Position numbers and translations under genes: made by a program. From Candidatus Gastranaerophilales bacterium (GTDB lineage: Bacteria > Cyanobacteriota > Vampirovibrionia > Gastranaerophilales > Gastranaerophilaceae), in the NCBI GenBank assembly GCA_944324305.1, contig CALUVV010000008.1, forward strand, positions 1 to 64,000: a stretch of 64,000 nucleotides of DNA, read 5' to 3'. This document shows, piece by piece, positions 1-64,000 of the stretch (positions are counted from its first letter, which is position 1; each line of letters starts with the position of its first letter). The notes beneath the pieces are model-generated. The model ran no database searches and was not told the DNA's origin. It worked only from the letters and a program-made list of their open reading frames with translations.

Positions 1-93
1 ACAACAGGTTTACGCCTGTTAGGGTGGAAACCTGTTGTTCCCGTACGGGAAGGTTTGAAAAAAATTATAGAAATAGAAGGATTAAATAAATGA
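1..93 (+). CDS. NAD-dependent sugar epimerase/dehydratase, C-terminal end (partial)
   Basis: The window opens inside this gene. Frame 1 reads [18 protein letters not shown] and stops at TGA 91-93. A C-terminal 'LGW-x-P-x-(3-5)-EGL-x-K-x-IE' tail is typical of extended short-chain dehydrogenases acting on nucleotide sugars. The stop overlaps the start of the next gene as ATGA, so the two are translationally coupled and presumably belong to the same nucleotide-sugar pathway. Only about 30 residues are visible, so the substrate cannot be told. Confidence 0.75.
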
Positions 94-1115
94 AATACTT
101 AATTACAGGCGGATGCGGTTTTTTGGGCTCAAATATTGCATCTGAAATATTAAAGCAGAATGATGAATTATTAATTTACGATAATTTATCAAGAATCGGC
201 GGTAAAGACAATCTGTCCTGGCTTAAATCTATAGGGGAATTTGAATTTATTAAAGCTGATACTAATAATTTTTCAAAAGTTTCAGAAGTTATAAAAAGCT
301 GTCAACCTGACGTTATATACCATCTTGCAGGGCAGGTCGCCATGACAACTTCAATTCAAAATCCAAGACTTGACTTTGAAACTAATGTTCTCGGCAGTTT
401 TAACGTTCTGGAGGCTGTAAGATTATTTTCACCAGAAACTACAGTTATTTATTCCTCAACCAATAAAGTATATGGTGATTTTGAATATTTAGACTACTTA
501 GAAACTGACACAAGATACATATGTAAACAATATCCGAACGGTTTTAATGAAAGTGTACATCTTGATTTCCATTCACCATACGGTTGTTCAAAAGGTGCTG
601 CTGACCAATATATGCTTGATTGGGCAAGAATTTTTGGTTTAAAGACAATTGTGTTCAGGCACTCCTCAATGTATGGAGCAAGACAATTCGGAACATACGA
701 TCAGGGATGGATAAGCTGGTTTTGCCAAAAAGCAGCAGAAACAAAAGAAGATATATCAACAGTATTTACAATTTCCGGTAACGGGAAACAGGTAAGAGAC
801 GTTCTTCATGCTGATGACATGATTAAGCTGTATATTGAAGCTCCAAAGCATATTGAAAAAGCTAAAGGTAAAGCATTTAATATCGGCGGAGGAATTGAAA
901 ACAGTCTTTCCCTTCTGGAATTGTTCGATATGCTTGAAAAAGAACTGAGTATAAAAATGAGTTATACACAGCTGCCTCCAAGAGAAAGCGACCAAAAAGT
1001 ATTTGTCGCTGACATAACAAAAGCAAAAGAAGCATTTGGCTGGACTCCAAAAGTTTCAAAAGAAGAAGGTATTAAAAAAATGCTTGAATGGGTTACTCAT
1101 AAAAAAAAGTTATGA
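90..1115 (+). CDS. rfbE: CDP-paratose 2-epimerase (tyvelose epimerase)
   Basis: Extended SDR of 341 residues with the Rossmann motif [10 protein letters not shown] at residues 6-15 and a YGCSK catalytic Tyr-Lys motif near residue 164. The block [20 protein letters not shown] followed by [20 protein letters not shown] is the hallmark of CDP-paratose 2-epimerases (RfbE/Tyv), which convert CDP-paratose to CDP-tyvelose at C2. This fits the CDP-3,6-dideoxyhexose genes (rfbF, rfbG, rfbH and a paratose/abequose-synthase-like reductase) further right, although those lie on the opposite strand. The ATG overlaps the previous stop by 4 bases. Confidence 0.88.
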
Positions 1116-1178
1116 AAAACCACGGATTTTATTTACGCTTTTAGGTAGTATTGTTAACGACAGAAAGGATTAGCACAA

Positions 1179-2147
1179 ATGTTAAAAGATGATCTGGAAA
1201 TAATAATTATTACATTTAATAGAAAAAACAAGTTACAAAAAACATTAGATAAACTTTTACTGCCTGAAAGTCCGCTTAAAGATTATGAAATAAAGATACT
1301 AAACAATCATTCCACGGACGGCACAACCGAATTACTGGAAGAATATGCATCACGGTATAGTAATTTAAAACATATAGTAAATAACAAAAACCTTGGTATT
1401 GCAGGCAATATAATAAAAGCAATGGAAATAGCATCAAAAAAATGGCTCTGGGTTTTATGCGATGATGATGATTATGATTTCTCAAATTGGGGAGAAATTG
1501 AAAACGCACTTAAACAAGATTATGATATCGTGCATACAACATATACTGAAGGCTTCAGGAATGAAACGTATCCTTATTTAATTAATGAAGAAGCTTTTAT
1601 ACCTACTGCAATATATAATACTAAACATATAACAGAATTAACAATGAATAACGCCTATATAATGGCATATACATTACTGCCGCACCATGCTATCGGCGGA
1701 AAAGTAATTAATGAAAATGGAAAAATATTTGTTCCTAAAAATCGCTTCGTATTACAATCTTATGATGACAAAAATAATTTTAAACGAATTCCCAGAAAGG
1801 GTATGTACCACAGGCTGGATAATTTTCAGCTTCTTGCTGGATATATATCAGCTTATCAAATTATTGAAGATCCCGAAATTCGCTATCAATGCTGTAATAC
1901 TCTTTGTTTAGGGCAAGATTTCAGAGGTTCAATGCTATGGTTTTTACATGAAAACCATGGTGATTTATACAATTTATCAGATGTATTTTTAGGTATTAAT
2001 AATAAACAAAAATTAATTTTACTAAAAATATTGTGTCCCAGAGTATTTAAGTCTATTTATCAAAGCATATTTTCAATCAAAAATAGAGATGGCTTTAAAG
2101 TTATTACTATTTTAGGTCATAAGTTTAAAATAAAAAAGAAAAACTAA
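1179..2147 (+). CDS. Family 2 glycosyltransferase
   Basis: GT-A fold family 2 glycosyltransferase of 322 residues. The N-terminus has the typical IIIITFNRKNKL start, then NNHSTDGTTELL, then a DDDD acidic (DxD-like) motif in VLCDDDDYD near residue 96, which should bind the metal and sugar nucleotide. An AAAGGATT ribosome-binding site precedes ATG 1179. The C-terminal 25 residues end in KVITILGHKFKIKKK, a short basic/hydrophobic tail also seen in other proteins of this locus. The gene converges with the ThDP enzyme gene and overlaps it by 4 bases. Donor and acceptor are unknown. Confidence 0.85.
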   Translation: MLKDDLEIIIITFNRKNKLQKTLDKLLLPESPLKDYEIKILNNHSTDGTTELLEEYASRYSNLKHIVNNKNLGIAGNIIKAMEIASKKWLWVLCDDDDYDFSNWGEIENALKQDYDIVHTTYTEGFRNETYPYLINEEAFIPTAIYNTKHITELTMNNAYIMAYTLLPHHAIGGKVINENGKIFVPKNRFVLQSYDDKNNFKRIPRKGMYHRLDNFQLLAGYISAYQIIEDPEIRYQCCNTLCLGQDFRGSMLWFLHENHGDLYNLSDVFLGINNKQKLILLKILCPRVFKSIYQSIFSIKNRDGFKVITILGHKFKIKKKN

Positions 2148-3922
2148 ATTATATTTTGTTGATATTCTTTTCGGTCAAGAAACGGATACATATCCTCTAA
2201 TGAGGGAGAAATCATTGTACCGTCTTCAAGTTTTCTTGAAGATAATTTCGGAGTGAAAATGTAATCGGGATTTACCATGACTTCACAAATCATAGGCTGA
2301 TTAGCATTTAACATCTTTTTAATTGCATTATCAACATCACAAGGATTTGTAAGCCTGAATGTTTCAATTCCGAAAGCGTTTCCGACTTTAACGAAATCAG
2401 GAACCGTAACTCCGCTTTTAACGCCTGCACCGGTATTCCTGCCTTCAAAAAAGTTATTTTGAGTTTGTTTTATTGAAATATAACCGTCATTATTCAAAAG
2501 AAAAATTTTTATCGGCAAATTATGATGTTTTATTGTTTGAAGTTCTTGCAAATTCATCATAATTGAACCGTCACCTGCAAAACAAATTGTATTTTTTCTG
2601 CCGCCTGCAACACAGGCTCCGATTGACGCAGGCAAATCATAACCCATTGATGCGTCTCCGGAATTTGAAAAGAAACGCTGATTATTCTTAATCTCTGCCG
2701 TCTGGAAAGTGCAAATGGTAGCAGTTGCATTTGCCATAATACAAATATCATCCTCTTTCATCATTTCGGTTACACGTCTGACGAAATTGTAAACATTAAT
2801 TTTCTCGCTATTTTGTTGATATTCCGGAGTATTTTTAAAGGAATATTTCTCTTGAAGTTTTTTACAGAATGACATCCAGTCAGGAGAAAGATTTTCTAAC
2901 TGTATTATATTTTTTGCTAATTCCGGTAAAAACTCCGATAAATCCGCATTTATCTTTAAATCAGGCACAACTGTGGGTTTGTCAAGTTCTGCTTTGTCTA
3001 TATCAACAGATATTTTATAAGCATTTTTAGCAAAATTTTCAAAATTATAGCTTGCCTGACGTATATTATTTCTTGTACCCAGGCAAATAACCAAATCAGC
3101 ATTTTGAAGCGCAAAGTTTCCGCATCTTTGTCCTATAGTACCTATTCTGCCGGCAAAATTCTTATGTTCGGAAGAAATCATATCAAACCCGTTAAATGTT
3201 GTAACAAAAGGAATATCAAGTTTATCAACAAGATTTTTAAAAACGTCAATCATGCCTGCAAGCCTAATTCCGTGTCCTGCAATTAACAGAGGTCTTTCGG
3301 CTCTTTTTAACTTTTCAAGTACTTCATTGATTTTCAAATCATATACTGCTTTTTGCGGAGAAACAAATTCTTTTAAGTTATTTTCGTCTATTAAAGCAGC
3401 CTGAACATTTATTGGAATATCAAGCCATACAGGGCCTTTTCTGCCTGTTGTTGCCTCATATACGGCCCTATCAAGATGATATTTAATCTCATTCGGCTCT
3501 GTTACCATTTTTGCGTATTTTGTTAAAGGTTTAACAACGCTTATAATATCAACTTCTTGATCTCCAAGCTGTCTTAAAGGAATATTAGGACATGAAGCAA
3601 TAGTTGTAGGAAACTTTACCTGACCAGATATATATAAAACAGGAACAGAATCAGTCCATTCTCCGAACACGCCGTTCAAACAATTTAGTCCGCCCGGACC
3701 TGTTGTAACATTTACGACTGCAAGCTCCTGATTAACTCTGGCATACCCTTCAGCCGCAATAGCACATGCCTGCTCATTATGATTACAAATATACGGTATA
3801 TACTTGCCAAAACTGTCATTTAAGTGCATTGCCCCGCCGCCGGAAACCATAAACAGATTTGTTACGTTATATACTTCTTTAAGTCTTTTAGCTATATAAT
3901 CAGAAAGTTTGATTTTAGTCAT
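2144..3922 (-). CDS. Thiamine-diphosphate-dependent enzyme, acetolactate-synthase-like, in sugar cluster
   Basis: A 592-residue ThDP enzyme with the usual three-domain order. The N-terminal PYR domain has the catalytic Glu in CNHNEQACAIAAEGYAR. The central domain has FAGRIGTIGQR. The C-terminal PP domain has the ThDP/Mg motif GDGSIMMN then LNNDGY. Its place beside a NeuB-like synthase and DdhC/RfbH suggests sugar biosynthesis rather than branched-chain amino-acid synthesis. By analogy with YerE, which adds a two-carbon acetyl unit from pyruvate to a CDP-4-keto-3,6-dideoxyhexose, it might build a branched sugar; this is inference. It is the last gene of the minus series. A GAGG site precedes the start. 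Confidence 0.8.
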   Translation of the reverse strand: MTKIKLSDYIAKRLKEVYNVTNLFMVSGGGAMHLNDSFGKYIPYICNHNEQACAIAAEGYARVNQELAVVNVTTGPGGLNCLNGVFGEWTDSVPVLYISGQVKFPTTIASCPNIPLRQLGDQEVDIISVVKPLTKYAKMVTEPNEIKYHLDRAVYEATTGRKGPVWLDIPINVQAALIDENNLKEFVSPQKAVYDLKINEVLEKLKRAERPLLIAGHGIRLAGMIDVFKNLVDKLDIPFVTTFNGFDMISSEHKNFAGRIGTIGQRCGNFALQNADLVICLGTRNNIRQASYNFENFAKNAYKISVDIDKAELDKPTVVPDLKINADLSEFLPELAKNIIQLENLSPDWMSFCKKLQEKYSFKNTPEYQQNSEKINVYNFVRRVTEMMKEDDICIMANATATICTFQTAEIKNNQRFFSNSGDASMGYDLPASIGACVAGGRKNTICFAGDGSIMMNLQELQTIKHHNLPIKIFLLNNDGYISIKQTQNNFFEGRNTGAGVKSGVTVPDFVKVGNAFGIETFRLTNPCDVDNAIKKMLNANQPMICEVMVNPDYIFTPKLSSRKLEDGTMISPSLEDMYPFLDRKEYQQNII

Positions 3923-3923
3923 T

Positions 3924-5012
3924 TTAAACCTCTAATCCCCTGTTGTATATTTTTTCTTTCAAAGATTGATTATATGCATACGGAGAATCAATATCATCTA
4001 TTTTAATAGGTTCATCTTTTTTGATATCTTTTAGAAGAACTTCCCCGCGCATTAATTCACGGCAGGAAATTTGACCTTTCTGAAGAGGAATAGCAAGGTA
4101 AACATCCTCATCATGAAGAACATCACCCGCTTTAAAGTCTCTGTTTGCATAAACTCCCCTTACAAGAGCATCAAGATAAACTGTTTCTTTTTGGTCAGCA
4201 GCTCTCTTGTAACCCGCAGGAGCGCCGCATATCTCCTTAGCTTTATGATAAGCTTTAATCCATCTGTCTAAATCTTCAGGAAGCGAACAATACGGAGATA
4301 CGGGAACATTATTATAATTAATATCAATATGACGTTCGAAAGTTCTTGCCCCTTTTGCATAAGCAATATACATAGGAATTTCCAAATCTTCATTGCCTTC
4401 GTGCGTGGAAAATCCGATTACGTGATCAGGATATCTGTTTTTAAGAAAATCTATCTGATTTAATTCCAATTCTCCTTTTTGTGCCGGATACTTAGATATA
4501 CAATGGTTAATTGCAAGCGGAATATTTCTGTTTTCAAAGAATGTTACAAGATCATCCACATCTTTAAGAGAAGAACCTCCGGTTGAAACAATTACAGGCT
4601 TTCTTGTTTTTGCGATTTTTTCAATTAAGACCCAGTCATTAATATCGGAAGATGCAATTTTTATTATCTGAACCCCGAGATTTACACACAGATCTACGGA
4701 TCTTTCATCAAACGGCGTAGACATTGTTATACATCCTGCTTTTCTTATGGCATCAACAAGAATTGCATAATCGTCATCACACATTTTAGTTGCCATAGTT
4801 TTCTTTATATATCTTATATCCTGTCTGTCTTTAAAATCTTTATGAATAAAATGATCAACATCTCTGAATTGGAGTTTAATTGCAGCTTTGATATTATTAA
4901 ATCTTACAATTCTTGAAAAATCAGTAATAATTTTTTTACCTCTCTCAACATCTCCCCAGTGGTTATTTGCAAGTTCAAGAACAAATAAATCTTCAAAAAT
5001 ATTATTTTTCAT
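3924..5012 (-). CDS. NeuB-family (sialic-acid-synthase-like) protein with SAF domain
   Basis: A 362-residue protein with the NeuB-type TIM barrel: LELANNHWGD at the N-terminus, KLQFRDVDHF, MSTPFDERSVDL, IKIASSDINDW, and FERHIDINYNNVP late in the barrel. These are followed by a C-terminal SAF (antifreeze-like) domain around residues 285-345 (RGVYANRDFKAGDVLHDEDV). NeuB enzymes condense phosphoenolpyruvate with an amino- or hydroxy-aldose to give a nonulosonic-type acid. The motif HWGD differs from the HNGD of classical NeuB, so the substrate may be different. One base separates it from the ThDP gene; an AAGGAG site precedes the start. Confidence 0.82.
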   Translation of the reverse strand: MKNNIFEDLFVLELANNHWGDVERGKKIITDFSRIVRFNNIKAAIKLQFRDVDHFIHKDFKDRQDIRYIKKTMATKMCDDDYAILVDAIRKAGCITMSTPFDERSVDLCVNLGVQIIKIASSDINDWVLIEKIAKTRKPVIVSTGGSSLKDVDDLVTFFENRNIPLAINHCISKYPAQKGELELNQIDFLKNRYPDHVIGFSTHEGNEDLEIPMYIAYAKGARTFERHIDINYNNVPVSPYCSLPEDLDRWIKAYHKAKEICGAPAGYKRAADQKETVYLDALVRGVYANRDFKAGDVLHDEDVYLAIPLQKGQISCRELMRGEVLLKDIKKDEPIKIDDIDSPYAYNQSLKEKIYNRGLEV

Positions 5013-5021
5013 TTTCGCTCC

Positions 5022-5666
5022 TTATATACTCTTAATACATTCATACAAATCTTTTACATCTGATACGATATAATCAGCACATTTCAAATCATCTTCTTCG
5101 GCATATCCGTATCCTGCACCGATTGAAGTTATACCTGCAGCGTTTGCGCATTCGGCATCACTTCCGGCATCTCCTATCATAACACAATTGTCAGGAGTTG
5201 TATTCCATTTTTTCAACAAAACTTTAAACATGTCAATTTTTGATTTACCGCTGTCAAAATCCTCAATATCTGTCGGGGTAATCAAATCATCATAAAGCCC
5301 GTCAAAAAATTTAGGAAGAACATTTTTACACATATTACGCGGTTTATAAGTTACAATAAAAATTTTACACCCTTCGTCCCGAAGTTTTTTAATAAGCTCT
5401 ACGGCACCATCGTAAGCATATGTTAAAGCAGTTCCGTCTTGTTTATATAATTTCCTGAAATACTCTGTAACTTTTTTGTTATCCTCAGGTGAAATTGACG
5501 GAACAACAGATGATATCATCTGATTTAAAGGCGGTCCTATTTGTATACGGGTATTTTCTGCAACAGGATAACCGCAATCACACAATGACTTAATTAATAA
5601 CCGTGTTACATCTTTCGAAGAATCAATAAGAGTACCGTCTAAATCAAACATGATATACTTTTTCAT
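5022..5666 (-). CDS. HAD-superfamily hydrolase (phosphoglycolate-phosphatase-like)
   Basis: A 214-residue HAD hydrolase with motif I DLDGTLIDSS at residues 8-17 (nucleophile and acid/base Asp), motif II VTYKPRN, the conserved Lys region SKIDMFK, and motif IV MIGDAGSDAECANAAG. The helical cap between motifs I and II matches the phosphoglycolate/β-phosphoglucomutase group. In this operon it would dephosphorylate a sugar or sugar-acid phosphate, perhaps the product of the NeuB-like enzyme next to it (inference). Its start overlaps the upstream SDR gene by 4 bases, with a GGAGG ribosome-binding site. Confidence 0.85.
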   Translation of the reverse strand: MKKYIMFDLDGTLIDSSKDVTRLLIKSLCDCGYPVAENTRIQIGPPLNQMISSVVPSISPEDNKKVTEYFRKLYKQDGTALTYAYDGAVELIKKLRDEGCKIFIVTYKPRNMCKNVLPKFFDGLYDDLITPTDIEDFDSGKSKIDMFKVLLKKWNTTPDNCVMIGDAGSDAECANAAGITSIGAGYGYAEEDDLKCADYIVSDVKDLYECIKSI

Positions 5667-6523
5667 CTTACAGCCTCCGGAGTTTTTTGTTTTATATAGG
5701 TATATAATTTACTTAATCCTTCAAACATAGAAGTAAATTTGAAATCGGGAATTTCATTTAATAAGAGCGAATTATCTCCTGTGTATTCGTTATTCAGAAC
5801 AGGATTTTTTATTTTAACCTGTGAGCAATGCCCCCCCCCCGAGATGTTAACAACAATATCAGCTATTTCGGCCAGACTTATGCTATCAGAAGGTGTTATG
5901 TTCATAATTTTATGCAACGGCTTATTTATTATAAAGTGTTCAACTATTCTCTGCATATCTTCCACAAAAAGATAATCGAAAACAACATTTTGATTAATTA
6001 CGATTTCATCGCCTTTTATCACCTGATTTATTGCATAGCTCGGGAAACGGCTGTCTTTTTCGTTATAACCGTAGCATGCGAAAATATTTAAACATAAAAT
6101 ATCATTACGCTTATTCACAATTTCCGCAATTTTCATTTTTGATTGGCCGTAAAGGTCATAAGGCAGAAAATTACCGATTTCGCTTTCTTTTACTTTATGC
6201 AGGTTTCTTGATTTATCATACATGGCACCTGAACCGAATAATATCACTCTGACATTATCTTTTTTATATTTAATAAGGTTATTTACCATTGCAATATTAT
6301 CATCAAGTGTTTCGGGGCTATCCTGAACCCCTCTTGCACCGCCTGTTGTACCGCAGTGAATTATAAAATCAATGTTATGAGAATTGAAATATTGAGCAAC
6401 TGCATTTTCGTCAGTCAAGTTCAGCTCGTAACTGCGCGGGCATAAAAGATTATACCTGTCCTTTAGATGCTCTTGTAAATTACTGCCGATAAATCCGCCT
6501 GAACCGGTCAAAAGTATATTCAC
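5663..6523 (-). CDS. NAD-dependent epimerase/reductase with in-frame poly-G tract (putatively phase-variable)
   Basis: Extended SDR of 286 residues with TGSGGFIGSN at residues 6-15 and YGQSK (Tyr125, Lys129) as the active-site pair. It resembles GDP-fucose-synthase/WcaG-type reductases. The GTG start at 6523 overlaps the DdhC stop (TAGTG) and has a GAGG site upstream. Residues 229-231 (Gly-Gly-Gly) are encoded by ten consecutive G. At ten G the gene is open to the end. I read through the alternatives: nine or eleven G both reach a stop within about ten codons, losing the last ~55 residues. The gene is therefore readable as ON in this sequence. Substrate unknown; a nucleotide-activated 4-keto sugar is likely. 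Confidence 0.82.
   Translation of the reverse strand: MNILLTGSGGFIGSNLQEHLKDRYNLLCPRSYELNLTDENAVAQYFNSHNIDFIIHCGTTGGARGVQDSPETLDDNIAMVNNLIKYKKDNVRVILFGSGAMYDKSRNLHKVKESEIGNFLPYDLYGQSKMKIAEIVNKRNDILCLNIFACYGYNEKDSRFPSYAINQVIKGDEIVINQNVVFDYLFVEDMQRIVEHFIINKPLHKIMNITPSDSISLAEIADIVVNISGGGHCSQVKIKNPVLNNEYTGDNSLLLNEIPDFKFTSMFEGLSKLYTYIKQKTPEAVR
5831..5840 (-). repeat. Poly-G tract (10 nt) inside the SDR gene
   Basis: Ten C on the + strand, ten G in the coding sense, flanked as ATCTC-G10-CATT. Apart from four such 10-mers I saw no G or C run longer than about six in the window. A homopolymer of this length is prone to slipped-strand mispairing. Confidence 0.9.
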
Positions 6524-7869
6524 TATTTGTTTTCCTCAACAAACTTATGTATCAAATCAGAAGTTTTATCAAGTTCTTTTTCGGATAAAGCGGGGAAAAC
6601 ACCCACCCAGAACGTATTATTCATGATAAAATCAGTATTCGGCAATAATTTGTAATGTTCTTCGGTTAATTCACGGGAATTAAGCAGTTTTGAACCGCCG
6701 ATTCTGAGCTGAACATCATTATCAACAATCATAGGCTGGCGCAAAATATTACCCGCAAAAAGCTGTCTTGTTCCTACACCGTTGCTTTCCAAAAATTCAA
6801 CAAGCTTTTGTTTTGAAAGCGGCGGTTTTGTTGAAATCAAAAAACCAAACCATGACGGTTTAACACCTTCTCTTATTTCCGGAAGAATAATATAATCTTG
6901 CAGATCAGATAATTTATTCATAAGGTATTGCGCATTTCGGGTTCTTTTTTCAATAAACTGCGGAAGTTTTTTCAGCTGAGCACAGCCGAGAGCAGCCTGC
7001 CAGTCAGTTATTTTAAGGTTAAAACCTATATGAGAATAAGTATATTTGTGGTCATACCCGAATGGAAGATTTCCGAGCTGCATTTGAAAACGTCTTTTAC
7101 AGGTATCGTCTTTCCCCGGCTTACACCAGCAGTCACGCCCCCAATCTCTGAATGACATAATTATTCTGTACAATTGAGCGTCATTAGTTACAACAGCTCC
7201 TCCTTCGCCCATAGTCATATGATGTGCCGGATAAAAACTGTAAGTTCCGATATGTCCTATAGTTCCTAATTTTTTACCGTTGAACTCGCCGCCTAATGCA
7301 TCACAGCTGTCTTCAATCAGCCACAAATTATATTTATCGCAAATATGCTTAATTTTATCTAAATCATAACTGTTACCGAGAGTGTGTGCAATGAAAACCG
7401 CTTTTGTTTTATCGGTAACAGCTTCTTCAATTTTTTCCGCATCAATATTATATGTACCTATTTCGCAATCAACAAAAACGGGAATTAAACCCTGCTGTAT
7501 TATAGGATTAATTGTAGTAGGAAATCCGGCAGCTACCGAGATTACTTCATCACCTTTTTTAAGCCGCCTTTCTCCGAGTTTGTGAGATGTTAGTGCAGAC
7601 AGAGCCAGAAGATTAGCACTTGAACCGGAATTTGTTGAAAGCGCGTATTTTACATTGAGATATTTTGCAAATTCTTGTTCAAATTCATCGTTAAATCTTC
7701 CTGCAGTAAGCCACATGTCAAGAGAAGCATCAACCATTGCCTCAAGCTCTTCACATCCCAGCAGCTTGCCGGAAGCCGGAATATATTTAAAATCACGCGG
7801 TTTAGAATAAACCTCATTATAATATTCTCTTACAGCTGATCTCACTTTATTGCGTAATTCTTGTTCCAT
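6523..7869 (-). CDS. rfbH: CDP-4-keto-6-deoxy-D-glucose 3-dehydrase (E1)
   Basis: A 448-residue PLP/[2Fe-2S] enzyme that removes the C3 hydroxyl of CDP-4-keto-6-deoxyglucose, the key step to 3,6-dideoxyhexoses. The diagnostic features are visible. The usual PLP-Lys of the DegT fold is His216 in SFYPAHHMTMGEGG. The cluster cysteines Cys189, Cys247, Cys249 and Cys257 keep the exact C-x57-C-x-C-x7-C spacing described for E1. The partner reductase E3 (DdhD) is not in the window and may be encoded elsewhere. A GAGGG site precedes the ATG. Confidence 0.95.
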   Translation of the reverse strand: MEQELRNKVRSAVREYYNEVYSKPRDFKYIPASGKLLGCEELEAMVDASLDMWLTAGRFNDEFEQEFAKYLNVKYALSTNSGSSANLLALSALTSHKLGERRLKKGDEVISVAAGFPTTINPIIQQGLIPVFVDCEIGTYNIDAEKIEEAVTDKTKAVFIAHTLGNSYDLDKIKHICDKYNLWLIEDSCDALGGEFNGKKLGTIGHIGTYSFYPAHHMTMGEGGAVVTNDAQLYRIIMSFRDWGRDCWCKPGKDDTCKRRFQMQLGNLPFGYDHKYTYSHIGFNLKITDWQAALGCAQLKKLPQFIEKRTRNAQYLMNKLSDLQDYIILPEIREGVKPSWFGFLISTKPPLSKQKLVEFLESNGVGTRQLFAGNILRQPMIVDNDVQLRIGGSKLLNSRELTEEHYKLLPNTDFIMNNTFWVGVFPALSEKELDKTSDLIHKFVEENK

Positions 7870-7925
7870 ATAATATCCCTCTCATATACTCTTTTATTTA
7901 ATTTTATCACTAACATGAGAAAATA

Positions 7926-8879
7926 TTATTTTTTTATTGAATAAGATATTGAAATACCGCAAATTTTAAAAATAAATTTGTTTCGGATTTTTCTTAAAGA
8001 TAACAAATTGTCATACCTTGCCAGCAAAAATTTCAATTTTTGCTTTGGGGTCATTTTAAGTCTGATAGGAGAGAATTTATTATAATACCACCATTCATAT
8101 GCTGCAGGCATGTTAACCTCATTCCAGGGTTTCTTTGATGCTGTAAAATGAATTATCTTAGGCTTTTTAGAACATTTTTTAATATATTCGGAATTGTTAT
8201 TTGTTTTAACAATAGCGTCATTTCGATAAAACGAATCCTGTACATTCCATGACAAATCAGCAAGCAGGCAATTGTCATGACATACAATATTTATTATTTC
8301 TTGGTCATGCTGAAAATGATTAATTCTTGCTTCAGCTGTATTGTATAATTTTGCAGGGACATTATCTTTTCTCCACTCTTCAAGATTAATTAAGAGTACC
8401 CCGCTATTGACATACACAAAATCATACGGGCAAATCTCATTATGATATTTTCTCAGATATGTACAACCAATATCTTCAACTGCAGCAATATATTTTCCTG
8501 ATAAATCATAATCAAACAATTCTTTCAGGGATGTTTTAACTATGATATCACAGTCCAAATATATAATTTTTTTTACTTCTGGCAGCAAATCCGCCAGCTT
8601 CATTCTAAAGTAGGCAGTTACAGTGATATGAGAACCTAATAAGTTAAAGGAAGAAAATTCAGACATATCAATATCCAAAAACTGTATTTGAAAATCCTTT
8701 ATTTTTTTTAATTCAAAAAGTTTATTTTTAGAGGCATCAGAAACTTTGTTGCATAACACATATAAGCAAATATCATCATTCTTCCCTGAATTTTTCAACA
8801 GGGAAACAATTGCAACAGACATTGGTTGTATATAATTTTCATCCGAAGCAAAAGCTATATTTATCTTATTTACAGCCAT
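7926..8879 (-). CDS. Family 8 glycosyltransferase
   Basis: GT8 retaining glycosyltransferase with NIAFASDENY at the start, the metal-binding DxD in YLDCDIIV, the substrate region YVNSGVLLINLEEWR, and HFTASKKPW near the end. This matches LPS galactosyl/glucosyltransferases. I place the start at ATG 8879 because GAGG sits 8 bases upstream. ATGs further up, at 8903 and 8927, extend the protein with no homologous residues and no ribosome site. Length is then 317 residues. The C-terminus ends in a short FKICGISISYS segment like the 'ILGI' tails found elsewhere in the locus. Confidence 0.87.
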   Translation of the reverse strand: MAVNKINIAFASDENYIQPMSVAIVSLLKNSGKNDDICLYVLCNKVSDASKNKLFELKKIKDFQIQFLDIDMSEFSSFNLLGSHITVTAYFRMKLADLLPEVKKIIYLDCDIIVKTSLKELFDYDLSGKYIAAVEDIGCTYLRKYHNEICPYDFVYVNSGVLLINLEEWRKDNVPAKLYNTAEARINHFQHDQEIINIVCHDNCLLADLSWNVQDSFYRNDAIVKTNNNSEYIKKCSKKPKIIHFTASKKPWNEVNMPAAYEWWYYNKFSPIRLKMTPKQKLKFLLARYDNLLSLRKIRNKFIFKICGISISYSIKK

Positions 8880-8999
8880 TCCTAATTCCTCTTCAATATT
8901 CATGTAACAAAAAACATTACTTGTCAATATAAACAGGTAATAAATTTTATTGTTATAAGAAGTATAAATTTAAACTAATATTATCTAACCAGAGGGACT

Positions 9000-9323
9000 A
9001 TGAATAAAAAAGACGTAGGCAGACAATTAAAACATTTTAGGCAAATAGCAGGGTTGACGCAGGAAGCTCTGGCCGAAAAAGTCAATATTCATGAAAAACA
9101 AATTTCAAGAATTGAATCAGGATTACATTTCCCAACTTTTGACAATTTTATAAAAATATTGAATGCATTAAATATTGAAATGAAGGATTTCAAATCAGAT
9201 AAAACCTTAAAATTTAGTAAAACCAAAGAAAAACTTATGCAAATTATTAATGCATCAGAAGAAAAAGATCTTAAACTGTATCTATCGATTATTCAAGATA
9301 TACAAAAATATGTAAAGGATTAA
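9000..9323 (+). CDS. XRE-family helix-turn-helix regulator
   Basis: A 107-residue protein. Residues 5-60 form a Cro/CI-type HTH: GRQLKHFRQIAGLTQEALAE, then ISRIESGLHFPTFDNFIKIL. The C-terminal 40 residues are charged and helical, probably a dimerisation segment. GAGGG lies just ahead of the ATG. It is a lone + strand gene within minus-strand polysaccharide genes, divergent from the GT8 gene and overlapping the rfbG stop by 4 bases. That position makes it a candidate local regulator of the locus, but the target is not shown by sequence. Confidence 0.88.
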   Translation: MNKKDVGRQLKHFRQIAGLTQEALAEKVNIHEKQISRIESGLHFPTFDNFIKILNALNIEMKDFKSDKTLKFSKTKEKLMQIINASEEKDLKLYLSIIQDIQKYVKD

Positions 9324-10390
9324 TCCCAGTCAATTCTGCGAGAATAATCCTCAATTTGCTCAAGTGTAAAATCAAGCATATTAATATTGTTATTATAGAA
9401 ATTTTTATACCACTCTACAGTCTTTTTAATTGCTTCATCCGCAGTAAGAGAAGGATGCCATCCTAAAACCTTCTCAGCTTTCTCAATATTAAGCATTAAA
9501 AGACCTGCTTCATGCAGATTATCTCGTTTCTGAACAACAACTTCACCATTACCGTAAAATTCTGCAACTTTTTGGGCCACATCAGCAACCTTTAAAACAT
9601 TACTTTCATCAGGACCAAAGTTAAAGCCCTCAGCATATTTTTTGCCATATTCTAAAAGCTTTTGTCCTAATAATAAATAACCTGAAAGCGGTTCCAAAAC
9701 ATGCTGCCAGGGGCGAACAGCTATAGGATTTCTGATTTCTATTTTTTCTCCCTTATTAATTGACGTAACACAATCGGGAATTAATCTGTCCATTGCCCAG
9801 TCTCCGCCGCCTATAACATTCCCCGCACGGGCAGTTGCCATTGCAAAACTGTTTTCTCCCTGTAAAAAAGATCTTCTGTAAGAAGATGACATAATTTCAA
9901 CACAGCCTTTAGATGATGAATACATGTCATAGCCGCCCATCGGCTCATCTTCTCTATATCCTCTGTTTATTTCTTTATTTTCGTAGCACTTGTCTGTGGT
10001 AACGTTTACAAAAGCTTTAACAGATTTACATTTTCTTGCAGCTTCAAGAACATTCAAAGAACCTATGACATTTGTCTGATATGTTAACACAGGTTCAGAG
10101 TAGGAAAGTCTTACCAGAGGCTGAGCTGCAAGATGAAAAACAATATCAGGCCTGAAATCAGATATGGATTTATCTAAAGTTTCTACATCCAAGATATCTG
10201 CAATTATACTCTTTTTAATTTTTGATGAAATATTTAATTCTTTAAACATAGAAGGGTCAGTATTCGGAGCAAGTGAATATCCGCAAACCTCAGCACCCAA
10301 TTGCTTAAGCCACAAGGACAGCCAGCAGCCTTTAAATCCTGAATGCCCTGTTAAAAAAACTTTTTTACCTGCGTAAATATTATTAAACAT
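9320..10390 (-). CDS. rfbG: CDP-glucose 4,6-dehydratase
   Basis: A 356-residue SDR that converts CDP-glucose to CDP-4-keto-6-deoxyglucose. It shows the family signatures VFLTGHSGFKGCWLSLWL, VTTDKCYENKE, DMYSSSKGCVE (catalytic Tyr and Lys), ARAGNVIGGGDWAMDRLIPD and VRPWQHVLEPLSGYL, which are diagnostic for RfbG/DdhB. It supplies the substrate for RfbH. GGGAGG precedes the start. The start overlaps the upstream GT2 gene by 8 bases. Confidence 0.95.
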   Translation of the reverse strand: MFNNIYAGKKVFLTGHSGFKGCWLSLWLKQLGAEVCGYSLAPNTDPSMFKELNISSKIKKSIIADILDVETLDKSISDFRPDIVFHLAAQPLVRLSYSEPVLTYQTNVIGSLNVLEAARKCKSVKAFVNVTTDKCYENKEINRGYREDEPMGGYDMYSSSKGCVEIMSSSYRRSFLQGENSFAMATARAGNVIGGGDWAMDRLIPDCVTSINKGEKIEIRNPIAVRPWQHVLEPLSGYLLLGQKLLEYGKKYAEGFNFGPDESNVLKVADVAQKVAEFYGNGEVVVQKRDNLHEAGLLMLNIEKAEKVLGWHPSLTADEAIKKTVEWYKNFYNNNINMLDFTLEQIEDYSRRIDWD

Positions 10391-11285
10391 ACTTAAACCT
10401 CCCAGTTTTTATATATAATCTGTAAAAATATAAATTATACCAATAGTATTTTAACAGATATTTAAAATACCCGCTTTTTTGAAAATTATATTTGTTTTGC
10501 ACATCAAAATAATAATCGTTTATAAATTTTATAAGTTTACGCTTTTCTTTTTTGTATATTTTATACGACAACAACTTTTTATGTATGTATTCATTTAAAA
10601 AACAAAGATAATTTTCACCGAATACTTGTGCGACATTGTAATTACCGCCCTTTTTGAAGGGGCAAACCGAATTGAATAAAGTTTCATTTATGCATAAAAT
10701 ATTACGGTTATTTTCCAAAAAATTAAATAATATATATGTTTGAGGAATTTCGGTATAATTTTTTTCCCTAAAAAGCCTGCTTACATAAGCATAATCAGTC
10801 TTCCAAATACCAAATGAGCCAATCCATGTACTATAATAAGAAATATTTTCAATAAATGAATTCAAATCTTCATATAAAGAAGTTTTTTCATCATTATTGG
10901 CACAGCAATTCCTAAAAAACAAAACAGGTTTTAAATCAGAGTTGTCTCTTATGTAAGAGAGCATTGTATCTAAACTACCGGGAAGCAATAAAAGTGTATC
11001 ATTATTAAGTTTTAAAAACTTTCCGTTTGCAACTGACAATACTTTATCAAAATTAGCAAAACCAATATTGGTATCGTTACAAAAGTAAATAATCTTGTCA
11101 GGGTAAAGCTGTAAATACCGTGCAACAAGTTCTCTTGTTCCATCATTTGAAGCATTATCAGAAATTACAATATTAACATCATTTGTATTAATGAAAATAT
11201 CCTGATTAACAATACTGTCTAATGTTTTTTCCAAATACTCTTTTCTGTTATAAGTCGGTATACATATTGAAAGTAAAGGATTCAT
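10383..11285 (-). CDS. Family 2 glycosyltransferase
   Basis: A 300-residue GT2 with LLSICIPTYNRKEYLEKTLD at the N-terminus, then VISDNASNDGTRELV, then LKLNNDTLLLLP where the acidic DxD is replaced by NND. It is closely similar in layout to the N-terminal half of the GT2-acetyltransferase fusion at 13988-15514, including a matching C-terminal 'KYxWYxxYFY' segment, so the two are probably paralogues. A GGAG site precedes the ATG. Specificity unknown. Confidence 0.83.
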   Translation of the reverse strand: MNPLLSICIPTYNRKEYLEKTLDSIVNQDIFINTNDVNIVISDNASNDGTRELVARYLQLYPDKIIYFCNDTNIGFANFDKVLSVANGKFLKLNNDTLLLLPGSLDTMLSYIRDNSDLKPVLFFRNCCANNDEKTSLYEDLNSFIENISYYSTWIGSFGIWKTDYAYVSRLFREKNYTEIPQTYILFNFLENNRNILCINETLFNSVCPFKKGGNYNVAQVFGENYLCFLNEYIHKKLLSYKIYKKEKRKLIKFINDYYFDVQNKYNFQKSGYFKYLLKYYWYNLYFYRLYIKTGRFKYV

Positions 11286-12172
11286 CTTATTTCTCCAATA
11301 ATCTTCTTAAGAGCCTCTTTATGGTTATATTCAGCCTGCCAGCCAATATCGCTTAAATCGATAATGTCCGCGCAGGAAGACATTATTTCATCATCTCTGT
11401 AGGGCAAAGCACCAAAATTTAACTTAGTTTTGCTGCCTGATATCTTTTTAATTTCGTTTACAAACTCTTTTACTGAAATTGCAGCTCCTGTACCGATATC
11501 AAAACTTTTGTATCTGAATGAATGATTATTTACATAATCAAGAACCCTTATATATGCATTAACAACATCATGCACATATATAAAATCACGTTTTTGATCT
11601 CCGTAAGTTAAGTCCAGGCTTTCAACTTCCTGCACAGCAATTTTGTCAATCATCTGGTAAACAAACTTATCTTTGTTATCATGCTCTCCGTAAATATGTT
11701 CTAAGACCATATTTACAACTTTTATTCTTTTAGAAAAATATTTAAGCCACAATAATAAACTTTTTTTAGACAAAGAATAATTGAGCAGATAAGAGTACGA
11801 CATATTATCCTTATTAAAATAAGAATCGGTATTTATAAAGGTTTTTACACCGTGCACAACAGACAAATCAAGAAGTTTTACAGGTAGCATTAAATTTGTT
11901 TCCAAAACTCCGTAACTTGAATTCTGGAATCTTCCATAATTCGTAGCACAGTGAATTATAATATCAATTTTATTTTCTTGAAACACACTTTCTAAGGAAT
12001 TGGTATCAATATCGTAAGATATAACACGCTTGTGATTTAAACAAGATTTTATACGTGAAATATTTGAAAAAGATCTTTTAATTATTATAACATTATTTTC
12101 AGTATTATTGAGAATTCCTTCTAATAGATGACTCCCAAGAAAACCGGTTGCGCCAGTCAATAAAATATTCAT
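11282..12172 (-). CDS. CDP-abequose/paratose-synthase-like SDR
   Basis: A 296-residue SDR with LLTGATGFLGSHLLEG at the N-terminus, then IIHCATNYGR, INTDSYFNK and YLLNYSLSKKSLLLWL (catalytic Tyr/Lys in YSLSK). These blocks are typical of RfbJ/RfbS, which reduce the 4-keto group of CDP-4-keto-3,6-dideoxyglucose to abequose or paratose. Because a CDP-paratose 2-epimerase is present at 90-1115, paratose (RfbS activity) is the likelier product. The abequose and paratose enzymes cannot be told apart confidently by eye. It overlaps the GT2 downstream by 4 bases. Confidence 0.78.
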   Translation of the reverse strand: MNILLTGATGFLGSHLLEGILNNTENNVIIIKRSFSNISRIKSCLNHKRVISYDIDTNSLESVFQENKIDIIIHCATNYGRFQNSSYGVLETNLMLPVKLLDLSVVHGVKTFINTDSYFNKDNMSYSYLLNYSLSKKSLLLWLKYFSKRIKVVNMVLEHIYGEHDNKDKFVYQMIDKIAVQEVESLDLTYGDQKRDFIYVHDVVNAYIRVLDYVNNHSFRYKSFDIGTGAAISVKEFVNEIKKISGSKTKLNFGALPYRDDEIMSSCADIIDLSDIGWQAEYNHKEALKKIIGEIR

Positions 12173-12173
12173 T

Positions 12174-13193
12174 TTAAGTCCCTTTATAATACATCTTCCT
12201 TTTTATATAAAACCATTTTAAAAAAGCCAGTAGAACATATGTTTTTTCAAATAATGAAGCATAATGTTTACAATTAGCTAAGCGTTGTATGAAACACTTA
12301 TCAAGATTTTTCGATTTTTCTTCCTCAATAAATTCTTCCGGAACAGCATACCAGCTGCATACTTCCTTATTATTCAGAACTTTTATATAGTCAGCGGTTG
12401 AAAAATTATACAATGTTTTTACCAGCTGGCATACTAATCCTGCCCGTTCTAGAAAGTTTAAATTTATTTCAGATAAAAAGTCAAGATATACTTCAAATAC
12501 TTTAAATCTATTCTCAGGAAGAAAAAATAAATTTCCGGGAGAATATGTCAATGAATGCTTTAAATCATTAAACGGCGGTTTTACCAAAAAAATAAATGGA
12601 ATATGAACAAATGCTGCATCCCCGTAATTACAAAGCAATGTTGTCAAAAAATCAGTAAGATAAGCTCTCAATGCCTTATCATACTCCATACAAACTTCAA
12701 AAGCATTTATTTTATGAAATAATTCTCTATTAAAAAAAAAGCCGGAAGGATGATTCCCCCTGAAACAAAACTTATAAAATTTTTTGATTTTATTTGAAAC
12801 AACCGAAACATATGTATCTTCATCGCTTTTTATGTCAGAAATAAAACAACCTGAAGCAACATCAAGCTCCGAAAGTATAGGTATAATTTTATCAATAGAC
12901 TTCATATCAATAAAATCCTTATCCGTTAACTGCATTATGTACTTTCCTGAACCTGCATTTAAAGCTTTCTGACCGTTTATATAACCGCCATAATTTTTAT
13001 CATTTGATAAAATTTTAAGGCGTTTATCATTAATTGAATTGAGAAGCTCAAGAGTATTATCCTCTGAACAGTTATCTGAAACTACGATTTCAAATTGTTG
13101 ATTATCAGTTTCCAGCCATTTTTTAATATTTGTATATAATACTTGGCCTCTGTTATATGTTGGGATACAAATTGACAATATAATATCAGGCAT
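12174..13193 (-). CDS. Family 2 glycosyltransferase (abequosyltransferase-like)
   Basis: A 339-residue GT2 with ILSICIPTYNRGQVLYTNIK, VSDNCSEDNTLELL and IMQLTDKDFID (the acidic motif is DKD). The length and the 'SDNCSEDNT ... GGYINGQKALNAGSGKYIMQL' layout resemble the transferases that add 3,6-dideoxyhexoses in O-antigen clusters, which fits its place between the dideoxyhexose synthase and rfbF. The start overlaps the end of rfbF by 8 bases. The donor assignment is inference. Confidence 0.8.
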   Translation of the reverse strand: MPDIILSICIPTYNRGQVLYTNIKKWLETDNQQFEIVVSDNCSEDNTLELLNSINDKRLKILSNDKNYGGYINGQKALNAGSGKYIMQLTDKDFIDMKSIDKIIPILSELDVASGCFISDIKSDEDTYVSVVSNKIKKFYKFCFRGNHPSGFFFNRELFHKINAFEVCMEYDKALRAYLTDFLTTLLCNYGDAAFVHIPFIFLVKPPFNDLKHSLTYSPGNLFFLPENRFKVFEVYLDFLSEINLNFLERAGLVCQLVKTLYNFSTADYIKVLNNKEVCSWYAVPEEFIEEEKSKNLDKCFIQRLANCKHYASLFEKTYVLLAFLKWFYIKRKMYYKGT

Positions 13194-13980
13194 TTACCGG
13201 CTCCTTACTCCAAACGGCCCAAAGAGCCTCACCATTAAGCCACATTTGAGTTAAGTCCTTTTTATCCCGCAATGTATCCATCGGACGCCAAAAGCCACGA
13301 TGTTTATATGCATTAAGCTGATTATCTCCTGCAAGATTTTCTAACGGTGCTCTTTCAAAAATTGTGCTGTCTCCGTCTTTTATATAATCAAAAACTTTCG
13401 GTTCGCATACAAAGAAACCGCCGTTAATCCAGCTTTCTTCGCCTTTAGGTTTTTCCATGAAAGAAGTTATCATATTATTATCTTTAATAACAAGAGAGCC
13501 AAATCTGCCCTGAAGCTGTACAGCAGTCATTGTAACGATTTTACCGCTGTTTTTATGAGATTTTATTAAATCATCAATATTTACATCTGCAACACCGTCT
13601 CCGTAAGTAAGAAGAAAAGGTTCATTACCTATATAATTCTGAGCTTTTTTAATTCTTCCTCCGGTCATTGTATCCTGCCCGGTATAAAGCATCGTAACTC
13701 TCCAAGGTTCATGTCTGTTTTTATGAACCTCAACGGAATTATTTGCCATGTCGACGGTAATATCCGAATATCTGGTATAGTAGTTTATAAAATAATCTTT
13801 TATAACGTGTGACTTATATCCTGTCAAAATTACAAAATCATTAAAACCATAATGTGAATAAATTTTCATAATATGCCATAATATCGGTTTCCCTCCGATT
13901 TCAACCATAGGCTTAGGCTTCAAATCCGTTTCCTCTGAAAGCCTTGTACCTAATCCTCCCGCTAAAATAACTACTTTCAT
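13186..13980 (-). CDS. rfbF: Glucose-1-phosphate cytidylyltransferase
   Basis: A 264-residue nucleotidyltransferase making CDP-glucose from CTP and glucose 1-phosphate, the first committed step to CDP-dideoxyhexoses. The N-terminus has VVILAGGLGTRLSEET and KPKPMVEIGGKPILWHIMKI (signature Arg and Lys). Further on are LTYGDGVADVNIDDL with the metal Asp, and WINGGFFVCEPKVFDYI. The tail HRGFWRPMDTLRDKK is specific for the RfbF/DdhA family. It lies between two GT2 genes. Confidence 0.95.
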   Translation of the reverse strand: MKVVILAGGLGTRLSEETDLKPKPMVEIGGKPILWHIMKIYSHYGFNDFVILTGYKSHVIKDYFINYYTRYSDITVDMANNSVEVHKNRHEPWRVTMLYTGQDTMTGGRIKKAQNYIGNEPFLLTYGDGVADVNIDDLIKSHKNSGKIVTMTAVQLQGRFGSLVIKDNNMITSFMEKPKGEESWINGGFFVCEPKVFDYIKDGDSTIFERAPLENLAGDNQLNAYKHRGFWRPMDTLRDKKDLTQMWLNGEALWAVWSKEPVNA

Positions 13981-13987
13981 AACTACC

Positions 13988-15514
13988 CTACTTCTTTAAT
14001 AAATTTATAACATCATCTACATTTTCGTTGGTTAAATTTTTATATATAGAATTTATATTACTTTCTATAATATCTTCTGTCAACATTCCGGGATTAAAAT
14101 ATTTCAATTTTTCAATTATTTCAGGCTCAAAACGATATTTTATAAGTTTAGCAGGATTACCGGCTACTATCGAATAAGGTTCAACATCATGAGATACAAC
14201 ACTTCCAGCTGCAATCACAGCCCCCTGTCCAATTCTTACACCTGAAAGGATAGTTACATTAGCCCCGATCCATACATCATCTTCAACTATAATTGAACCC
14301 TTTGAAAATGCTTCACAAGTCTGCTGCATGCAATTTACCTTAAAAGGATAAGTTGATAAAAGTTTATAATTATGCTCTGATGCAGGAATAAATAAAACAT
14401 TAGGAGCTATTGAAACATAATTTCCCAATATTAACATGACAGGCAAGTCTGTTGAAAAAATAGCATTAATTTTACCGTAAGAACGTTTTCCCACAGCTAT
14501 GTTATAGTTAACAGAACCGTTAGGATATAATTCGGTTAAGTTATCAAAATTTTGCCTTTTCCATATATTTTCAATCTTTTTATTTTTCTTTCTTGTTTTT
14601 CTTATTTTAGGCATTAAAGATTTCAAAAACTTTTTGAAAACACTCAAATATGACAAGTAGAAATAAGGTTTGTACCAAAAATATCTCATATATTTGAAAT
14701 AGTTGTTATTTTGGAAATTATAATCATTATCAAAATCAAAACAATGATTTATAATATACTTTTTTAGTGTCTTAAATTTGTCATTTCTGATAACATCCGC
14801 TGAAAGCAAACCTTTTTTCTTATATAAGTTCAAAATATAAAAATAATTATATCCAAAAACCTTTGCAACATTATATCCGCCTTTATTAACAACGTATATA
14901 GTCGTAAAATAAGCTTTATTGGATACATACATTTTTTTGCCGGCTTCAAATAATCTCCCTGCAATATCAACCTGGGCAAAATTCAAATGCGAATATCGGT
15001 TTAAATTATCAAGAGAATTAAGAAAATCCTTTCTATAACAATGTGAAGCAATCCAGGTAATATAATATGAAACATTAGATATTAAATCATCAAAACAATT
15101 TGCTATACCTTCCTTTTTGGCAGCCGTATTTGCAAAAAAGCATCCGCAGCATCCCGCTTCATCAGCGAACTTTACATCATCAAGCATCTTATCAACGGAA
15201 TTTTCCAAAACATAACAGGTATCGTTATGCAATTTCACAAATTTACCTCTTGCCTGATTTATAACAAAAATAAAATTTTCGTCACCGCTTACATGCTCAT
15301 CACGTTTTATATAACGAATCTTAGATGGATATTTTTTCACAAACTCCATACATACTTCTTCTGTCGCATCATCAGAACAATTATCAGAAATTACGATTTC
15401 AATTAAATCCGTAAAAAGAAAACCTTTTTGAGTAGTAATACTGTTAAGCGTTCTCCATAAGCAACAAGCCCGGTTATATGTCGGAATACATATTGATAAC
15501 AACGGTTGCGGCAT
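13988..15514 (-). CDS. GT2 glycosyltransferase fused to a hexapeptide-repeat O-acetyltransferase
   Basis: A two-domain protein of 508 residues. Residues 1 to about 320 are a GT2 (LLSICIPTYNRACCLWRTL, VISDNCSDDATEEV, LHNDTCYVLEN). After a very basic linker (KIRKTRKKNKK), residues from about 340 to 480 are a left-handed β-helix acyltransferase: GNYVSIAPNVLFIPASEHNY with the catalytic His, then VEDDVWIGANVTILSGVRIG, GAVIAAGSVVSHDV and IVAGNPAKLIKYRF. I chose ATG 15514 over 15529 because GAGG lies 10 bases upstream and the protein then begins MPQPLLSI, like its paralogue at 11285. It may both transfer a sugar and acetylate the glycan. Confidence 0.87.
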   Translation of the reverse strand: MPQPLLSICIPTYNRACCLWRTLNSITTQKGFLFTDLIEIVISDNCSDDATEEVCMEFVKKYPSKIRYIKRDEHVSGDENFIFVINQARGKFVKLHNDTCYVLENSVDKMLDDVKFADEAGCCGCFFANTAAKKEGIANCFDDLISNVSYYITWIASHCYRKDFLNSLDNLNRYSHLNFAQVDIAGRLFEAGKKMYVSNKAYFTTIYVVNKGGYNVAKVFGYNYFYILNLYKKKGLLSADVIRNDKFKTLKKYIINHCFDFDNDYNFQNNNYFKYMRYFWYKPYFYLSYLSVFKKFLKSLMPKIRKTRKKNKKIENIWKRQNFDNLTELYPNGSVNYNIAVGKRSYGKINAIFSTDLPVMLILGNYVSIAPNVLFIPASEHNYKLLSTYPFKVNCMQQTCEAFSKGSIIVEDDVWIGANVTILSGVRIGQGAVIAAGSVVSHDVEPYSIVAGNPAKLIKYRFEPEIIEKLKYFNPGMLTEDIIESNINSIYKNLTNENVDDVINLLKK

Positions 15515-15563
15515 AAATAAATTCCTCATAAACTTTTATATAATATTTATAACATAAATATGG

Positions 15564-15592
15564 TTTACAATAGTTAAAATATTTATTACAAT
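15564..15592 (+). promoter_or_regulatory. σ70-type promoter for cutA
   Basis: TTTACA (15564-15569), a 17-base spacer, then TACAAT (15587-15592): each hexamer is one mismatch from consensus. It lies 18 bases before the cutA start. Confidence 0.7.
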
Positions 15593-15610
15593 AAAGAAAA
15601 GGGGAAAAAG

Positions 15611-15925
15611 ATGAGTTATATAATCATTTTAAGTAATACAAACAGTATGGACAGCGCGGAAACAATTGCAAATTTTCTCGTAAAAGAAAAACTTGCGGCA
15701 TGTGTGAATATCGTTCCCAAAATTATTTCAATTTACAGCTGGAAAAATGAAATAGAAAAAGAAAACGAATATCTGATGATTATAAAAACAAAAAAAGAAT
15801 TATTTGATAAGGTTAAAGACAAAATAACCTTACTACACCCTTATGAGGTTCCTGAAATTATAGCATTGGACATCAAAGAAGGTTCAAAAAACTATCTCGA
15901 TTGGATTAAAGACTGTACAATCTGA
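15611..15925 (+). CDS. cutA: CutA1-family divalent-cation tolerance protein
   Basis: A 104-residue protein of the usual CutA length. It shows AETIANFLVKEKLAACVNIV, then SIYSWKNEIEKENEYLMIIK, then HPYEVPEIIALDI, the three conserved blocks of the trimeric ferredoxin-like CutA fold. The precise physiological role of CutA is unsettled; copper tolerance is the historic label. An AGGGG site and a good promoter precede it. It is a housekeeping-type gene splitting two minus-strand polysaccharide blocks and converges with the ABC exporter gene, 2 bases apart. Confidence 0.92.
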   Translation: MSYIIILSNTNSMDSAETIANFLVKEKLAACVNIVPKIISIYSWKNEIEKENEYLMIIKTKKELFDKVKDKITLLHPYEVPEIIALDIKEGSKNYLDWIKDCTI

Positions 15926-15927
15926 AA

Positions 15928-18780
15928 TTATACTACGGAAGTATCCTTTTTAAACTGTGCATTATAAAGGGCTTTGTAAGCTCCGTTTTGTTCTTTTAGC
16001 AATTCGTCATGGGTGCCTATTTCAACAATTTCACCCTCATTTATTACAACAATTTTATCAGCATTCTGAATTGTAGATAATCTGTGAGCAATTACAAATA
16101 CTGTTTTATCCCGCATTAAATTTTCAATAGCCTTTTGTACTATAGCTTCTGCTTTATTGTCCAGAGCAGAAGTTGCCTCATCCAAAATTACGATAGGAGC
16201 ATTTTTAAGAAAAGCTCTTGCAATGGCAACCCTTTGTTTTTGCCCGCCAGACAAAAGTATTCCTCTTTCGCCTATCTGTGTATCAAGTCCGTTAGATAAA
16301 CCTGAAACAAATTCATCTAAGTAAGCCATTTTAACAGCCTTTGCCAATTCGTCAGCGGAAGCATTTTCATTACCGAGCATTATATTTTCTCTGATAGTTC
16401 CTGAAAATAAAAAATTATCTTGAAATACAATTGCAATATTCTGCCTTAGAGATTTTAGCGTATAATCCCTTATATCAATACCGTCAATACAGATTGTTCC
16501 TGATTTTATATCATAAAATCTTGGAATAAGACTGACAACAGTAGATTTACCCCCACCGGAATTTCCGACAAACGCAACTGTTTCACCGGAATTAACAGTT
16601 AAATTAATATTTTTTAAAACCGGTTTATTTTTTACATACTCAAAATTTACATCTCTGAACTCTATAAGATTAATATGTTCTAATTCAACAGCATCTGCTT
16701 TATCCTGAATTTTAGGATCGGCATTCAAGATAGAAAATACACGTTCAATTGCCAAAAATGAAAATTGAACCGAATTAAAATTATTCCCAAGATTTTTAAT
16801 GGGGGTATAAAGCATTATTAATGCAGTAATAAAAGAAACAAAATTTCCGCTAGTTATCTGCCCGGTTAAAATAAGATGGCTTCCATATCCTATAGCCAAG
16901 CCTATACCTACAGAAACAATTACATGCATCATAGGAGACAGCCAGGATGTTCTTTGAACCAATTTAATTTTTAAAGAAAATAAATTATCCAGTATATTTT
17001 TAAATTTATTTTCCTGAATTTTATCTAAATTATATGATGCTATAGTTTTGTTCCCTATAAAACTCTCATTATAAGAAGTTATTATTAATGACGAAACAGA
17101 TACTGATTTGTCAAGTACATCCTTAATTCTTTTTCTTATTTTTGTCAATGGCATAAAGGCGCATCCGAGAACAAAAATTGCGATAATAGCAAGCTGCCAG
17201 GAATTGTAAAATAACACACAGATCAGAGATATCGATGAAAACAGCCTGGAAACAAAAGTTTTCAGATTATCAAGAAAGCCGGCGCATGCCGCATCAGCAT
17301 CGTTATTAAACCTGAAGACAATATCACCTGATTTTTTCTTATCAAAATAAGCGGTTTCAAAAGTTAACATTTTTTTATATAAATCAAATTTTAAGTCATT
17401 AGTAATCTTAGTTCCTACCCAGGTATTCAAATAAGTTGCCCAATAATTTAAAACACCTTGAATTGAAGTAAAAGCAACAATAGCAAAAGGAATATACCAT
17501 GGCGAACTTGCAGATTTTTCGACCATTACCAAATCCATATAAGGTTTTAAAGATAAAGCTATTACTGCATCTAAGGAACCAATCGGAATACAAATTAGAA
17601 TAGCAAGTAATGCCCTGAAATAATACGGTTTAACATAAGGTAATATTTTTGAATAGTTTTCATAAACTTGAGTAGACTTGATGTACTCAAGAAAACTATC
17701 AGGTTCTGTATAATTTTTATTAATTACACCTGAAAAAGAAAGTAAATTATCTCCATCAGGCTTTAATCTTTCAAAATAATACGGACAATTTTTTAAACGA
17801 ACTATATACTTTTCATCAAAGTTATTCTTTATAATATTTACAACTTTCAAGGCAGCTGACGGAGATATAACAGTTTCGGCAAAATCAATAACTAAATCGA
17901 ATTTCCAGAAAAGAAATCTCTCACGAATTTCAATTGTAGAAAATTGACCGCATTCCAATATCTTAATAAACTGCCCGGTTTTATCGAGTTTAACTATCGG
18001 CTTATGATATTTTAACCAGTATTCATGCTCATTTACATGATGAAATTTCCAGAAAAGTTCATGTAATTCGCGGTAAGGAACAGCGTCTAAATCTTTATCC
18101 TTTCTCATTCGTTTCAAACAATATAAATCAAATCCTACAGGCAAATCTATTCCCCCGAACTCAAAACCGAGCAAATAGTTTTTATTTTGGACTGATAAAA
18201 TATTAGTTGTCTTAAAATCGCAGTGAGTACGAACCATCATAACTTCATCCATACGATTCAAACAGTCTCTGTACTTAATAAAATATTCATTATTCATTAA
18301 CAAATCACGAGAAAGCATATCATTCGGGCATCTTTCTTCTAAAATATTATTCATAATTTCATCTGCTTTATCCGGGGTTAATTTTATTTTAAATGCATTT
18401 TCATCATAAATTTTATTTAATAATATATCAAACGAAGTATCATTTAAGACTGCCCGCTGTGCATTCTCAATATATTTGTATAAAACAAAAACTACCCCGT
18501 CACATTCTCCTGATATTATAGGCATATTAACATAAAAGTATTTATGAAAAATACTGCTATTTTCAGTGATATTCATTACGGTTTCTTTTAAACGATATTT
18601 TTGAGCCTCAGAAAACGCCAAAGTTAACCAATATTTACATTTAGACAATTTATCAATGCAAATATAACCGACTTGTCTTTCAAAGTTATTTTTTATAGGC
18701 ATTTGACAAGAAACAGTCAAATCTGTTTTGAGTTTAATATTTATACAGTTTAATATTTTTTTCAACAAAAATTTTTTCAT
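15928..18780 (-). CDS. ABC exporter (MsbA-like) with N-terminal kinase-like domain
   Basis: A 950-residue protein. The C-terminal ~570 residues are a type-IV half-exporter. Membrane spans begin near residue 390. Walker A is GNSGGGKST, the signature is LSGGQKQR, Walker B is IVILDEATSALD, and the switch His is in VIAHRLST. This matches lipid/glycolipid flippases. The first ~370 residues are unusual for this family. They contain THCDFKTTNIL (His186, Asp188, Asn193), which fits the HxDxxxxN catalytic loop of aminoglycoside/choline-kinase-like folds, then LLGFEFGG and GFDLY. The expected metal Asp of 'DFE' is Gly205, so it may be a pseudokinase. It is last in the 30819-15928 operon. AAGGA precedes the ATG. 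Confidence 0.88.
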   Translation of the reverse strand: MKKFLLKKILNCINIKLKTDLTVSCQMPIKNNFERQVGYICIDKLSKCKYWLTLAFSEAQKYRLKETVMNITENSSIFHKYFYVNMPIISGECDGVVFVLYKYIENAQRAVLNDTSFDILLNKIYDENAFKIKLTPDKADEIMNNILEERCPNDMLSRDLLMNNEYFIKYRDCLNRMDEVMMVRTHCDFKTTNILSVQNKNYLLGFEFGGIDLPVGFDLYCLKRMRKDKDLDAVPYRELHELFWKFHHVNEHEYWLKYHKPIVKLDKTGQFIKILECGQFSTIEIRERFLFWKFDLVIDFAETVISPSAALKVVNIIKNNFDEKYIVRLKNCPYYFERLKPDGDNLLSFSGVINKNYTEPDSFLEYIKSTQVYENYSKILPYVKPYYFRALLAILICIPIGSLDAVIALSLKPYMDLVMVEKSASSPWYIPFAIVAFTSIQGVLNYWATYLNTWVGTKITNDLKFDLYKKMLTFETAYFDKKKSGDIVFRFNNDADAACAGFLDNLKTFVSRLFSSISLICVLFYNSWQLAIIAIFVLGCAFMPLTKIRKRIKDVLDKSVSVSSLIITSYNESFIGNKTIASYNLDKIQENKFKNILDNLFSLKIKLVQRTSWLSPMMHVIVSVGIGLAIGYGSHLILTGQITSGNFVSFITALIMLYTPIKNLGNNFNSVQFSFLAIERVFSILNADPKIQDKADAVELEHINLIEFRDVNFEYVKNKPVLKNINLTVNSGETVAFVGNSGGGKSTVVSLIPRFYDIKSGTICIDGIDIRDYTLKSLRQNIAIVFQDNFLFSGTIRENIMLGNENASADELAKAVKMAYLDEFVSGLSNGLDTQIGERGILLSGGQKQRVAIARAFLKNAPIVILDEATSALDNKAEAIVQKAIENLMRDKTVFVIAHRLSTIQNADKIVVINEGEIVEIGTHDELLKEQNGAYKALYNAQFKKDTSVV

Positions 18781-18821
18781 TTTGCAATCCTTAATTAAAG
18801 TTTAAATTAAGCTGAAGGAAG

Positions 18822-19952
18822 CTAAAAACTGCCCCCCCCCCGATTATCTGAAAACGAATTATTATTAAATAATTTTTTCAAATATATTTGAGCCGGCTTT
18901 TCAATAAAATGATAAGTAAACACACCAAAAAGTAAACAACTTGATAAAGCTAATAGAATTTGGCAGATTGGAAAATTTTCAACTAAATATATATGCTGTT
19001 TCCAATAGAAAAAATTAATAACACGAATAACAAACAAATGTGTTAAAAAAATAGAATATGTATATTTGCCTAATTCTTCCGACAATTTAGATTCCAATAT
19101 TTTTGACAAAAAGCCCCTTTTTAAAATAAAAAGAGAAAAAAGAACGATAAAATATAAAATCAATATTATATCATTATTGTAACTTAGCCTGTGGAATGTT
19201 AAATTATTGATTAAAAAGACAAAAAGATAAACTTCGAAAGCAGTATACACCAAAAAAGATTTAAAATTTGGTTTAAAATTATCTATTGAATATTTATATT
19301 CCTTATAAAGATTTGCGATGATAATCCCGCAGCCCATGCCTGCAAGCCCCCTGATTATCCCAAGATTAAAAATATATGAAACAGAATATATATGTCCGGC
19401 TATATGCCCTTTTCCTGCATGAACTAAAAAAGAATAACCAATTATAGACACCAGAATTATAAATAAATCTGTATATTTTTTCTCAAAGTGCTTAATTATA
19501 TAAAAATAAAATATCGAAACGGCTAATAACACAGAAACATACCAGGTGACTGCCATGCAGCCATGTTTTAAGGATAAGCCTATATTATTAATCATAAACA
19601 GAGATAGTAAATTTGAATAAAAATCGAATTTAACAATTCCCAGATATGAAATCATCCTATAAGCTATCCACAAAAAAAGAATTACAGGGAATAACCGAAT
19701 TACCTTTTTCTGTATAAACTCAATCACTGTAATTGATTTATTATAAGTCATCAATAAAAAAAAGCCTGCAATTATAAAAAAGAAATCTACACATGTTTGC
19801 CCTGAATGACCAATGGTTTTTCCTAAGAAGTTATAAATATTTGACTCTTGAGTTAAATGCAATAATACACTATCCTTGTTAAAAAAGTGGAACATAACAA
19901 TATCAAAAATCATTAAAAAACGTAAAAATTCAATATTTTTTATTCTCTCCAT
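18822..19952 (-). CDS. Acyltransferase family 3 membrane protein with poly-G tract at its 3' end
   Basis: A 376-residue multi-pass protein of the OafA/WecH acyltransferase-3 family. NIEFLRFLMIFDIVMFHFFN holds the conserved Arg and His near the first helix. It also has GHSGQTCVDFFFIIAGFFLL and about ten hydrophobic helices. These enzymes usually O-acylate surface glycans. The last residues (Arg-Gly-Gly-Gly-Ser-Phe) are encoded by a 10-G tract. Nine or eleven G would replace the last two residues by longer tails (about 12 or 9 residues). With nine G the new stop would sit within the ribosome-binding site of the ABC exporter gene. AAGGA precedes the start. Confidence 0.87.
   Translation of the reverse strand: MERIKNIEFLRFLMIFDIVMFHFFNKDSVLLHLTQESNIYNFLGKTIGHSGQTCVDFFFIIAGFFLLMTYNKSITVIEFIQKKVIRLFPVILFLWIAYRMISYLGIVKFDFYSNLLSLFMINNIGLSLKHGCMAVTWYVSVLLAVSIFYFYIIKHFEKKYTDLFIILVSIIGYSFLVHAGKGHIAGHIYSVSYIFNLGIIRGLAGMGCGIIIANLYKEYKYSIDNFKPNFKSFLVYTAFEVYLFVFLINNLTFHRLSYNNDIILILYFIVLFSLFILKRGFLSKILESKLSEELGKYTYSIFLTHLFVIRVINFFYWKQHIYLVENFPICQILLALSSCLLFGVFTYHFIEKPAQIYLKKLFNNNSFSDNRGGGSF
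18832..18841 (-). repeat. Poly-G tract (10 nt) at the end of the acyltransferase gene
   Basis: Ten C on the + strand; in the coding sense GATAATC-G10-CAGT. Second of four tracts with the shared TC-G10-C core. Confidence 0.9.
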
Positions 19953-19954
19953 AA

Positions 19955-21211
19955 TTACTTCCTTATCATAAATAATTGACCGCTGTTAAGATATATAGGA
20001 ATAAACATATCAGGGTTCTCATCTAAAAACTCGCAAACAGCCTTTTGGGCACCGATTAATGAAGGAGTATGCCCGTAATCTTCCGCAATAATAATACCGT
20101 TATGAACAATCTTATCTTTAACTTTATATAAAGCAGCTTTTACCGCATCATACATATCTACATCAATATTTGCAATACAAATCTCTGATATACATTCCGG
20201 CAAACTATCTGTTATAATATTTGCCTGTACAACAGAAGCATTATTATATTTTGAAAGTCTGGATTTAACCTCTTCAAAAGAAGTATCTTTATGAGTATTC
20301 TGCCATTGTGCATCCATTGAATTATAAGCTTCTTCATAGTCAAAACCTTTAAAAGTATCTATAAAATATGATTTTTTAGTAATATTTGCCTTTTTCATGT
20401 AATTTAAAACCGCGGAAGCAGAATCGCCTTTAAATGAGCCGATTTCTACATAATCACCACTCAAACTCTTACAAATTTCTAAAGCCTGAAATATATTTTC
20501 AAAATCTACGGGACAAAAATGCCAGTGATTATTATCAGATTCTTCCAAAAGGACTTTAAACGCTAATTCATTAGTATGAAAATATCTGGCAAGAGGAAAA
20601 GCCTGCCATAAAGGAAAATATTTTAGATTTAAATCTGTTAATTTTTTTACAGCATTAATTGCATTAAAATCATAATTATAAATCAATACAAACATGCAAT
20701 CATCATTTTGATAATTTTCAATCCGAGACAATTCAATAATATTATATTCCCTGGGAATATAGTCCAAATCTGTTAATATATATATTTTCTTATTAAATCT
20801 TTTTTGATAACCATTAATTCGTTGTCTAATGCTGGACAAACTGATTCTATTTTGAAAAATAGGATAAAATTTACGTGCTTTCATCTCCTCATAAAAATTA
20901 TAAATTTCTTGTTCTAACTGAAAATAATTTTCATTTGCAATATTATCTTCGATAAATTCTTTATTTAATTTCTGTCCGAGTTTAGATGTTTGAACTTCTA
21001 TGTCATCAAATTTTTGTTCAAAAGATTTTACTAATTTATTTATGCCAATTAATTGTTGTTTTATTGCAACCTGTTTTTTCTCATTCAGAAAAAACTGTGT
21101 TTCCAGAAATTTTGAAGTATTTCTAAACTTTAGTTTTATCCATAAAATAGTTATAATTTTATGGGTACTCTGGTTTTTCACTGAAAATATTTTCTGTAAG
21201 AATGCTTTCAC
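19955..21211 (-). CDS. TylF/MycF-like methyltransferase with coiled-coil N-terminal extension
   Basis: A 418-residue protein. The C-terminal ~190 residues match TylF/MycF-type SAM methyltransferases: GDYVEIGSFKGDSASAVL (SAM loop), YFIDTFKGFDYEE, and IANIDVDMYDAVKAAL with GIIIAEDYGHTPSLIGAQKA (metal and active-site acidic residues). Such enzymes O-methylate sugars. The N-terminus begins with a KIITILWIKLKFR segment, related to the C-terminal tail of the GT2 at 1179-2147, followed by a predicted coiled coil (residues ~45-95). The start is GTG with AAGGAG upstream. Eleven bases separate it from the aldolase-like gene. Confidence 0.83.
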   Translation of the reverse strand: MKAFLQKIFSVKNQSTHKIITILWIKLKFRNTSKFLETQFFLNEKKQVAIKQQLIGINKLVKSFEQKFDDIEVQTSKLGQKLNKEFIEDNIANENYFQLEQEIYNFYEEMKARKFYPIFQNRISLSSIRQRINGYQKRFNKKIYILTDLDYIPREYNIIELSRIENYQNDDCMFVLIYNYDFNAINAVKKLTDLNLKYFPLWQAFPLARYFHTNELAFKVLLEESDNNHWHFCPVDFENIFQALEICKSLSGDYVEIGSFKGDSASAVLNYMKKANITKKSYFIDTFKGFDYEEAYNSMDAQWQNTHKDTSFEEVKSRLSKYNNASVVQANIITDSLPECISEICIANIDVDMYDAVKAALYKVKDKIVHNGIIIAEDYGHTPSLIGAQKAVCEFLDENPDMFIPIYLNSGQLFMIRK

Positions 21212-21221
21212 AATTATCTCC

Positions 21222-22853
21222 TTAAATTTTTAATAATGCTTTATTATTTATTTGGTCAAACCGGCTTGATGTTACAAAATTCAATGTAATATCAGGATGC
21301 GTAATAAAAAAATCATTCAGCATTTCGCTAATATCTCTATTTAAATTTTTGCAATCATTTTCACTTAGCGTTGATTGTAAGATAAGGTCGTTATAGGATT
21401 CTTTTCCTGTTTCGTCATAGCCGTCAAATCCGGCTAAATTAATATTTTTTATCCCAATTTTATCTAACAGCCTTATTAACATAACTGTGGAATTATCAAA
21501 ATATTTCCATCCCAGCTTAGTCAGAGAGTTGTAATTAACCAAATATTCATTTTTTTCAGATAAAGTCTTGACATTTGAAACAACAATTTTAGGTGTATTA
21601 AAAAATTTACTGCCATTCATTGTTTTTGCATAATCAAATCTGACCGGATTAGAAAAAAACAGAAAATTTGTATCAATAATTTCTGGAATATGATTAACAC
21701 CTATTATTAACGGCTTCTTTGAAGAAATAAATTCAAATATTTTATTCTGCTCTGTTTTCACGGATTTTCCGGGGGCAATCAACAAAATATTTTTATCTGC
21801 CAATAAACTTTTTAATGAATTAAAACTTTCCTTATCATCAATTTTTTTATTCTGATAGTTTACATAAACTTCTTCTAATTTATCATAATTATATAATTTT
21901 CTTTCATTACGCGGAAGTGTTTCAAGTATAATTTTCATATCCTTATAATTTGTTTTGTGTGTATTTTGCAGATAAGCAATATTATTGACATGCGAGCCCA
22001 ATTGTCCTGCAATGCAGTAAGGTATGCTATACCCCCATTTATAATTCGATATAAAATTTTTCATATACAGATCAATGGTATCCATAATACAATTCAAATC
22101 GTAATTTTTATTAAATTTATTATTAACATAATTTGTAATTAGCTCGGTACAAGTATTACCTGCACCTCGCCCCATTCCGCATAAACTAGAATCTATAATT
22201 ACTGACCTGCCAGTTTCAAAAGCAAGTTTAGCAAACTCCATAGAAAGAGCAAATGATAGCTGAAGGTTATTATGAGAATGAAAACCTATTTTTATATTCT
22301 TATCCAGATTCTTGTCCAAAATCATGAAAATATGCTGAAGATCAGATGCATACATTACTCCGAAAGTATCAACAATAGATAAAGATTCCGGCATAACTTC
22401 ATTAGTTTTTTCGGCTAATTGAATTAACTCCAAATCCGAATAACTATATGTATTTGCCGCTTGAAGACATAAATTATAACCTTTTTCTTTAATTTTTTTT
22501 GAAAATTCTATTGCTTCCGTGAATTTTTCTTTCGGAAACACTTCTCTGACAGTATCAATTGAAGTCCCGTCATAATCCGAGAGATATTTTAAATCATATC
22601 TTCCGTAATCAATCATAGCAATATAAGATTTAGTTTTTTCCGCCGGCAAATAAGGAACAATATCTTCTGCGCGTCTATAATAAGTACTGCCGCTTTCGTG
22701 CGGTTTATCTTTTAACCAGCCGACTTCAATCATATCAATATTAGATTTTTCAAGATTTGCTATTATGCCCTTTATGGCATTATCCCCGAAATTTCCGTCT
22801 ACAATGTACGCCCCGTCGCGCAGAGTACAATCTAAAATATGAAAATTTTTCAT
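21222..22853 (-). CDS. DRE-TIM (HMG-CoA-lyase-like) aldolase domain fused to a DUF115-like domain
   Basis: A 543-residue protein. Residues 1 to about 300 form a DRE-TIM metallolyase barrel: LDCTLRDGAYIVDGNFG with the metal Asp and catalytic Arg, VDTFGVMYASD, GFHSHNNLQLSFALSM with the HxH metal ligands, and CGMGRGAGNTCTELI. Such barrels catalyse pyruvate or acetyl-CoA aldol chemistry (4-hydroxy-2-oxovalerate aldolase type). Residues ~350-543 form a second domain, NILLIAPGKSV ... IIGVNHIPEIIDTNFLFFSN, similar to the MptE/DUF115-like fold in the 23521-24537 product. It overlaps the cytidylyltransferase gene by 4 bases, so the two probably act in sequence on a sugar acid (inference). Confidence 0.8.
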   Translation of the reverse strand: MKNFHILDCTLRDGAYIVDGNFGDNAIKGIIANLEKSNIDMIEVGWLKDKPHESGSTYYRRAEDIVPYLPAEKTKSYIAMIDYGRYDLKYLSDYDGTSIDTVREVFPKEKFTEAIEFSKKIKEKGYNLCLQAANTYSYSDLELIQLAEKTNEVMPESLSIVDTFGVMYASDLQHIFMILDKNLDKNIKIGFHSHNNLQLSFALSMEFAKLAFETGRSVIIDSSLCGMGRGAGNTCTELITNYVNNKFNKNYDLNCIMDTIDLYMKNFISNYKWGYSIPYCIAGQLGSHVNNIAYLQNTHKTNYKDMKIILETLPRNERKLYNYDKLEEVYVNYQNKKIDDKESFNSLKSLLADKNILLIAPGKSVKTEQNKIFEFISSKKPLIIGVNHIPEIIDTNFLFFSNPVRFDYAKTMNGSKFFNTPKIVVSNVKTLSEKNEYLVNYNSLTKLGWKYFDNSTVMLIRLLDKIGIKNINLAGFDGYDETGKESYNDLILQSTLSENDCKNLNRDISEMLNDFFITHPDITLNFVTSSRFDQINNKALLKI

Positions 22854-23524
22854 GATTTTTCTCCTGCAAAATTATAAATTTGTTCAGCCATAATAAAGTC
22901 AAATTTATCATCTATATCTATAGCCTCTAATTTTGAAATTTCATAAAGTTTTGGATGTTTCCCGTAAACAAATTTCCATTTTGCCATATCTTTTGCCTTT
23001 GCAATAAAAAATCCGTTAGTAATGATATGCCAATCAGGCAGTTTTTGGGATGGAACGTGATTCTCTACAGAGAAATTAACCGGCTTTTCTTCATCAAAGA
23101 TATATTCCTTAAGTAATAACGCACTTACAACAGAATCAAAATTTTCATCTAAATTTAAAAATGTCTTTATTGCATTTTTATAGGATGAAACTTCTACTAA
23201 AGGGCATACACATGGTGCCCATATCAAAATATCTGTTTCTATGGTATTTGCAATAAATTCAACTACTTCATTGAAAGTTTTTGATTTTTCATCGCAATAA
23301 ATATCAGGTCTTCTTTGAAAAGAAACATTCTCTTGTATTGCCATTTCAATCATATGTTCACAATCGGTAGACACTACAATTTCATCAATTTCCGCAATTT
23401 GTTTTAATTGTCTTATTTTATGGACAAGCAGATTTGAATCCGCAAATTTTAAAATATTCTTATTCTCCAGCCTTTTGCTGCCTTTCCTGACCGGGATTAC
23501 AGCAGTAATTTTACGATTTTTCAT
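22850..23524 (-). CDS. NeuA-like cytidylyltransferase (CMP-sugar-acid synthase family)
   Basis: A 224-residue protein with the NeuA/KdsB-family start ITAVIPVRKGSKRLENKN (CTP-binding Arg and Lys), then VSTDCEHMIEMA, RRPDIYCDEKSKTFNEVVE and ILIWAPCVCPLVEVSSYKNA. This family activates 3-deoxy-ulosonic acids as CMP-sugars. The usual 'QPTSP' is APCVCP here, so the substrate may be atypical. It overlaps both neighbours by 4 bases (ATGA type), which ties it to the aldolase-like gene downstream and the DUF115-like gene upstream. Confidence 0.83.
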   Translation of the reverse strand: MKNRKITAVIPVRKGSKRLENKNILKFADSNLLVHKIRQLKQIAEIDEIVVSTDCEHMIEMAIQENVSFQRRPDIYCDEKSKTFNEVVEFIANTIETDILIWAPCVCPLVEVSSYKNAIKTFLNLDENFDSVVSALLLKEYIFDEEKPVNFSVENHVPSQKLPDWHIITNGFFIAKAKDMAKWKFVYGKHPKLYEISKLEAIDIDDKFDFIMAEQIYNFAGEKS

Positions 23525-24537
23525 ACATTAACCTCATTTATAATATCTTGCAAATATTCAATATCACTTACATCTTTAAATAACGCAGCTTCGGCTTTAA
23601 CATAACTTTCTGTATAAACATCTCTGAATAAGCCTCTAAGCCCGACAGGATTAACTGAAATAATTTCAACATCAGGATAATAAATTTCCGCAAAATGCTT
23701 TAATAAAGGATAACTTCTTAATGTTTCATTAAGTCCGGCCCACATCGGCTGGTGTATTGAAGAATTATAATAGCCGTTCATAGAACAGTCACATCCTACC
23801 AGAAAAATCCTTTTTGGATGTGTCCATAAAGCAAATTGAATTGCACTGATGGCAATAGACCCTCCATTTTTAAATGGTAATACATCTAAATTTTCAACAA
23901 AATCAGGCATATAAGAATCAATATAATATTTATATGAATTATGCTTATCTGTTATACAGTTCGGAGTATTCCAGGTTTTAAATTTAGTAGAAAGATATCG
24001 CCCGTAAAATTTAACAAAATTTTTATCACTTATTTTCTCAATATATTCAGCTGTAATATCAGAATAGTGAGCTAAAAAATAATAATCAAAAGTTATTCCA
24101 TTAAACTCAAAAGCTCTATTCATTCCGATATTTACAGTATTTTTCATATTTTCATAAAAATTAAGAGAAGGTCCTGTCCCGACTATTACAACATCTTTTC
24201 CCGTGTTTATATTTTTAAACTGAGGGAAAACACGTGAATGTAAATTTGATACAGCATTTGCCATCCTTGTTTCATTTATAATTGTACTCTTTAATTCATT
24301 AATTACTGTATTCTTTATATTATCTGCTATTTCTGTTATATCCAGTATTTTTCGGGAAAATATTTGCAAACCGCAAAAATAAACTTTTTTCACGTTCGGA
24401 CATTTTTTGATTTTTAAAAGTCCGTATAAATATTTAATTTTAGACCAGCGTCCTTCCTGCTTTTTATGGAATAATTTTATTCCTAATAGCCGGATTATAC
24501 ATTGATTATTACCTTTTATTTTTGAATATATTTTCAA
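23521..24537 (-). CDS. DUF115/MptE-like (possible GT42-like) glycosyltransferase
   Basis: A 338-residue protein. The N-terminal ~60 residues carry two copies of a short 'h-h-x-GI/GL-x-h-F-x-K' module (LLGIKLFHKK and CGLQIFSRK). The main domain has VVIVGTGPSLNFYENM, IGMNRAFEFNGITFDYYFLA, NGGSIAISAIQFALW and RIFLVGCDCSMNGYY. This matches the MptE-like/DUF115 fold also found in Maf flagellin glycosyltransferases, and is reminiscent of GT42 sialyltransferases. Next to a NeuA-like gene it could be the transferase for the CMP-activated sugar (inference). Start TTG at 24537 with GGGGAGG 8 bases upstream. Confidence 0.68.
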   Translation of the reverse strand: MKIYSKIKGNNQCIIRLLGIKLFHKKQEGRWSKIKYLYGLLKIKKCPNVKKVYFCGLQIFSRKILDITEIADNIKNTVINELKSTIINETRMANAVSNLHSRVFPQFKNINTGKDVVIVGTGPSLNFYENMKNTVNIGMNRAFEFNGITFDYYFLAHYSDITAEYIEKISDKNFVKFYGRYLSTKFKTWNTPNCITDKHNSYKYYIDSYMPDFVENLDVLPFKNGGSIAISAIQFALWTHPKRIFLVGCDCSMNGYYNSSIHQPMWAGLNETLRSYPLLKHFAEIYYPDVEIISVNPVGLRGLFRDVYTESYVKAEAALFKDVSDIEYLQDIINEVNV

Positions 24538-24539
24538 CT

Positions 24540-25622
24540 TTAAAACCTCCCCGAAATATTTTCAATAAGTAATTCTTCTCTATTGTCCGGATATTCAAAA
24601 ATTAAATTTTTATCCGCATAGGGATATAAAATTAAAGAATGGGCTTTTTTAAATTTATCTGAAGGCATATTATTTATTAGCATGGGCGTATAAATAACAT
24701 GCATCGGCTTTTTAAGTTCAAGCAATGTTTCCATAAAGCCGCTTCTCATACCTATAATGCCTTTAGAATATGAAGCGGCAATCTTTGCTTCGGTTATTGA
24801 ATAATCTTTTGAATTGTAAAAAATATCGTAACCTTTTTTTCTTAAATCTGATGTTAAGCTGTTCCAAAAAGATTTATTTAAAGAACGTATAGATAAAGCA
24901 TCAGGAGAAATAAATATAAAATTATCAATATTTAATCCATCCTTTTTCAGTTTATCCAAAACTTTAATTTTCCGGTTACTGTCAGGAGAAAATTTATTTG
25001 TAACATAATCAGGATTAAAACCAAATAAATCTTGAACTCTTTTTACATAATGTACAGGATTATCAGTATTTTTATATTCATCCATTAATCCATATATAAA
25101 ATCTTTATTTATATAAATAAAAATGTTTTTATCATTAAATGAATAAAAATCCTTATTAACGGCAAAAGATAAATAGTCCCAATTTAGATTAATTTTCTTA
25201 TAATTTATAAGCGGATTATATTGTTTAAATAAATCACCGAAATTTTCTCTTAATCCTACAAAATAAGTATTATCATAAGACAAATTATTCCCTTGCATAT
25301 ATTGCTCAAGATATAAATTTAATAAATACGTTTCTCCCAATCCTGAACGTATCATCACAATATTTTTAATCTCCGGCGGTACTTGAGCAATAATATGCTT
25401 TAAGCATTCATCTTTAATAATTTCTCTTATATTTTCGAACGGAAAAAGTTCTACAATATTATTCATATTATTGTCTTTTTTATACTTAGAAATTCTAAAA
25501 AAGGGCTGCTTAAAAAGTTTAAGCTCAAAATATATATTTGAAAACTTATATATTGAAATTAAATCAAATAAAATGTTTATCTTTAATTCCTGACGGACTT
25601 TACGGAATGTTAATAAGCTCAT
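24540..25622 (-). CDS. GT9/heptosyltransferase-like glycosyltransferase (paralogue 3)
   Basis: A 360-residue protein, third of three tandem relatives. The conserved C-terminal half has LNIDNFIFISPDALSIRSL, then SFWNSLTSDLRKKGYDIFYN, then AASYSKGIIGMRSGFMETLL. The order 'substrate loop, hydrophobic strand, RSG-x-x-E' resembles GT-B heptosyltransferase-like enzymes. The N-terminus differs strongly from the other two copies. A GAGG site precedes the ATG. Family assignment by pattern only. Confidence 0.65.
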   Translation of the reverse strand: MSLLTFRKVRQELKINILFDLISIYKFSNIYFELKLFKQPFFRISKYKKDNNMNNIVELFPFENIREIIKDECLKHIIAQVPPEIKNIVMIRSGLGETYLLNLYLEQYMQGNNLSYDNTYFVGLRENFGDLFKQYNPLINYKKINLNWDYLSFAVNKDFYSFNDKNIFIYINKDFIYGLMDEYKNTDNPVHYVKRVQDLFGFNPDYVTNKFSPDSNRKIKVLDKLKKDGLNIDNFIFISPDALSIRSLNKSFWNSLTSDLRKKGYDIFYNSKDYSITEAKIAASYSKGIIGMRSGFMETLLELKKPMHVIYTPMLINNMPSDKFKKAHSLILYPYADKNLIFEYPDNREELLIENISGRF

Positions 25623-26761
25623 AATAACACCTCTGTAATCATTTGTTTTAATTGGTCATTACTATAATCTTCAATACAATATTCGGTGATATTGTAAGAT
25701 GTATTCGGAAGCTTTTTAAGAGAAAAACTGTTCATAACTTTCTTCGCAGGAATTGATTTTAAAACTCCGCGGTCTTTAAAATCCGAATATAAACAGACCA
25801 GCGGAATATTATTCAGAGTAGATAAAGGTTCCAAAATTCCGCTTCTTAACCCTATAATTCCTTTGCTTAAAGATGCAAGACAGTATGCTTCCTGTATTGT
25901 CAGGAAGCAAGTTTTGGCAGAACCAAACAACGGAGACAATTTTATTACATTCATAAAAACATCTGTCCCGTTTTCAAAAAAGCAATTTATCAAATCAGGC
26001 CAAAAATAACTATCCAAATCAATATTAGATTGGGATTCCGGACATATAAAGATAAAGTTATCTATATTTAAGTTTATTTTTTTTGCTTTATCTAAAGCTG
26101 ATTGTTTTACTTGTTCGGAAATTAACGGTTTTTGAGAATTTATCTCACTGTTTTTAATACAAACTGTCTTGAGGATTTCGTCATAATAGTGGATATCAGT
26201 ACCTTTAATAATTTGTTTTTCAAGGTTAATAAAATGTTTCATTGGTAAAATATTGTAAAAATTAACATTTTTGTATTGTTCTTGAAATATATTGTCATAT
26301 CCGCGTAATTTTTCTAACCCCGGAATATAAAAGTATGGAATTTCAGGACACATCATATTAAACAAATCAACATGATAAGGTTTTGTAGCTATTAAAAGAG
26401 GTTTTTTCCCTTTATTAAAGGAATTAAAAAATGTCAAAAATAAATATGTTTCACCGCTGCAATTAAAATTAATGTAAATATCGGTATATTTTCCATCTAT
26501 TTTATCTAATATTTTGTTGTAAAGTTTGTGACTTGACTTTTTTATAAAAAACGGAATACCCAAAATATAAAATTTCTCATACCCCTTATTAATCTTTGTT
26601 TTAAGAAGTACTATACCGCAAAAACGAAATTCGAAATTGAACATTTCAATAAAGTATTTTGTTTTAAATATTCCGAACAAAAAACTTTTTTTTACCGCAT
26701 TATTTTCAGTTTTAACATTATATAATTTATTCAATAAGTTTAGCATATTCCGCGCTTTCAT
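25619..26761 (-). CDS. GT9/heptosyltransferase-like glycosyltransferase (paralogue 2)
   Basis: A 380-residue protein. The C-terminal half has LNIDNFIFICPESQSNIDLD, FWPDLINCFFENGTDVFMN and YCLASLSKGIIGLRSGILEPL, alignable with both neighbours. Residues 15-75 contain three short repeats of 'F/I-GI-x-x' type (FLFGIF, FCGIVLL, ILGIPFFIKK). The ATG at 26761 lies inside the upstream gene (35-base overlap) and has no clear ribosome site, so ATG 26746 is an alternative start. Likely a sugar transferase in the operon; donor unknown. Confidence 0.65.
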   Translation of the reverse strand: MKARNMLNLLNKLYNVKTENNAVKKSFLFGIFKTKYFIEMFNFEFRFCGIVLLKTKINKGYEKFYILGIPFFIKKSSHKLYNKILDKIDGKYTDIYINFNCSGETYLFLTFFNSFNKGKKPLLIATKPYHVDLFNMMCPEIPYFYIPGLEKLRGYDNIFQEQYKNVNFYNILPMKHFINLEKQIIKGTDIHYYDEILKTVCIKNSEINSQKPLISEQVKQSALDKAKKINLNIDNFIFICPESQSNIDLDSYFWPDLINCFFENGTDVFMNVIKLSPLFGSAKTCFLTIQEAYCLASLSKGIIGLRSGILEPLSTLNNIPLVCLYSDFKDRGVLKSIPAKKVMNSFSLKKLPNTSYNITEYCIEDYSNDQLKQMITEVLL

Positions 26762-27959
26762 ATTTTTTATTTGTAATATTTTTGATTAAATTATCGCAAT
26801 TTGAAGTTTCATATATATATTCAGATATTTTTGCCGATGAAACAAAAGGCAGTTTATTCAGACAAAAGCCCTCTTTAACCTGCTGAACCGACATATCATT
26901 AAAACATCTTCTGTTTTTGAATTTATTATATAAAACATCCGTCGGAACCCCTGCTTCCAACAGAAATTCTGAAAAACCGCTTCTCAATGATATTATTTTT
27001 TTTGCCAAACAAGCTAATGAAAAAGCTTCTGAATATGACAAATAGCAGCTCTTAAAACTGCCGCCCTTTAAATTTACACTTTTATCCGCTAAATTTACAA
27101 ATACATCAATTCCTGATTTTTTAAATTCTTCAATCAACTTTTCCCAGAAAAAATTATCCAGAAGCATGCAAGATCTGGCCTCGGGAGCTATATAAACAAA
27201 GGCGGACAAATTCAGACCTAACGCCTCTGCTTTCGATAAAGCAGAATTTTTACATTCATCCGGCACAGATATTTTATTAATTAGTAATTCTGATGGATTT
27301 AAATTAAAATGATTAAGCATAGAGTTAAAATAATGCACCGAACCAGGCGGATTTTCCTTTATAGCAGTTTCTATATTTATAAAATATTCATGAGGGAAAA
27401 TTTGAAAAAATCTTTGCCTTCCGATTTGGAAAAAATCTCCTTTGACATTAACGTCCAAAGACTTTACATAAACAGAAGGAATATTCGGACAAATCAAATT
27501 TATCATTTCCGAATGATATTCCTTGGTTGCAACAAGAAGAGGGGTTTTACTGTTATTTTTCTTTAAAAGAATATTTAAAACATAAGTTAAAAACAGATAA
27601 ATTTCACCGCTGTTTGCATTTAGTATATATATATCATCATATTTTTTATCAAAATATTTTAAATATCCAGTTTTAAATGCTTCAATTGCTGAAATTTTTA
27701 TTATTTTTCTGTTAAATACGTACCAGTATTGATTATTACCGTCTTCAATGCGTTTAAATACAGATTTGCCAAAAATTTTTATTTCTTTTTCGACATGGTA
27801 ATCATAAATATCTTTAACTTTATAAGTAGTTATAATTCCTTGTAAGAAATACTGATATCTTTTCGTAGTCATACAGTTAAATATCTGTTCGAAAACTGTT
27901 ATTCCAAACAGTTTTGAAGTTTTACGATATTTTTTCTTCACATAGTCGTATATTTTCAC
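26727..27959 (-). CDS. GT9/heptosyltransferase-like glycosyltransferase (paralogue 1)
   Basis: A 410-residue protein. Its first ~100 residues contain repeated short segments (KLFGITVF, FLQGIITTY, KIFGKSVFKRI). The C-terminal half has LNLSAFVYIAPEARSCMLLD, FFWEKLIEEFKKSGIDVFVN and FSLACLAKKIISLRSGFSEFL. It shares this block with the two genes downstream, so all three arose by tandem duplication. It starts with GTG at 27959, overlapping the KdsD stop as TAGTG, with GGGGAG upstream. Confidence 0.66.
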   Translation of the reverse strand: MKIYDYVKKKYRKTSKLFGITVFEQIFNCMTTKRYQYFLQGIITTYKVKDIYDYHVEKEIKIFGKSVFKRIEDGNNQYWYVFNRKIIKISAIEAFKTGYLKYFDKKYDDIYILNANSGEIYLFLTYVLNILLKKNNSKTPLLVATKEYHSEMINLICPNIPSVYVKSLDVNVKGDFFQIGRQRFFQIFPHEYFINIETAIKENPPGSVHYFNSMLNHFNLNPSELLINKISVPDECKNSALSKAEALGLNLSAFVYIAPEARSCMLLDNFFWEKLIEEFKKSGIDVFVNLADKSVNLKGGSFKSCYLSYSEAFSLACLAKKIISLRSGFSEFLLEAGVPTDVLYNKFKNRRCFNDMSVQQVKEGFCLNKLPFVSSAKISEYIYETSNCDNLIKNITNKKYESAEYAKLIE

Positions 27960-28948
27960 TATGCTACTCCCCGGCTCAATAAATCATGAATATGAACAAC
28001 ACCTGCAGGTTTATTATTTTCAATTACAAATATATTTGTAATTTTTTTATCATTCATTATTTTTAAGACTTCAGAAGCCATTAGATCTTTTGTAACCGTT
28101 TTGGGATTTTTTGTCATCAAATCTACGGCTTTTTTGTCAAAAATTTCTGCAGACATGCATCTGCGCAAGTCACCATCTGTAAGCATTCCAGTCAGGCAGC
28201 CGTCAGAATTTATAAAACCAACACAGCCTAAACGTTTTGAAGTCATTTCCAATAAAACGTGCTGCATATCGGAATTTTCATCCAGTAACGGAATATCTGC
28301 ACCTGTATGCATTAAATCGGACACTCTTTGCAATATAGAGCCTAATTTACCTCCGGGATGCCTTGCATTAAAGTCCGCTTTTGTAAAACCTTTTCTTTCA
28401 ATTAAGCAAGCTGTTAAAATATCTCCGAGAACAAGTGTAGCTGTAGTTGAGCTTGTTGGTGCTAGACCTAAGGGACAGGCTTCACCGTTATCAGGCAGCG
28501 TTAACACGACATCACCGGCTTTACCTAAAGAACTATACGGATTTTTAGTAATACATATTAATTTAATTCCAAATCTCTTACAATAGTTTAAAATATCTAT
28601 TAATTCACGAGATTCACCGCTGTTAGATATTGCAATTACAACATCGGTATCTGCAATCATTCCTAAATCGCCGTGGCTGGCTTCAGCAGGATGAACAAAA
28701 AACGCAGAAGTTCCTGTAGAAGCTAAAGATGCAGCAATTTTTCTGCCGATATGTCCTGATTTTCCCATACCTGTAACAACAATTCTCCCTTCAGTATTCT
28801 GCATAATATCCAGAGCAGCAGTTAATGAAGAATTCAAATTTTCACGAAGCATTAATAAAGTATTAAGCTCAGAGTCTATTGTACGCATAGCACAATTTTT
28901 ATCAGAAATTTGTTGTATATCCTCTTTATTTTCAAGTAGATTTGGCAT
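27959..28948 (-). CDS. kdsD: KdsD/KpsF-type arabinose-5-phosphate isomerase
   Basis: A 329-residue sugar isomerase that interconverts ribulose 5-phosphate and arabinose 5-phosphate. The N-terminal SIS domain has IVVTGMGKSGHIGRKIAASL, FVHPAEASHGDLGMI and VVIAISNSGESRELIDIL. Two C-terminal CBS motifs run from about residue 205 to 329 (MLTDGDLRRCM, KKITNIFVIENNKPAGVVHI). Length and order are those of KdsD/KpsF/GutQ. No KdsA or KdsB is recognisable nearby, so the arabinose 5-phosphate may feed another sugar. It overlaps the HAD gene by 1 base (TAATG) with GGAG upstream. Confidence 0.92.
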   Translation of the reverse strand: MPNLLENKEDIQQISDKNCAMRTIDSELNTLLMLRENLNSSLTAALDIMQNTEGRIVVTGMGKSGHIGRKIAASLASTGTSAFFVHPAEASHGDLGMIADTDVVIAISNSGESRELIDILNYCKRFGIKLICITKNPYSSLGKAGDVVLTLPDNGEACPLGLAPTSSTTATLVLGDILTACLIERKGFTKADFNARHPGGKLGSILQRVSDLMHTGADIPLLDENSDMQHVLLEMTSKRLGCVGFINSDGCLTGMLTDGDLRRCMSAEIFDKKAVDLMTKNPKTVTKDLMASEVLKIMNDKKITNIFVIENNKPAGVVHIHDLLSRGVA

Positions 28949-29316
28949 TAAAGCTCCTTATTAACTTTATATTCAATACTAAATTTCTCATTCCTATCTT
29001 TATTTACTGCATAGGCAGTATTTAATCCGCTTGGTTTTCTGTCGTTAACAAGTATTCTCTCACCGAAAGGCATATCACTAATCAGATAATCATAACGAAT
29101 ATTGTTTGACTTTAAAAACTCTTTAAGATTATCAAGATATTCACCTTTTCGTGCAGTTAACAAAATAACCTTGTCTTCCTGCGGCAAATTCGAGAAGAAA
29201 TCTTTGACACCTTCAAGCAAAGTATCACTGCCGTCAATTTTGTATCCGTTATGCTTTACAATTGTACCGTCAACGTCAAGTATCCATGTCTTAGACAAAG
29301 GTGAAAATTCAAACAC
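28948..29316 (-). CDS. Small HAD phosphatase, capsule-biosynthesis type
   Basis: A 122-residue minimal HAD hydrolase with motif I WILDVDGTIVKHNG (Asp14, Asp16), motif II VILLTARKGEY, and motif IV region YLISDMPFGERILVNDRKPSG. Capless HADs of this length occur as 'capsular biosynthesis phosphatases' and GmhB/KdsC-like enzymes. The GTG start at 29316 immediately follows the stop of the nucleotidyltransferase/kinase gene. Together with the flanking isomerase and kinase-nucleotidyltransferase, it could complete a four-step route to an NDP-sugar (inference). Confidence 0.82.
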   Translation of the reverse strand: MFEFSPLSKTWILDVDGTIVKHNGYKIDGSDTLLEGVKDFFSNLPQEDKVILLTARKGEYLDNLKEFLKSNNIRYDYLISDMPFGERILVNDRKPSGLNTAYAVNKDRNEKFSIEYKVNKEL

Positions 29317-30819
29317 TTACAGCACCTCACCTAACTTAACAATTCCGTTATAGAAAGCACCGCATACAGAATCGTAATCTTCCCAAGCATAAGTCGTTAA
29401 TGAGAGCCAGATGACAGCATGAAGTAATTTAATTTTTTGTTTATCAACATAGGGCAAAGAGTCAAAGAAAAATTCTTCCATATCTGCCCAGTTATTAGGT
29501 TTTATAGCGAATTCAACATCTTTGTCTCTGATATCAAGCGTAAATTTCTTCCTGTTAAACTGGTCATATTCACCTTTAATTGAATAATACAGCTTAGCCC
29601 AATCATAATCTTCATCACCGTAAAGCTTTGTTTTACCGAAATATCCTCTCGGATCAATTAATATGGGTTTCATACTAAATGTATCAAACATTAAATTTGA
29701 AAACGTGCAATCGCCATGAATTAATGAAAAATGTTTCGGATAAATGTTTTTAACAGCTTGCATCAGCTCATCCTTATAAAAAAACACATTCCTGTAATAC
29801 TGCCCGTTAATTTTTATAAACTCTTTATCGGCAAACGGAATAAGCTTTTCAATTTTCGAAAGTCTGTCAAAAGTCTTATTAACATAATTATCTTCTACAT
29901 CCTGAATATTAACAGGGATATCAGTTTCGAGAGAATGTAATTCTTTTAAAGCTGAAATTAATCTGCGAAGAACAGCTCTTTTTTGAGTTTTAGTAAGGCA
30001 GTCATACTCATAAATATTTTTCCCTTGAACACGTTTCATCGTAAGCGGTTCATATTCATAAATTTCAGGAATATACTCAAAACCGAGTTTTTTAACATGT
30101 TTATACCATCCGATTTCATCAACCGCAATTTTTTGCCCCTGTTCATTTATTCCGCGCTTAACCACGACGTCATCTTTAAATTCCATAGAGTTAAACGGCC
30201 TGCATCTCGGTGTAGAATCATTGTTATCGGAATAAGAAATTAATGTCCCGATTTCCTTGGAACCGTAAAGATTTAACTCTTTAAATTTTATATCTTGATG
30301 CTGTAACCAGCCGACAAGCGCTCCTTCTTCAGGGATTTCTCTTAAAAAAGATTTATTCTCAAAAATAAAAAGCCCCGCAACACCGCTATCTTTGGAAGGA
30401 GTTTTTTCAAACTTATTATCAATGTAAGACCAACGGCACTCAAAATCTTTAGAAATTCCAATATAATTTCCGCTAATTTCAGGGATTTTAAAGTTGTCAG
30501 AAAGAATAAGATCACACCACATTATCATAAACGGTTCATCATCCGAAAAAGCCGCAATTGCCTCTTTTATACCCGATACAGTGCCCTTTTTTGAAGCTTT
30601 TAGTATCTTAAATTTATATTGAGAAGCAAAAACATTTAAATATTTCTCCAATACATCAGTTTTGTAATCAGAAATTATAGTAAATTCGGCATCACTAAAC
30701 TTTTGAAACGCATAAAATATTATAGGTAAATTATTAACAGGAACAAGGCATTTAGGTTTATTTCTTGTCAGCCCTTCCAATCGTGTTCCTTTACCGCCAG
30801 CCTGAATTATGACCTTCAT
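29317..30819 (-). CDS. Bifunctional sugar nucleotidyltransferase / APH-type kinase fusion
   Basis: A 500-residue protein. Residues 1-230 are a nucleotidyltransferase (IIQAGGKGTRLEGLTRNKPK, NNLPIIFYAFQKF, IMWCDLILSD). Residues ~240-490 are an aminoglycoside/choline-kinase-like domain with catalytic loop HGDCTFSNLMFD (His368, Asp370, Asn375) and metal site LIDPRGYFG (Asp389). Fusion suggests one sugar or alcohol is phosphorylated and then activated. It is the first gene of the operon running to 15928, and its ATG lies 41 bases from the first repeat of the putative invertible switch. GGAG precedes the ATG. Confidence 0.87.
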   Translation of the reverse strand: MKVIIQAGGKGTRLEGLTRNKPKCLVPVNNLPIIFYAFQKFSDAEFTIISDYKTDVLEKYLNVFASQYKFKILKASKKGTVSGIKEAIAAFSDDEPFMIMWCDLILSDNFKIPEISGNYIGISKDFECRWSYIDNKFEKTPSKDSGVAGLFIFENKSFLREIPEEGALVGWLQHQDIKFKELNLYGSKEIGTLISYSDNNDSTPRCRPFNSMEFKDDVVVKRGINEQGQKIAVDEIGWYKHVKKLGFEYIPEIYEYEPLTMKRVQGKNIYEYDCLTKTQKRAVLRRLISALKELHSLETDIPVNIQDVEDNYVNKTFDRLSKIEKLIPFADKEFIKINGQYYRNVFFYKDELMQAVKNIYPKHFSLIHGDCTFSNLMFDTFSMKPILIDPRGYFGKTKLYGDEDYDWAKLYYSIKGEYDQFNRKKFTLDIRDKDVEFAIKPNNWADMEEFFFDSLPYVDKQKIKLLHAVIWLSLTTYAWEDYDSVCGAFYNGIVKLGEVL

Positions 30820-30860
30820 TGTGTTTCTCCAACAGATATTTATTCTCTAATTCGATATAC

Positions 30861-30884
30861 ACAACAAAATAAATAAAATGTAGT
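30861..30884 (+). repeat. Switch repeat copy A
   Basis: A 24-base copy of the form ACAACA-N12-TGTAGT. It is identical over all 24 bases to the inverted copy C and in direct orientation with copy B, 39 bases to its right. Confidence 0.85.
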
Positions 30885-30898
30885 TGATAGTCAATAGA

Positions 30899-30924
30899 TA
30901 CAACAGAATAAATAAAATGTAGTG
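30899..30924 (+). repeat. Switch repeat copy B (left inverted-repeat arm)
   Basis: A 26-base copy, TACAACA-N12-TGTAGTG. It matches the reverse complement of copy C at 25 of 26 positions. The ends ACAACA and TGTAGT form an imperfect dyad, as expected of a two-monomer recombinase core site. Confidence 0.85.
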
Positions 30925-31053
30925 ATATTAGTAAAAGGAAATAATCCCGCTTTAGCCATTGATATTCAATACAAGTTTGACAAAAAATTATATTAATATT
31001 TGTTCATATAACTTGCAAAATGAACTATAATTATATTAATATAACAACGGATA
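30925..31053. other. Putative invertible segment carrying promoter sequences
   Basis: These 129 bases lie between inverted copies B and C and encode no protein. They hold a good + strand promoter (31003-31031), a minus-strand TATAAT (30987-30992) with only a weak -35, an isolated TTGACA at 30977, and a 13-base direct repeat (30987-30999 and 31030-31042). The segment sits between the recombinase gene and the first gene of the polysaccharide operon. Inversion is inferred from architecture and has not been observed. Confidence 0.6.
31003..31031 (+). promoter_or_regulatory. Promoter inside the putative invertible segment
   Basis: TTCATA (31003-31008), 17 bases, TATAAT (31026-31031). As drawn it points right, into the 3' end of the recombinase gene in antisense. 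After inversion it would point left toward the operon starting at 30819. Confidence 0.55.
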
Positions 31054-31079
31054 CACTACATTTTATTTATTTTGTTGTA
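31054..31079 (-). repeat. Switch repeat copy C (right inverted-repeat arm)
   Basis: Inverted copy of A and B, ending 12 bases before the recombinase stop codon at 31091. Confidence 0.85.
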
Positions 31080-31090
31080 AGTTTTTTTCA

Positions 31091-31633
31091 CTATAAAATA
31101 AAATTTGTATAGCTTTCATCGATTTTATCTTGCTCTATTCCGATATATCGCAAAGTAATCTGGGGGGCTGAGTGGTTAAATATCTTTTGCAGCATTACTA
31201 CATCTTTATACATTTTATAATAATGATATCCAAACGTTTTACGCAGTGTATGTGTGCCGATTTTTTCCTCTAAACCTGCCCTTTCACATACATTATTAAT
31301 AATTCGGTATGCTGCTATACGGTCAAGTCTGTTTTTAAATATAGTTTTAAATAGGGGGTCATTGGGATTTTTACCTTTAGTATATTTTGCAAGCATCGGT
31401 TTTAATTTGGAATTAATAGGAATTTTTTTGAATTTGCCTGTTTTTTTCTCTTTTAATTGGATATAATTTTTTCCTTTTACATCACCTATGTTTAATGCAA
31501 GAATATCAGAAATTCTTAAACCGCAATTGGTTCCGATTGTAAACAGAACTAAGTCGCGCATGCTTTGAGCTGCTAAAATTTTCTCAATCTTTCTTAAATC
31601 TGACATTTTTCTGATTGGTTCAACTGTTGTCAT
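31091..31633 (-). CDS. Catalytic-domain-only tyrosine recombinase (FimB/Mpi-like size)
   Basis: From ATG 31633 the protein has 180 residues; AAGGA lies 8 bases upstream, and a longer reading from 31678 has no ribosome site. The full tyrosine-recombinase set is visible: Arg40 in GLRISDIL, a Lys in the KEKKTGKFK hairpin, His128 and Arg131 in HTLRKTFG, His154 in FNHSAP, and nucleophile Tyr163 in LRYIG. There is no separate N-terminal core-binding domain, as in FimB/FimE and other small recombinases. No phage genes flank it. It ends beside an inverted repeat that frames a promoter segment, which suggests a DNA-inversion role rather than prophage integration. Confidence 0.9.
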   Translation of the reverse strand: MTTVEPIRKMSDLRKIEKILAAQSMRDLVLFTIGTNCGLRISDILALNIGDVKGKNYIQLKEKKTGKFKKIPINSKLKPMLAKYTKGKNPNDPLFKTIFKNRLDRIAAYRIINNVCERAGLEEKIGTHTLRKTFGYHYYKMYKDVVMLQKIFNHSAPQITLRYIGIEQDKIDESYTNFIL

Positions 31634-31759
31634 AAAAATCATCCTTTCATAAATTATTAAGCTCAGATTTGTATACATATGAGCTTATACATCACACCAG
31701 AATAAAAAATAAACATGAATATTTTTATCAGAATTTTAAATTATGACAACAAAAAAATA

Positions 31760-31832
31760 TGCCGCAACTCGGAATTGAACCAAGGACACAGGGATTTTCA
31801 GTCCCTTGCTCTACCAACTGAGCTATTGCGGC
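31760..31832 (-). tRNA. tRNA-Phe (GAA)
   Basis: The reverse complement folds into a full cloverleaf: acceptor GCCGCAA/TTGCGGC, anticodon stem AGGGA/TCCCT with loop CTGAAAA (anticodon GAA), T-arm CTTGG-TTCAATT-CCGAG, discriminator A. CCA is not encoded. It is followed by a T-rich run in its own direction. Confidence 0.95.
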
Positions 31833-31939
31833 ATATTCTTTATTTTATTTTCAAATTTTTATAAACTTCTTGAGAAGGTTGAGGCAATGAAATATTCTTT
31901 GGAGTAAATGGTGTTAAATATTTAATTGCCACGTTTTTT

Positions 31940-31967
31940 ATTATACAGGCTGAAAATTTTCAGTCAA
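31940..31967 (-). promoter_or_regulatory. Strong promoter upstream of tRNA-Phe
   Basis: On the minus strand TTGACT (31967-31962), a 16-base spacer, and a perfect TATAAT (31945-31940). It lies about 110 bases upstream of tRNA-Phe, between that gene and infC, and there is no protein gene in between. Confidence 0.7.
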
Positions 31968-31976
31968 GAACTTTTT

Positions 31977-32516
31977 TTAAGAATTCTGCGGAGCTATATA
32001 TAAAGTTACGTTGCGCCCTTCAAGCTGCGGTTTCTTTTCTATAACTACAGGCATGTTTTCCAGGTCTTTAACAAATTTATTTGCAAGGTCAAATGCCAGA
32101 TTTGAATGCTGCATTTCACGGCCGCGGAGCATGACGGCAATTTTAACCTTATTTCCCTGAGCAATAAACTTTTCAATATTTTTTATTCTGACTTGGTAGT
32201 CATGAGTATCAATTTTATAACGAATTTTGATTTCTTTAACATCTACGGTATGCTGTTTTTTCTTAGCTTCCTTAGCACGTTTTTCAAGTTCGTATTTATA
32301 CTTGCCGTAATTGAGAATTTTAGCTACCGGAGGCTCTTGATTAGGATTAATAAGTACTAAGTCCAAGTCTTCATCATAAGCCATTTGTAAAGCTTTTGAT
32401 GTGGGTACCACACCTTTATTTTCACCATTCTGGTCAATTAATCTGACTTCTTTTGAACGAATTCTTTCATTCATAATTGCTTGATTTTTGTTGTTTCTGT
32501 TATCGTTGGCAGCTAT
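31977..32516 (-). CDS. infC: Translation initiation factor IF-3, probable AUA start
   Basis: IF-3 with the N-domain block NERIRSKEVRLIDQNGENKG, the linker YKYELEKRAKEAKKKQ, and the C-domain VKEIKIRYKIDTHDYQVRI ... MLRGREMQHSNLA. I place the start at ATA 32516. An AGGAG (32529-32525) lies exactly 8 bases upstream, the reading frame is correct, and the length (179 residues) matches the family. ATG 32672 would add about 50 unrelated residues, and the internal ATG lacks a ribosome site. Use of AUU, AUC or AUA for infC is known from other bacteria and lets IF-3 repress its own translation. Confidence 0.9.
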   Translation of the reverse strand: MAANDNRNNKNQAIMNERIRSKEVRLIDQNGENKGVVPTSKALQMAYDEDLDLVLINPNQEPPVAKILNYGKYKYELEKRAKEAKKKQHTVDVKEIKIRYKIDTHDYQVRIKNIEKFIAQGNKVKIAVMLRGREMQHSNLAFDLANKFVKDLENMPVVIEKKPQLEGRNVTLYIAPQNS

Positions 32517-32571
32517 TGTTCTATCTCCTATGTTGTTATTACTTGTTTTACAAGTGTCATGGTAGCACAAA

Positions 32572-32599
32572 ATTCTATTTTTGCCACATTTATTAACAA
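32572..32599 (-). promoter_or_regulatory. Candidate infC promoter
   Basis: On the minus strand TTGTTA (32599-32594), 16 bases, TAGAAT (32577-32572). It is followed by a short ACTTGT/ACAAGT inverted repeat before the infC ribosome site. Confidence 0.45.
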
Positions 32600-32767
32600 A
32601 AAAAGTTTGTAACAAAATGTAAATACAAATTTTAAGCTGACATTTCAATTGAGCAGTAAGGGTTTCAGGCAATTTAACTTAAAGCAGGAAATTAAAGATA
32701 AATAAATTTATGCCGATATCATAATTACAAGCTAAATAGATTGAAAGAATAATATAAGGAGTATTTT

Positions 32768-32917
32768 ATGAAGAATGAAGCAGCAGCCGAAAATGCAGCA
32801 ACAGAAGTGTTTTTAGATTTAAATAACGGAGAATATCTTCAATTTGACATGACACTTCCAATTCAAATTCTATTTGACGATGTAATGAATTTTGTATCCA
32901 AAACGGATTTCGAATGA
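32768..32917 (+). CDS. Small protein, 49 residues, unknown
   Basis: A short open frame from ATG 32768 to TGA 32915-32917. A perfect AAGGAG sits 7 bases before the start and a strong intrinsic terminator begins about 20 bases after the stop, so it looks like a complete monocistronic gene. The product is acidic (many Glu and Asp) with an alanine-rich start and a hydrophobic stretch LPIQILFDDVMNFV. No cysteines, no signal peptide, no membrane span. I do not recognise the family. Confidence 0.6.
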   Translation: MKNEAAAENAATEVFLDLNNGEYLQFDMTLPIQILFDDVMNFVSKTDFE

Positions 32918-32935
32918 TTAGATGAAAGTTTAGAA

Positions 32936-32975
32936 AAAAAGAACCGGCTAAAATTTTAACCGGTTCTTTTTTTGT
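32936..32975 (+). terminator. Intrinsic terminator after the 49-residue gene
   Basis: Stem GAACCGG (32941-32947) with CCGGTTC (32960-32966), followed by a run of T. Confidence 0.88.
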
Positions 32976-33049
32976 TATAAAATATAGTAAAATGTCGATG
33001 TTCATGTAATAATAATTCTATTAAAATTGTTTGCGAAGAGGGATATTAT

Positions 33050-35167
33050 ATGAAAAAACTTATAAAATTAATGTGTGTTTTTACACTCGGGTTTTGCAGT
33101 ATATCTCCGGTTTATGCGGGATTTAAAGAACATTTCGATTTAGGGCAGCAATACTTATCGAATTATCAATATTCGGGAGCTATTACGGAATTTAAAAGTG
33201 CATTAAGAATAAACTATCTGGATAATTCGGCAAGAATAGGGCTTATTAATTCTTATCTTGCACGCGGCACATACTATGCAAATACTGACAAAGATTATAA
33301 AAAAGCTGCGGATGACTACCGCGCCGCATTATTTTATTTAGTATATTATCCTAATGCAAATCAGGTTAAAAATTCTTCGCAGGCAATTGTACAGGTTACA
33401 TCAAATTTAAACCAGTGTTTGAATACAACGGGTTTTGATACATCAGCGCAAAACAGGTTTTCAACAGCAAAACAGCTGCGTGCCGAGGGAAATTTTGCCG
33501 CCGCGGCTTACGAATTTAATCAGGCTTTAGCGGATAAAAGCTTAATTAAAGAGAGTTTCCAACAGACAGGCGATATAATGAAACTTCTGGGAAACAGCCA
33601 GAAAGCGGCTGAGTATTATCGTAAAGCCGTAGCGGTTGCACCTTCCGATATTGATTTAAGACTTTCCTATGCGAAAATGCTTGATAAGCTTGATCAGGAA
33701 GATGCTGCAGTAGAAGAATATAATTATATACTTTCTAAAACAAGTGATAATAAAGACGTTTTATATTCACTGGAAAGAATATACAAAAGAAAACTTGAAG
33801 AATCACCCAATGACGCCGCAGTTACAGCGAATTTAGGTGCAATTATGCAGAAGGCAGGCAATTTTGACGAAGCATTAAGGTATTATTCAAAAGCGGAATA
33901 TCTTGACCCATCGAATGTAAATACAAGACTTAATGTCGGAACTCTTTATCAGCAGAAAGGTGATTATAAAACCGCAATAACCGCTTATGATTCGGTTCTT
34001 ATAATCTATCCCGACAACGCACTTGCAAATCTTTATAAGGCACAATCACTTGCCGCAACCGGTGATAAAAAAGGAGCATTAGAGCTTTACAAAAAAGTAC
34101 TTTCGATTGAGCCCAATAACGAAATTGCACAGGCTGATATGCTTAATATGGTTAAAGATACAATGACTACAGCCCAATTTGTTGATTATATTAAGAAAAA
34201 TAATCCGAATAATGCGGCAAATATTTTATATACATATGCGCTTGACCTGCATAAACAAAACAAACTTAACGACTCTATCGCAATTTACAACGAAGTCATC
34301 AAGCTGACACCGACAAACCCGGAAGTTTATGTAAATCTTGCCATTGCTCAGGGGCAAAGCAAAAATTATGATGCGGCACTTGCCACATTAAACACTGCTA
34401 ATACAAAGTTTCCGAATAATGCGGAAGTTTCGGACGCCATAAAATCGATAAGTGCACAATCCACGGATGAAAAACTCGAAATTGCCGCAAATTACTACAA
34501 TAATAAAGATTACCAAAATGCCATAAACGAATATTTGAAGATTAAACCTGCAACTTCAGACACAATGCTGGGTGTGGCATCTGCATACCAGAATATGGGG
34601 GATACCGATAAGGCAATAGAATATTACAAACAGGCCTTAAATCTTGCACCGGCAAATTCGGATATAGCATACTATATCGCGGCATTATATGCAGAAAAAG
34701 AAGATACAGCAAATGCTAAAATATTCGCACAAAAAGCCATTTCACTTAACAAAACAAACAAGCAAGCTCAAGAATTACTTGAAAGCCTGAATGCACAAAT
34801 AGCATCGCAAGACCTTGAAAAAGCAATTTCACTATTTGATGCGGGAAAATATACGGAAAGTTTAACCTTATTAAACAAAATTCTTGCAGCAGAGCCAAAT
34901 GATGCCTATGCTCTCTATTACAGAGGAATGATTTACGACACGCAAAAGAAATATAATCAGGCAATTACGGATTACAAAAAAGCTTTAAGCATCAATCCTG
35001 ATTTAACAATAGTAAATTACCTGATAGGTGTTGATTACGATATGCTTGAACAATACAAAAATGCTATTTCGCATTACAAAGCATTTACAACAACATATTC
35101 GGAAAATGACGACTTCTTGAAATATGCACAAACACGATTAGGCGAATTAAAACAATATGACAAATAA
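33050..35167 (+). CDS. Exported TPR-repeat protein
   Basis: A 705-residue protein with a signal peptide (MKKLIKLMCVFTLGFCSISP, cleavage likely after VYA at residue 24). The rest is almost entirely tetratricopeptide repeats, for example AEYYRKAVAVAPSDIDLRLS, ALRYYSKAEYLDPSNVNTRL and AIEYYKQALNLAPANSDIAY, each with the Ala/Pro pattern of about 34 residues. It probably acts as a periplasmic or envelope protein scaffold. GAGGG precedes the ATG. The last 11 bases overlap the dus gene, so the two are coupled. Confidence 0.85.
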   Translation: MKKLIKLMCVFTLGFCSISPVYAGFKEHFDLGQQYLSNYQYSGAITEFKSALRINYLDNSARIGLINSYLARGTYYANTDKDYKKAADDYRAALFYLVYYPNANQVKNSSQAIVQVTSNLNQCLNTTGFDTSAQNRFSTAKQLRAEGNFAAAAYEFNQALADKSLIKESFQQTGDIMKLLGNSQKAAEYYRKAVAVAPSDIDLRLSYAKMLDKLDQEDAAVEEYNYILSKTSDNKDVLYSLERIYKRKLEESPNDAAVTANLGAIMQKAGNFDEALRYYSKAEYLDPSNVNTRLNVGTLYQQKGDYKTAITAYDSVLIIYPDNALANLYKAQSLAATGDKKGALELYKKVLSIEPNNEIAQADMLNMVKDTMTTAQFVDYIKKNNPNNAANILYTYALDLHKQNKLNDSIAIYNEVIKLTPTNPEVYVNLAIAQGQSKNYDAALATLNTANTKFPNNAEVSDAIKSISAQSTDEKLEIAANYYNNKDYQNAINEYLKIKPATSDTMLGVASAYQNMGDTDKAIEYYKQALNLAPANSDIAYYIAALYAEKEDTANAKIFAQKAISLNKTNKQAQELLESLNAQIASQDLEKAISLFDAGKYTESLTLLNKILAAEPNDAYALYYRGMIYDTQKKYNQAITDYKKALSINPDLTIVNYLIGVDYDMLEQYKNAISHYKAFTTTYSENDDFLKYAQTRLGELKQYDK

Positions 35168-36137
35168 CAGAGTTTTACACTTAATTCAAAGCAGAGTATC
35201 ACTTGCCCCAATGGCAGGAATAACAGATTATGTCTTAAGAAGTCTTGTAAGAAAATACTCAAAAAACTGTCTTTTAACAACGGAGATGATAAGCTCAGAA
35301 TATCTTGCCCAGACAATGAATGGTCGAAGCGGTACAGAAATACTAAAACGCAATAATGATCACTCTCCGATTTCCTATCAAATAAGCGGTCATAAGCCTC
35401 ATATGATGAAGCAGGCAGCTGAATTTTTAAACAATTATGCAGATATGATTGATATTAATATGGGCTGTCCCGTAAAAAAAGTCGTAGGAGGACAGGACGG
35501 TGCCGCATTAATGAGAAATCCTTCACTTGCGGCAGATCTGGTAAAAGCCGTAAAAGATGGAACGGATAAACCCGTAAGTGTTAAATTCCGTCTGGGATAT
35601 ACTGCAGATGAAATGAACTACGTTGAATTCGGGCAGGCAATGCAGGAAGCAGGAGCAGAATTTATCACAATCCACGGTAGAACACGCTCTCAAATGTATT
35701 CAGGTCAGGCAGACTGGGCAAAAATCAGAGCATTAAAAGAAAATGTAGATATTCCGGTATTCGCAAACGGTGACATAACTTCTGTCGATAAAGCAATAGA
35801 ATGTCTTGAACTTTCTTGTGCTGACGGAGTTGCCATAGGCCGCGGGGCAATAGGAGATCCAACTCTTATTGGAAGAATCGAACACTGCCTGCATACAGGG
35901 GAAAAATTACCAATCCCGCCGCTTGAAGAACGAATTGAGATGCTAAAATATCATCTTGATGAAGAAATAAAGCTTCGCGGAGAAAATGTCGGCATAAAAT
36001 TTATGCGAAAATTTTATCCGTATTATCTTGCAGGCTTTAAAAATGCAAAAGTACTGCGTACAAAACTTGTAACGGAAGAAAGTTTGGATAATATTTTAAC
36101 CCTTCTTAACTCAACTTATTCTTTTACTGATTGTTAA
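35157..36137 (+). CDS. dus: tRNA-dihydrouridine synthase
   Basis: A 326-residue FMN enzyme reducing uridines in tRNA. Visible motifs are VSLAPMAGITDYVLRSL, DINMGCPVKKVVGGQDGAAL with the catalytic Cys, VSVKFRLGY, FITIHGRTRSQMYSGQADW and PVFANGDI ... GVAIGRGAIGDP. The order and spacing match the DusB subgroup. It begins inside the end of the TPR gene and overlaps the convergent kinase-like gene by 14 bases. Confidence 0.92.
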   Translation: MTNNRVLHLIQSRVSLAPMAGITDYVLRSLVRKYSKNCLLTTEMISSEYLAQTMNGRSGTEILKRNNDHSPISYQISGHKPHMMKQAAEFLNNYADMIDINMGCPVKKVVGGQDGAALMRNPSLAADLVKAVKDGTDKPVSVKFRLGYTADEMNYVEFGQAMQEAGAEFITIHGRTRSQMYSGQADWAKIRALKENVDIPVFANGDITSVDKAIECLELSCADGVAIGRGAIGDPTLIGRIEHCLHTGEKLPIPPLEERIEMLKYHLDEEIKLRGENVGIKFMRKFYPYYLAGFKNAKVLRTKLVTEESLDNILTLLNSTYSFTDC

Positions 36138-37314
36138 ACATTTCAACAAGAGCTTTAGCTCTGACATCATAACTTCTTATATATTCTTCAGTTTCCGACT
36201 TCTTCACTGAAGGAATAGGAAAGTATTTGTTCATTTTATTTATAAAGTTTAAAAATACATTTTTATTAGTACTTAATCCCACTTTTTTAGCAGCCTTAAA
36301 AGACTTATTTTCAATTGTTTTTAAGTATTGAATAAGCTTTTTCTGCTGTTCTGTGTTAAGATGATCGTAATATTCAGGATATAGTGTAAAATCACTTATT
36401 ACAGCTACCATATCCATATAAGAGTTTTGATAAAGAGCATTATCTTTTGCAAAGTAGTCTATAATACCAAGTTTATTTTTTTCAAAATCAACTAGCAGGT
36501 TGTTCGGGTTAACAGAATCGGTTTTAAAGCCGGGAGTAACATCACCATGATATTTAGAAGTAATATCTAATACTTTTATTTGGTTTGCCAAATCATCAAA
36601 TACCTCTTGGTCCATCTGCGAAATTTTAGAAATCTTATCAAAATACTCATTAGCTTGTTCCTGCGTAACTGAACGCGGCAATTTAACATTTTCGTCAAAA
36701 ATAGTACAAGACCAGTTTTTTATTGAATTCGGTTCCCCTGAGACTTTTTTTAATATTAAAATACCTTTTTTGTCGGGATGCTCCCAGACAGGCTGACCTA
36801 AATTAATATTTTCAGGAAACAAACCTATCGGTATTCTGTTAGGATCAGCTTTTTTATTAGGATTTAAAACTTTAAGCACATAATCATCCAGAAAATCAAT
36901 ATTATAAACAACCGAATTAGCACCGCTGCCTGCGATTTTTGTACTATCAGGAGTTAAAAGCAGCTGTTTAAACTTTTCATAATTATTACCAACCGAAAGC
37001 TTTGCAACAAGTTCTTGAGGTAATGATTTTGCTAATTTTTCATCAGGAAGCTTGGTTATTTTAATTTCAGGTTCGGGTTGTACTTTCGGAACATTATTAA
37101 CTTCCTGCGGTTTAATAACCCTGTTATTGACATGAGGTTTACGCCTCAATATATAAATCCCTGCACCCGCCAGACATAAAGCTCCCGCAAGAATAAGGGA
37201 ATTATTTCGACTTTTTTTATTTTCAATATTTTCCTTAGCTGAACTGTTTCCCCCGCAAGCTGTAAATTTATATCCGGGATACGAGCTTGCAAAAGTATTA
37301 AAAATAACTTTCAT
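36124..37314 (-). CDS. Membrane-anchored protein-kinase-like protein
   Basis: A 396-residue protein. The N-terminus (FNTFASSYPGYKFTACGG) is followed by a basic stretch and one membrane span at residues 39-56. After a Pro-rich linker comes a kinase-like domain: IAGSGANSVVYN (glycine loop, 128-138), YVLKVL with Lys148, YHGDVTPGFKTDSVNPNNLL (His256, Asp258, Asn271/272) and IIDYFAKD with Asp286, fitting HGD...N and the metal Asp of a eukaryotic-like or APH-like fold. Target unknown. CAGGAG precedes the start. Confidence 0.72.
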   Translation of the reverse strand: MKVIFNTFASSYPGYKFTACGGNSSAKENIENKKSRNNSLILAGALCLAGAGIYILRRKPHVNNRVIKPQEVNNVPKVQPEPEIKITKLPDEKLAKSLPQELVAKLSVGNNYEKFKQLLLTPDSTKIAGSGANSVVYNIDFLDDYVLKVLNPNKKADPNRIPIGLFPENINLGQPVWEHPDKKGILILKKVSGEPNSIKNWSCTIFDENVKLPRSVTQEQANEYFDKISKISQMDQEVFDDLANQIKVLDITSKYHGDVTPGFKTDSVNPNNLLVDFEKNKLGIIDYFAKDNALYQNSYMDMVAVISDFTLYPEYYDHLNTEQQKKLIQYLKTIENKSFKAAKKVGLSTNKNVFLNFINKMNKYFPIPSVKKSETEEYIRSYDVRAKALVEMFNNQ

Positions 37315-37328
37315 TTATACTCCTGATT

Positions 37329-37380
37329 TTTTAGATTTTTGCAAAAAACTATAGTTCAATTATTGTACAAAAATCTAAAA
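37329..37380. terminator. AT-rich 13-bp inverted repeat between argS and the kinase-like gene
   Basis: Perfect 13-base arms at 37329-37341 and 37368-37380 with a 26-base loop. It lies just after the argS stop, so it may end that transcript, but the stem is AT-rich and the loop is long. Confidence 0.4.
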
Positions 37381-37401
37381 TTTCAAGTATAAATTTGTTT
37401 T

Positions 37402-39117
37402 TTACATTCTTTCGGGAGCCGTAACCGCAAGAATATCTTCCAATGCGTTATGAAGAACCGTTTTTACGCTCCAAACAAGAGCAATTCTTGCCTTCATCAT
37501 TTCTTTATCATCTGAAATTACACGGTTAGCATTATAGAATGAATGGAATTCAGCTGCCAATTCCTGAACATATCTGCAGATTGTATAAACCTGTCTTGTT
37601 TCTGCAGAATTCTTAATAACAGACTTATATTCTTCCAATTTAAGGATTAAATGTCTTGCCGTATCAATTGTCGGAAGCACCATATCTGCTTTAAAGCCGC
37701 TGATAAGTTGTTTTAATTCTTCTTCACTCATCGGAGCAGGTGATTTTTCTCCTGTTTCGGTATTGAGCTTTTCTGATATGACATTTCTTAAAATTGAACA
37801 GGCTCTGGCATGTGCATACTGAACATAGAATACAGGGTTTTCGTCAGAATTCTTCTTCGCAAGTTCAATATCGAAATCAAGAGTTGTATCAATATTTCTC
37901 ATAGACATCCAGAAACGTGTTGCATCAACTCCGACTTCGTCAATCAAGTCTTCAAGTGTAACCATATTTTTGCGCTTGCCCATTCTTACTTCGTTTCCGT
38001 CTATTACAAGATTGACAAGCTGTCCCAGCAGTACTTCAAGTTTATCAGGTTCATATCCCAGAGCCTCAATGGAAGCTTTAACACGTGCAACATAACCATG
38101 GTGGTCAGCTCCCCAGATATTAATCATTCTGTCAAAGCCGCGTTCCAATTTGTCAATATGATAAGCAATATCAGCCGTTAAATATGTATTTGAGCCGTCG
38201 GCTTTTTTAATAACTCTGTCCTGATCATCACCGTAATCAGATGATTTAAACCAATCAGCACCATCTTTTTGGTAAATTTTTCCGCTTGCTTTTAATTTAT
38301 TAACACATTCTTCAACTTTGCCTGACTTATGAAGCGATAATTCAGAATAGAAATTGTCAAAGTGAACTTTAAATTTTTCAAGAAGGTCTCGCTGAACTTT
38401 TTCTTCATAATCTTTTGCGAAATCGCAAAGTTCCTGAATATCGTCGGGCAAACCTTTATGAGTTTTTAAATATTCTTTAGCAACAGGAATTAAATAATCC
38501 CCCGGATAATAATTTTTTCTTTCAATTTCATCTGACGGGAAATCAACATTTTCGCCGAGTTCCTGACGAATTCTTATTGCAAGGGAGTTACCTAGCTTTT
38601 GAATTTGAGAGCCTGCATCATTAATATAAAATTCCTGATAAACATCATGCCCGTAAAATTTTAACAGGTTTGCAAGAACAGAGCCCATAGCTGCCCAGCG
38701 TCCGTGCCCGATATGGAATGGACCTGTCGGGTTAGCGGAAACATATTCAAGAATTATTTTTTCTGTTTCAACGTTTTGCGGTTTACCGAATTCCTTTTTA
38801 TTTACAAAAATTTCTTCTACAAGATTTGATAAGATTTTTTTACCGGCCTTAAAGTTTATGAAACCGCCTATAACAGTATATTCATTATCATTTTTGTCTA
38901 TAAATTCAAGAACAGCATTTGCGATTTGCGGCGGAGCAATACGTGCAAATCGCGCAAGAGATGAAACGTTTACCGCATAATCTCCGAAATCTGTATTTTT
39001 AGGGCGTTCGGGATTAAGAGTACCTTTTTTATACTCTGTCATCGCGCCTAATTTACCTTCTTTAACTGCTTGTTCTATAGCTTTTTCAATACTGTTTATA
39101 AAATAATCTCTAATCAT
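37402..39117 (-). CDS. argS: Arginyl-tRNA synthetase
   Basis: A 571-residue class I synthetase. It has EYVSANPTGPFHIGHGRWAA with the HIGH motif, WGADHHGYVARVKA, the ArgRS-typical MGKRKNMVTLEDLIDEVG replacing KMSKS, and the C-terminal DALR anticodon-binding region (FYVQYAHARACSILRN to LVWSVKTVLHNALEDILAVT APERM end). It ligates arginine to tRNA-Arg. ACAGGAG precedes the ATG. Two tRNA-Arg genes lie at 42939 and 44448. Confidence 0.96.
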   Translation of the reverse strand: MIRDYFINSIEKAIEQAVKEGKLGAMTEYKKGTLNPERPKNTDFGDYAVNVSSLARFARIAPPQIANAVLEFIDKNDNEYTVIGGFINFKAGKKILSNLVEEIFVNKKEFGKPQNVETEKIILEYVSANPTGPFHIGHGRWAAMGSVLANLLKFYGHDVYQEFYINDAGSQIQKLGNSLAIRIRQELGENVDFPSDEIERKNYYPGDYLIPVAKEYLKTHKGLPDDIQELCDFAKDYEEKVQRDLLEKFKVHFDNFYSELSLHKSGKVEECVNKLKASGKIYQKDGADWFKSSDYGDDQDRVIKKADGSNTYLTADIAYHIDKLERGFDRMINIWGADHHGYVARVKASIEALGYEPDKLEVLLGQLVNLVIDGNEVRMGKRKNMVTLEDLIDEVGVDATRFWMSMRNIDTTLDFDIELAKKNSDENPVFYVQYAHARACSILRNVISEKLNTETGEKSPAPMSEEELKQLISGFKADMVLPTIDTARHLILKLEEYKSVIKNSAETRQVYTICRYVQELAAEFHSFYNANRVISDDKEMMKARIALVWSVKTVLHNALEDILAVTAPERM

Positions 39118-39167
39118 CTTTTTCTCTCCTGTATATTAATAATAACATAAACAAAAGAGAAATCTGC

Positions 39168-39842
39168 TTAGTAAGAAATTTTACCTTCACTTAAAACTTT
39201 TGCGGCACAATCTATACCTGCTTCTTTTGATTTATCATCAACAGTACATTTTACAAAATCATTATCAGAACCTGCAGGAATAAGCGAACCTTTTTCTTTT
39301 GTAACAACGAATTGAAATACATCGCGCCCCAAAGTATTAGGTTTCTTATCACCGTTTACATCAACATAGAAGAAAAATACATCATTACTTGAATTTACAC
39401 CTAAATTAGAAGCTCCCCAGGTGTCAAAAGAAAGATTAGTTCCGTCAACAAGTCTTACTGCACAATATGTATCTCCAATACCGTTTTCATGTCCGTAAGT
39501 ATAAACACTTCCGTTAAGAGCCTTTGTCGCATCTTCCGACCAGCAGCCCAAAGCCTTTGTACCACAACCGCAGTCCTGCGCAAGTTTTAAATAAGGTTTG
39601 TAATAATTATAAATCTGCTCTGTAGCCTTAAGATCTGCTGTCTGCATGTTCCATAAGTCAGGCGGATTATCTATAGAAGCCATAATAGTAGCCTGCGACA
39701 GAAGTGAATAAGCTTTATTTAATCTTGATAGAATTTCCTTTTCTCCAACATTATTCACCAATACAGGAATAGTCATTGCCGATACAACTCCGATAATTCC
39801 AAGAGTAATTAACACTTCCGCAAGTGTAAATGCTTTAATCAT
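39168..39842 (-). CDS. Type IV pilin/pseudopilin-like protein
   Basis: From ATG 39842 (GGAGG 5 bases upstream) the protein has 224 residues. It begins MIKAFTLAEVLITLGIIG, the prepilin-peptidase class III signature with Glu5 of the mature chain and a hydrophobic helix. The rest is a secreted domain with Cys pairs (DCGCGTKALGC, CTVDDKSKEAGIDC) and the pattern VDVNGDKKPNTLGRDVFQF, which recurs as LDLNGNKRPNRTGKDIFSL in the second pilin at 46650-47428. It probably belongs to a pilus or type II secretion-like fibre. Confidence 0.87.
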   Translation of the reverse strand: MIKAFTLAEVLITLGIIGVVSAMTIPVLVNNVGEKEILSRLNKAYSLLSQATIMASIDNPPDLWNMQTADLKATEQIYNYYKPYLKLAQDCGCGTKALGCWSEDATKALNGSVYTYGHENGIGDTYCAVRLVDGTNLSFDTWGASNLGVNSSNDVFFFYVDVNGDKKPNTLGRDVFQFVVTKEKGSLIPAGSDNDFVKCTVDDKSKEAGIDCAAKVLSEGKISY

Positions 39843-39937
39843 AAATTCCTCCCGCAATATTATATTTCATTTACATATATATTATACATGTTTTTATATA
39901 TAATACAAGTATTTTCGTTTACATTTACCCGTTTTTA

Positions 39938-39967
39938 TTTACAAATCTTATTACAGCGTTTTAAAAT
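39938..39967 (+). promoter_or_regulatory. Promoter giving a probable leaderless mRNA (39974 gene)
   Basis: TTTACA (39938-39943), 18 bases, TAAAAT (39962-39967), then exactly 6 bases to ATG 39974, with no ribosome-binding site. Confidence 0.6.
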
Positions 39968-39973
39968 TTACTT

Positions 39974-40186
39974 ATGTCAACAAATCAAGATATAAGAAAC
40001 GAAATACGTTCATACATGGTTGCAAGAGGACACACATACAAATCAGTTGCTCTGTTACTTAAAAATAAATTAGGGGAAAATGTTACGGCTCAAAGTTTGA
40101 ATAACAAATTAGCCCGCGGCTCTTTAAGATACAGCGATGCCAAAAACATCGCCGAAGTTCTCGGTTACAAAATTAAATGGGAATGA
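39974..40186 (+). CDS. Small HTH-like protein (DUF6471-like)
   Basis: A 70-residue protein, IRSYMVARGHTYKSVALLLK then VTAQSLNNKLARGSLRYSDA then IAEVLGYKIKW. The pattern of helix, 'Y-x-x-V-A', 'S-L-N-N-K-L-x-R-G' and 'A-x-x-L-G' fits a compact XRE/DUF6471-like DNA-binding fold. It has no Shine-Dalgarno. Its -10 hexamer ends 6 bases before the ATG, suggesting leaderless translation. It precedes mgtE by 27 bases but has no obvious link with it. Confidence 0.65.
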   Translation: MSTNQDIRNEIRSYMVARGHTYKSVALLLKNKLGENVTAQSLNNKLARGSLRYSDAKNIAEVLGYKIKWE

Positions 40187-40201
40187 ATTCTTTGTTTGTA
40201 A

Positions 40202-40207
40202 TATAAT
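40202..40207 (+). promoter_or_regulatory. -10 element of mgtE (probable leaderless start)
   Basis: Perfect TATAAT with exactly 6 bases to ATG 40214; no ribosome-binding site and only a weak -35. Confidence 0.5.
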
Positions 40208-40213
40208 ATTTAT

Positions 40214-41581
40214 ATGATGAACGTTCAGAACATTATCGACAGAATAAGAGAAATAATGGACGATGAAACGCTTATTCAGCTGAAAGAGGAGCTGAACAGT
40301 TATCACGTTGCGGATTTAGCTGATATTTTTCAGGAATTGAAACCTGAAGAAAGATTACAGTGCTTTAAACTCCTTGACTTAGAAAAAGCTGCCGACTTAA
40401 TGGAATATCTGCCCCCGCAGATGCAGGTTGAACTACTTGGAGATATAGATGAAAACCTTGCATCACAGATTTTAACACAGCTGCCTCATGACGCAGCAGC
40501 GGATGTTTTAGGGGATATGGAAGATGACGAAAGCGAAACTTATTTAGACAAGCTTCCCCATAAATTTTCGGAAGAAGTCAGAGAACTTCTAACATATAAC
40601 GAAGATACCGCAGGCGGTATTATGAACCCTTCCGTACTTACCGTAAATTCAGATATGAGCGTACAGGATGTGTTAAATCATATAAGAATTAAAGCAGAAC
40701 AAGATAACATGGAACTTTATTATGTCTATGTAACAGATAAACAAAATCACCTTTTGGGTGTTGTTTCTTTAAGAAAGCTTCTAACTTCTCCTACAAATCA
40801 AAAAGTTGAAGACATAATGATTTCCGATATTGTAAAACTTCATGTCGATGATTACAGTGACTTTATTATTGATGAATTTATGAAATATCAGTATAACGCG
40901 CTTCCCGTTGTTGACCTCTATAACAGGCTTAAAGGGATGATAACATGGGATGACGTTCATGATTTGTTTGAAGAAGAAACAACCGAAGAAATCTACCAGT
41001 CATCAGGTATTTCAACTGAAATAGTCGACGAAGATGAAATTCTTTCAGGCAACGTTTTAAATGCCATAAGAGCAAGAACTCCATGGCTGTTTATTACGCT
41101 AATTGGAGAATTTATTGCTGTTAATGTAGGTCATCATTTTGATCATACTATACAGGCACTTCCGATTATCGCAATATTTATGCCGCTTTTAGCGGGCTTA
41201 GGCGGGAATATCGGCACTCAAAGTATTACACTTATGGTGCGCGGGCTTTCAACAGGTCAGGTTACGTTAAGCTCTGCTGTTCATCATATCTTCAGAGAAA
41301 CATTCATCGGATTAATTATCGGAACAATATTCGGCTCTCTTGTAACGGCAGTTACATGGGGCTGGCAGCATAATATGGAATTAGGAGCAGTAGTCGGAAT
41401 TGCCATGGCAATAAATATGACTATGGCTACAATTATCGGTACATTTACACCGTTTGCTCTCAAAGCAATGAAAGTAGACCCTGCAGTTGCATCAGGTCCC
41501 GTTATTGCGACAACTATTGATGTTTTAGGGTTGGCAATATATTTTACACTGGTGTCAACTTTTTTAATTAAGGTTATGTAA
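40214..41581 (+). CDS. mgtE: Magnesium transporter MgtE
   Basis: A 455-residue Mg2+ channel/transporter with the family order. The N-domain has LADIFQELKPEERLQCFKLL. A CBS pair lies at residues ~135-255 (ILTVNSDMSVQDVL, YNALPVVDLYNRLKGMITWDD). Five membrane helices follow from ~285, with PLLAGLGGNIGTQSITLMVRGL (pore region) and GPVIATTIDVLGLAIYF with the Asp that lines the ion path. No upstream Mg riboswitch is possible in the 27-base gap. Confidence 0.95.
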   Translation: MMNVQNIIDRIREIMDDETLIQLKEELNSYHVADLADIFQELKPEERLQCFKLLDLEKAADLMEYLPPQMQVELLGDIDENLASQILTQLPHDAAADVLGDMEDDESETYLDKLPHKFSEEVRELLTYNEDTAGGIMNPSVLTVNSDMSVQDVLNHIRIKAEQDNMELYYVYVTDKQNHLLGVVSLRKLLTSPTNQKVEDIMISDIVKLHVDDYSDFIIDEFMKYQYNALPVVDLYNRLKGMITWDDVHDLFEEETTEEIYQSSGISTEIVDEDEILSGNVLNAIRARTPWLFITLIGEFIAVNVGHHFDHTIQALPIIAIFMPLLAGLGGNIGTQSITLMVRGLSTGQVTLSSAVHHIFRETFIGLIIGTIFGSLVTAVTWGWQHNMELGAVVGIAMAINMTMATIIGTFTPFALKAMKVDPAVASGPVIATTIDVLGLAIYFTLVSTFLIKVM

Positions 41582-41594
41582 AAAGGTAAGAAAT

Positions 41595-42926
41595 ATGACA
41601 GATCAAATACAAAGAAACAGAAAAGATTTAGACAGAACGCGTTCATTTATTAAACACGCACAGGAAGCAAGGGAAGAACGTTCATCTTTTGCGAAAGTTT
41701 TAATAGGAATGATAATTGTTTTTATCGGTGTGATATTAAGTATTTTTGTACTTGCAGATAACGAAAACTTTCTTGAAGAACATTTTGGAGAAAATTCTTT
41801 TATTACAAAATTGTTTGAAAAACTGTCTGTCAGTAATGACAATAAAGAACACGCCGATTTTGCACTGCCTTTCGGGTTAAGACGCCAGAATATATTATTT
41901 CTCGGAGTTGATGCAAGCAATAACCCTAATGATTTGTGGACAGGAACAAGAACAGATACAATAATTCTTGTAAATATTGATCCGCGTACAAAATCGGTTA
42001 ATGCATTATCTATACCCCGTGACAGTAAAGTATATCTTCCGGGTGACAACGGAGTTAATAAAATTAACGCTGCACATGCTATCGGCGGAATTGAAATGAC
42101 AAAGAAAACAATTGAAGATACTTTAGGTGTTCACATCGACAGATATATAATGGTTCATGACAGCGCTGTTAAAGAAATAGTTGATGCTATGGACGGTTTA
42201 GACATTTATGTTGAAAAACCTATGCATTACAATGATTATTCAGGAAATCTTCATATTAATTTCAGCAAAGGAGATCATCACCTTGACGGGCAGCAGGCAG
42301 TAGAATATTTAAGGTTCAGACATGATGCGCTTGGAGATATCGGAAGAACTCAAAGACAGCAATGGCTTTTAAGAAGCCTGCTGAATAAACTTAAGCAGCC
42401 TGCAACAATTACAAAAATTCCCGATATAATCTCAGTAGCGAAAAAATATGTTAAAACCGATATGTCTTTCTATGAAATGTCACAATATGCAGCATTAGCC
42501 AAACATATTGATATGGATAAAATAGAAATTGCAATGCTTCCAGGTGCACCGAACCAAAAAGGATATATAAGCTATTGGATTTTAGATCCCGAAAAAACAC
42601 AGGAAGTTGTTAACAGAGTAATTTACAGAGATAAAGAACAATTTGATGAAGCAGTTCCGATGACTGCAGCAGTGCTTGCATCAGATAGTGCAATAGGAGA
42701 GCAAATGTCAGAAAATCTTAAATCTGCCGGAATTGATGTAAAGTGTACAGGTAAAGCTACAAGAGCACATTCTCAATTTATCGCTCATTCTTCCAAAGTT
42801 ACCAATGATTATTACAATTGGCTTAAGAAAAAGAATGAAGCATTCGGCGGTCTGCAATTTGTATATGATCCTGTAAATTACTATTGCGGAGAAACTGATT
42901 TTACAATAATATTATCAGGGAATTAA
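41595..42926 (+). CDS. LytR-CpsA-Psr (LCP) family protein
   Basis: A 443-residue membrane-anchored LCP protein. One N-terminal span lies at residues ~35-55. The LCP domain has NILFLGVDASN, RTDTIILVNIDPRTK, ALSIPRDSKVYLPG, KINAAHAIGG and YLRFRHDALGDIGRTQRQQW (the conserved Arg and Asp that bind polyprenyl phosphate). A C-terminal LytR_C domain starts near residue 355. LCP enzymes attach glycans from a lipid carrier to the cell wall, so it could serve the polysaccharide locus (inference). AAAGG precedes the ATG. Confidence 0.93.
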   Translation: MTDQIQRNRKDLDRTRSFIKHAQEAREERSSFAKVLIGMIIVFIGVILSIFVLADNENFLEEHFGENSFITKLFEKLSVSNDNKEHADFALPFGLRRQNILFLGVDASNNPNDLWTGTRTDTIILVNIDPRTKSVNALSIPRDSKVYLPGDNGVNKINAAHAIGGIEMTKKTIEDTLGVHIDRYIMVHDSAVKEIVDAMDGLDIYVEKPMHYNDYSGNLHINFSKGDHHLDGQQAVEYLRFRHDALGDIGRTQRQQWLLRSLLNKLKQPATITKIPDIISVAKKYVKTDMSFYEMSQYAALAKHIDMDKIEIAMLPGAPNQKGYISYWILDPEKTQEVVNRVIYRDKEQFDEAVPMTAAVLASDSAIGEQMSENLKSAGIDVKCTGKATRAHSQFIAHSSKVTNDYYNWLKKKNEAFGGLQFVYDPVNYYCGETDFTIILSGN

Positions 42927-42938
42927 AGTCCCTGTTTT

Positions 42939-43012
42939 GTGCCTGTAGCTCAGCCGGATAGAGCGTTTCCCTCCGAAGGAAAAGGTCGTGCGTTCGAATC
43001 GCATCAGGCACA
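42939..43012 (+). tRNA. tRNA-Arg (CCG)
   Basis: Full cloverleaf with acceptor GTGCCTG/CAGGCAC, anticodon stem TTTCC/GGAAA with loop CTCCGAA (anticodon CCG), T-loop TTCGAAT and discriminator A. CCA is not encoded. Confidence 0.94.
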
Positions 43013-43112
43013 ATTTTTATTCTTATAAATGTAAAAAATTCTTAACAAGAAGGGAAAATTTTTCTTTTTGTGGTTTATATTATAATATTGCAGATAAGTA
43101 AAGGAGTAGAAT

Positions 43113-43469
43113 ATGAGTATACCGGCTGTTCAAAACAATCAAACATCATTTAAGGGGAATGTTATAATTAAAAATTTAAAAACCAAAAGCGTTGAAAAAT
43201 TTATCACAGATACACAAACAGATAAAAAAATTGCAGACAGTTTTGAAAAAGTTATAAATGATAGAATTTTTACTATGAGAAGCAGTGAAGATTGTCTTAA
43301 AAGATTAAAAAACTATATAGATACATTTACTGAAATTACCGGTATTAAAATTAAGAATAAACTTGACTATCCTTCTGCCAAAAACTTTAATGCAGAATAC
43401 AAGTCAGAAGGCAATAAATTAGAAATTCATGTTCCCGAACATTTTAATATAAGCCATGTTTCAGACTAA
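43113..43469 (+). CDS. Small orphan protein with N-terminal SFKG motif
   Basis: A 118-residue protein starting MSIPAVQNNQTSFKGN, then a Lys/Asp-rich helical region. AAAGGAG lies 7 bases before the ATG and a TATAAT at 43081-43086 lies upstream. No signal peptide, membrane span or cysteine pattern beyond one Cys. I do not recognise a family. The short 'FKG' start resembles those of other orphan proteins in this window. It converges with hydE (4-base overlap). Confidence 0.7.
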   Translation: MSIPAVQNNQTSFKGNVIIKNLKTKSVEKFITDTQTDKKIADSFEKVINDRIFTMRSSEDCLKRLKNYIDTFTEITGIKIKNKLDYPSAKNFNAEYKSEGNKLEIHVPEHFNISHVSD

Positions 43470-44431
43470 ATTCTAAATCCAAATGTTTTCAGCTCAATAT
43501 AACGCCCTATGGATTTTAGTTTTTTTTCTAAATCTAAACGTGTAGTTACGGCTTTATTAGGATAAATTTCATATAAACTTCTGTGATAATCATCGGTAAG
43601 GTTTGGCATTACAACGTTTGCTCCGCTTTGCAATGCAAGCAGCCGTCCGTCAGGTGCTAACGTTTCCATTGCTGTCGTCGCAGGAATATTAATATCTTTT
43701 AATACAATTCTGGTTAAAGCCATTACTTTTATTGCAAGATTTAAATCTCCGCAAGCAGCGTCTTTCAAAGGAGTTTGGGGATGAGGAATAAAAGGACCTA
43801 TTCCAATCATGTCAGCATCGACTTCTTTAAAAAATAATATATCATCCGCAAGAGATTCAACGGTTTGATTAGGAAGCCCCGCAAGACACCCTGTTCCTGT
43901 TTCAAATCCGAGATTTTTCAAATTGAATAAACATTTTTTTCTGTTTTGAAAATCTGCATAAGGGTGCATTTGCTTATACAAATTCTCGTCTGTTGTTTCA
44001 ATCCGTAGTAAATATCTGTCAGCTCCGGCATCTTTATATGCTTTATATTCTTCCAAAGTCTTTTCACCTAAACTTAATGTTAAAGCAACACCAAGTTCTT
44101 TAATAGCGGATATAATTTCGCACATAAGTTTTGTATCAAAAAAATCATCCTCGCCTGACTGCAATACAATAGTTTTGAAACCGTTATCAACACCTTTTTT
44201 AGCAATATCAAGAATTTCAGATTTAGAAAGTCTGTATCTTTTTACAGATTTATTCGATGACTGAAGCCCGCAATATAAACATCCTCTTTTGCAAATATTT
44301 GAAAATTCAATTAAACCTCTAAGGTGTACACCATCTCCGACAAATTGTTTTCGGATTAAATCAGCTTCTTTAAAAACAGCATTATCTGGCGACTTTAAAA
44401 TATCAATAATATCTTTTTTTGATAACATCAT
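43466..44431 (-). CDS. hydE: [FeFe]-hydrogenase maturase HydE (radical SAM)
   Basis: A 321-residue radical SAM protein with the 4Fe-4S motif NICKRGCLYCG (Cys47, Cys51, Cys54), RLSKSEILDIAKKG, VLQSGEDDFFDT, RYLLRIETTDENLYKQMHP and IGIGPFIPHPQTPL, all characteristic of HydE. It makes part of the H-cluster of [FeFe] hydrogenase and points to an anaerobic, hydrogen-evolving fermenter. No Shine-Dalgarno is visible. The ATG lies only 13 bases after the CCA end of tRNA-Arg(CCT) on the same strand. Confidence 0.93.
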   Translation of the reverse strand: MMLSKKDIIDILKSPDNAVFKEADLIRKQFVGDGVHLRGLIEFSNICKRGCLYCGLQSSNKSVKRYRLSKSEILDIAKKGVDNGFKTIVLQSGEDDFFDTKLMCEIISAIKELGVALTLSLGEKTLEEYKAYKDAGADRYLLRIETTDENLYKQMHPYADFQNRKKCLFNLKNLGFETGTGCLAGLPNQTVESLADDILFFKEVDADMIGIGPFIPHPQTPLKDAACGDLNLAIKVMALTRIVLKDINIPATTAMETLAPDGRLLALQSGANVVMPNLTDDYHRSLYEIYPNKAVTTRLDLEKKLKSIGRYIELKTFGFRI

Positions 44432-44444
44432 AATAAGAAAAATA

Positions 44445-44521
44445 TGGTGGCCCCGGCGCGATTCGAACGCGCGATCTTCGGTTTAGGAAACCGCTGCTCT
44501 ATCCTGCTGAGCTACGAAGCC
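44445..44521 (-). tRNA. tRNA-Arg (CCT), CCA encoded
   Basis: The reverse complement gives acceptor GGCTTCG/CGGGGCC (two G-T pairs), anticodon loop TTCCTAA (anticodon CCT), T-loop TTCGAAT, discriminator A and an encoded CCA (44445-44447). Confidence 0.93.
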
Positions 44522-44538
44522 ATACCATTATGTTACAA

Positions 44539-45840
44539 CTAAAATATAATTACTGCAAGCAGTGCAAAAAGAATTAAAGGAATATTATAGTGAATAAAAG
44601 TCGGAATACATGTATCTTTAATATGATCATGCTGCCCGTCGACATTTAATCCTGCTGTCGGCCCTAAAGTCGTTCCCGAAGCCGGAGATCCCGCATCACC
44701 CAATGCAGCGGCAGCGGCAAATACAACAATTGCTTCCATAGGATTAAATCCCAGCTTAATAAATACAGGCACAAACAGCACCGCAAGAATAGGAATAGTA
44801 CCAAAAGAAGTTCCTATACCTATTGTTATAAATAATCCTACTGCCAGCATTAAAAATGCAGCCAGAAGCTTTGAACCCATCATAAACGGTATAAGTCCCT
44901 GCACCAGTGTATCAATACCGCCCGTTGACTTTAAAACACCCGCAAATCCTGCGGCAACAAGCATTACAAAAGCAACATATCCCATAAGGCCAATACCTTC
45001 ATTAATCAGTATATCCATTTTTTCGGGATTAATTGCACGCGTTCCGAAAATTATAGTCAAACCTATCAATGCACCCAGAGGAAGAGACTTTGTCCATAGT
45101 TGAACAGCCAAAGTTGCAACAGCCGCAAGCAATGTTATATAGTGGCTTCCTGTAAACCTTAAAGAACGTCTTCTTTCTTCCCTGAAGGGAATATTTTCGT
45201 ATTCTCGCGGCTTTCTGTAAGAAATAAACACAGCCCATAAAAGGCCGCATAACAGCCCGAAACCTAATAACCAGACGGACTGCCACACATCGTTTACGGA
45301 AACTTTCATCCCGTTTAATGTCATGTTATCCGCAAGAAGTCTTTGAAATATAAGCCCGAAACCTGCAGGAAAAACAATGTAAGGCGTAACAAGCCCGAAA
45401 GCAAGGGCACAGGCAACAGCACGTCTGTCAAGCTTTAATTTATTCATAACAGAAATTAAAGGCGGAATTATAACAGGTATAAACGCAATATGAACAGGAA
45501 TTAAGTTCTGTGAAGCACACGCAAGCAAAGTTAGAATTAAAAGTAAAATAAATTTATTGTTTTTAATCAAAAGACTTATTCTTTTAGCAAGAACATCTGC
45601 AAGCCCCGTATGCGCCATTGCAGCGGCAAAGGTTCCTAAAAGAATATAACTCAAAGCAGTTTCACTGTTTTGTCCCATGCCGTTAATAAAAACATCCATA
45701 ATCTGCCCTGCATGCATCCCTGCAGCTTTGCCGGCTACAATAGCAGACACAATTAGTGCTAATAAAACATTCACTCTGCACAAACAAAGTACGCAAAGTA
45801 ATATAACTGCAATTATTATAGGGTTAAATAACAATTCCAT
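44539..45840 (-). CDS. Na+/H+ antiporter-family transporter (YuiF/HisP-like)
   Basis: A 433-residue integral membrane protein with about eleven hydrophobic helices. Recognisable blocks are GMGQNSETALSYILLGTFAA, QNLIPVHIAFIPVIIPPLI, FITIGIGTSFGTIPILAVLF and ALGDAGSPASGTTLGPTAGL; the last is typical of the NhaC-related Na+/H+ antiporter family that includes Bacillus YuiF. The substrate (Na+, or an amino acid such as histidine) cannot be set from sequence. It follows thyX by 6 bases. Confidence 0.83.
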   Translation of the reverse strand: MELLFNPIIIAVILLCVLCLCRVNVLLALIVSAIVAGKAAGMHAGQIMDVFINGMGQNSETALSYILLGTFAAAMAHTGLADVLAKRISLLIKNNKFILLLILTLLACASQNLIPVHIAFIPVIIPPLISVMNKLKLDRRAVACALAFGLVTPYIVFPAGFGLIFQRLLADNMTLNGMKVSVNDVWQSVWLLGFGLLCGLLWAVFISYRKPREYENIPFREERRRSLRFTGSHYITLLAAVATLAVQLWTKSLPLGALIGLTIIFGTRAINPEKMDILINEGIGLMGYVAFVMLVAAGFAGVLKSTGGIDTLVQGLIPFMMGSKLLAAFLMLAVGLFITIGIGTSFGTIPILAVLFVPVFIKLGFNPMEAIVVFAAAAALGDAGSPASGTTLGPTAGLNVDGQHDHIKDTCIPTFIHYNIPLILFALLAVIIF

Positions 45841-45846
45841 ATAAAA

Positions 45847-46563
45847 TTACACACCTGCTTTTGCAATTAAATCTTCAAATTTAGGTTTTCTGCCGCAGCA
45901 TTTATCTTCATCGCAGTAGCCTAATCTTTCACATTTAGGTACAAGATAAGGTTTCAGCCATGGTTCTTCTTTAACGAGTTCATCACACATCATTTTAACC
46001 ATGGTTCTAATTTCGTATTGTGCACGTGTGCAAAGTCTCAAGTTTGCCACATGTATTAATTCTCTCAAATTCAAACTTACAACAAGAGAGCTTGCAGCCG
46101 CATTAGGAAGCACAAATCTTGCGTCCTCTGCGGGGATACCTGCTTCAACAAATTCCTGATACTGCTCGGAAATTTTACTCATAAACTGAACAAATTTTTC
46201 TTTTAATTCGGGATTTTTTTCGATAGTAGGAGGAATTATATAATCAAATTGTCCTTTTTCTTTAACATATCTTTGAGATTTTTGAGAAAAAGACATGTGC
46301 CTGTGTCTTACAAGCTGATGAGTACATGCTCTTGAAACATTAGCAATTGCAAAACTTACCTGAATATGTTCGATTGTTGAGTAATGACCTGATGAAATAA
46401 CTCTTTCAATAAGTTTAAGCATTTTTTCTTTATCATCTGTGCTGTTATAAATATTAATCGGATAATCAGCACTGTAACAGGTTCTGCAGGCTGTGTAAAC
46501 AGTCTTTAACATATTTTCAGGCTTTGAAATTAAATTTACAACAGGCTTGTTATTGTTTTCCAT
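45847..46563 (-). CDS. thyX: FAD-dependent thymidylate synthase
   Basis: ThyX makes dTMP with FAD and methylenetetrahydrofolate. The signature RHRHMSFSQKSQRY (RHRxxSxxxxSxR) is present, with STIEHIQVSFAIANVSRACT before it and NLRELIHVANLRLCTRAQYE near the C-terminus. I chose ATG 46563 (238 residues) because AGGGG lies 7-8 bases upstream. The longer TTG reading from 46593 runs through that ribosome site. ThyX is common in anaerobes and Cyanobacteriota relatives. Confidence 0.94.
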   Translation of the reverse strand: MENNNKPVVNLISKPENMLKTVYTACRTCYSADYPINIYNSTDDKEKMLKLIERVISSGHYSTIEHIQVSFAIANVSRACTHQLVRHRHMSFSQKSQRYVKEKGQFDYIIPPTIEKNPELKEKFVQFMSKISEQYQEFVEAGIPAEDARFVLPNAAASSLVVSLNLRELIHVANLRLCTRAQYEIRTMVKMMCDELVKEEPWLKPYLVPKCERLGYCDEDKCCGRKPKFEDLIAKAGV

Positions 46564-46649
46564 ACATTTCCCCTTCTTAATTCTGTAATACAATTATACC
46601 ACTCTTAATAACAGAATGGCACAATGTAAATTTTTGTAGAGTAAATATT

Positions 46650-47428
46650 CTACCACGGATAATCCTTATTGATTTTCCATCCGTCATATTGAATAAGAGC
46701 TCCGCAAGTAAATGCATATCCGCCTTTATTACAATTATAATATTTACTACGGTCTGTAATTGCAGTCCTTGTCTGTCCAAAACCTTCAAAATATATTCCG
46801 GGTTTAACAATTACGGTATCGGCAATATCTTGATTTCCAACCAATGAATCCGTTAAAAGTAAAAGAGAAAAAATATCCTTACCAGTTCTATTAGGTCTTT
46901 TATTTCCGTTTAAATCCAGTATTATTCTTGATATAACATAATTATTATAAAGGCTTTGATAAACATAAAGCATTGACCCATCAGACATAACAACAATCCA
47001 TGTATTATCTTTATCACCCGGGAGCTTATCTGTACCGTTAGGACCTGCAGGCACAACATATTTATTGCCTTCAAGCCCGAAATGTATACCTTTATTTTCA
47101 CAATCTCCAAGAATACAATAATCAACAATGTTCAAATACGGCAGAATATAATTTTCAAATAAATTATGTCCGTAACCAACATCCCAATCACCTAGAAAAC
47201 CATTATCCGCTTCAGATAATCTTACAGCTTGAGATAAAGAACTGTATGATTTCTTTAATTGTGTCAATGTCACGTTCTTTTGATATGCTGCCATTAAAAC
47301 AGGTAAGGTTAATGCGGATACCGCACCGATTATACCTAAAGTTACAAGAACTTCCGCCAAAGTAAAAGCGTGAGTAGAGCTTAGATTACGCCCCCCCCCC
47401 GAGTTGTATAATTAAATAAATTTTTCAT
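46650..47428 (-). CDS. Type IV pilin-like protein, frameshifted by a 10-G tract (phase OFF)
   Basis: The natural start is ATG 47428 with AAAGGAG 6 bases upstream. After MKNLFNYTT the frame enters ten G and hits TAA after Arg-Gly-Gly-Gly-Val-Ile. Adding one G (or removing two) joins it to the downstream frame: ...RNLSSTHAFTLAEVLVTLG and onward to 46650, giving 259 residues with a perfect prepilin motif. The downstream frame alone would have to begin at a TTG in the middle of the motif. So this copy is OFF at ten G, either by phase variation or by a homopolymer miscount. The mature domain shares the 'D-x-N-G-x-K-R/K-P-N' motif with the pilin at 39168-39842. Confidence 0.85.
47391..47400 (-). 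repeat. Poly-G tract (10 nt) in the pilin leader
   Basis: Ten C on the + strand; coding sense ACAACTC-G10-CGTA. It lies 28 bases after the ATG, upstream of the prepilin cleavage site. Confidence 0.9.
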
Positions 47429-47476
47429 AATAGCTCCTTTCTTACTTATATAATAATTTTAACATAAATTAAAAAA

Positions 47477-47507
47477 AATAAGCACCTTTAAAGGTGCTTA
47501 TTTTTGT
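47477..47507 (-). terminator. Intrinsic terminator of rpmE
   Basis: Perfect palindrome AAGCACCTTT/AAAGGTGCTT followed on the minus strand by a T run, about 15 bases after the rpmE stop. Confidence 0.85.
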
Positions 47508-47520
47508 AAATATAATGAAA

Positions 47521-47724
47521 CTATTTTTTGTTTCCGTAACGTTTGTTAAATCTTTCAACACGGCCTTCAGAGTCAAGTATTTTCTGCTGTCCTGTATAGA
47601 ACGGGTGGCAGTTGTTGCAGATTTCAACTGTAATATTATCATTAATTGAACCTGTTTCTATTTCGTTGCCGCAAACGCATTTGATAGTTGTTTTCTTATA
47701 ATCCGGATGAATTCCTTGTTTCAT
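47521..47724 (-). CDS. rpmE: 50S ribosomal protein L31 (zinc-binding form)
   Basis: From ATG 47724 (GAGG 7 bases upstream) it has 67 residues, the usual L31 length. It has [20 protein letters not shown], then [20 protein letters not shown]. The CxC...CxxC cysteines mark the zinc-containing paralogue. A strong terminator follows. Confidence 0.96.
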
Positions 47725-47913
47725 ATTTAACCTCTTTCTTTTTCTCAAGATTCCAAACTTGATTAATTTTAATTTCGACTAATTATATGATACAACAGAA
47801 ATAAAAAAGTGCAAGCGGAAAAAATCTCATGCATTTGTCTGATGTTAAAATTCTTTAATTTTGGCATAATAACAAAGTTATCCGTTATTAGATTTTTAAA
47901 GGTGATATTTAGA

Positions 47914-48081
47914 ATGAATCTGCACGAACAATGTTTATTGAGATATCTTCAAAATCCCGATGAATTGTCATATTCTACAGAAATTTTAAAGCTTAATAAT
48001 TTTATCCTCGAAAAACAATTTTTACTGAAACATTTTGTTGCCAAATCTTCTGCCTTCAATTATACTGAAAGAATGAAATAG
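47914..48081 (+). CDS. Small protein, 55 residues, unknown
   Basis: From ATG 47914, with AAAGGTGA about 8 bases upstream, to the stop at 48081. The sequence begins MNLHEQCLLRYLQNPDELSY and continues LNNFILEKQFLLKHFVAK, amphipathic and probably helical, with no signal peptide. A longer reading starts at 47809 but lacks a ribosome site. It lies 20 bases before the GGDEF gene and could be co-transcribed with it. Family not recognised. Confidence 0.5.
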   Translation: MNLHEQCLLRYLQNPDELSYSTEILKLNNFILEKQFLLKHFVAKSSAFNYTERMK

Positions 48082-48101
48082 TATAAAGAAGATAGAGGGT
48101 T

Positions 48102-49868
48102 ATGTTCAAAAAAATATCTTATGCGATAGGTTTAATATTTTTTGTTATATTTGCTTTTTTAATATTAAAAAGTGCTAATTTAAATAATTTTGTGGATACA
48201 ATAGAGAACAGGACTTTTGACCTGCGGCAAAGTATATTAATAAATGAAGGTTCAAAAAAAGCCAGCAAAGACATTGTAATTGTTGCGATTGACGATGCGA
48301 CTTATGAATATATTCTGGATAATTACGGCGAATGGCCTTTACCGCGTGATACTTACGCAAAGATAATAAATTATCTGGAAAAACAAAGTCCCCGCGCAAT
48401 TGCTTTTGATTTAATGTTCGTAAAATCGCTGAAAAGCAAAAATCAGGCTGATGAAGCACTTGTACAAACATTTAAAAAGTATAATAATCTTTATACTTCA
48501 ATGAATTTTGACAACCAGTCGGAAGATTTAAGAATTCCGCCGGAGCTGCCGAAAAAGTTAACAATTAATGTCAAAAATAATTCAGACATTGATTTTAATC
48601 AGCTTACATACACAAACTGCAGAACTATTCTTGAAGGAATACTAAATGCGACATCCAATATCGGAATTATAAATGTTTCCCGCTCTGATGACGGTGTTTT
48701 GAGAAAAATGCCTCTTGTTGTTAAATATAAAAATGACTTTTACCCGCAGCTTGCTTTAAAAGTCGGCTTAAATTATCTCGGAGAAGAACAGACATCATAC
48801 GAGATAGATAAAAATTCAGAATTTAAACTCGGGGACAGAAAAATATTCCTTGATAAGGACGGAAGTGCAATTCTTAACTGGTATGGTCCGGCCGGAACTT
48901 ACACTTATATTCCGATGTATCAGCTAATCAAAGCGGTTAACGGAGAAAAAACAGAATTAGATTATGATTTTTCAAATAAAATAATCTATTTCGGAACAAC
49001 TGCCGCAAGTCTTTTTGATATTAAAACGGTTCCGGCAGGAAAAATTTATCCGGGTGTGGAAGTTCAAGCAACTTATGTAAATAATATTATTGACAATAAC
49101 TTTATAAGAAAGGTTAACAGAGGATATACAATAGCTTTAAGTATTTTACTTGCATTACTTATTGCGTCGGTTGTATCACGGGTAAGCTCGGCTTTTGCGG
49201 CTTCGATGATGTCATTATCGGCTTATCTTATTTATATTCTTATTGCTTATTATTCTATGAAATTTGAACATTTATGGCTTGAGGTTGTATACCCGCTTAT
49301 TTTTTCAATTGCAGCTTTTACCTGCGCATATATTATTAAATATCTTATTAAATCACGCGATTTTGAACAGCAATACAGACTGGCGACAACAGACGGGCTT
49401 ACCGAACTTTATAACCACAGATATTTTCAGGAACAAATCAGAATGCAGGTTGAACAGTCAAAACGTTATAACAATAACTTTTCATTAATTATTATTGATA
49501 TCGACTTTTTCAAAAAATTTAATGACACGTTCGGACACCAATCAGGAGATGCGGTATTAAGACAGGTTGCACAAACGCTAAAAAAGAATGTACGTGCCAC
49601 TGATATAGTTTGCAGATACGGCGGTGAAGAAATGAGTATAATACTTCCTAATACCGGAAAAGATGAAGCATTATCAACCGCGCAAAAAATATGCGAAAGA
49701 GTTGCTAACAGAAAATTCAAGCTCTCGGGAGACAGAGAAACAAATGTAACCATAAGTTTAGGAGTTTCAACATTCCCGTTTGACGGCGATACGGCATCCG
49801 CAATTATAGAAGCGGCAGACAAGCGTCTGTATAACGCAAAACATAACGGAAGAAATCAGGTAGGATGA
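48102..49868 (+). CDS. CHASE2-GGDEF diguanylate cyclase
   Basis: A 588-residue membrane sensor. One N-terminal span lies at residues ~5-25. The extracytoplasmic CHASE2 domain has DIVIVAIDDATYEYIL, WPLPRDTYAKIINYL and AIAFDLMF. Three membrane helices follow at ~345-420. The GGDEF domain has TDGLTELYNHRYFQEQ, IDIDFFKKFNDTFGHQSGD and active site GGEEM (507-511), a variant of GGEEF. An RxxD inhibitory site (Arg498-Asp501) sits 5 residues upstream, so an active, product-inhibited cyclase making c-di-GMP is expected. GAGGG precedes the ATG. Confidence 0.93.
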   Translation: MFKKISYAIGLIFFVIFAFLILKSANLNNFVDTIENRTFDLRQSILINEGSKKASKDIVIVAIDDATYEYILDNYGEWPLPRDTYAKIINYLEKQSPRAIAFDLMFVKSLKSKNQADEALVQTFKKYNNLYTSMNFDNQSEDLRIPPELPKKLTINVKNNSDIDFNQLTYTNCRTILEGILNATSNIGIINVSRSDDGVLRKMPLVVKYKNDFYPQLALKVGLNYLGEEQTSYEIDKNSEFKLGDRKIFLDKDGSAILNWYGPAGTYTYIPMYQLIKAVNGEKTELDYDFSNKIIYFGTTAASLFDIKTVPAGKIYPGVEVQATYVNNIIDNNFIRKVNRGYTIALSILLALLIASVVSRVSSAFAASMMSLSAYLIYILIAYYSMKFEHLWLEVVYPLIFSIAAFTCAYIIKYLIKSRDFEQQYRLATTDGLTELYNHRYFQEQIRMQVEQSKRYNNNFSLIIIDIDFFKKFNDTFGHQSGDAVLRQVAQTLKKNVRATDIVCRYGGEEMSIILPNTGKDEALSTAQKICERVANRKFKLSGDRETNVTISLGVSTFPFDGDTASAIIEAADKRLYNAKHNGRNQVG

Positions 49869-51127
49869 AATTCTTTATTATTATTTTTAACCAGCTCAAA
49901 GTCTTTGAAAATACCATAATTACATGAATTGTAAATATTATTTTGTTTATAATTTTTAGAATCCATTTCTACATCTTTTCGGATTATTTTATTCATTAAA
50001 TAAGGAGTTCCGTATCCTACAACACTTGCCAGAGTTGCAAGATTAATAAAAAAATTTAATGCAGCAATACTTTTAGACTTTCCTTTAAGATTTTTTATCG
50101 GAATTGTTCGAGGAATAATTTTATTCATAAATGTTTTAGGTGCATTTTTGTCTAAAATTTCTGTTCCTAAAAATTTGTCAGATACTTTTGCAAGAATACT
50201 GTTTATTATAATATCACCGCCGAAAAATACTGTAGTAGCAACGGAGCCACTAAGTAAATTGTTTTTTAATTCCGTTTTATTTCTTGATGCTAAAGCTATC
50301 CCCGAATAAGCTAGAAGCATAAACAAAAAAAATGGTAAACGCTTCATAAAAATTCCATTAGTATAATCAAACATATTTGCATTTTTTTTTATAAATCCGC
50401 TTAAACCTTTAATATTAGGAGAATTTAGTCCTTTTTTTATACCTAACGGAAGCATAGCAAGCAAAATTATAGCACTTGCAATTATTCCTTTTCTAAGAGG
50501 TTCTGTTTTTTTATATTTTGCAGCTCGCTTTTCAACTAACCCCTTATCAGCAAGTTCAAATTCCGCAGAATATCCATCCATGTTTGATTTCTTTTTAGTT
50601 AGAGCATTATTACAAAAAGCCATAGCAGAAATAGAACCGCTTGAAAACAACAAATCAAAACTCAATACGGCATTCTTTGCATTAACAAGTCTTTTTCTGA
50701 CCGCATTGTAATCACCATTATAAGTGTTAATAATTTTAGAATAGTCAGTTTGTTTTTCTTTAGATAAAATTTCTAATCTTTTTTTAAATACATTAGCATC
50801 TGTTAAATATTTATTTGATAATTCAATTAAATTACTTTCTTTTGCAAAAATTTTGGGAGTCAGTTTTCCAATGTATTTCATTGCTAGCCGATTAGTTATC
50901 GGAATTGTAATAAATGGACTTAAAAAGGCCAGACTATAATTAACCCCAACACGACGAATTCTTTCTTGACGCTCAATTTTATTATTTGCAAGACAAATAA
51001 AAGGAATATCAAATGAAGCATCTACCAGAGCTTTGTTAAGAAAAACATTCTCTTCCAGATATGCAGCTGTAGATACACCAACGTTTCCAAACTTAAATTT
51101 GTCACTCTGTACTCTATCTATCTTCAC
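49856..51127 (-). CDS. Multi-span membrane protein of unknown function
   Basis: A 423-residue protein beginning KIDRVQSDKFKFGNVGVSTA, then at least five hydrophobic helices (YSLAFLSPFITIPI, IIASAIILLAMLPLGI, RLPFFLFMLLAYSGIALA, FFINLATLASVVGYG) separated by Lys-rich loops. The start codon is GTG. The N-terminal 'F-K-F-G-N' motif resembles the starts of other orphan proteins here. No family recognised. It overlaps the convergent GGDEF gene by 13 bases. Confidence 0.7.
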   Translation of the reverse strand: MKIDRVQSDKFKFGNVGVSTAAYLEENVFLNKALVDASFDIPFICLANNKIERQERIRRVGVNYSLAFLSPFITIPITNRLAMKYIGKLTPKIFAKESNLIELSNKYLTDANVFKKRLEILSKEKQTDYSKIINTYNGDYNAVRKRLVNAKNAVLSFDLLFSSGSISAMAFCNNALTKKKSNMDGYSAEFELADKGLVEKRAAKYKKTEPLRKGIIASAIILLAMLPLGIKKGLNSPNIKGLSGFIKKNANMFDYTNGIFMKRLPFFLFMLLAYSGIALASRNKTELKNNLLSGSVATTVFFGGDIIINSILAKVSDKFLGTEILDKNAPKTFMNKIIPRTIPIKNLKGKSKSIAALNFFINLATLASVVGYGTPYLMNKIIRKDVEMDSKNYKQNNIYNSCNYGIFKDFELVKNNNKEFHPT

Positions 51128-51215
51128 ATAAAGTACAAAAACAAAACAAAAAAAATTTTTGCTATATTAATAATAAATATAACATGTTAAATATTTTTTC
51201 AGTAACAATCAAAAG

Positions 51216-51890
51216 CTAGATTACCGGAACGTCCACAGGATCAAGCAGTATAACGTTCAAGATTTCTCCTTTTCTTAGATTTACATCTTTACCTTTTCTT
51301 ATCATATCGGCAATACCGTCATATACATAGTATACACCGCCGCCAAATGCACCGCCTATTGCACAAATTCCTGTCATTAGCTGATCGGCAATAATTACGT
51401 CATCAAAAACATCTCCGCCCCATTCAGTTGCGTTTACCGTTATCTCTTTGGTATTTTCCCAATTTTCTTTCAATGCATCTTTATAACCGCGCGAAGAAGT
51501 AATTCCGCCGTCATAAGTTAAATCGCTTCTGCCAACAACAGAAAAAGTCAATGGAAGCTGTCGTCCGTTAGGAGTAACAACATGGTCAAAATCCAAATAC
51601 AAAACCGCTCCTTTTGACATTCTCTTAGAAGGTTCAATCCTCTTTATGGTTCCGCGGACAAGCGACCCCATAGGAAGTATAACATCGGAATCTGCTGTCT
51701 GATCAGTCATCATTATTGCGGTAAATTCAGAGCCTGCCTTATCTGTTGTTGTTGAAACAGGGTTCATCATTTGAAGCGAAAACTTTGTCCCGGCAGGAAT
51801 TCTTTTTGTTTTGGCTTTGGCGTTAAAAGGTGCCGCAGAAACGGTTTGCGCAAACAATAAAAGTGACAACATTATAGTTAAAAATCTCAT
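51216..51890 (-). CDS. Exported protein, possibly TrbI/VirB10-like β-fold
   Basis: A 224-residue protein with a clear signal peptide (MRFLTIMLSLLLFAQTVSAA). The mature part has PAGTKFSLQMMNPVSTTTDK, then MGSLVRGTIKRIEPSKRM and LYLDFDHVVTPNGRQLPLTF. This 'G-S-x-V-x-G-x-I ... L-x-F-D ... P-x-G-R-x-x-P' pattern occurs in TrbI/VirB10-type and other envelope proteins. The C-terminus has a glycine-rich hydrophobic stretch. AAGGAG precedes the ATG. Function unknown. Confidence 0.7.
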   Translation of the reverse strand: MRFLTIMLSLLLFAQTVSAAPFNAKAKTKRIPAGTKFSLQMMNPVSTTTDKAGSEFTAIMMTDQTADSDVILPMGSLVRGTIKRIEPSKRMSKGAVLYLDFDHVVTPNGRQLPLTFSVVGRSDLTYDGGITSSRGYKDALKENWENTKEITVNATEWGGDVFDDVIIADQLMTGICAIGGAFGGGVYYVYDGIADMIRKGKDVNLRKGEILNVILLDPVDVPVI

Positions 51891-51962
51891 AGTAACTCTC
51901 CTTATTTCTCATACATTTTAGACAATTTTTCATAAAAAAGCAATAGGCAAAATATTAAGAAC

Positions 51963-51991
51963 TTGCGGTAAAAATAAAATATTGCTACAAT
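51963..51991 (+). promoter_or_regulatory. Extended -10 promoter with probable leaderless TPR mRNA
   Basis: TTGCGG (51963-51968), 17 bases, TGC-TACAAT (-10 at 51986-51991), then exactly 6 bases to ATG 51998. Confidence 0.65.
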
Positions 51992-51997
51992 TTACGT

Positions 51998-52924
51998 ATG
52001 TCAAAATCTGATAAAATAGAAGAACTACAAAGTATTCTGAAGCAAGACCGGACAAATTTTCAGGCACGCAGACAGCTTGCTGTATTATTATTGGATTGCG
52101 GCTATCCTGAAGAAGCAAAGCTGCATTTCTTGTATTTATCCAAAATTTTTAAGGATGACAGCGGAATTTTTTATAATCTCGGGATTACGTATGAAAAACT
52201 TAAAGAGCTCAATAAAGCTGAAGAAGCATATAAAAAGGCAATTGAGCTTGCTCCTGATGAAGTTGACGCATTTTATAATCTCGGACTTGTTTACATTGAT
52301 AAAAAAAGATACGAAGAGGCTGTTGAATGTTTTGAAAATGTACTTGCAAAAGATAACAACGATTCAAATTCGTATTTTTCAATCGGTCTGTGCTACTTTA
52401 AAGAAGGCAAGCTTGACGGAGCAAAATACTATTTTCAGCGTACAATTGAACTTAATGATGAAGATATATATGCGCATTTCTATATCGGTAACATATTAAA
52501 AGAGCAGGGGGAAAACGATGCTGCAAGGGAAAAATTCAAAAAAGTCTTAGAAATTTCTCCCGATTACAGCTGGGCATATTTTAATCTTGCATCAATTGAT
52601 TATGAAGAAGGAGATTTGGACGCGGCTGCCTTGAATTTAGAAAAAACGCTTGAATTAAATCCCAAAGATATTGATGCCTACAGGGTTTATGCAAAAATAA
52701 TGACCAAATATAACCGTCTTGATAATGCTGCGCTTATAATGGAGCGGTCAATTGACAATTGCGGAGCAAACGGAGATTCTTATTATATTCTTGCTCAAAT
52801 TCAGAAACTCAGAAATGCAAATGATGAGTATGTAAAATGTATGAATAGTGCTTTAAAGTTTAATAACAGCTTGTCAATACCTCCTAAACTGGTAAAAAAC
52901 GAGCTGGACAATTTTATGAAATAA
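51998..52924 (+). CDS. Cytoplasmic TPR-repeat protein
   Basis: A 308-residue protein of tandem TPRs: AEEAYKKAIELAPDEVDAFY, AVECFENVLAKDNNDSNSYF, AKYYFQRTIELNDEDIYAHF, AREKFKKVLEISPDYSWAYF and AALNLEKTLELNPKDIDAYR. There is no signal peptide. It probably mediates protein interaction; the partner is unknown. No Shine-Dalgarno is seen. The promoter spacing suggests the mRNA starts at the ATG. Confidence 0.85.
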   Translation: MSKSDKIEELQSILKQDRTNFQARRQLAVLLLDCGYPEEAKLHFLYLSKIFKDDSGIFYNLGITYEKLKELNKAEEAYKKAIELAPDEVDAFYNLGLVYIDKKRYEEAVECFENVLAKDNNDSNSYFSIGLCYFKEGKLDGAKYYFQRTIELNDEDIYAHFYIGNILKEQGENDAAREKFKKVLEISPDYSWAYFNLASIDYEEGDLDAAALNLEKTLELNPKDIDAYRVYAKIMTKYNRLDNAALIMERSIDNCGANGDSYYILAQIQKLRNANDEYVKCMNSALKFNNSLSIPPKLVKNELDNFMK

Positions 52925-52949
52925 TCCCGCCTTAAAAAGGCGGGATTAT
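52921..52949. terminator. Bidirectional intrinsic terminator
   Basis: Stem ATAATCCCGCC (52921-52931) with GGCGGGATTAT (52939-52949), between the convergent TPR and EF-hand-like genes. Confidence 0.8.
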
Positions 52950-52955
52950 CACGGG

Positions 52956-54991
52956 CTATTCAGGCATTGGAATTCTTCCGTTCAGAATATCGTTAAGAGG
53001 GAATTTATTACCGTCCTTATCTGTTAAAAATGCAATATTATCTTCAACGGTGACCGAAAGTTTTCGTCCGCCGCGGGTTTGGAAATAGTAACTTTCTTCC
53101 GTATTTAGTTTGTCTGCGTTAAATGTTAATTCTCCTTTTCTGTTATTGGCCGTAACATCGTTGGTAATTAATTTATTTAAGCCGACAATATCTTGAAAAT
53201 CGTAGCATTTATCGTATACAGCATCATTTCTGTAGAAGTAATAATCTTTTCCGCCCATAGTAAATTTAGCATCCGTTCTCCACATACTGTTTGCATTATC
53301 AGGCTGAATTAAAACTTTATTATTAGCACTTCTCAGATATGAATTATTTGCATAATTCGTTCCTTGCGGGTTAACCATATTCTTTTTGGCAAGCTCCATG
53401 AGTGCCGTATCTAAATCACGTACCTGGTTATGGTTCATTGTACCCTTTGTATTGCTCAATTTTTGTATTAGTGCTTCGATTTTCTTATATTCGGGAGAAT
53501 TTTTTATTTCTTTATTATCGGGTATTGAGGTCATTAAACCGTCGATTGCAGGCTTCATATTTTTATAAGTTTTGTAAGAAACAGATGTTTTGCCGTCCTC
53601 GGACTTGATGCTGCCTGCATCAAAAAGCTTTTCAAGCAGTCCGTTTGAACCTGTTAACGAGCCGTTTTCCGTACCTGTCTGCAAATAGGTTTCCCAGGCA
53701 GTATTTCTGTCAGCAAGACGATTTACAAGAGCTTCTGCAGCCTCTTTATTTTCAAGTTTAATTAGCCGCGCAGCATCACGGTTCATATCGCTTCTGACAA
53801 ACGGTCTTTTGTGTTCTTTTTGATAGTCATTTTCAACTTCTTTCTCAACAATTTTAACATTATTATCAAGGAAGGTTTTAACCTTATCACTGTCTTTTGA
53901 AGTAAGGTCAGATATTTTTCCGTTATTATAGCTTACCTGCTTTAAGTTTATCCCGTCATCGGTTAAGTTCATTTCAAAATGTCTTACGCCTGCTCTGTCC
54001 GAATAAACATTATTTTCGGGATCTACAAGTTTTAATGTTTGATACCTCTTTTGAGCAACACCGTCAGCACCTTTTTCACCGTAGTCCGACGGAAGTGCAA
54101 TAGCAATTTCTTTTGGAACACCTTTGCCGTCATAATTTGCTCTTTTAGGAACAATGACATCTGTAGTCCAAGTATTGTTTTTGGTAAGTCTTTGAGATGA
54201 ACCTGTTTCATCAATATTAACTTTTTTACCTGATTTTTCAAATACTTCTTTAAAATCCGGAACTTCTTTTACAGGCTCTTCTACATTGTTTTGTACGGGC
54301 TGTTTAACAGGTTCGGGAACTTTTTCAATCCACTCGTTAGTCCCTTGCTGCTTATGATATAATTTTTTATTACCCTCTATATCAGTTGTTGTTTTCGTTA
54401 AAACATCATTAACAAAGCCTATTTCTTCTTTTATAATACCGCCATTTTTTGCTATAAGTTTTTCACCTTCATAAGTTATTGTTTGAACTTTAGGATTACT
54501 CAAATCTTCTGTTACCCTGCCAAATCCTTTCATATCGGTAATTATTTTTAATTCCTTTTTACCGGTTTCGTCAAATTCTGTGGTTACGGTATTTAAGCAG
54601 TTAGCAGAAACGGATTTCTTTTTGATGTTATCTTTTGAATAGAAATCAGTAGTATTATCATCTGCTTTTACGGGATATGTTCCGTCATCGGCCAGCTCTG
54701 CAGCTTCGATAGCCTGCAAAGTCCTGTTAACTGACTTAACCTCGGAACGTTTGATATCAAGTCCCATCTTTTTTAACTCACGTTTTGAAAATTTGCCGTC
54801 GCCGTCATCAAATTCTTCTTTTAATTTTTCAATATCGGAAGAATAAACGTAAGAATTTTCATCTAACCCCTTGTTCTTAAAAAAATCAAATAAAAGCTTA
54901 TTGCTTTTTGCCAAATCGGAGAGCTTTACGCCATTAGAGCTGAAAGTCTGCCCCCCCCCCGAGTTTGTCCTATGCCGTTAAAATCAACCAT
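52956..54991 (-). CDS. Large EF-hand-like protein, frameshifted by a 10-G tract (phase OFF)
   Basis: The natural start is ATG 54991 with AAAGGCGG upstream. It reads MVDFNGIGQTR, enters ten G, and stops 21 codons in. One more G (or two fewer) joins it to the long downstream frame (...QTFSSNGVKLSDLAKSNKLL) for a 678-residue protein. Without the tract the frame would need a TTG start at 54914 with no ribosome site. The N-terminal region has an EF-hand-like loop (DDGDGKFSKRELKK) near residue 65, with position 1 occupied by Phe. The rest is Lys/Asp-rich with β-type repeats (e.g. TYEGEKLIAKNGGIIKEEIG). Function unknown. Confidence 0.78.
54951..54960 (-). repeat. Poly-G tract (10 nt) near the 5' end of the EF-hand-like gene
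   Basis: Ten C on the + strand; coding sense CAAACTC-G10-CAGA, encoding Thr-Arg-Gly-Gly-Gly exactly as in the pilin tract. Confidence 0.9.
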
Positions 54992-55140
54992 GTTTTACCG
55001 CCTTTCTTTATTTGTACACTACATTTTACAAAAACATAAATCGGTCAGACATTATAAAAACTTTAATAAAATTAAATTATATATAAACAAAGCTTAATAA
55101 AGAGAATGAATACATCACATAATATACAATCTTATTTTTA

Positions 55141-55149
55141 TGCTAAAAT
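55141..55149 (+). promoter_or_regulatory. Extended -10 promoter of proS
   Basis: TGC-TAAAAT with no good -35, about 35 bases before ATG 55185. The same TGC-TANAAT form precedes gatD and the 51998 gene. Confidence 0.45.
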
Positions 55150-55184
55150 AAAAACTATAAGAATGTATGTGAGGAATTACTTTT

Positions 55185-56918
55185 ATGAAAATGTCAAAAA
55201 TGTTTGTACAAACTCTGAGAGAATATCCTTCGGACGCCGAAGTTATTTCTCATAAAATGCTCGGCAGAGCAGGGTTTATAAAAAAACTTACCCCGGGTGT
55301 ATATACTTATATGCCTTTAATGTGGAGAGTATTGAAAAAGATTGAAAATATAGTAAGAGAAGAAATGGACAGAGCAGGAGCTCAAGAATTATTGATGCCC
55401 TTTGTACAGCCTAAAGAATTATGGGAAGAATCAGGCAGATGGGAAGTTTACGGACGCGAGCTCATGCGCCTGAAAGACCGCCACGACAGAGATATGTGCT
55501 TAGGTCCAACTCATGAGGAAATTATTACAGCCGTTGCAAGAGACGGATTAAAATCATACAAACAGCTTCCTGTTAACTTGTACCAAATACAGTCAAAATT
55601 CAGAGATGAAATAAGACCCAGATACGGACTTCTAAGAGGGCGTGAATTCATTATGAAAGACGCATACAGCTTTGACATCGACGAAGCCGGACTTGATAAA
55701 GAATATAAAAATATGGCTCAAGCTTACAAAAGAATTTTTGACAGATGCGGTCTTGATACAAAAATGGTTCAATCTGACAGCGGAGCTATAGGCGGAAGCG
55801 TTTCACACGAATTTATGGTAATAACTGACACCGATGCGGGTGAAAACGATGTATTCTACTGTAATGAATGTGATTATTCGGCAAATTCTAATCACGCAGT
55901 GTCAAACCTTCCCGAAGCTGTAATTGACGGAAAAGATTACTTTAAAGAAACAAAAGTAATTGATACCCCGAATACTCACTCAATTGAAGAATTAAGCAAA
56001 TTTTTAAATATTCCTGATACATTAATTTTGAAATCGCTTGTTTATATCGTGGATAAAAAGCCTGTTATAGCCCTTATAAGAGCAGATAAAGCTGTTGAAG
56101 AAACAAAATTGATGAATGCGGCAGGCGGAATAGAAATCAGAATTGCATCTTCAGCAGAAATTGCCGAGCTTATGGCTGAAAAAGGATTTGATGCAGTACC
56201 CGGCTTTATAGGCCCTAAAGGAATGAAGGGAATTACAATAATTGCCGATGAAACTGTCCGTGATATGAAAAATTTTGTTGTAGGGATTAATGAAACGGAT
56301 AAACACCTTGTCGGAGCTAACCTTTCGGATTTGGAAACAGAATTAACATATACCGACATCAGACTTGTACAACGCGGAGAACTTTGTCCGCAATGCGGCA
56401 AACCTTTATTTGTAACAAAAGGTATTGAAGTCGGTAATATATTCAAACTGGGTACAAAATACTCTAAACCTATGAATGCGGTTTATACAGATATAAACGG
56501 AAAAACTCATCCATATGTAATGGGCTGCTACGGAATAGGCATTTCAAGAACCGCAGCTGCCGCTGTTGAAGCACACTATGATGAACACGGTATTAAATGG
56601 CCGATTGCAATCGCACCGTATCATGTTGTTATTGTTCCCGTAAACATCAATGACGAACTTCAAATGAAAGTTGCGGAAAAAATGTATGAAGATTTAAAAT
56701 CCGCAGGTGTTGAAGTTGTTCTTGACGACAGAGACGAGCGTGCAGGTGTTAAGTTCAAAGATGCCGACTTAATAGGTTTCCCGTTCAGAGTTACAGTAGG
56801 CAAAACTATTAACGAAGGCTTTGTGGAGTACAAAGTCAGAGAAACCGGAGAACAGGAAAAATATACACCTGAAGAAGCTACTCAAAAACTTATTGATATA
56901 ATAAAAGCGGTTAAGTAA
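55185..56918 (+). CDS. proS: Prolyl-tRNA synthetase
   Basis: A 577-residue bacterial-type class II ProRS. Motif 1 region is HKMLGRAGFIKKLTPGVYTY. Motif 2 is KFRDEIRPRYGLLRGREFIM. The INS editing domain lies at ~235-385 (LIKSLVY-type, here LILKSLVYIVDKKPVIALIR). Motif 3 is MGCYGIGISRTAAAAVE. The anticodon-binding domain follows from ~470 (IAPYHVVIVPVNIND). The start has GAGG 10 bases upstream. Confidence 0.96.
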   Translation: MKMSKMFVQTLREYPSDAEVISHKMLGRAGFIKKLTPGVYTYMPLMWRVLKKIENIVREEMDRAGAQELLMPFVQPKELWEESGRWEVYGRELMRLKDRHDRDMCLGPTHEEIITAVARDGLKSYKQLPVNLYQIQSKFRDEIRPRYGLLRGREFIMKDAYSFDIDEAGLDKEYKNMAQAYKRIFDRCGLDTKMVQSDSGAIGGSVSHEFMVITDTDAGENDVFYCNECDYSANSNHAVSNLPEAVIDGKDYFKETKVIDTPNTHSIEELSKFLNIPDTLILKSLVYIVDKKPVIALIRADKAVEETKLMNAAGGIEIRIASSAEIAELMAEKGFDAVPGFIGPKGMKGITIIADETVRDMKNFVVGINETDKHLVGANLSDLETELTYTDIRLVQRGELCPQCGKPLFVTKGIEVGNIFKLGTKYSKPMNAVYTDINGKTHPYVMGCYGIGISRTAAAAVEAHYDEHGIKWPIAIAPYHVVIVPVNINDELQMKVAEKMYEDLKSAGVEVVLDDRDERAGVKFKDADLIGFPFRVTVGKTINEGFVEYKVRETGEQEKYTPEEATQKLIDIIKAVK

Positions 56919-56935
56919 TTAACCGCTTTTTAGCA
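56903..56935 (+). terminator. Intrinsic terminator overlapping the proS stop
   Basis: Stem AAAAGCGGTTAA (56903-56914) with TTAACCGCTTTT (56919-56930); its left arm encodes the last ProRS residues and the stop codon. Confidence 0.78.
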
Positions 56936-56965
56936 ATTATTTTTTTTAGAAGTTTTAGTAAAACT

Positions 56966-57694
56966 ATGAAGCCTATAAATTTTGACGAAATAGCAACTTT
57001 GCAGCGTGTAAAACAACATTTTCATGATTGTTATCTTGTAACAAGCATAAACTCTCTAAGCAACTCTACAAACGGACGTAAAATTTTACAAAATAATATT
57101 TTAAGAGAGGGTAACGATTTTAAAATAAAATTCAGAAACGTAAACGGAAATCAGGAAGATTTTTTTATTACAGAAAAAGAAATAAATGATTTAACACTCT
57201 GCGACAGATTTTTTAACCCCATAGAGTTAAAAGAGCCTCATAATCCTATTATTAAAGCAATTGAAGTTGCAATGAATAAATTATTAAATAAATTTCCGGA
57301 TAAAAAATCTTTTGTAAACAGGCTTTACAAAACAAATGAGAATTTTGAATACAACAACCCGTCAAGGTTTATGGAAATGTTCACGGGCATAACCCCGTTT
57401 AATATTAATGAAAAAAGTTTTAGGATGAGTTTGAGAAAAAACTCAGATGATGCTAAAGGTCTTTTTCAACAAATCGGTAATAACAACAATAGCAGTTTTA
57501 TTGTCGGGACAGGACACCATTTTATAAAAGGGATGACAAATTGGCATTGCTATACACTTGAAAAAGTTGATAACAAAGCCAATACAATTCAAATTTTTGA
57601 TAACAGATATCAGGAAACAATTACAATGTCTTTCATGGATGCAATAAAAAAATTAAAATATATAACAGGATATTTTAATGAAAATCTAAAATAA
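56966..57694 (+). CDS. Calpain-like cysteine-peptidase-fold protein
   Basis: A 242-residue protein. HFHDCYLVTSINSLSN (Cys22) resembles the calpain active-site block 'GDCWLLAAxxxL'. HCYTLEKV (His194) resembles 'HAYxV', and FDNRYQE (Asn213) may supply the third residue of a C2-family Cys-His-Asn triad. There is no signal peptide or membrane span. No ribosome-binding site is seen before the ATG. Spacing and order fit a compact calpain-like domain; activity and target are unknown. Confidence 0.62.
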   Translation: MKPINFDEIATLQRVKQHFHDCYLVTSINSLSNSTNGRKILQNNILREGNDFKIKFRNVNGNQEDFFITEKEINDLTLCDRFFNPIELKEPHNPIIKAIEVAMNKLLNKFPDKKSFVNRLYKTNENFEYNNPSRFMEMFTGITPFNINEKSFRMSLRKNSDDAKGLFQQIGNNNNSSFIVGTGHHFIKGMTNWHCYTLEKVDNKANTIQIFDNRYQETITMSFMDAIKKLKYITGYFNENLK

Positions 57695-58120
57695 TTATTT
57701 TTTACGATGTCTGAACGCAAAATATTTAAAAAGAATATAAGTTACGACAGAAGCAAGAAGGATTGAAAAAATCTGTCCTACATAAACATTCTTTGAAATA
57801 AATCTTACTATTAACTCAAGAATAACAGCATTGCAAATATAACTTACAACCCAGGTAGTACAGCATTTTAAATATTCTTTGACCCAGCGGCCTTTCGTAC
57901 AAAATACAAAAAGTTTCTGATTTACAAATGAAAAAACAGAAGAAATTATCCACTGTAAAGCAACACAAATCTGGTAATGTTCCTGCCCTATTAAATATAG
58001 GGCTGCGGAAAATATAACATAAGAAAAAGCAGCATTAAAACCGCCTACAAGGAAAAACCTTATTTTATCCGATAAAGTGCACCATTTGTTATACAAAGTT
58101 ATTACATCTTCTCTGCTCAT
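57695..58120 (-). CDS. GtrA-family membrane protein
   Basis: A 141-residue protein with four helices: IRFFLVGGFNAAFSYVIFSA, YQICVALQWIISSVFSFVNQ, TTWVVSYICNAVILELIV and IFSILLASVVTYILFKYFAF, ending RHRKK. This is the GtrA fold, often a flippase or accessory protein for lipid-linked sugars. It overlaps gatD by 1 base, so both are probably one transcript. Confidence 0.88.
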   Translation of the reverse strand: MSREDVITLYNKWCTLSDKIRFFLVGGFNAAFSYVIFSAALYLIGQEHYQICVALQWIISSVFSFVNQKLFVFCTKGRWVKEYLKCCTTWVVSYICNAVILELIVRFISKNVYVGQIFSILLASVVTYILFKYFAFRHRKK

Positions 58121-58854
58121 TAATACGCTTTTCCTATAAGTGAGTTATGTGTATTCATTTCCAGAACGTCATCCAGTTTTGATAATTTAATTTGTTTACC
58201 GTATCGCTTTTCCAGAGCCAGTTCAATCAGATAATCAGCAAAATGTGGATTTTTAGGAAGCAAAGACCCGTGTAAATATGTTCCGAATACATTTTTGTAT
58301 CGTCCGCCTTCTGTTTTATCCTGACCGTTATTGCCGTTGCCGACAGCAGCTTTTCCTAAAGGCTTTGTATCTCCTTGAAGATAAGTTAAGCCGCTGTGAT
58401 TTTCAAAACCGACAAGAGTAGAAGGTTTTAAAAACTCAGTTTCTACAGTTACATTACCGATAAATCTTTTTTTTCCTGCAACAGTGTATGCATCCATAAG
58501 GCTTATTCCTAAAAGTTTATCACCTTCAAACGGCCGGTAATAATGCCCGAAAAGCTGATATCCGCCGCAAATCCCTAGAAAAACAGCACCTTTATCACGT
58601 TCGCTGTGAAGAAATTCTTTATTTTTATAGAGTTCCACCGCAACATCCTGCTGCTGCTTATCCTGACCGCCGCCGATAAAATACAAATCATGCTCTTTTA
58701 TGGTATCACCAACATTGATTTCCTCATATTCAACCTGAATACCACGCCACTCACAGCGTTTTACAAGGGTAATAATATTCCCCATATCACCGTAAAGGTT
58801 AAGCAATTTAGGATATAAATGAGCTATAGATATTTTTAAATCTTTCTCTTCCAT
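58120..58854 (-). CDS. gatD: Lipid II isoglutaminyl synthase, glutaminase subunit (GatD)
   Basis: A CobB/CobQ-like class I glutamine amidotransferase of 244 residues: HLYPKLLNLYGDMGNIITLV, YFIGGGQDKQQQDV, FLGICGGYQLFGHYY with the nucleophile Cys, GFENHSGLT and VFGTYLHGSLLPKNP with the catalytic His. GatD pairs with MurT to amidate D-Glu in peptidoglycan; MurT is not in the window. I chose ATG 58854 because a TGC-TATAAT promoter lies only 9 bases upstream, which excludes the longer reading from 58914. Confidence 0.88.
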   Translation of the reverse strand: MEEKDLKISIAHLYPKLLNLYGDMGNIITLVKRCEWRGIQVEYEEINVGDTIKEHDLYFIGGGQDKQQQDVAVELYKNKEFLHSERDKGAVFLGICGGYQLFGHYYRPFEGDKLLGISLMDAYTVAGKKRFIGNVTVETEFLKPSTLVGFENHSGLTYLQGDTKPLGKAAVGNGNNGQDKTEGGRYKNVFGTYLHGSLLPKNPHFADYLIELALEKRYGKQIKLSKLDDVLEMNTHNSLIGKAY

Positions 58855-58863
58855 GCTCTTTAA

Positions 58864-58872
58864 ATTATAGCA
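58864..58872 (-). promoter_or_regulatory. Extended -10 promoter of gatD
   Basis: On the minus strand TGC-TATAAT, 9 bases before ATG 58854; the mRNA would have almost no leader. Confidence 0.6.
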
Positions 58873-58880
58873 CATAATCA

Positions 58881-58889
58881 TGTTATAAT
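58881..58889 (+). promoter_or_regulatory. Extended -10 promoter of tatD (probable leaderless mRNA)
   Basis: TGT-TATAAT with exactly 6 bases to ATG 58896 and no ribosome-binding site. Confidence 0.65.
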
Positions 58890-58895
58890 CTCTAT

Positions 58896-59651
58896 ATGAT
58901 AGATACGCATTCACACATAAATATGATTGAAGGTTTAACGCTTGACGAAATTATTAACAATGCAAAAGCTAACGGCGTTGATAAAATAATAGTACCTTCA
59001 GCTTATCCTTCTGACATTGATACGGTTTACGAAATTGCACAAAAATATGATAATGTTTACGGATTACTCGGAGTTCATCCATCAGAGGTTAAAGACTGGG
59101 ATGACAATTTAATTGAAAAAATCAGAATAATGGCTGACAATAAGAAAATAGCAGGCATTGGAGAAATCGGACTTGATTATTATTGGGACAAAAGCTTTAA
59201 CGATTTGCAGAAGGAAGTTTTTATAAAACAAATTAAGCTTGCAAACAAGTTAAACCTGCCTCTGTCAATTCATGACAGGGAAGCACATAAAGACACTTTT
59301 AATATTTTAAAAGAGCATAATCACGGTTCAAAAGTTGTAATGCATTGTTTCTCCGGCAGTGTGGAGTTTGCGCGTGAATGCATTAAAGAAGGATGGTATA
59401 TTGCACTTGGCGGAGTTGTTACATTCAAAAATGCAGTAAAAATGAAAGAAGTTGCAAAAGATATTCCGCTTGACAGACTTCTTCTCGAAACCGATGCACC
59501 ATACTTAACACCTGTACCATTCAGAGGCAAAGAAAATCAACCGGCTTACGTAAAATACGTTGCGGAAGAAATTGCAAAACTTCGAGAAACGACCTTTGAG
59601 GAAATTGACACAGTCACAACCCAAAATGCAGAAAGGGTATTTAACCTATGA
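58896..59651 (+). CDS. tatD: TatD-family metal-dependent hydrolase
   Basis: A 251-residue TIM-barrel DNase/hydrolase: IDTHSHINM (metal ligands), LLGVHPSEV, IGEIGLDYYWDKS, PLSIHDREAHKDTF, VMHCFSGSVEFA and LLLETDAPYLTPVPFRG. All metal-binding His, Glu and Asp positions of TatD are present. It overlaps tlyA by 4 bases. Confidence 0.94.
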   Translation: MIDTHSHINMIEGLTLDEIINNAKANGVDKIIVPSAYPSDIDTVYEIAQKYDNVYGLLGVHPSEVKDWDDNLIEKIRIMADNKKIAGIGEIGLDYYWDKSFNDLQKEVFIKQIKLANKLNLPLSIHDREAHKDTFNILKEHNHGSKVVMHCFSGSVEFARECIKEGWYIALGGVVTFKNAVKMKEVAKDIPLDRLLLETDAPYLTPVPFRGKENQPAYVKYVAEEIAKLRETTFEEIDTVTTQNAERVFNL

Positions 59652-60460
59652 AAGAACGTTTAGATAAATACCTTACCGATTTAGGCTATTTTGATACAAA
59701 AAGCAAAGCTGCTGCCGCAATTCTGGCAGGTCATGTCAAAATTAACGATGAATACATCACCAAAGCAGGATTTCAAATAAATCCTTTAAAAGAATATGAT
59801 ATTCAGGTTAAAACAATGCCTTATGTTTCGAGAGGCGGTTTTAAGCTGAAGAAGGCTCTTGATACTTTTCCCGTAAAAGTTGAAGGAAGAATTTGTTTTG
59901 ATGCGGGAGCTTCAACAGGAGGCTTTACGGATTGTCTGCTTCAAAACGGTGCAAAATTTGTTTATGCGGCAGATGTCGGTTACGGTCAGCTTGATTGGAA
60001 AATCCGCTCGGATAAACGCGTGAAAACGATTGAAAGAACAAATCTTAAAATATGCTCTTTCGATGATATTTATGGGGAAAATGAACCTGCTGCCGACTTA
60101 CTTGTAAGCGACCTGTCATTTATTTCTCTTACCAAAGTTCTGGAAAATCTGAAAAAACTGCTTAATCCCGGGTTTCACGAAATGGTATGCCTTATAAAAC
60201 CTCAATTTGAAGCAGGCAAAGAAAACGTTGAAAAAGGCGGAGTTGTTAAAGACAAAAAAGTACACGAAGAAGTCATTGAAAATGTAATAAATTTTGCAAA
60301 AAATCTTGGTTACACAATTAATGACCTGACATTTTCTTCAATAAAAGGCCCCTCAGGCAACATTGAATATTTAGTATGGCTTTCAACTCAAAGCGGAAAA
60401 GAAACGTTTTTTGATATTGAAGCAATCGTCGAAAACGCGTTTAAAACATTAAATTCTTAA
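59648..60460 (+). CDS. tlyA: TlyA-family rRNA 2'-O-methyltransferase
   Basis: A 270-residue protein. The N-terminal S4 RNA-binding domain (RLDKYLTDLGYFDTKSKAAA ... GHVKINDEYITKAG) precedes an FtsJ-like SAM methyltransferase with SRGGFKLKKAL, FDAGASTGGFTDCLLQNGA, VSDLSFISLTKVL and CLIKPQFEAGKENV. TlyA proteins methylate 16S and, in some species, 23S rRNA cytidines. Older names call it hemolysin A. Confidence 0.93.
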   Translation: MKERLDKYLTDLGYFDTKSKAAAAILAGHVKINDEYITKAGFQINPLKEYDIQVKTMPYVSRGGFKLKKALDTFPVKVEGRICFDAGASTGGFTDCLLQNGAKFVYAADVGYGQLDWKIRSDKRVKTIERTNLKICSFDDIYGENEPAADLLVSDLSFISLTKVLENLKKLLNPGFHEMVCLIKPQFEAGKENVEKGGVVKDKKVHEEVIENVINFAKNLGYTINDLTFSSIKGPSGNIEYLVWLSTQSGKETFFDIEAIVENAFKTLNS

Positions 60461-60879
60461 GCTTTTGGGAGCGTTACAAGCGGAGTTGCACCGTACAGGT
60501 CAATATATTTAAAGAAGTTCAAAACAACTCCCGGCGGGAAAAAGTAATTGTTATTGGTCGGAGTTATTTTAAGCATGGAATGTGTGGAATCAACGCTTAC
60601 GACACTTGCAAGATACTGTTTATTTACTGCCGTAAATAAAATATAACCCGTTTTTGACTGAATTTCTTCAATATTAAATTTATTTGCATTAACACTTGCA
60701 ATAGCCATATAAAACAGCTTGTCCGCAGGCAGAATATATGTTCTTGTACAAGTCTTAAAATCCACATTCTGCGGAGTGATCAGCGTGCTGACAGGAAGCC
60801 CTTCATCAGCATTGGCAGGAACTGCAGCTAAAGTCAGCACAAGTAAAAATGAAAATAAAAATTTTATTGTTCTTTCCAT
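60457..60879 (-). CDS. Small exported protein of unknown function
   Basis: A 140-residue protein with a signal peptide (MERTIKFLFSFLLVLTLAAV, cleavage after ANA at residue 24). The mature part has YILPADKLFYMAIASVNANK and FNIEEIQSKTGYILFTAVNK, an α/β pattern seen in small periplasmic proteins. The ATG lies inside the end of polA (16-base overlap) with AGGTGA upstream, so it is translationally coupled to polA. Family not recognised. Confidence 0.72.
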   Translation of the reverse strand: MERTIKFLFSFLLVLTLAAVPANADEGLPVSTLITPQNVDFKTCTRTYILPADKLFYMAIASVNANKFNIEEIQSKTGYILFTAVNKQYLASVVSVDSTHSMLKITPTNNNYFFPPGVVLNFFKYIDLYGATPLVTLPKA

Positions 60880-63713
60880 GATTCACCTACATTCACATCT
60901 ACAACAAGAGGAACAGACAACGGCTGGTTAAGCTCCATAGCCTCTTTTACAAGTTTTGTAACTATATCGATTTCGGATTTTACAACTTCCACCACAAGCT
61001 CGTCATGAACTTGCATAATCATTTTAGATTGAAGGTTGTTTTCTTTCAATTTTTTAGAAAAATCAATCATAGCAATTTTCATCAAATCAGCTGCAGTTCC
61101 TTGCATAGGCTGGTTAATCGCTGCACGTTTTGCGAATTCTCTTATCATACCGTTAGAACTCGAAAGCTCTGTTGCAAGGTAGCGTTTTCTTCCAAAAATG
61201 GTTTCAACATAACCTTGTTCCTGAGCCTGCATAACAGTACCTTCCATATATGCCTTCACACGAGGATAAGTTGCAAAATATTTCTCTATAAAAGTTTCAG
61301 CCTCAGCATTAGAAATACCGAGAGCCTTAGCAAGGCCGTACTTGCTTTGACCGTAGATAATTCCGAAATTCACAGCTTTTGACTTATAACGCATATCTTT
61401 GGTAACTTTATTAACGGGAACATCAAATACTTTTGAAGCTGTCAGTGTATGAACATCAATACCGCTGTTAAAAGCTTCCAAAAGATGCTTATCCTGTGTA
61501 ATATGCGCAAGCAGTCTGAGCTCAATTTGCGAATAATCAGCGGATAAAATTAATCCGTTAACCCTGTCGCCCGCAACAAAAGCATTTCTTATTTTGTTGC
61601 CTTCTTCTGTTCTTATAGGAATATTTTGCAAATTGGGATTAGAAGAAGATAATCTGCCTGTTGCAGTAACCGTCTGATTATATGTAGTATGAATGCGTCT
61701 GTCAGTTCTGTCAATTAAGGCTGGAAGTGCTTCTGTATATGTAGATTTCAGCTTTGAAAATTTTCTGTAATCCAAAATTAATTGAGCAATTTCATAATCT
61801 TCCGCTAGTTCTTCTAACACGGCTGCATTTGTAGAATAATTGGTTTTACCGCGCTTTTTCTTAGCTTTCAACCCCATACGCTCAAACAAAACTTCCCCAA
61901 CTTGACGCGGAGAGTTAATATTGAATACCTGCCCCGCAAGCTCATAAATCTTTCCTTCTATTTTTGAAAGCTGATTATTCATTGAAACAGTAAGCCTGTG
62001 AAGGTAATTCTCATCAACAGAAACTCCTGTGTATTCCATATCAGCGAGAACAAAGGTTAGTGGAACTTCTACATTATATGTAAGTTCTAATTCTTTTTCA
62101 TCAAGATTGTTAATCCAGAATTTTGTTAATTCTATTACAGTGGAAATTTCATCAGCCGCATAATTAAGAATAGTATCTGACGGAGCATCCGCAAAATGAA
62201 TTTGTTTTTTCTTATTTTTCTCAAACGGCGTATACTGAACAACAGCATGGTTTAAGTGTTCCATAGCCTGAATATCCAATTCATGATTCCTTTGCGGGTC
62301 TTTTACATAACTTGCCAGAGCAGTATCAAAAATGATACCGTTTGCACAAATATCCAGACATCTTAATATATTAAATGCCGTTTTTGCATTATGTGTTGTC
62401 TTATAAACACCTGCATTCTCAAACAGAGGTTTAAGGACAGCCAAAACATCAGTCAATCGAAGTTGATTTTCAATATTTGAATGATTTATCGGCACATAAA
62501 AAGTTTTTGTGACCGCGCTCCCGCCTGAATATTTTATATTTTTACAGGCCGAAAAATCAGTGTTATATGCAAAAGAAAAACCAGTTACAAGCGAACTTAC
62601 CGCACTTCTGACATCAGCGTATATATTAAATGCAATTAAAGACTGTTTTTGAAGTTCTGCAGCCATATCAGCCAAATCGGAAGAATCTGTAATAAGTTTT
62701 TTCTCAAATTTAAAATCAGACTCTTTATTGATTTCCTCATTAACGGCATCAGCAAAAAAGCCCAGCTGCAAAGAAGCGTCGGAAGGCAAATTCGCAGATG
62801 CTGTACGTTCAATTTTATCAAATGAATACATTATTTCATTAATGTTTTTGATAAATGTATAAAACTGCATTTTCTTTAAAAATTCAGTAACAACAGCAAC
62901 TTCAGGCAAATCAACTTTTGCTTTATCAATATCAAAATCAATATCAACATCCCTTACGATAGTCGCGAGGTATTGGCTCATTTTTGCCTGCTCTTTACCT
63001 GAACAAATTTTTTCTCTGACGGATTTTTCCGCAATATTTTCACAATCTGCAAGAACAGCATCCAGAGTTCCGTATTTGGCAAGAAGTTTTTGCGCTGTTT
63101 TTTCTCCTATGCCCTTCACCCCGGGAATACAATCAGATACATCGCCCCGCAGACCTTTATAATCAATAACCTGATCAGGATAAACCCCGAGTTTTTCAAA
63201 AATTCTATCCCAGTTATATTCGATTAACTCCCCTTTAGCGGGTAAAATAACCTTTACACAGCCTTCTTTATCAACAAGCTGAAATGCATCCTGATCTCCT
63301 GTTAAAATTAATACTTTATGTCCTAGTTCACAAGCTTTTTTTGAAATCGTACCTATAACATCATCTGCTTCAAAGCCTTCCTTAGTATAAACAGGAATAT
63401 TAAATGCCTTTAAACCGTCATATATTAAATTCATTTGAGTACGCATATTGTCAGGCATAGCTTCACGATTGCATTTATAATCGGCAAATGTTTCCGTTCT
63501 GAATGTATGATGGCTGACATCAAAAGCAACGGCAATGGCATCGGCATTTAATTCACTGTTCTTAAGCAAGTCAAAAACAGCCTTAAAAAATCCGTATACA
63601 GCCCAAGTGGGAGTACCATCGGATGTTCTCATATTACTTCTCTCTAATGCATAGTATTGTCGGAAAGCTAACGCATGACCGTCAATTAAAATAAGTGTTT
63701 TATTATTACTCAT
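60864..63713 (-). CDS. polA: DNA polymerase I
   Basis: A 949-residue polymerase from ATG 63713 (a TTG at 63737 is an alternative). The 5'-3' exonuclease has LILIDGHALAFRQYYAL, GFEADDVIGTI and DYKGLRGDVSDCIPGVKGIG. Polymerase motif A is DYSQIELRL (Asp726), motif B is RYKSKAVNFGIIYG, and motif C is VHDELVVE (His-Asp-Glu 902-904). The middle 3'-5' exonuclease lacks its first metal motif: the usual 'FDTE' is FNIY (in LIAFNIYADVRS), so proofreading is probably lost. It repairs DNA and removes Okazaki primers. Confidence 0.95.
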   Translation of the reverse strand: MSNNKTLILIDGHALAFRQYYALERSNMRTSDGTPTWAVYGFFKAVFDLLKNSELNADAIAVAFDVSHHTFRTETFADYKCNREAMPDNMRTQMNLIYDGLKAFNIPVYTKEGFEADDVIGTISKKACELGHKVLILTGDQDAFQLVDKEGCVKVILPAKGELIEYNWDRIFEKLGVYPDQVIDYKGLRGDVSDCIPGVKGIGEKTAQKLLAKYGTLDAVLADCENIAEKSVREKICSGKEQAKMSQYLATIVRDVDIDFDIDKAKVDLPEVAVVTEFLKKMQFYTFIKNINEIMYSFDKIERTASANLPSDASLQLGFFADAVNEEINKESDFKFEKKLITDSSDLADMAAELQKQSLIAFNIYADVRSAVSSLVTGFSFAYNTDFSACKNIKYSGGSAVTKTFYVPINHSNIENQLRLTDVLAVLKPLFENAGVYKTTHNAKTAFNILRCLDICANGIIFDTALASYVKDPQRNHELDIQAMEHLNHAVVQYTPFEKNKKKQIHFADAPSDTILNYAADEISTVIELTKFWINNLDEKELELTYNVEVPLTFVLADMEYTGVSVDENYLHRLTVSMNNQLSKIEGKIYELAGQVFNINSPRQVGEVLFERMGLKAKKKRGKTNYSTNAAVLEELAEDYEIAQLILDYRKFSKLKSTYTEALPALIDRTDRRIHTTYNQTVTATGRLSSSNPNLQNIPIRTEEGNKIRNAFVAGDRVNGLILSADYSQIELRLLAHITQDKHLLEAFNSGIDVHTLTASKVFDVPVNKVTKDMRYKSKAVNFGIIYGQSKYGLAKALGISNAEAETFIEKYFATYPRVKAYMEGTVMQAQEQGYVETIFGRKRYLATELSSSNGMIREFAKRAAINQPMQGTAADLMKIAMIDFSKKLKENNLQSKMIMQVHDELVVEVVKSEIDIVTKLVKEAMELNQPLSVPLVVDVNVGESWKEQ

Positions 63714-63772
63714 ACTTATATTTTTCCATAAATACAAGTATTTTACAAATATGTTAAGTATTTTTTCACTAA

Positions 63773-63798
63773 AAAAGGTGATTTTACAATCACCTTTT
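63773..63798 (-). terminator. Intrinsic terminator of clpX
   Basis: Stem AAAAGGTGATT with AATCACCTTTT followed on the minus strand by a T run, just after the clpX stop and before polA. Confidence 0.85.
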
Positions 63799-63805
63799 CA
63801 TCAAT

Positions 63806-64000
63806 TTATGCTGTAATTTCTTTATCTTTTACCGTGGTAGGAAGCGGCACAACCTGAGCATTTTTCCGATTTCTAACCATATCTGCCGTAACTACAAACT
63901 TTGTCATATCATTCTTTGTCGGAACATCATACATTACATCAAGCATAATTTCCTCAACAATTGAACGCAATGCCCTTGCACCTGTCTTACGCTTTATAGC
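63806..64000 (-). CDS. clpX: ATP-dependent protease ATPase subunit ClpX, C-terminal part
   Basis: The last 64 residues are present: [20 protein letters not shown], then MYDVPTKND and VVTADMV. These match the C-terminal small domain of ClpX, including sensor-2 Arg in GARALRS. ClpX unfolds substrates for ClpP. The gene runs off the right edge. Confidence 0.92.

Follow-up and report, generated by a model that had tools for sequence, protein, structure and literature searches.

The locus described here, from a gut bacterium of the Gastranaerophilales, a non-photosynthetic group related to the cyanobacteria, is very probably a phase-variable promoter switch placed in front of a 12-gene operon that looks like one for a surface glycan. 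It lies within the window, that is, the whole stretch of 64,000 nucleotides that was analysed (Table 1). In the mechanism that we propose, the adjacent 180-aa tyrosine recombinase would bind sites of 24-26 bp and would join site R with its inverted partner L1, or sometimes with L2. Recombination would then flip a segment of 170 bp (or 129 bp) that is expected to carry the operon promoter, and by this flipping the cells would alternate between an expressed and a silent operon; the extra site L2 may allow a third state. The flip in this species would be catalysed by the adjacent recombinase, the operon promoter would lie in the segment, and the surface glycan would be expected to change on flipping. 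The architecture is of a known kind. The surprises are a lineage-wide family of such loci and a degenerate second recombinase in a quarter of the sibling switches. An inversion had been proposed for the locus from the letters of the window, and this reading is now strongly supported by repeat enrichment in related loci, a natural inversion, the junctions in sister species and the co-directional glycan genes downstream.

Table 1. Coordinates of the features of the switch locus in the window.
Feature	Position	Strand	Remarks
12-gene operon, read away from the switch	15928-30819	-	
Site L1, operon-proximal arm	30861-30884	+	Perfect inverted match to R
Proposed invertible segment L1-R, 170 bp	30885-31054		Holds L2 and presumably the promoter; proposed from the perfect 24-bp arms and the G001 junction
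Site L2, direct duplicate of L1	30899-30924	+	May pair with R instead of L1 (129-bp segment)
Highest-scoring sigma-70-like match within the segment, TTCATA-17-TATAAT, 10/12	31003-31031	+	Directed away from the operon; no better than chance
Site R, inverted copy on the recombinase side	31054-31079	-	
Tyrosine recombinase, 180 aa	31091-31633	-	PF00589, 7.7e-24
tRNA-Phe, 5' of the recombinase, flank outside the switch	31759-31833	-	Same neighbour in two sister species

The sequence-only reading had reported a 24-26 bp site present twice in direct and once in inverted orientation, and this was confirmed in number, orientation and place. The site has three matches in the 64-kb window against 0.00 expected from shuffles. 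L2 follows L1 in direct orientation after a step of 39 bp, with one mismatch in 24, while L1 and R make a perfect 24-bp inverted pair 170 bp apart (30861/31055). This pair is the sole perfect inverted repeat of at least 20 bp within 600 bp in the 64 kb, and none was found in 30 shuffles. The pair that had been stressed before, L2/R, does exist (26 bp at 96%, 129 bp apart, 30899/31054), but the perfect one is L1/R. As in an inverton, the inverted repeats bound a non-coding segment between the recombinase and the operon. Dispersed target sites of the kind that characterizes a master invertase were absent, since the 2.2-Mb genome has no further copy of the site at up to 3 mismatches, and none was present in the viral contigs scanned.

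The recombinase (labelled RecA in our analysis, which is not the repair protein of that name) ends at 31091, 11 bases from R. Its listed reading frame has 195 aa and begins at 31678, which likely overstates the protein: the start at 31633, giving 180 aa, is backed by the relatives and by an AAGGA motif, and the conserved MTTVEPIR begins there. Both the length and the full catalytic set that had been claimed for it held, as the PF00589 domain is accompanied by all six residues (R40, K64, H128, R131, H154 and Y163), which are invariant or nearly so across 15 relatives. An AF2 model matches the folds of XerA, XerH and XerD, so that fold and R-K-H-R-H-Y set both place the protein among the tyrosine recombinases.

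On the other side, 41 bases separate L1 from the start of the operon at 30819, from which 12 genes run on the same strand to 15928, in agreement with the earlier description of a polysaccharide-type operon of this size at this distance from the repeat. The first gene encodes an NTP-transferase/APH protein (29317-30819). The others include HAD-like, KpsF/KdsD sugar-phosphate isomerase, MptE-like, CTP_transf_3 (cytidylyltransferase) and HMGL-like proteins, a TylF-type methyltransferase, an acyltransferase and an MsbA-like ABC exporter, and three have no assigned family. Judged by these families, the operon looks like a surface-glycan set.

Two sister species (G001 and G013) have an orthologous locus, in which the recombinase, the first operon gene and the neighbouring tRNA-Phe all recur. 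In G001 (CAG:439), the sequence that lies between L1 and L2 in the window sits beside the recombinase, and 24 of 27 positions of the junction agree with the product predicted for L1 x R, compared to 16 of 28 for the window orientation. In G013, the end of the segment that is next to the recombinase in the window lies on the operon side instead (43/58 versus 35/61). These are junctions from other species, on contigs that break inside or beside the switch, and neither spans the whole flipped segment. The G001 junction shows that L1 x R is a pair used in nature, so that the segment is 170 bp long and includes L2. Because of this junction and the perfect match of its arms, we regard 30861/31055 (170 bp) as more likely to be the recombining pair than 30899/31054 (129 bp). 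It is possible, though rather unlikely in our estimation, that within a working switch the main pair is L2 x R (129 bp), with L1 a mere duplicate, or that the switch is graded with three states. The 26 bp of L2 and R at 96% would permit this, sibling segments can hold a middle site, and in Bacteroides fragilis several inverted repeats before the operon of Tsr19 grade its expression (PMC4747536). Such arrangements fit poorly with a G001 junction that is an L1 x R product and with the single site that G013 has beside its operon. The contig ends C21 and C24 of G013 share the junction GTGTATAGAT; a mixed orientation within that assembly is not claimed, as a longer repeat could explain it. As a side observation, the locus L042 (FR900442.1), recorded as Fusobacterium sp. 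CAG:439, carries the orthologous Gastranaerophilales locus, and the name looks wrong.

Inverted repeats are common beside the relatives of this recombinase. Of 86 non-redundant related loci, 41 had a repeat matching at 19 or more of 22 positions within 420 bp on the 3' side of the recombinase, compared to 0 of 430 shuffles, 1 of 80 upstream stretches and 0 of 57 stretches further downstream. The repeats differ between loci, but a dyad (for example ACATTTT-N4-AAAATGT) is often retained, which is what Xer-like sites would be expected to show. A clear inverted repeat was missing from 35 of the 83 loci with enough downstream sequence, including one paralog in the window genome. The first downstream gene is co-directional in all 48 repeat-bearing loci, compared to 21 of the 35 without a repeat, and the genes downstream of sibling switches are mostly of glycan type, with glycosyltransferases and sugar-nucleotide enzymes dominating. 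The sequence-only reading had advised a search of relatives for both orientations, and both were found. Between L080 and L081/L083 the flanks are nearly identical and align without a break, and between TTCTTTATAGAATTTATATTGTGTATAGAA and its inverted partner the segment is turned around precisely, which makes it an inversion that has occurred in nature. Together with the opposite junctions of G001 and G013, it shows by comparison between relatives that both orientations occur in nature. Segments in opposite orientation also occur in the more distant pairs L016/L046, L113/L121 and L065/L070. In the public assemblies, contig ends within 131 bp of the recombinase number 11 on its 3' side versus 1 on its 5' side. 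The 3' breaks often fall inside the repeat or at its inner edge, which is the behaviour expected of a short-read assembler where both orientations coexist.

It could be supposed that the switch was once active and is now locked, with the repeats and the recombinase remaining after flipping had ceased. A single orientation was seen in the window genome, and some loci of the family look decayed, having no repeat and, in 14 of the 35, a reversed downstream gene. However, L1 and R still match each other at every one of 24 bp, and no catalytic residue has been lost. The opposite orientation in the sister species also implies that flipping continued after or near their split, and we therefore consider a locked switch very unlikely.

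The origin of the recombinase bears on another explanation. Its close relatives come from Candidatus Gastranaerophilales records or from gut metagenome bins that group with them, and among 116 genomes sampled evenly across the phylum, 39 of 50 Gastranaerophilaceae genomes had the recombinase family versus 0 of 66 others. The nearest relatives found outside the lineage are short integrases of Firmicutes phages, 180 aa long and at most 51% identical, and the recombinase matches the PHROG 216 integrases at 1.6e-57. A phage origin of the family is thus likely. These integrases, from Streptococcus and Clostridioides phages, share length and sequence family with the recombinase; unlike it, they lack strong 3' inverted repeats, as none of the 66 phage-type relatives below 60% identity had one at 19/22 or better. 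The same kinship, together with the tRNA-Phe just upstream, could mean that a mobile element or prophage beside a tRNA gene left the recombinase behind, and that the repeats are old attachment or excision sites and no invertible switch. We think this extremely improbable. No phage genes were seen around the recombinase, and the arrangement recurs next to glycan operons at many chromosomal positions, with segments flipped between relatives and with repeats that the phage relatives do not have. The key pair is moreover inverted, and its recombination therefore gives inversion, not excision.

Returning to the promoter switch, the state of the present copy is less clear than its architecture. The promoter-like sequences reported earlier in the segment are there, six in number, but they are not clearly above the 3.5 +/- 2.1 found in shuffles. 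Sigma-70 scoring over 49 segments likewise gave no excess versus shuffles (mean z 0.06), and promoter direction by this consensus was dropped as evidence. The earlier suggestion that this copy is OFF rests on the best match, which does point away from the operon but is at the level of chance. As no promoter of the window segment stands above chance, an OFF state is a weak guess.

In the sibling switches, an extended -10 motif, TTTRTGNTANNNT, was found in 36 of 47 segments (1.5 expected), at a density of 5.1 per kb compared to 0.07 per kb in the operons, and in 38 of 43 cases the next site follows it after 9-37 bp. Its direction varies, being toward the operon in some loci and toward the recombinase in others, and it is opposite between L080 and L081. 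The motif was found after the fact, and held-out loci were barely enriched (4/14 with at most one mismatch, 1.65 expected), and because of this weakness the state of the window, ON or OFF, was not judged by it. The window segment itself has no TTTRTGNTANNNT; its nearest copies have two mismatches, which is reached in shuffles with P of about 0.65-0.7. Three sites, one of them in the middle, were observed in L080, L064, L065, L086, L110 and other segments of 270-308 bp. Such loci often have two promoter motifs and possibly more than two states.

In 12 of the 48 sibling switches, the genes beyond the switch begin with one for a divergent recombinase homolog, RecB, an arrangement seen at none of the 35 loci that lack clear repeats. 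It is found in L120 (6846-7373), L086 (2018-2542), L061, L064, L070, L075, L084, L096, L097, L035 and G010 (C37:76-600), and as a fragment in L099. None of the 11 full-length copies has the whole catalytic set. All 11 have lost the histidine of HxxR, 9 lack the first arginine, and 7 have phenylalanine in place of the tyrosine. Nevertheless, RecB keeps the recombinase fold in the predicted structure (pLDDT 90), and it appears to be under purifying selection, with dN/dS of about 0.16-0.38 in the closest pairs, many pairs being near saturation at silent sites. In L120, the operon behind RecB is the NTP-transferase operon also present in the window, with a first enzyme 77% identical, and in G010 RecB directly precedes the gene orthologous to the first operon gene of the window. 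RecB was sought in the window's own genome and was absent there.

Because it is the first gene of the switched operon, RecB would be made only in the ON state, and we suggest that it may act as an ON-state feedback factor. Built-in feedback of this type, through a degenerate second recombinase in some switched operons, would be new. Tentatively, and with somewhat more doubt than conviction, we propose for the Gastranaerophilaceae that lineage-specific, self-contained switches, copied repeatedly, diversify surface glycans and adhesin-like proteins. In this proposal, RecB, present in a quarter of the clear switches, is made only when the switch is ON and feeds back on flipping, and the window locus has lost RecB or never had it. 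If the switch reading is right, these gut bacteria, common but for the most part uncultured, change their surface in the way known from Bacteroides, with many private switches per lineage.

Small tyrosine recombinases that act in promoter inversion are known from fimS, where FimB and FimE control a surface structure. In Escherichia coli ipuS/hyxS, a small tyrosine recombinase also adjoins a promoter inversion controlling a surface structure (PMC6083910). The window operon is of glycan type, unlike these systems, which serve fimbriae or autotransporters. The curated models of tyrosine-type DNA invertases (FimB/FimE type) match only weakly: PRK09871 and PRK09870 scored 35.8 and 28.6 bits, far below their cut-offs of 222 and 221, and the 35.8 bits, given for NF007371, go with an E-value of 5.6e-9. 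Mpi of B. fragilis, which the sequence-only reading had taken as a model, is less suitable, since it is a serine recombinase acting on many distant sites (PMC4747536). It resembles the present case in inverting promoters before polysaccharide loci, but the window has a tyrosine recombinase (PF00589), not a serine recombinase, and a single local set of sites. The better comparison from Bacteroides, and the closest in architecture, is Tsr19/IVp-I of B. fragilis. There, the tyrosine recombinase Tsr19/BF2766 lies immediately upstream of the invertible promoter IVp-I, which controls an exopolysaccharide operon, and expression falls as the number of inverted repeats between promoter and operon rises; Tsr19 also inverts a distant promoter (PMC4747536). 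Both systems have a tyrosine recombinase adjoining several repeats before a polysaccharide operon. They differ in that the window comes from another phylum and its site is unique in the genome, and in that the link of inversion to expression was tested for Tsr19, whereas our case is built on sequence comparison. The literature searched, mostly outside subscription papers, held no description of phase variation by DNA inversion in Gastranaerophilales or Melainabacteria, and large inverton surveys beyond this literature may have touched these genomes.

Some minor observations concern further copies of the family. The paralog C6:21254 of the window genome has no clear inverted repeat and is a probable relic. 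Another paralog there, C7:29533 (G000:C7, L013:9509-14045), marks a second switch-like locus and has a recombinase 53% identical and similar inverted repeats, which precede a 1254-aa surface protein with Chlam_PMP repeats. The sister genome G025 has about ten copies of the recombinase family, which suggests many independent switches in one cell.
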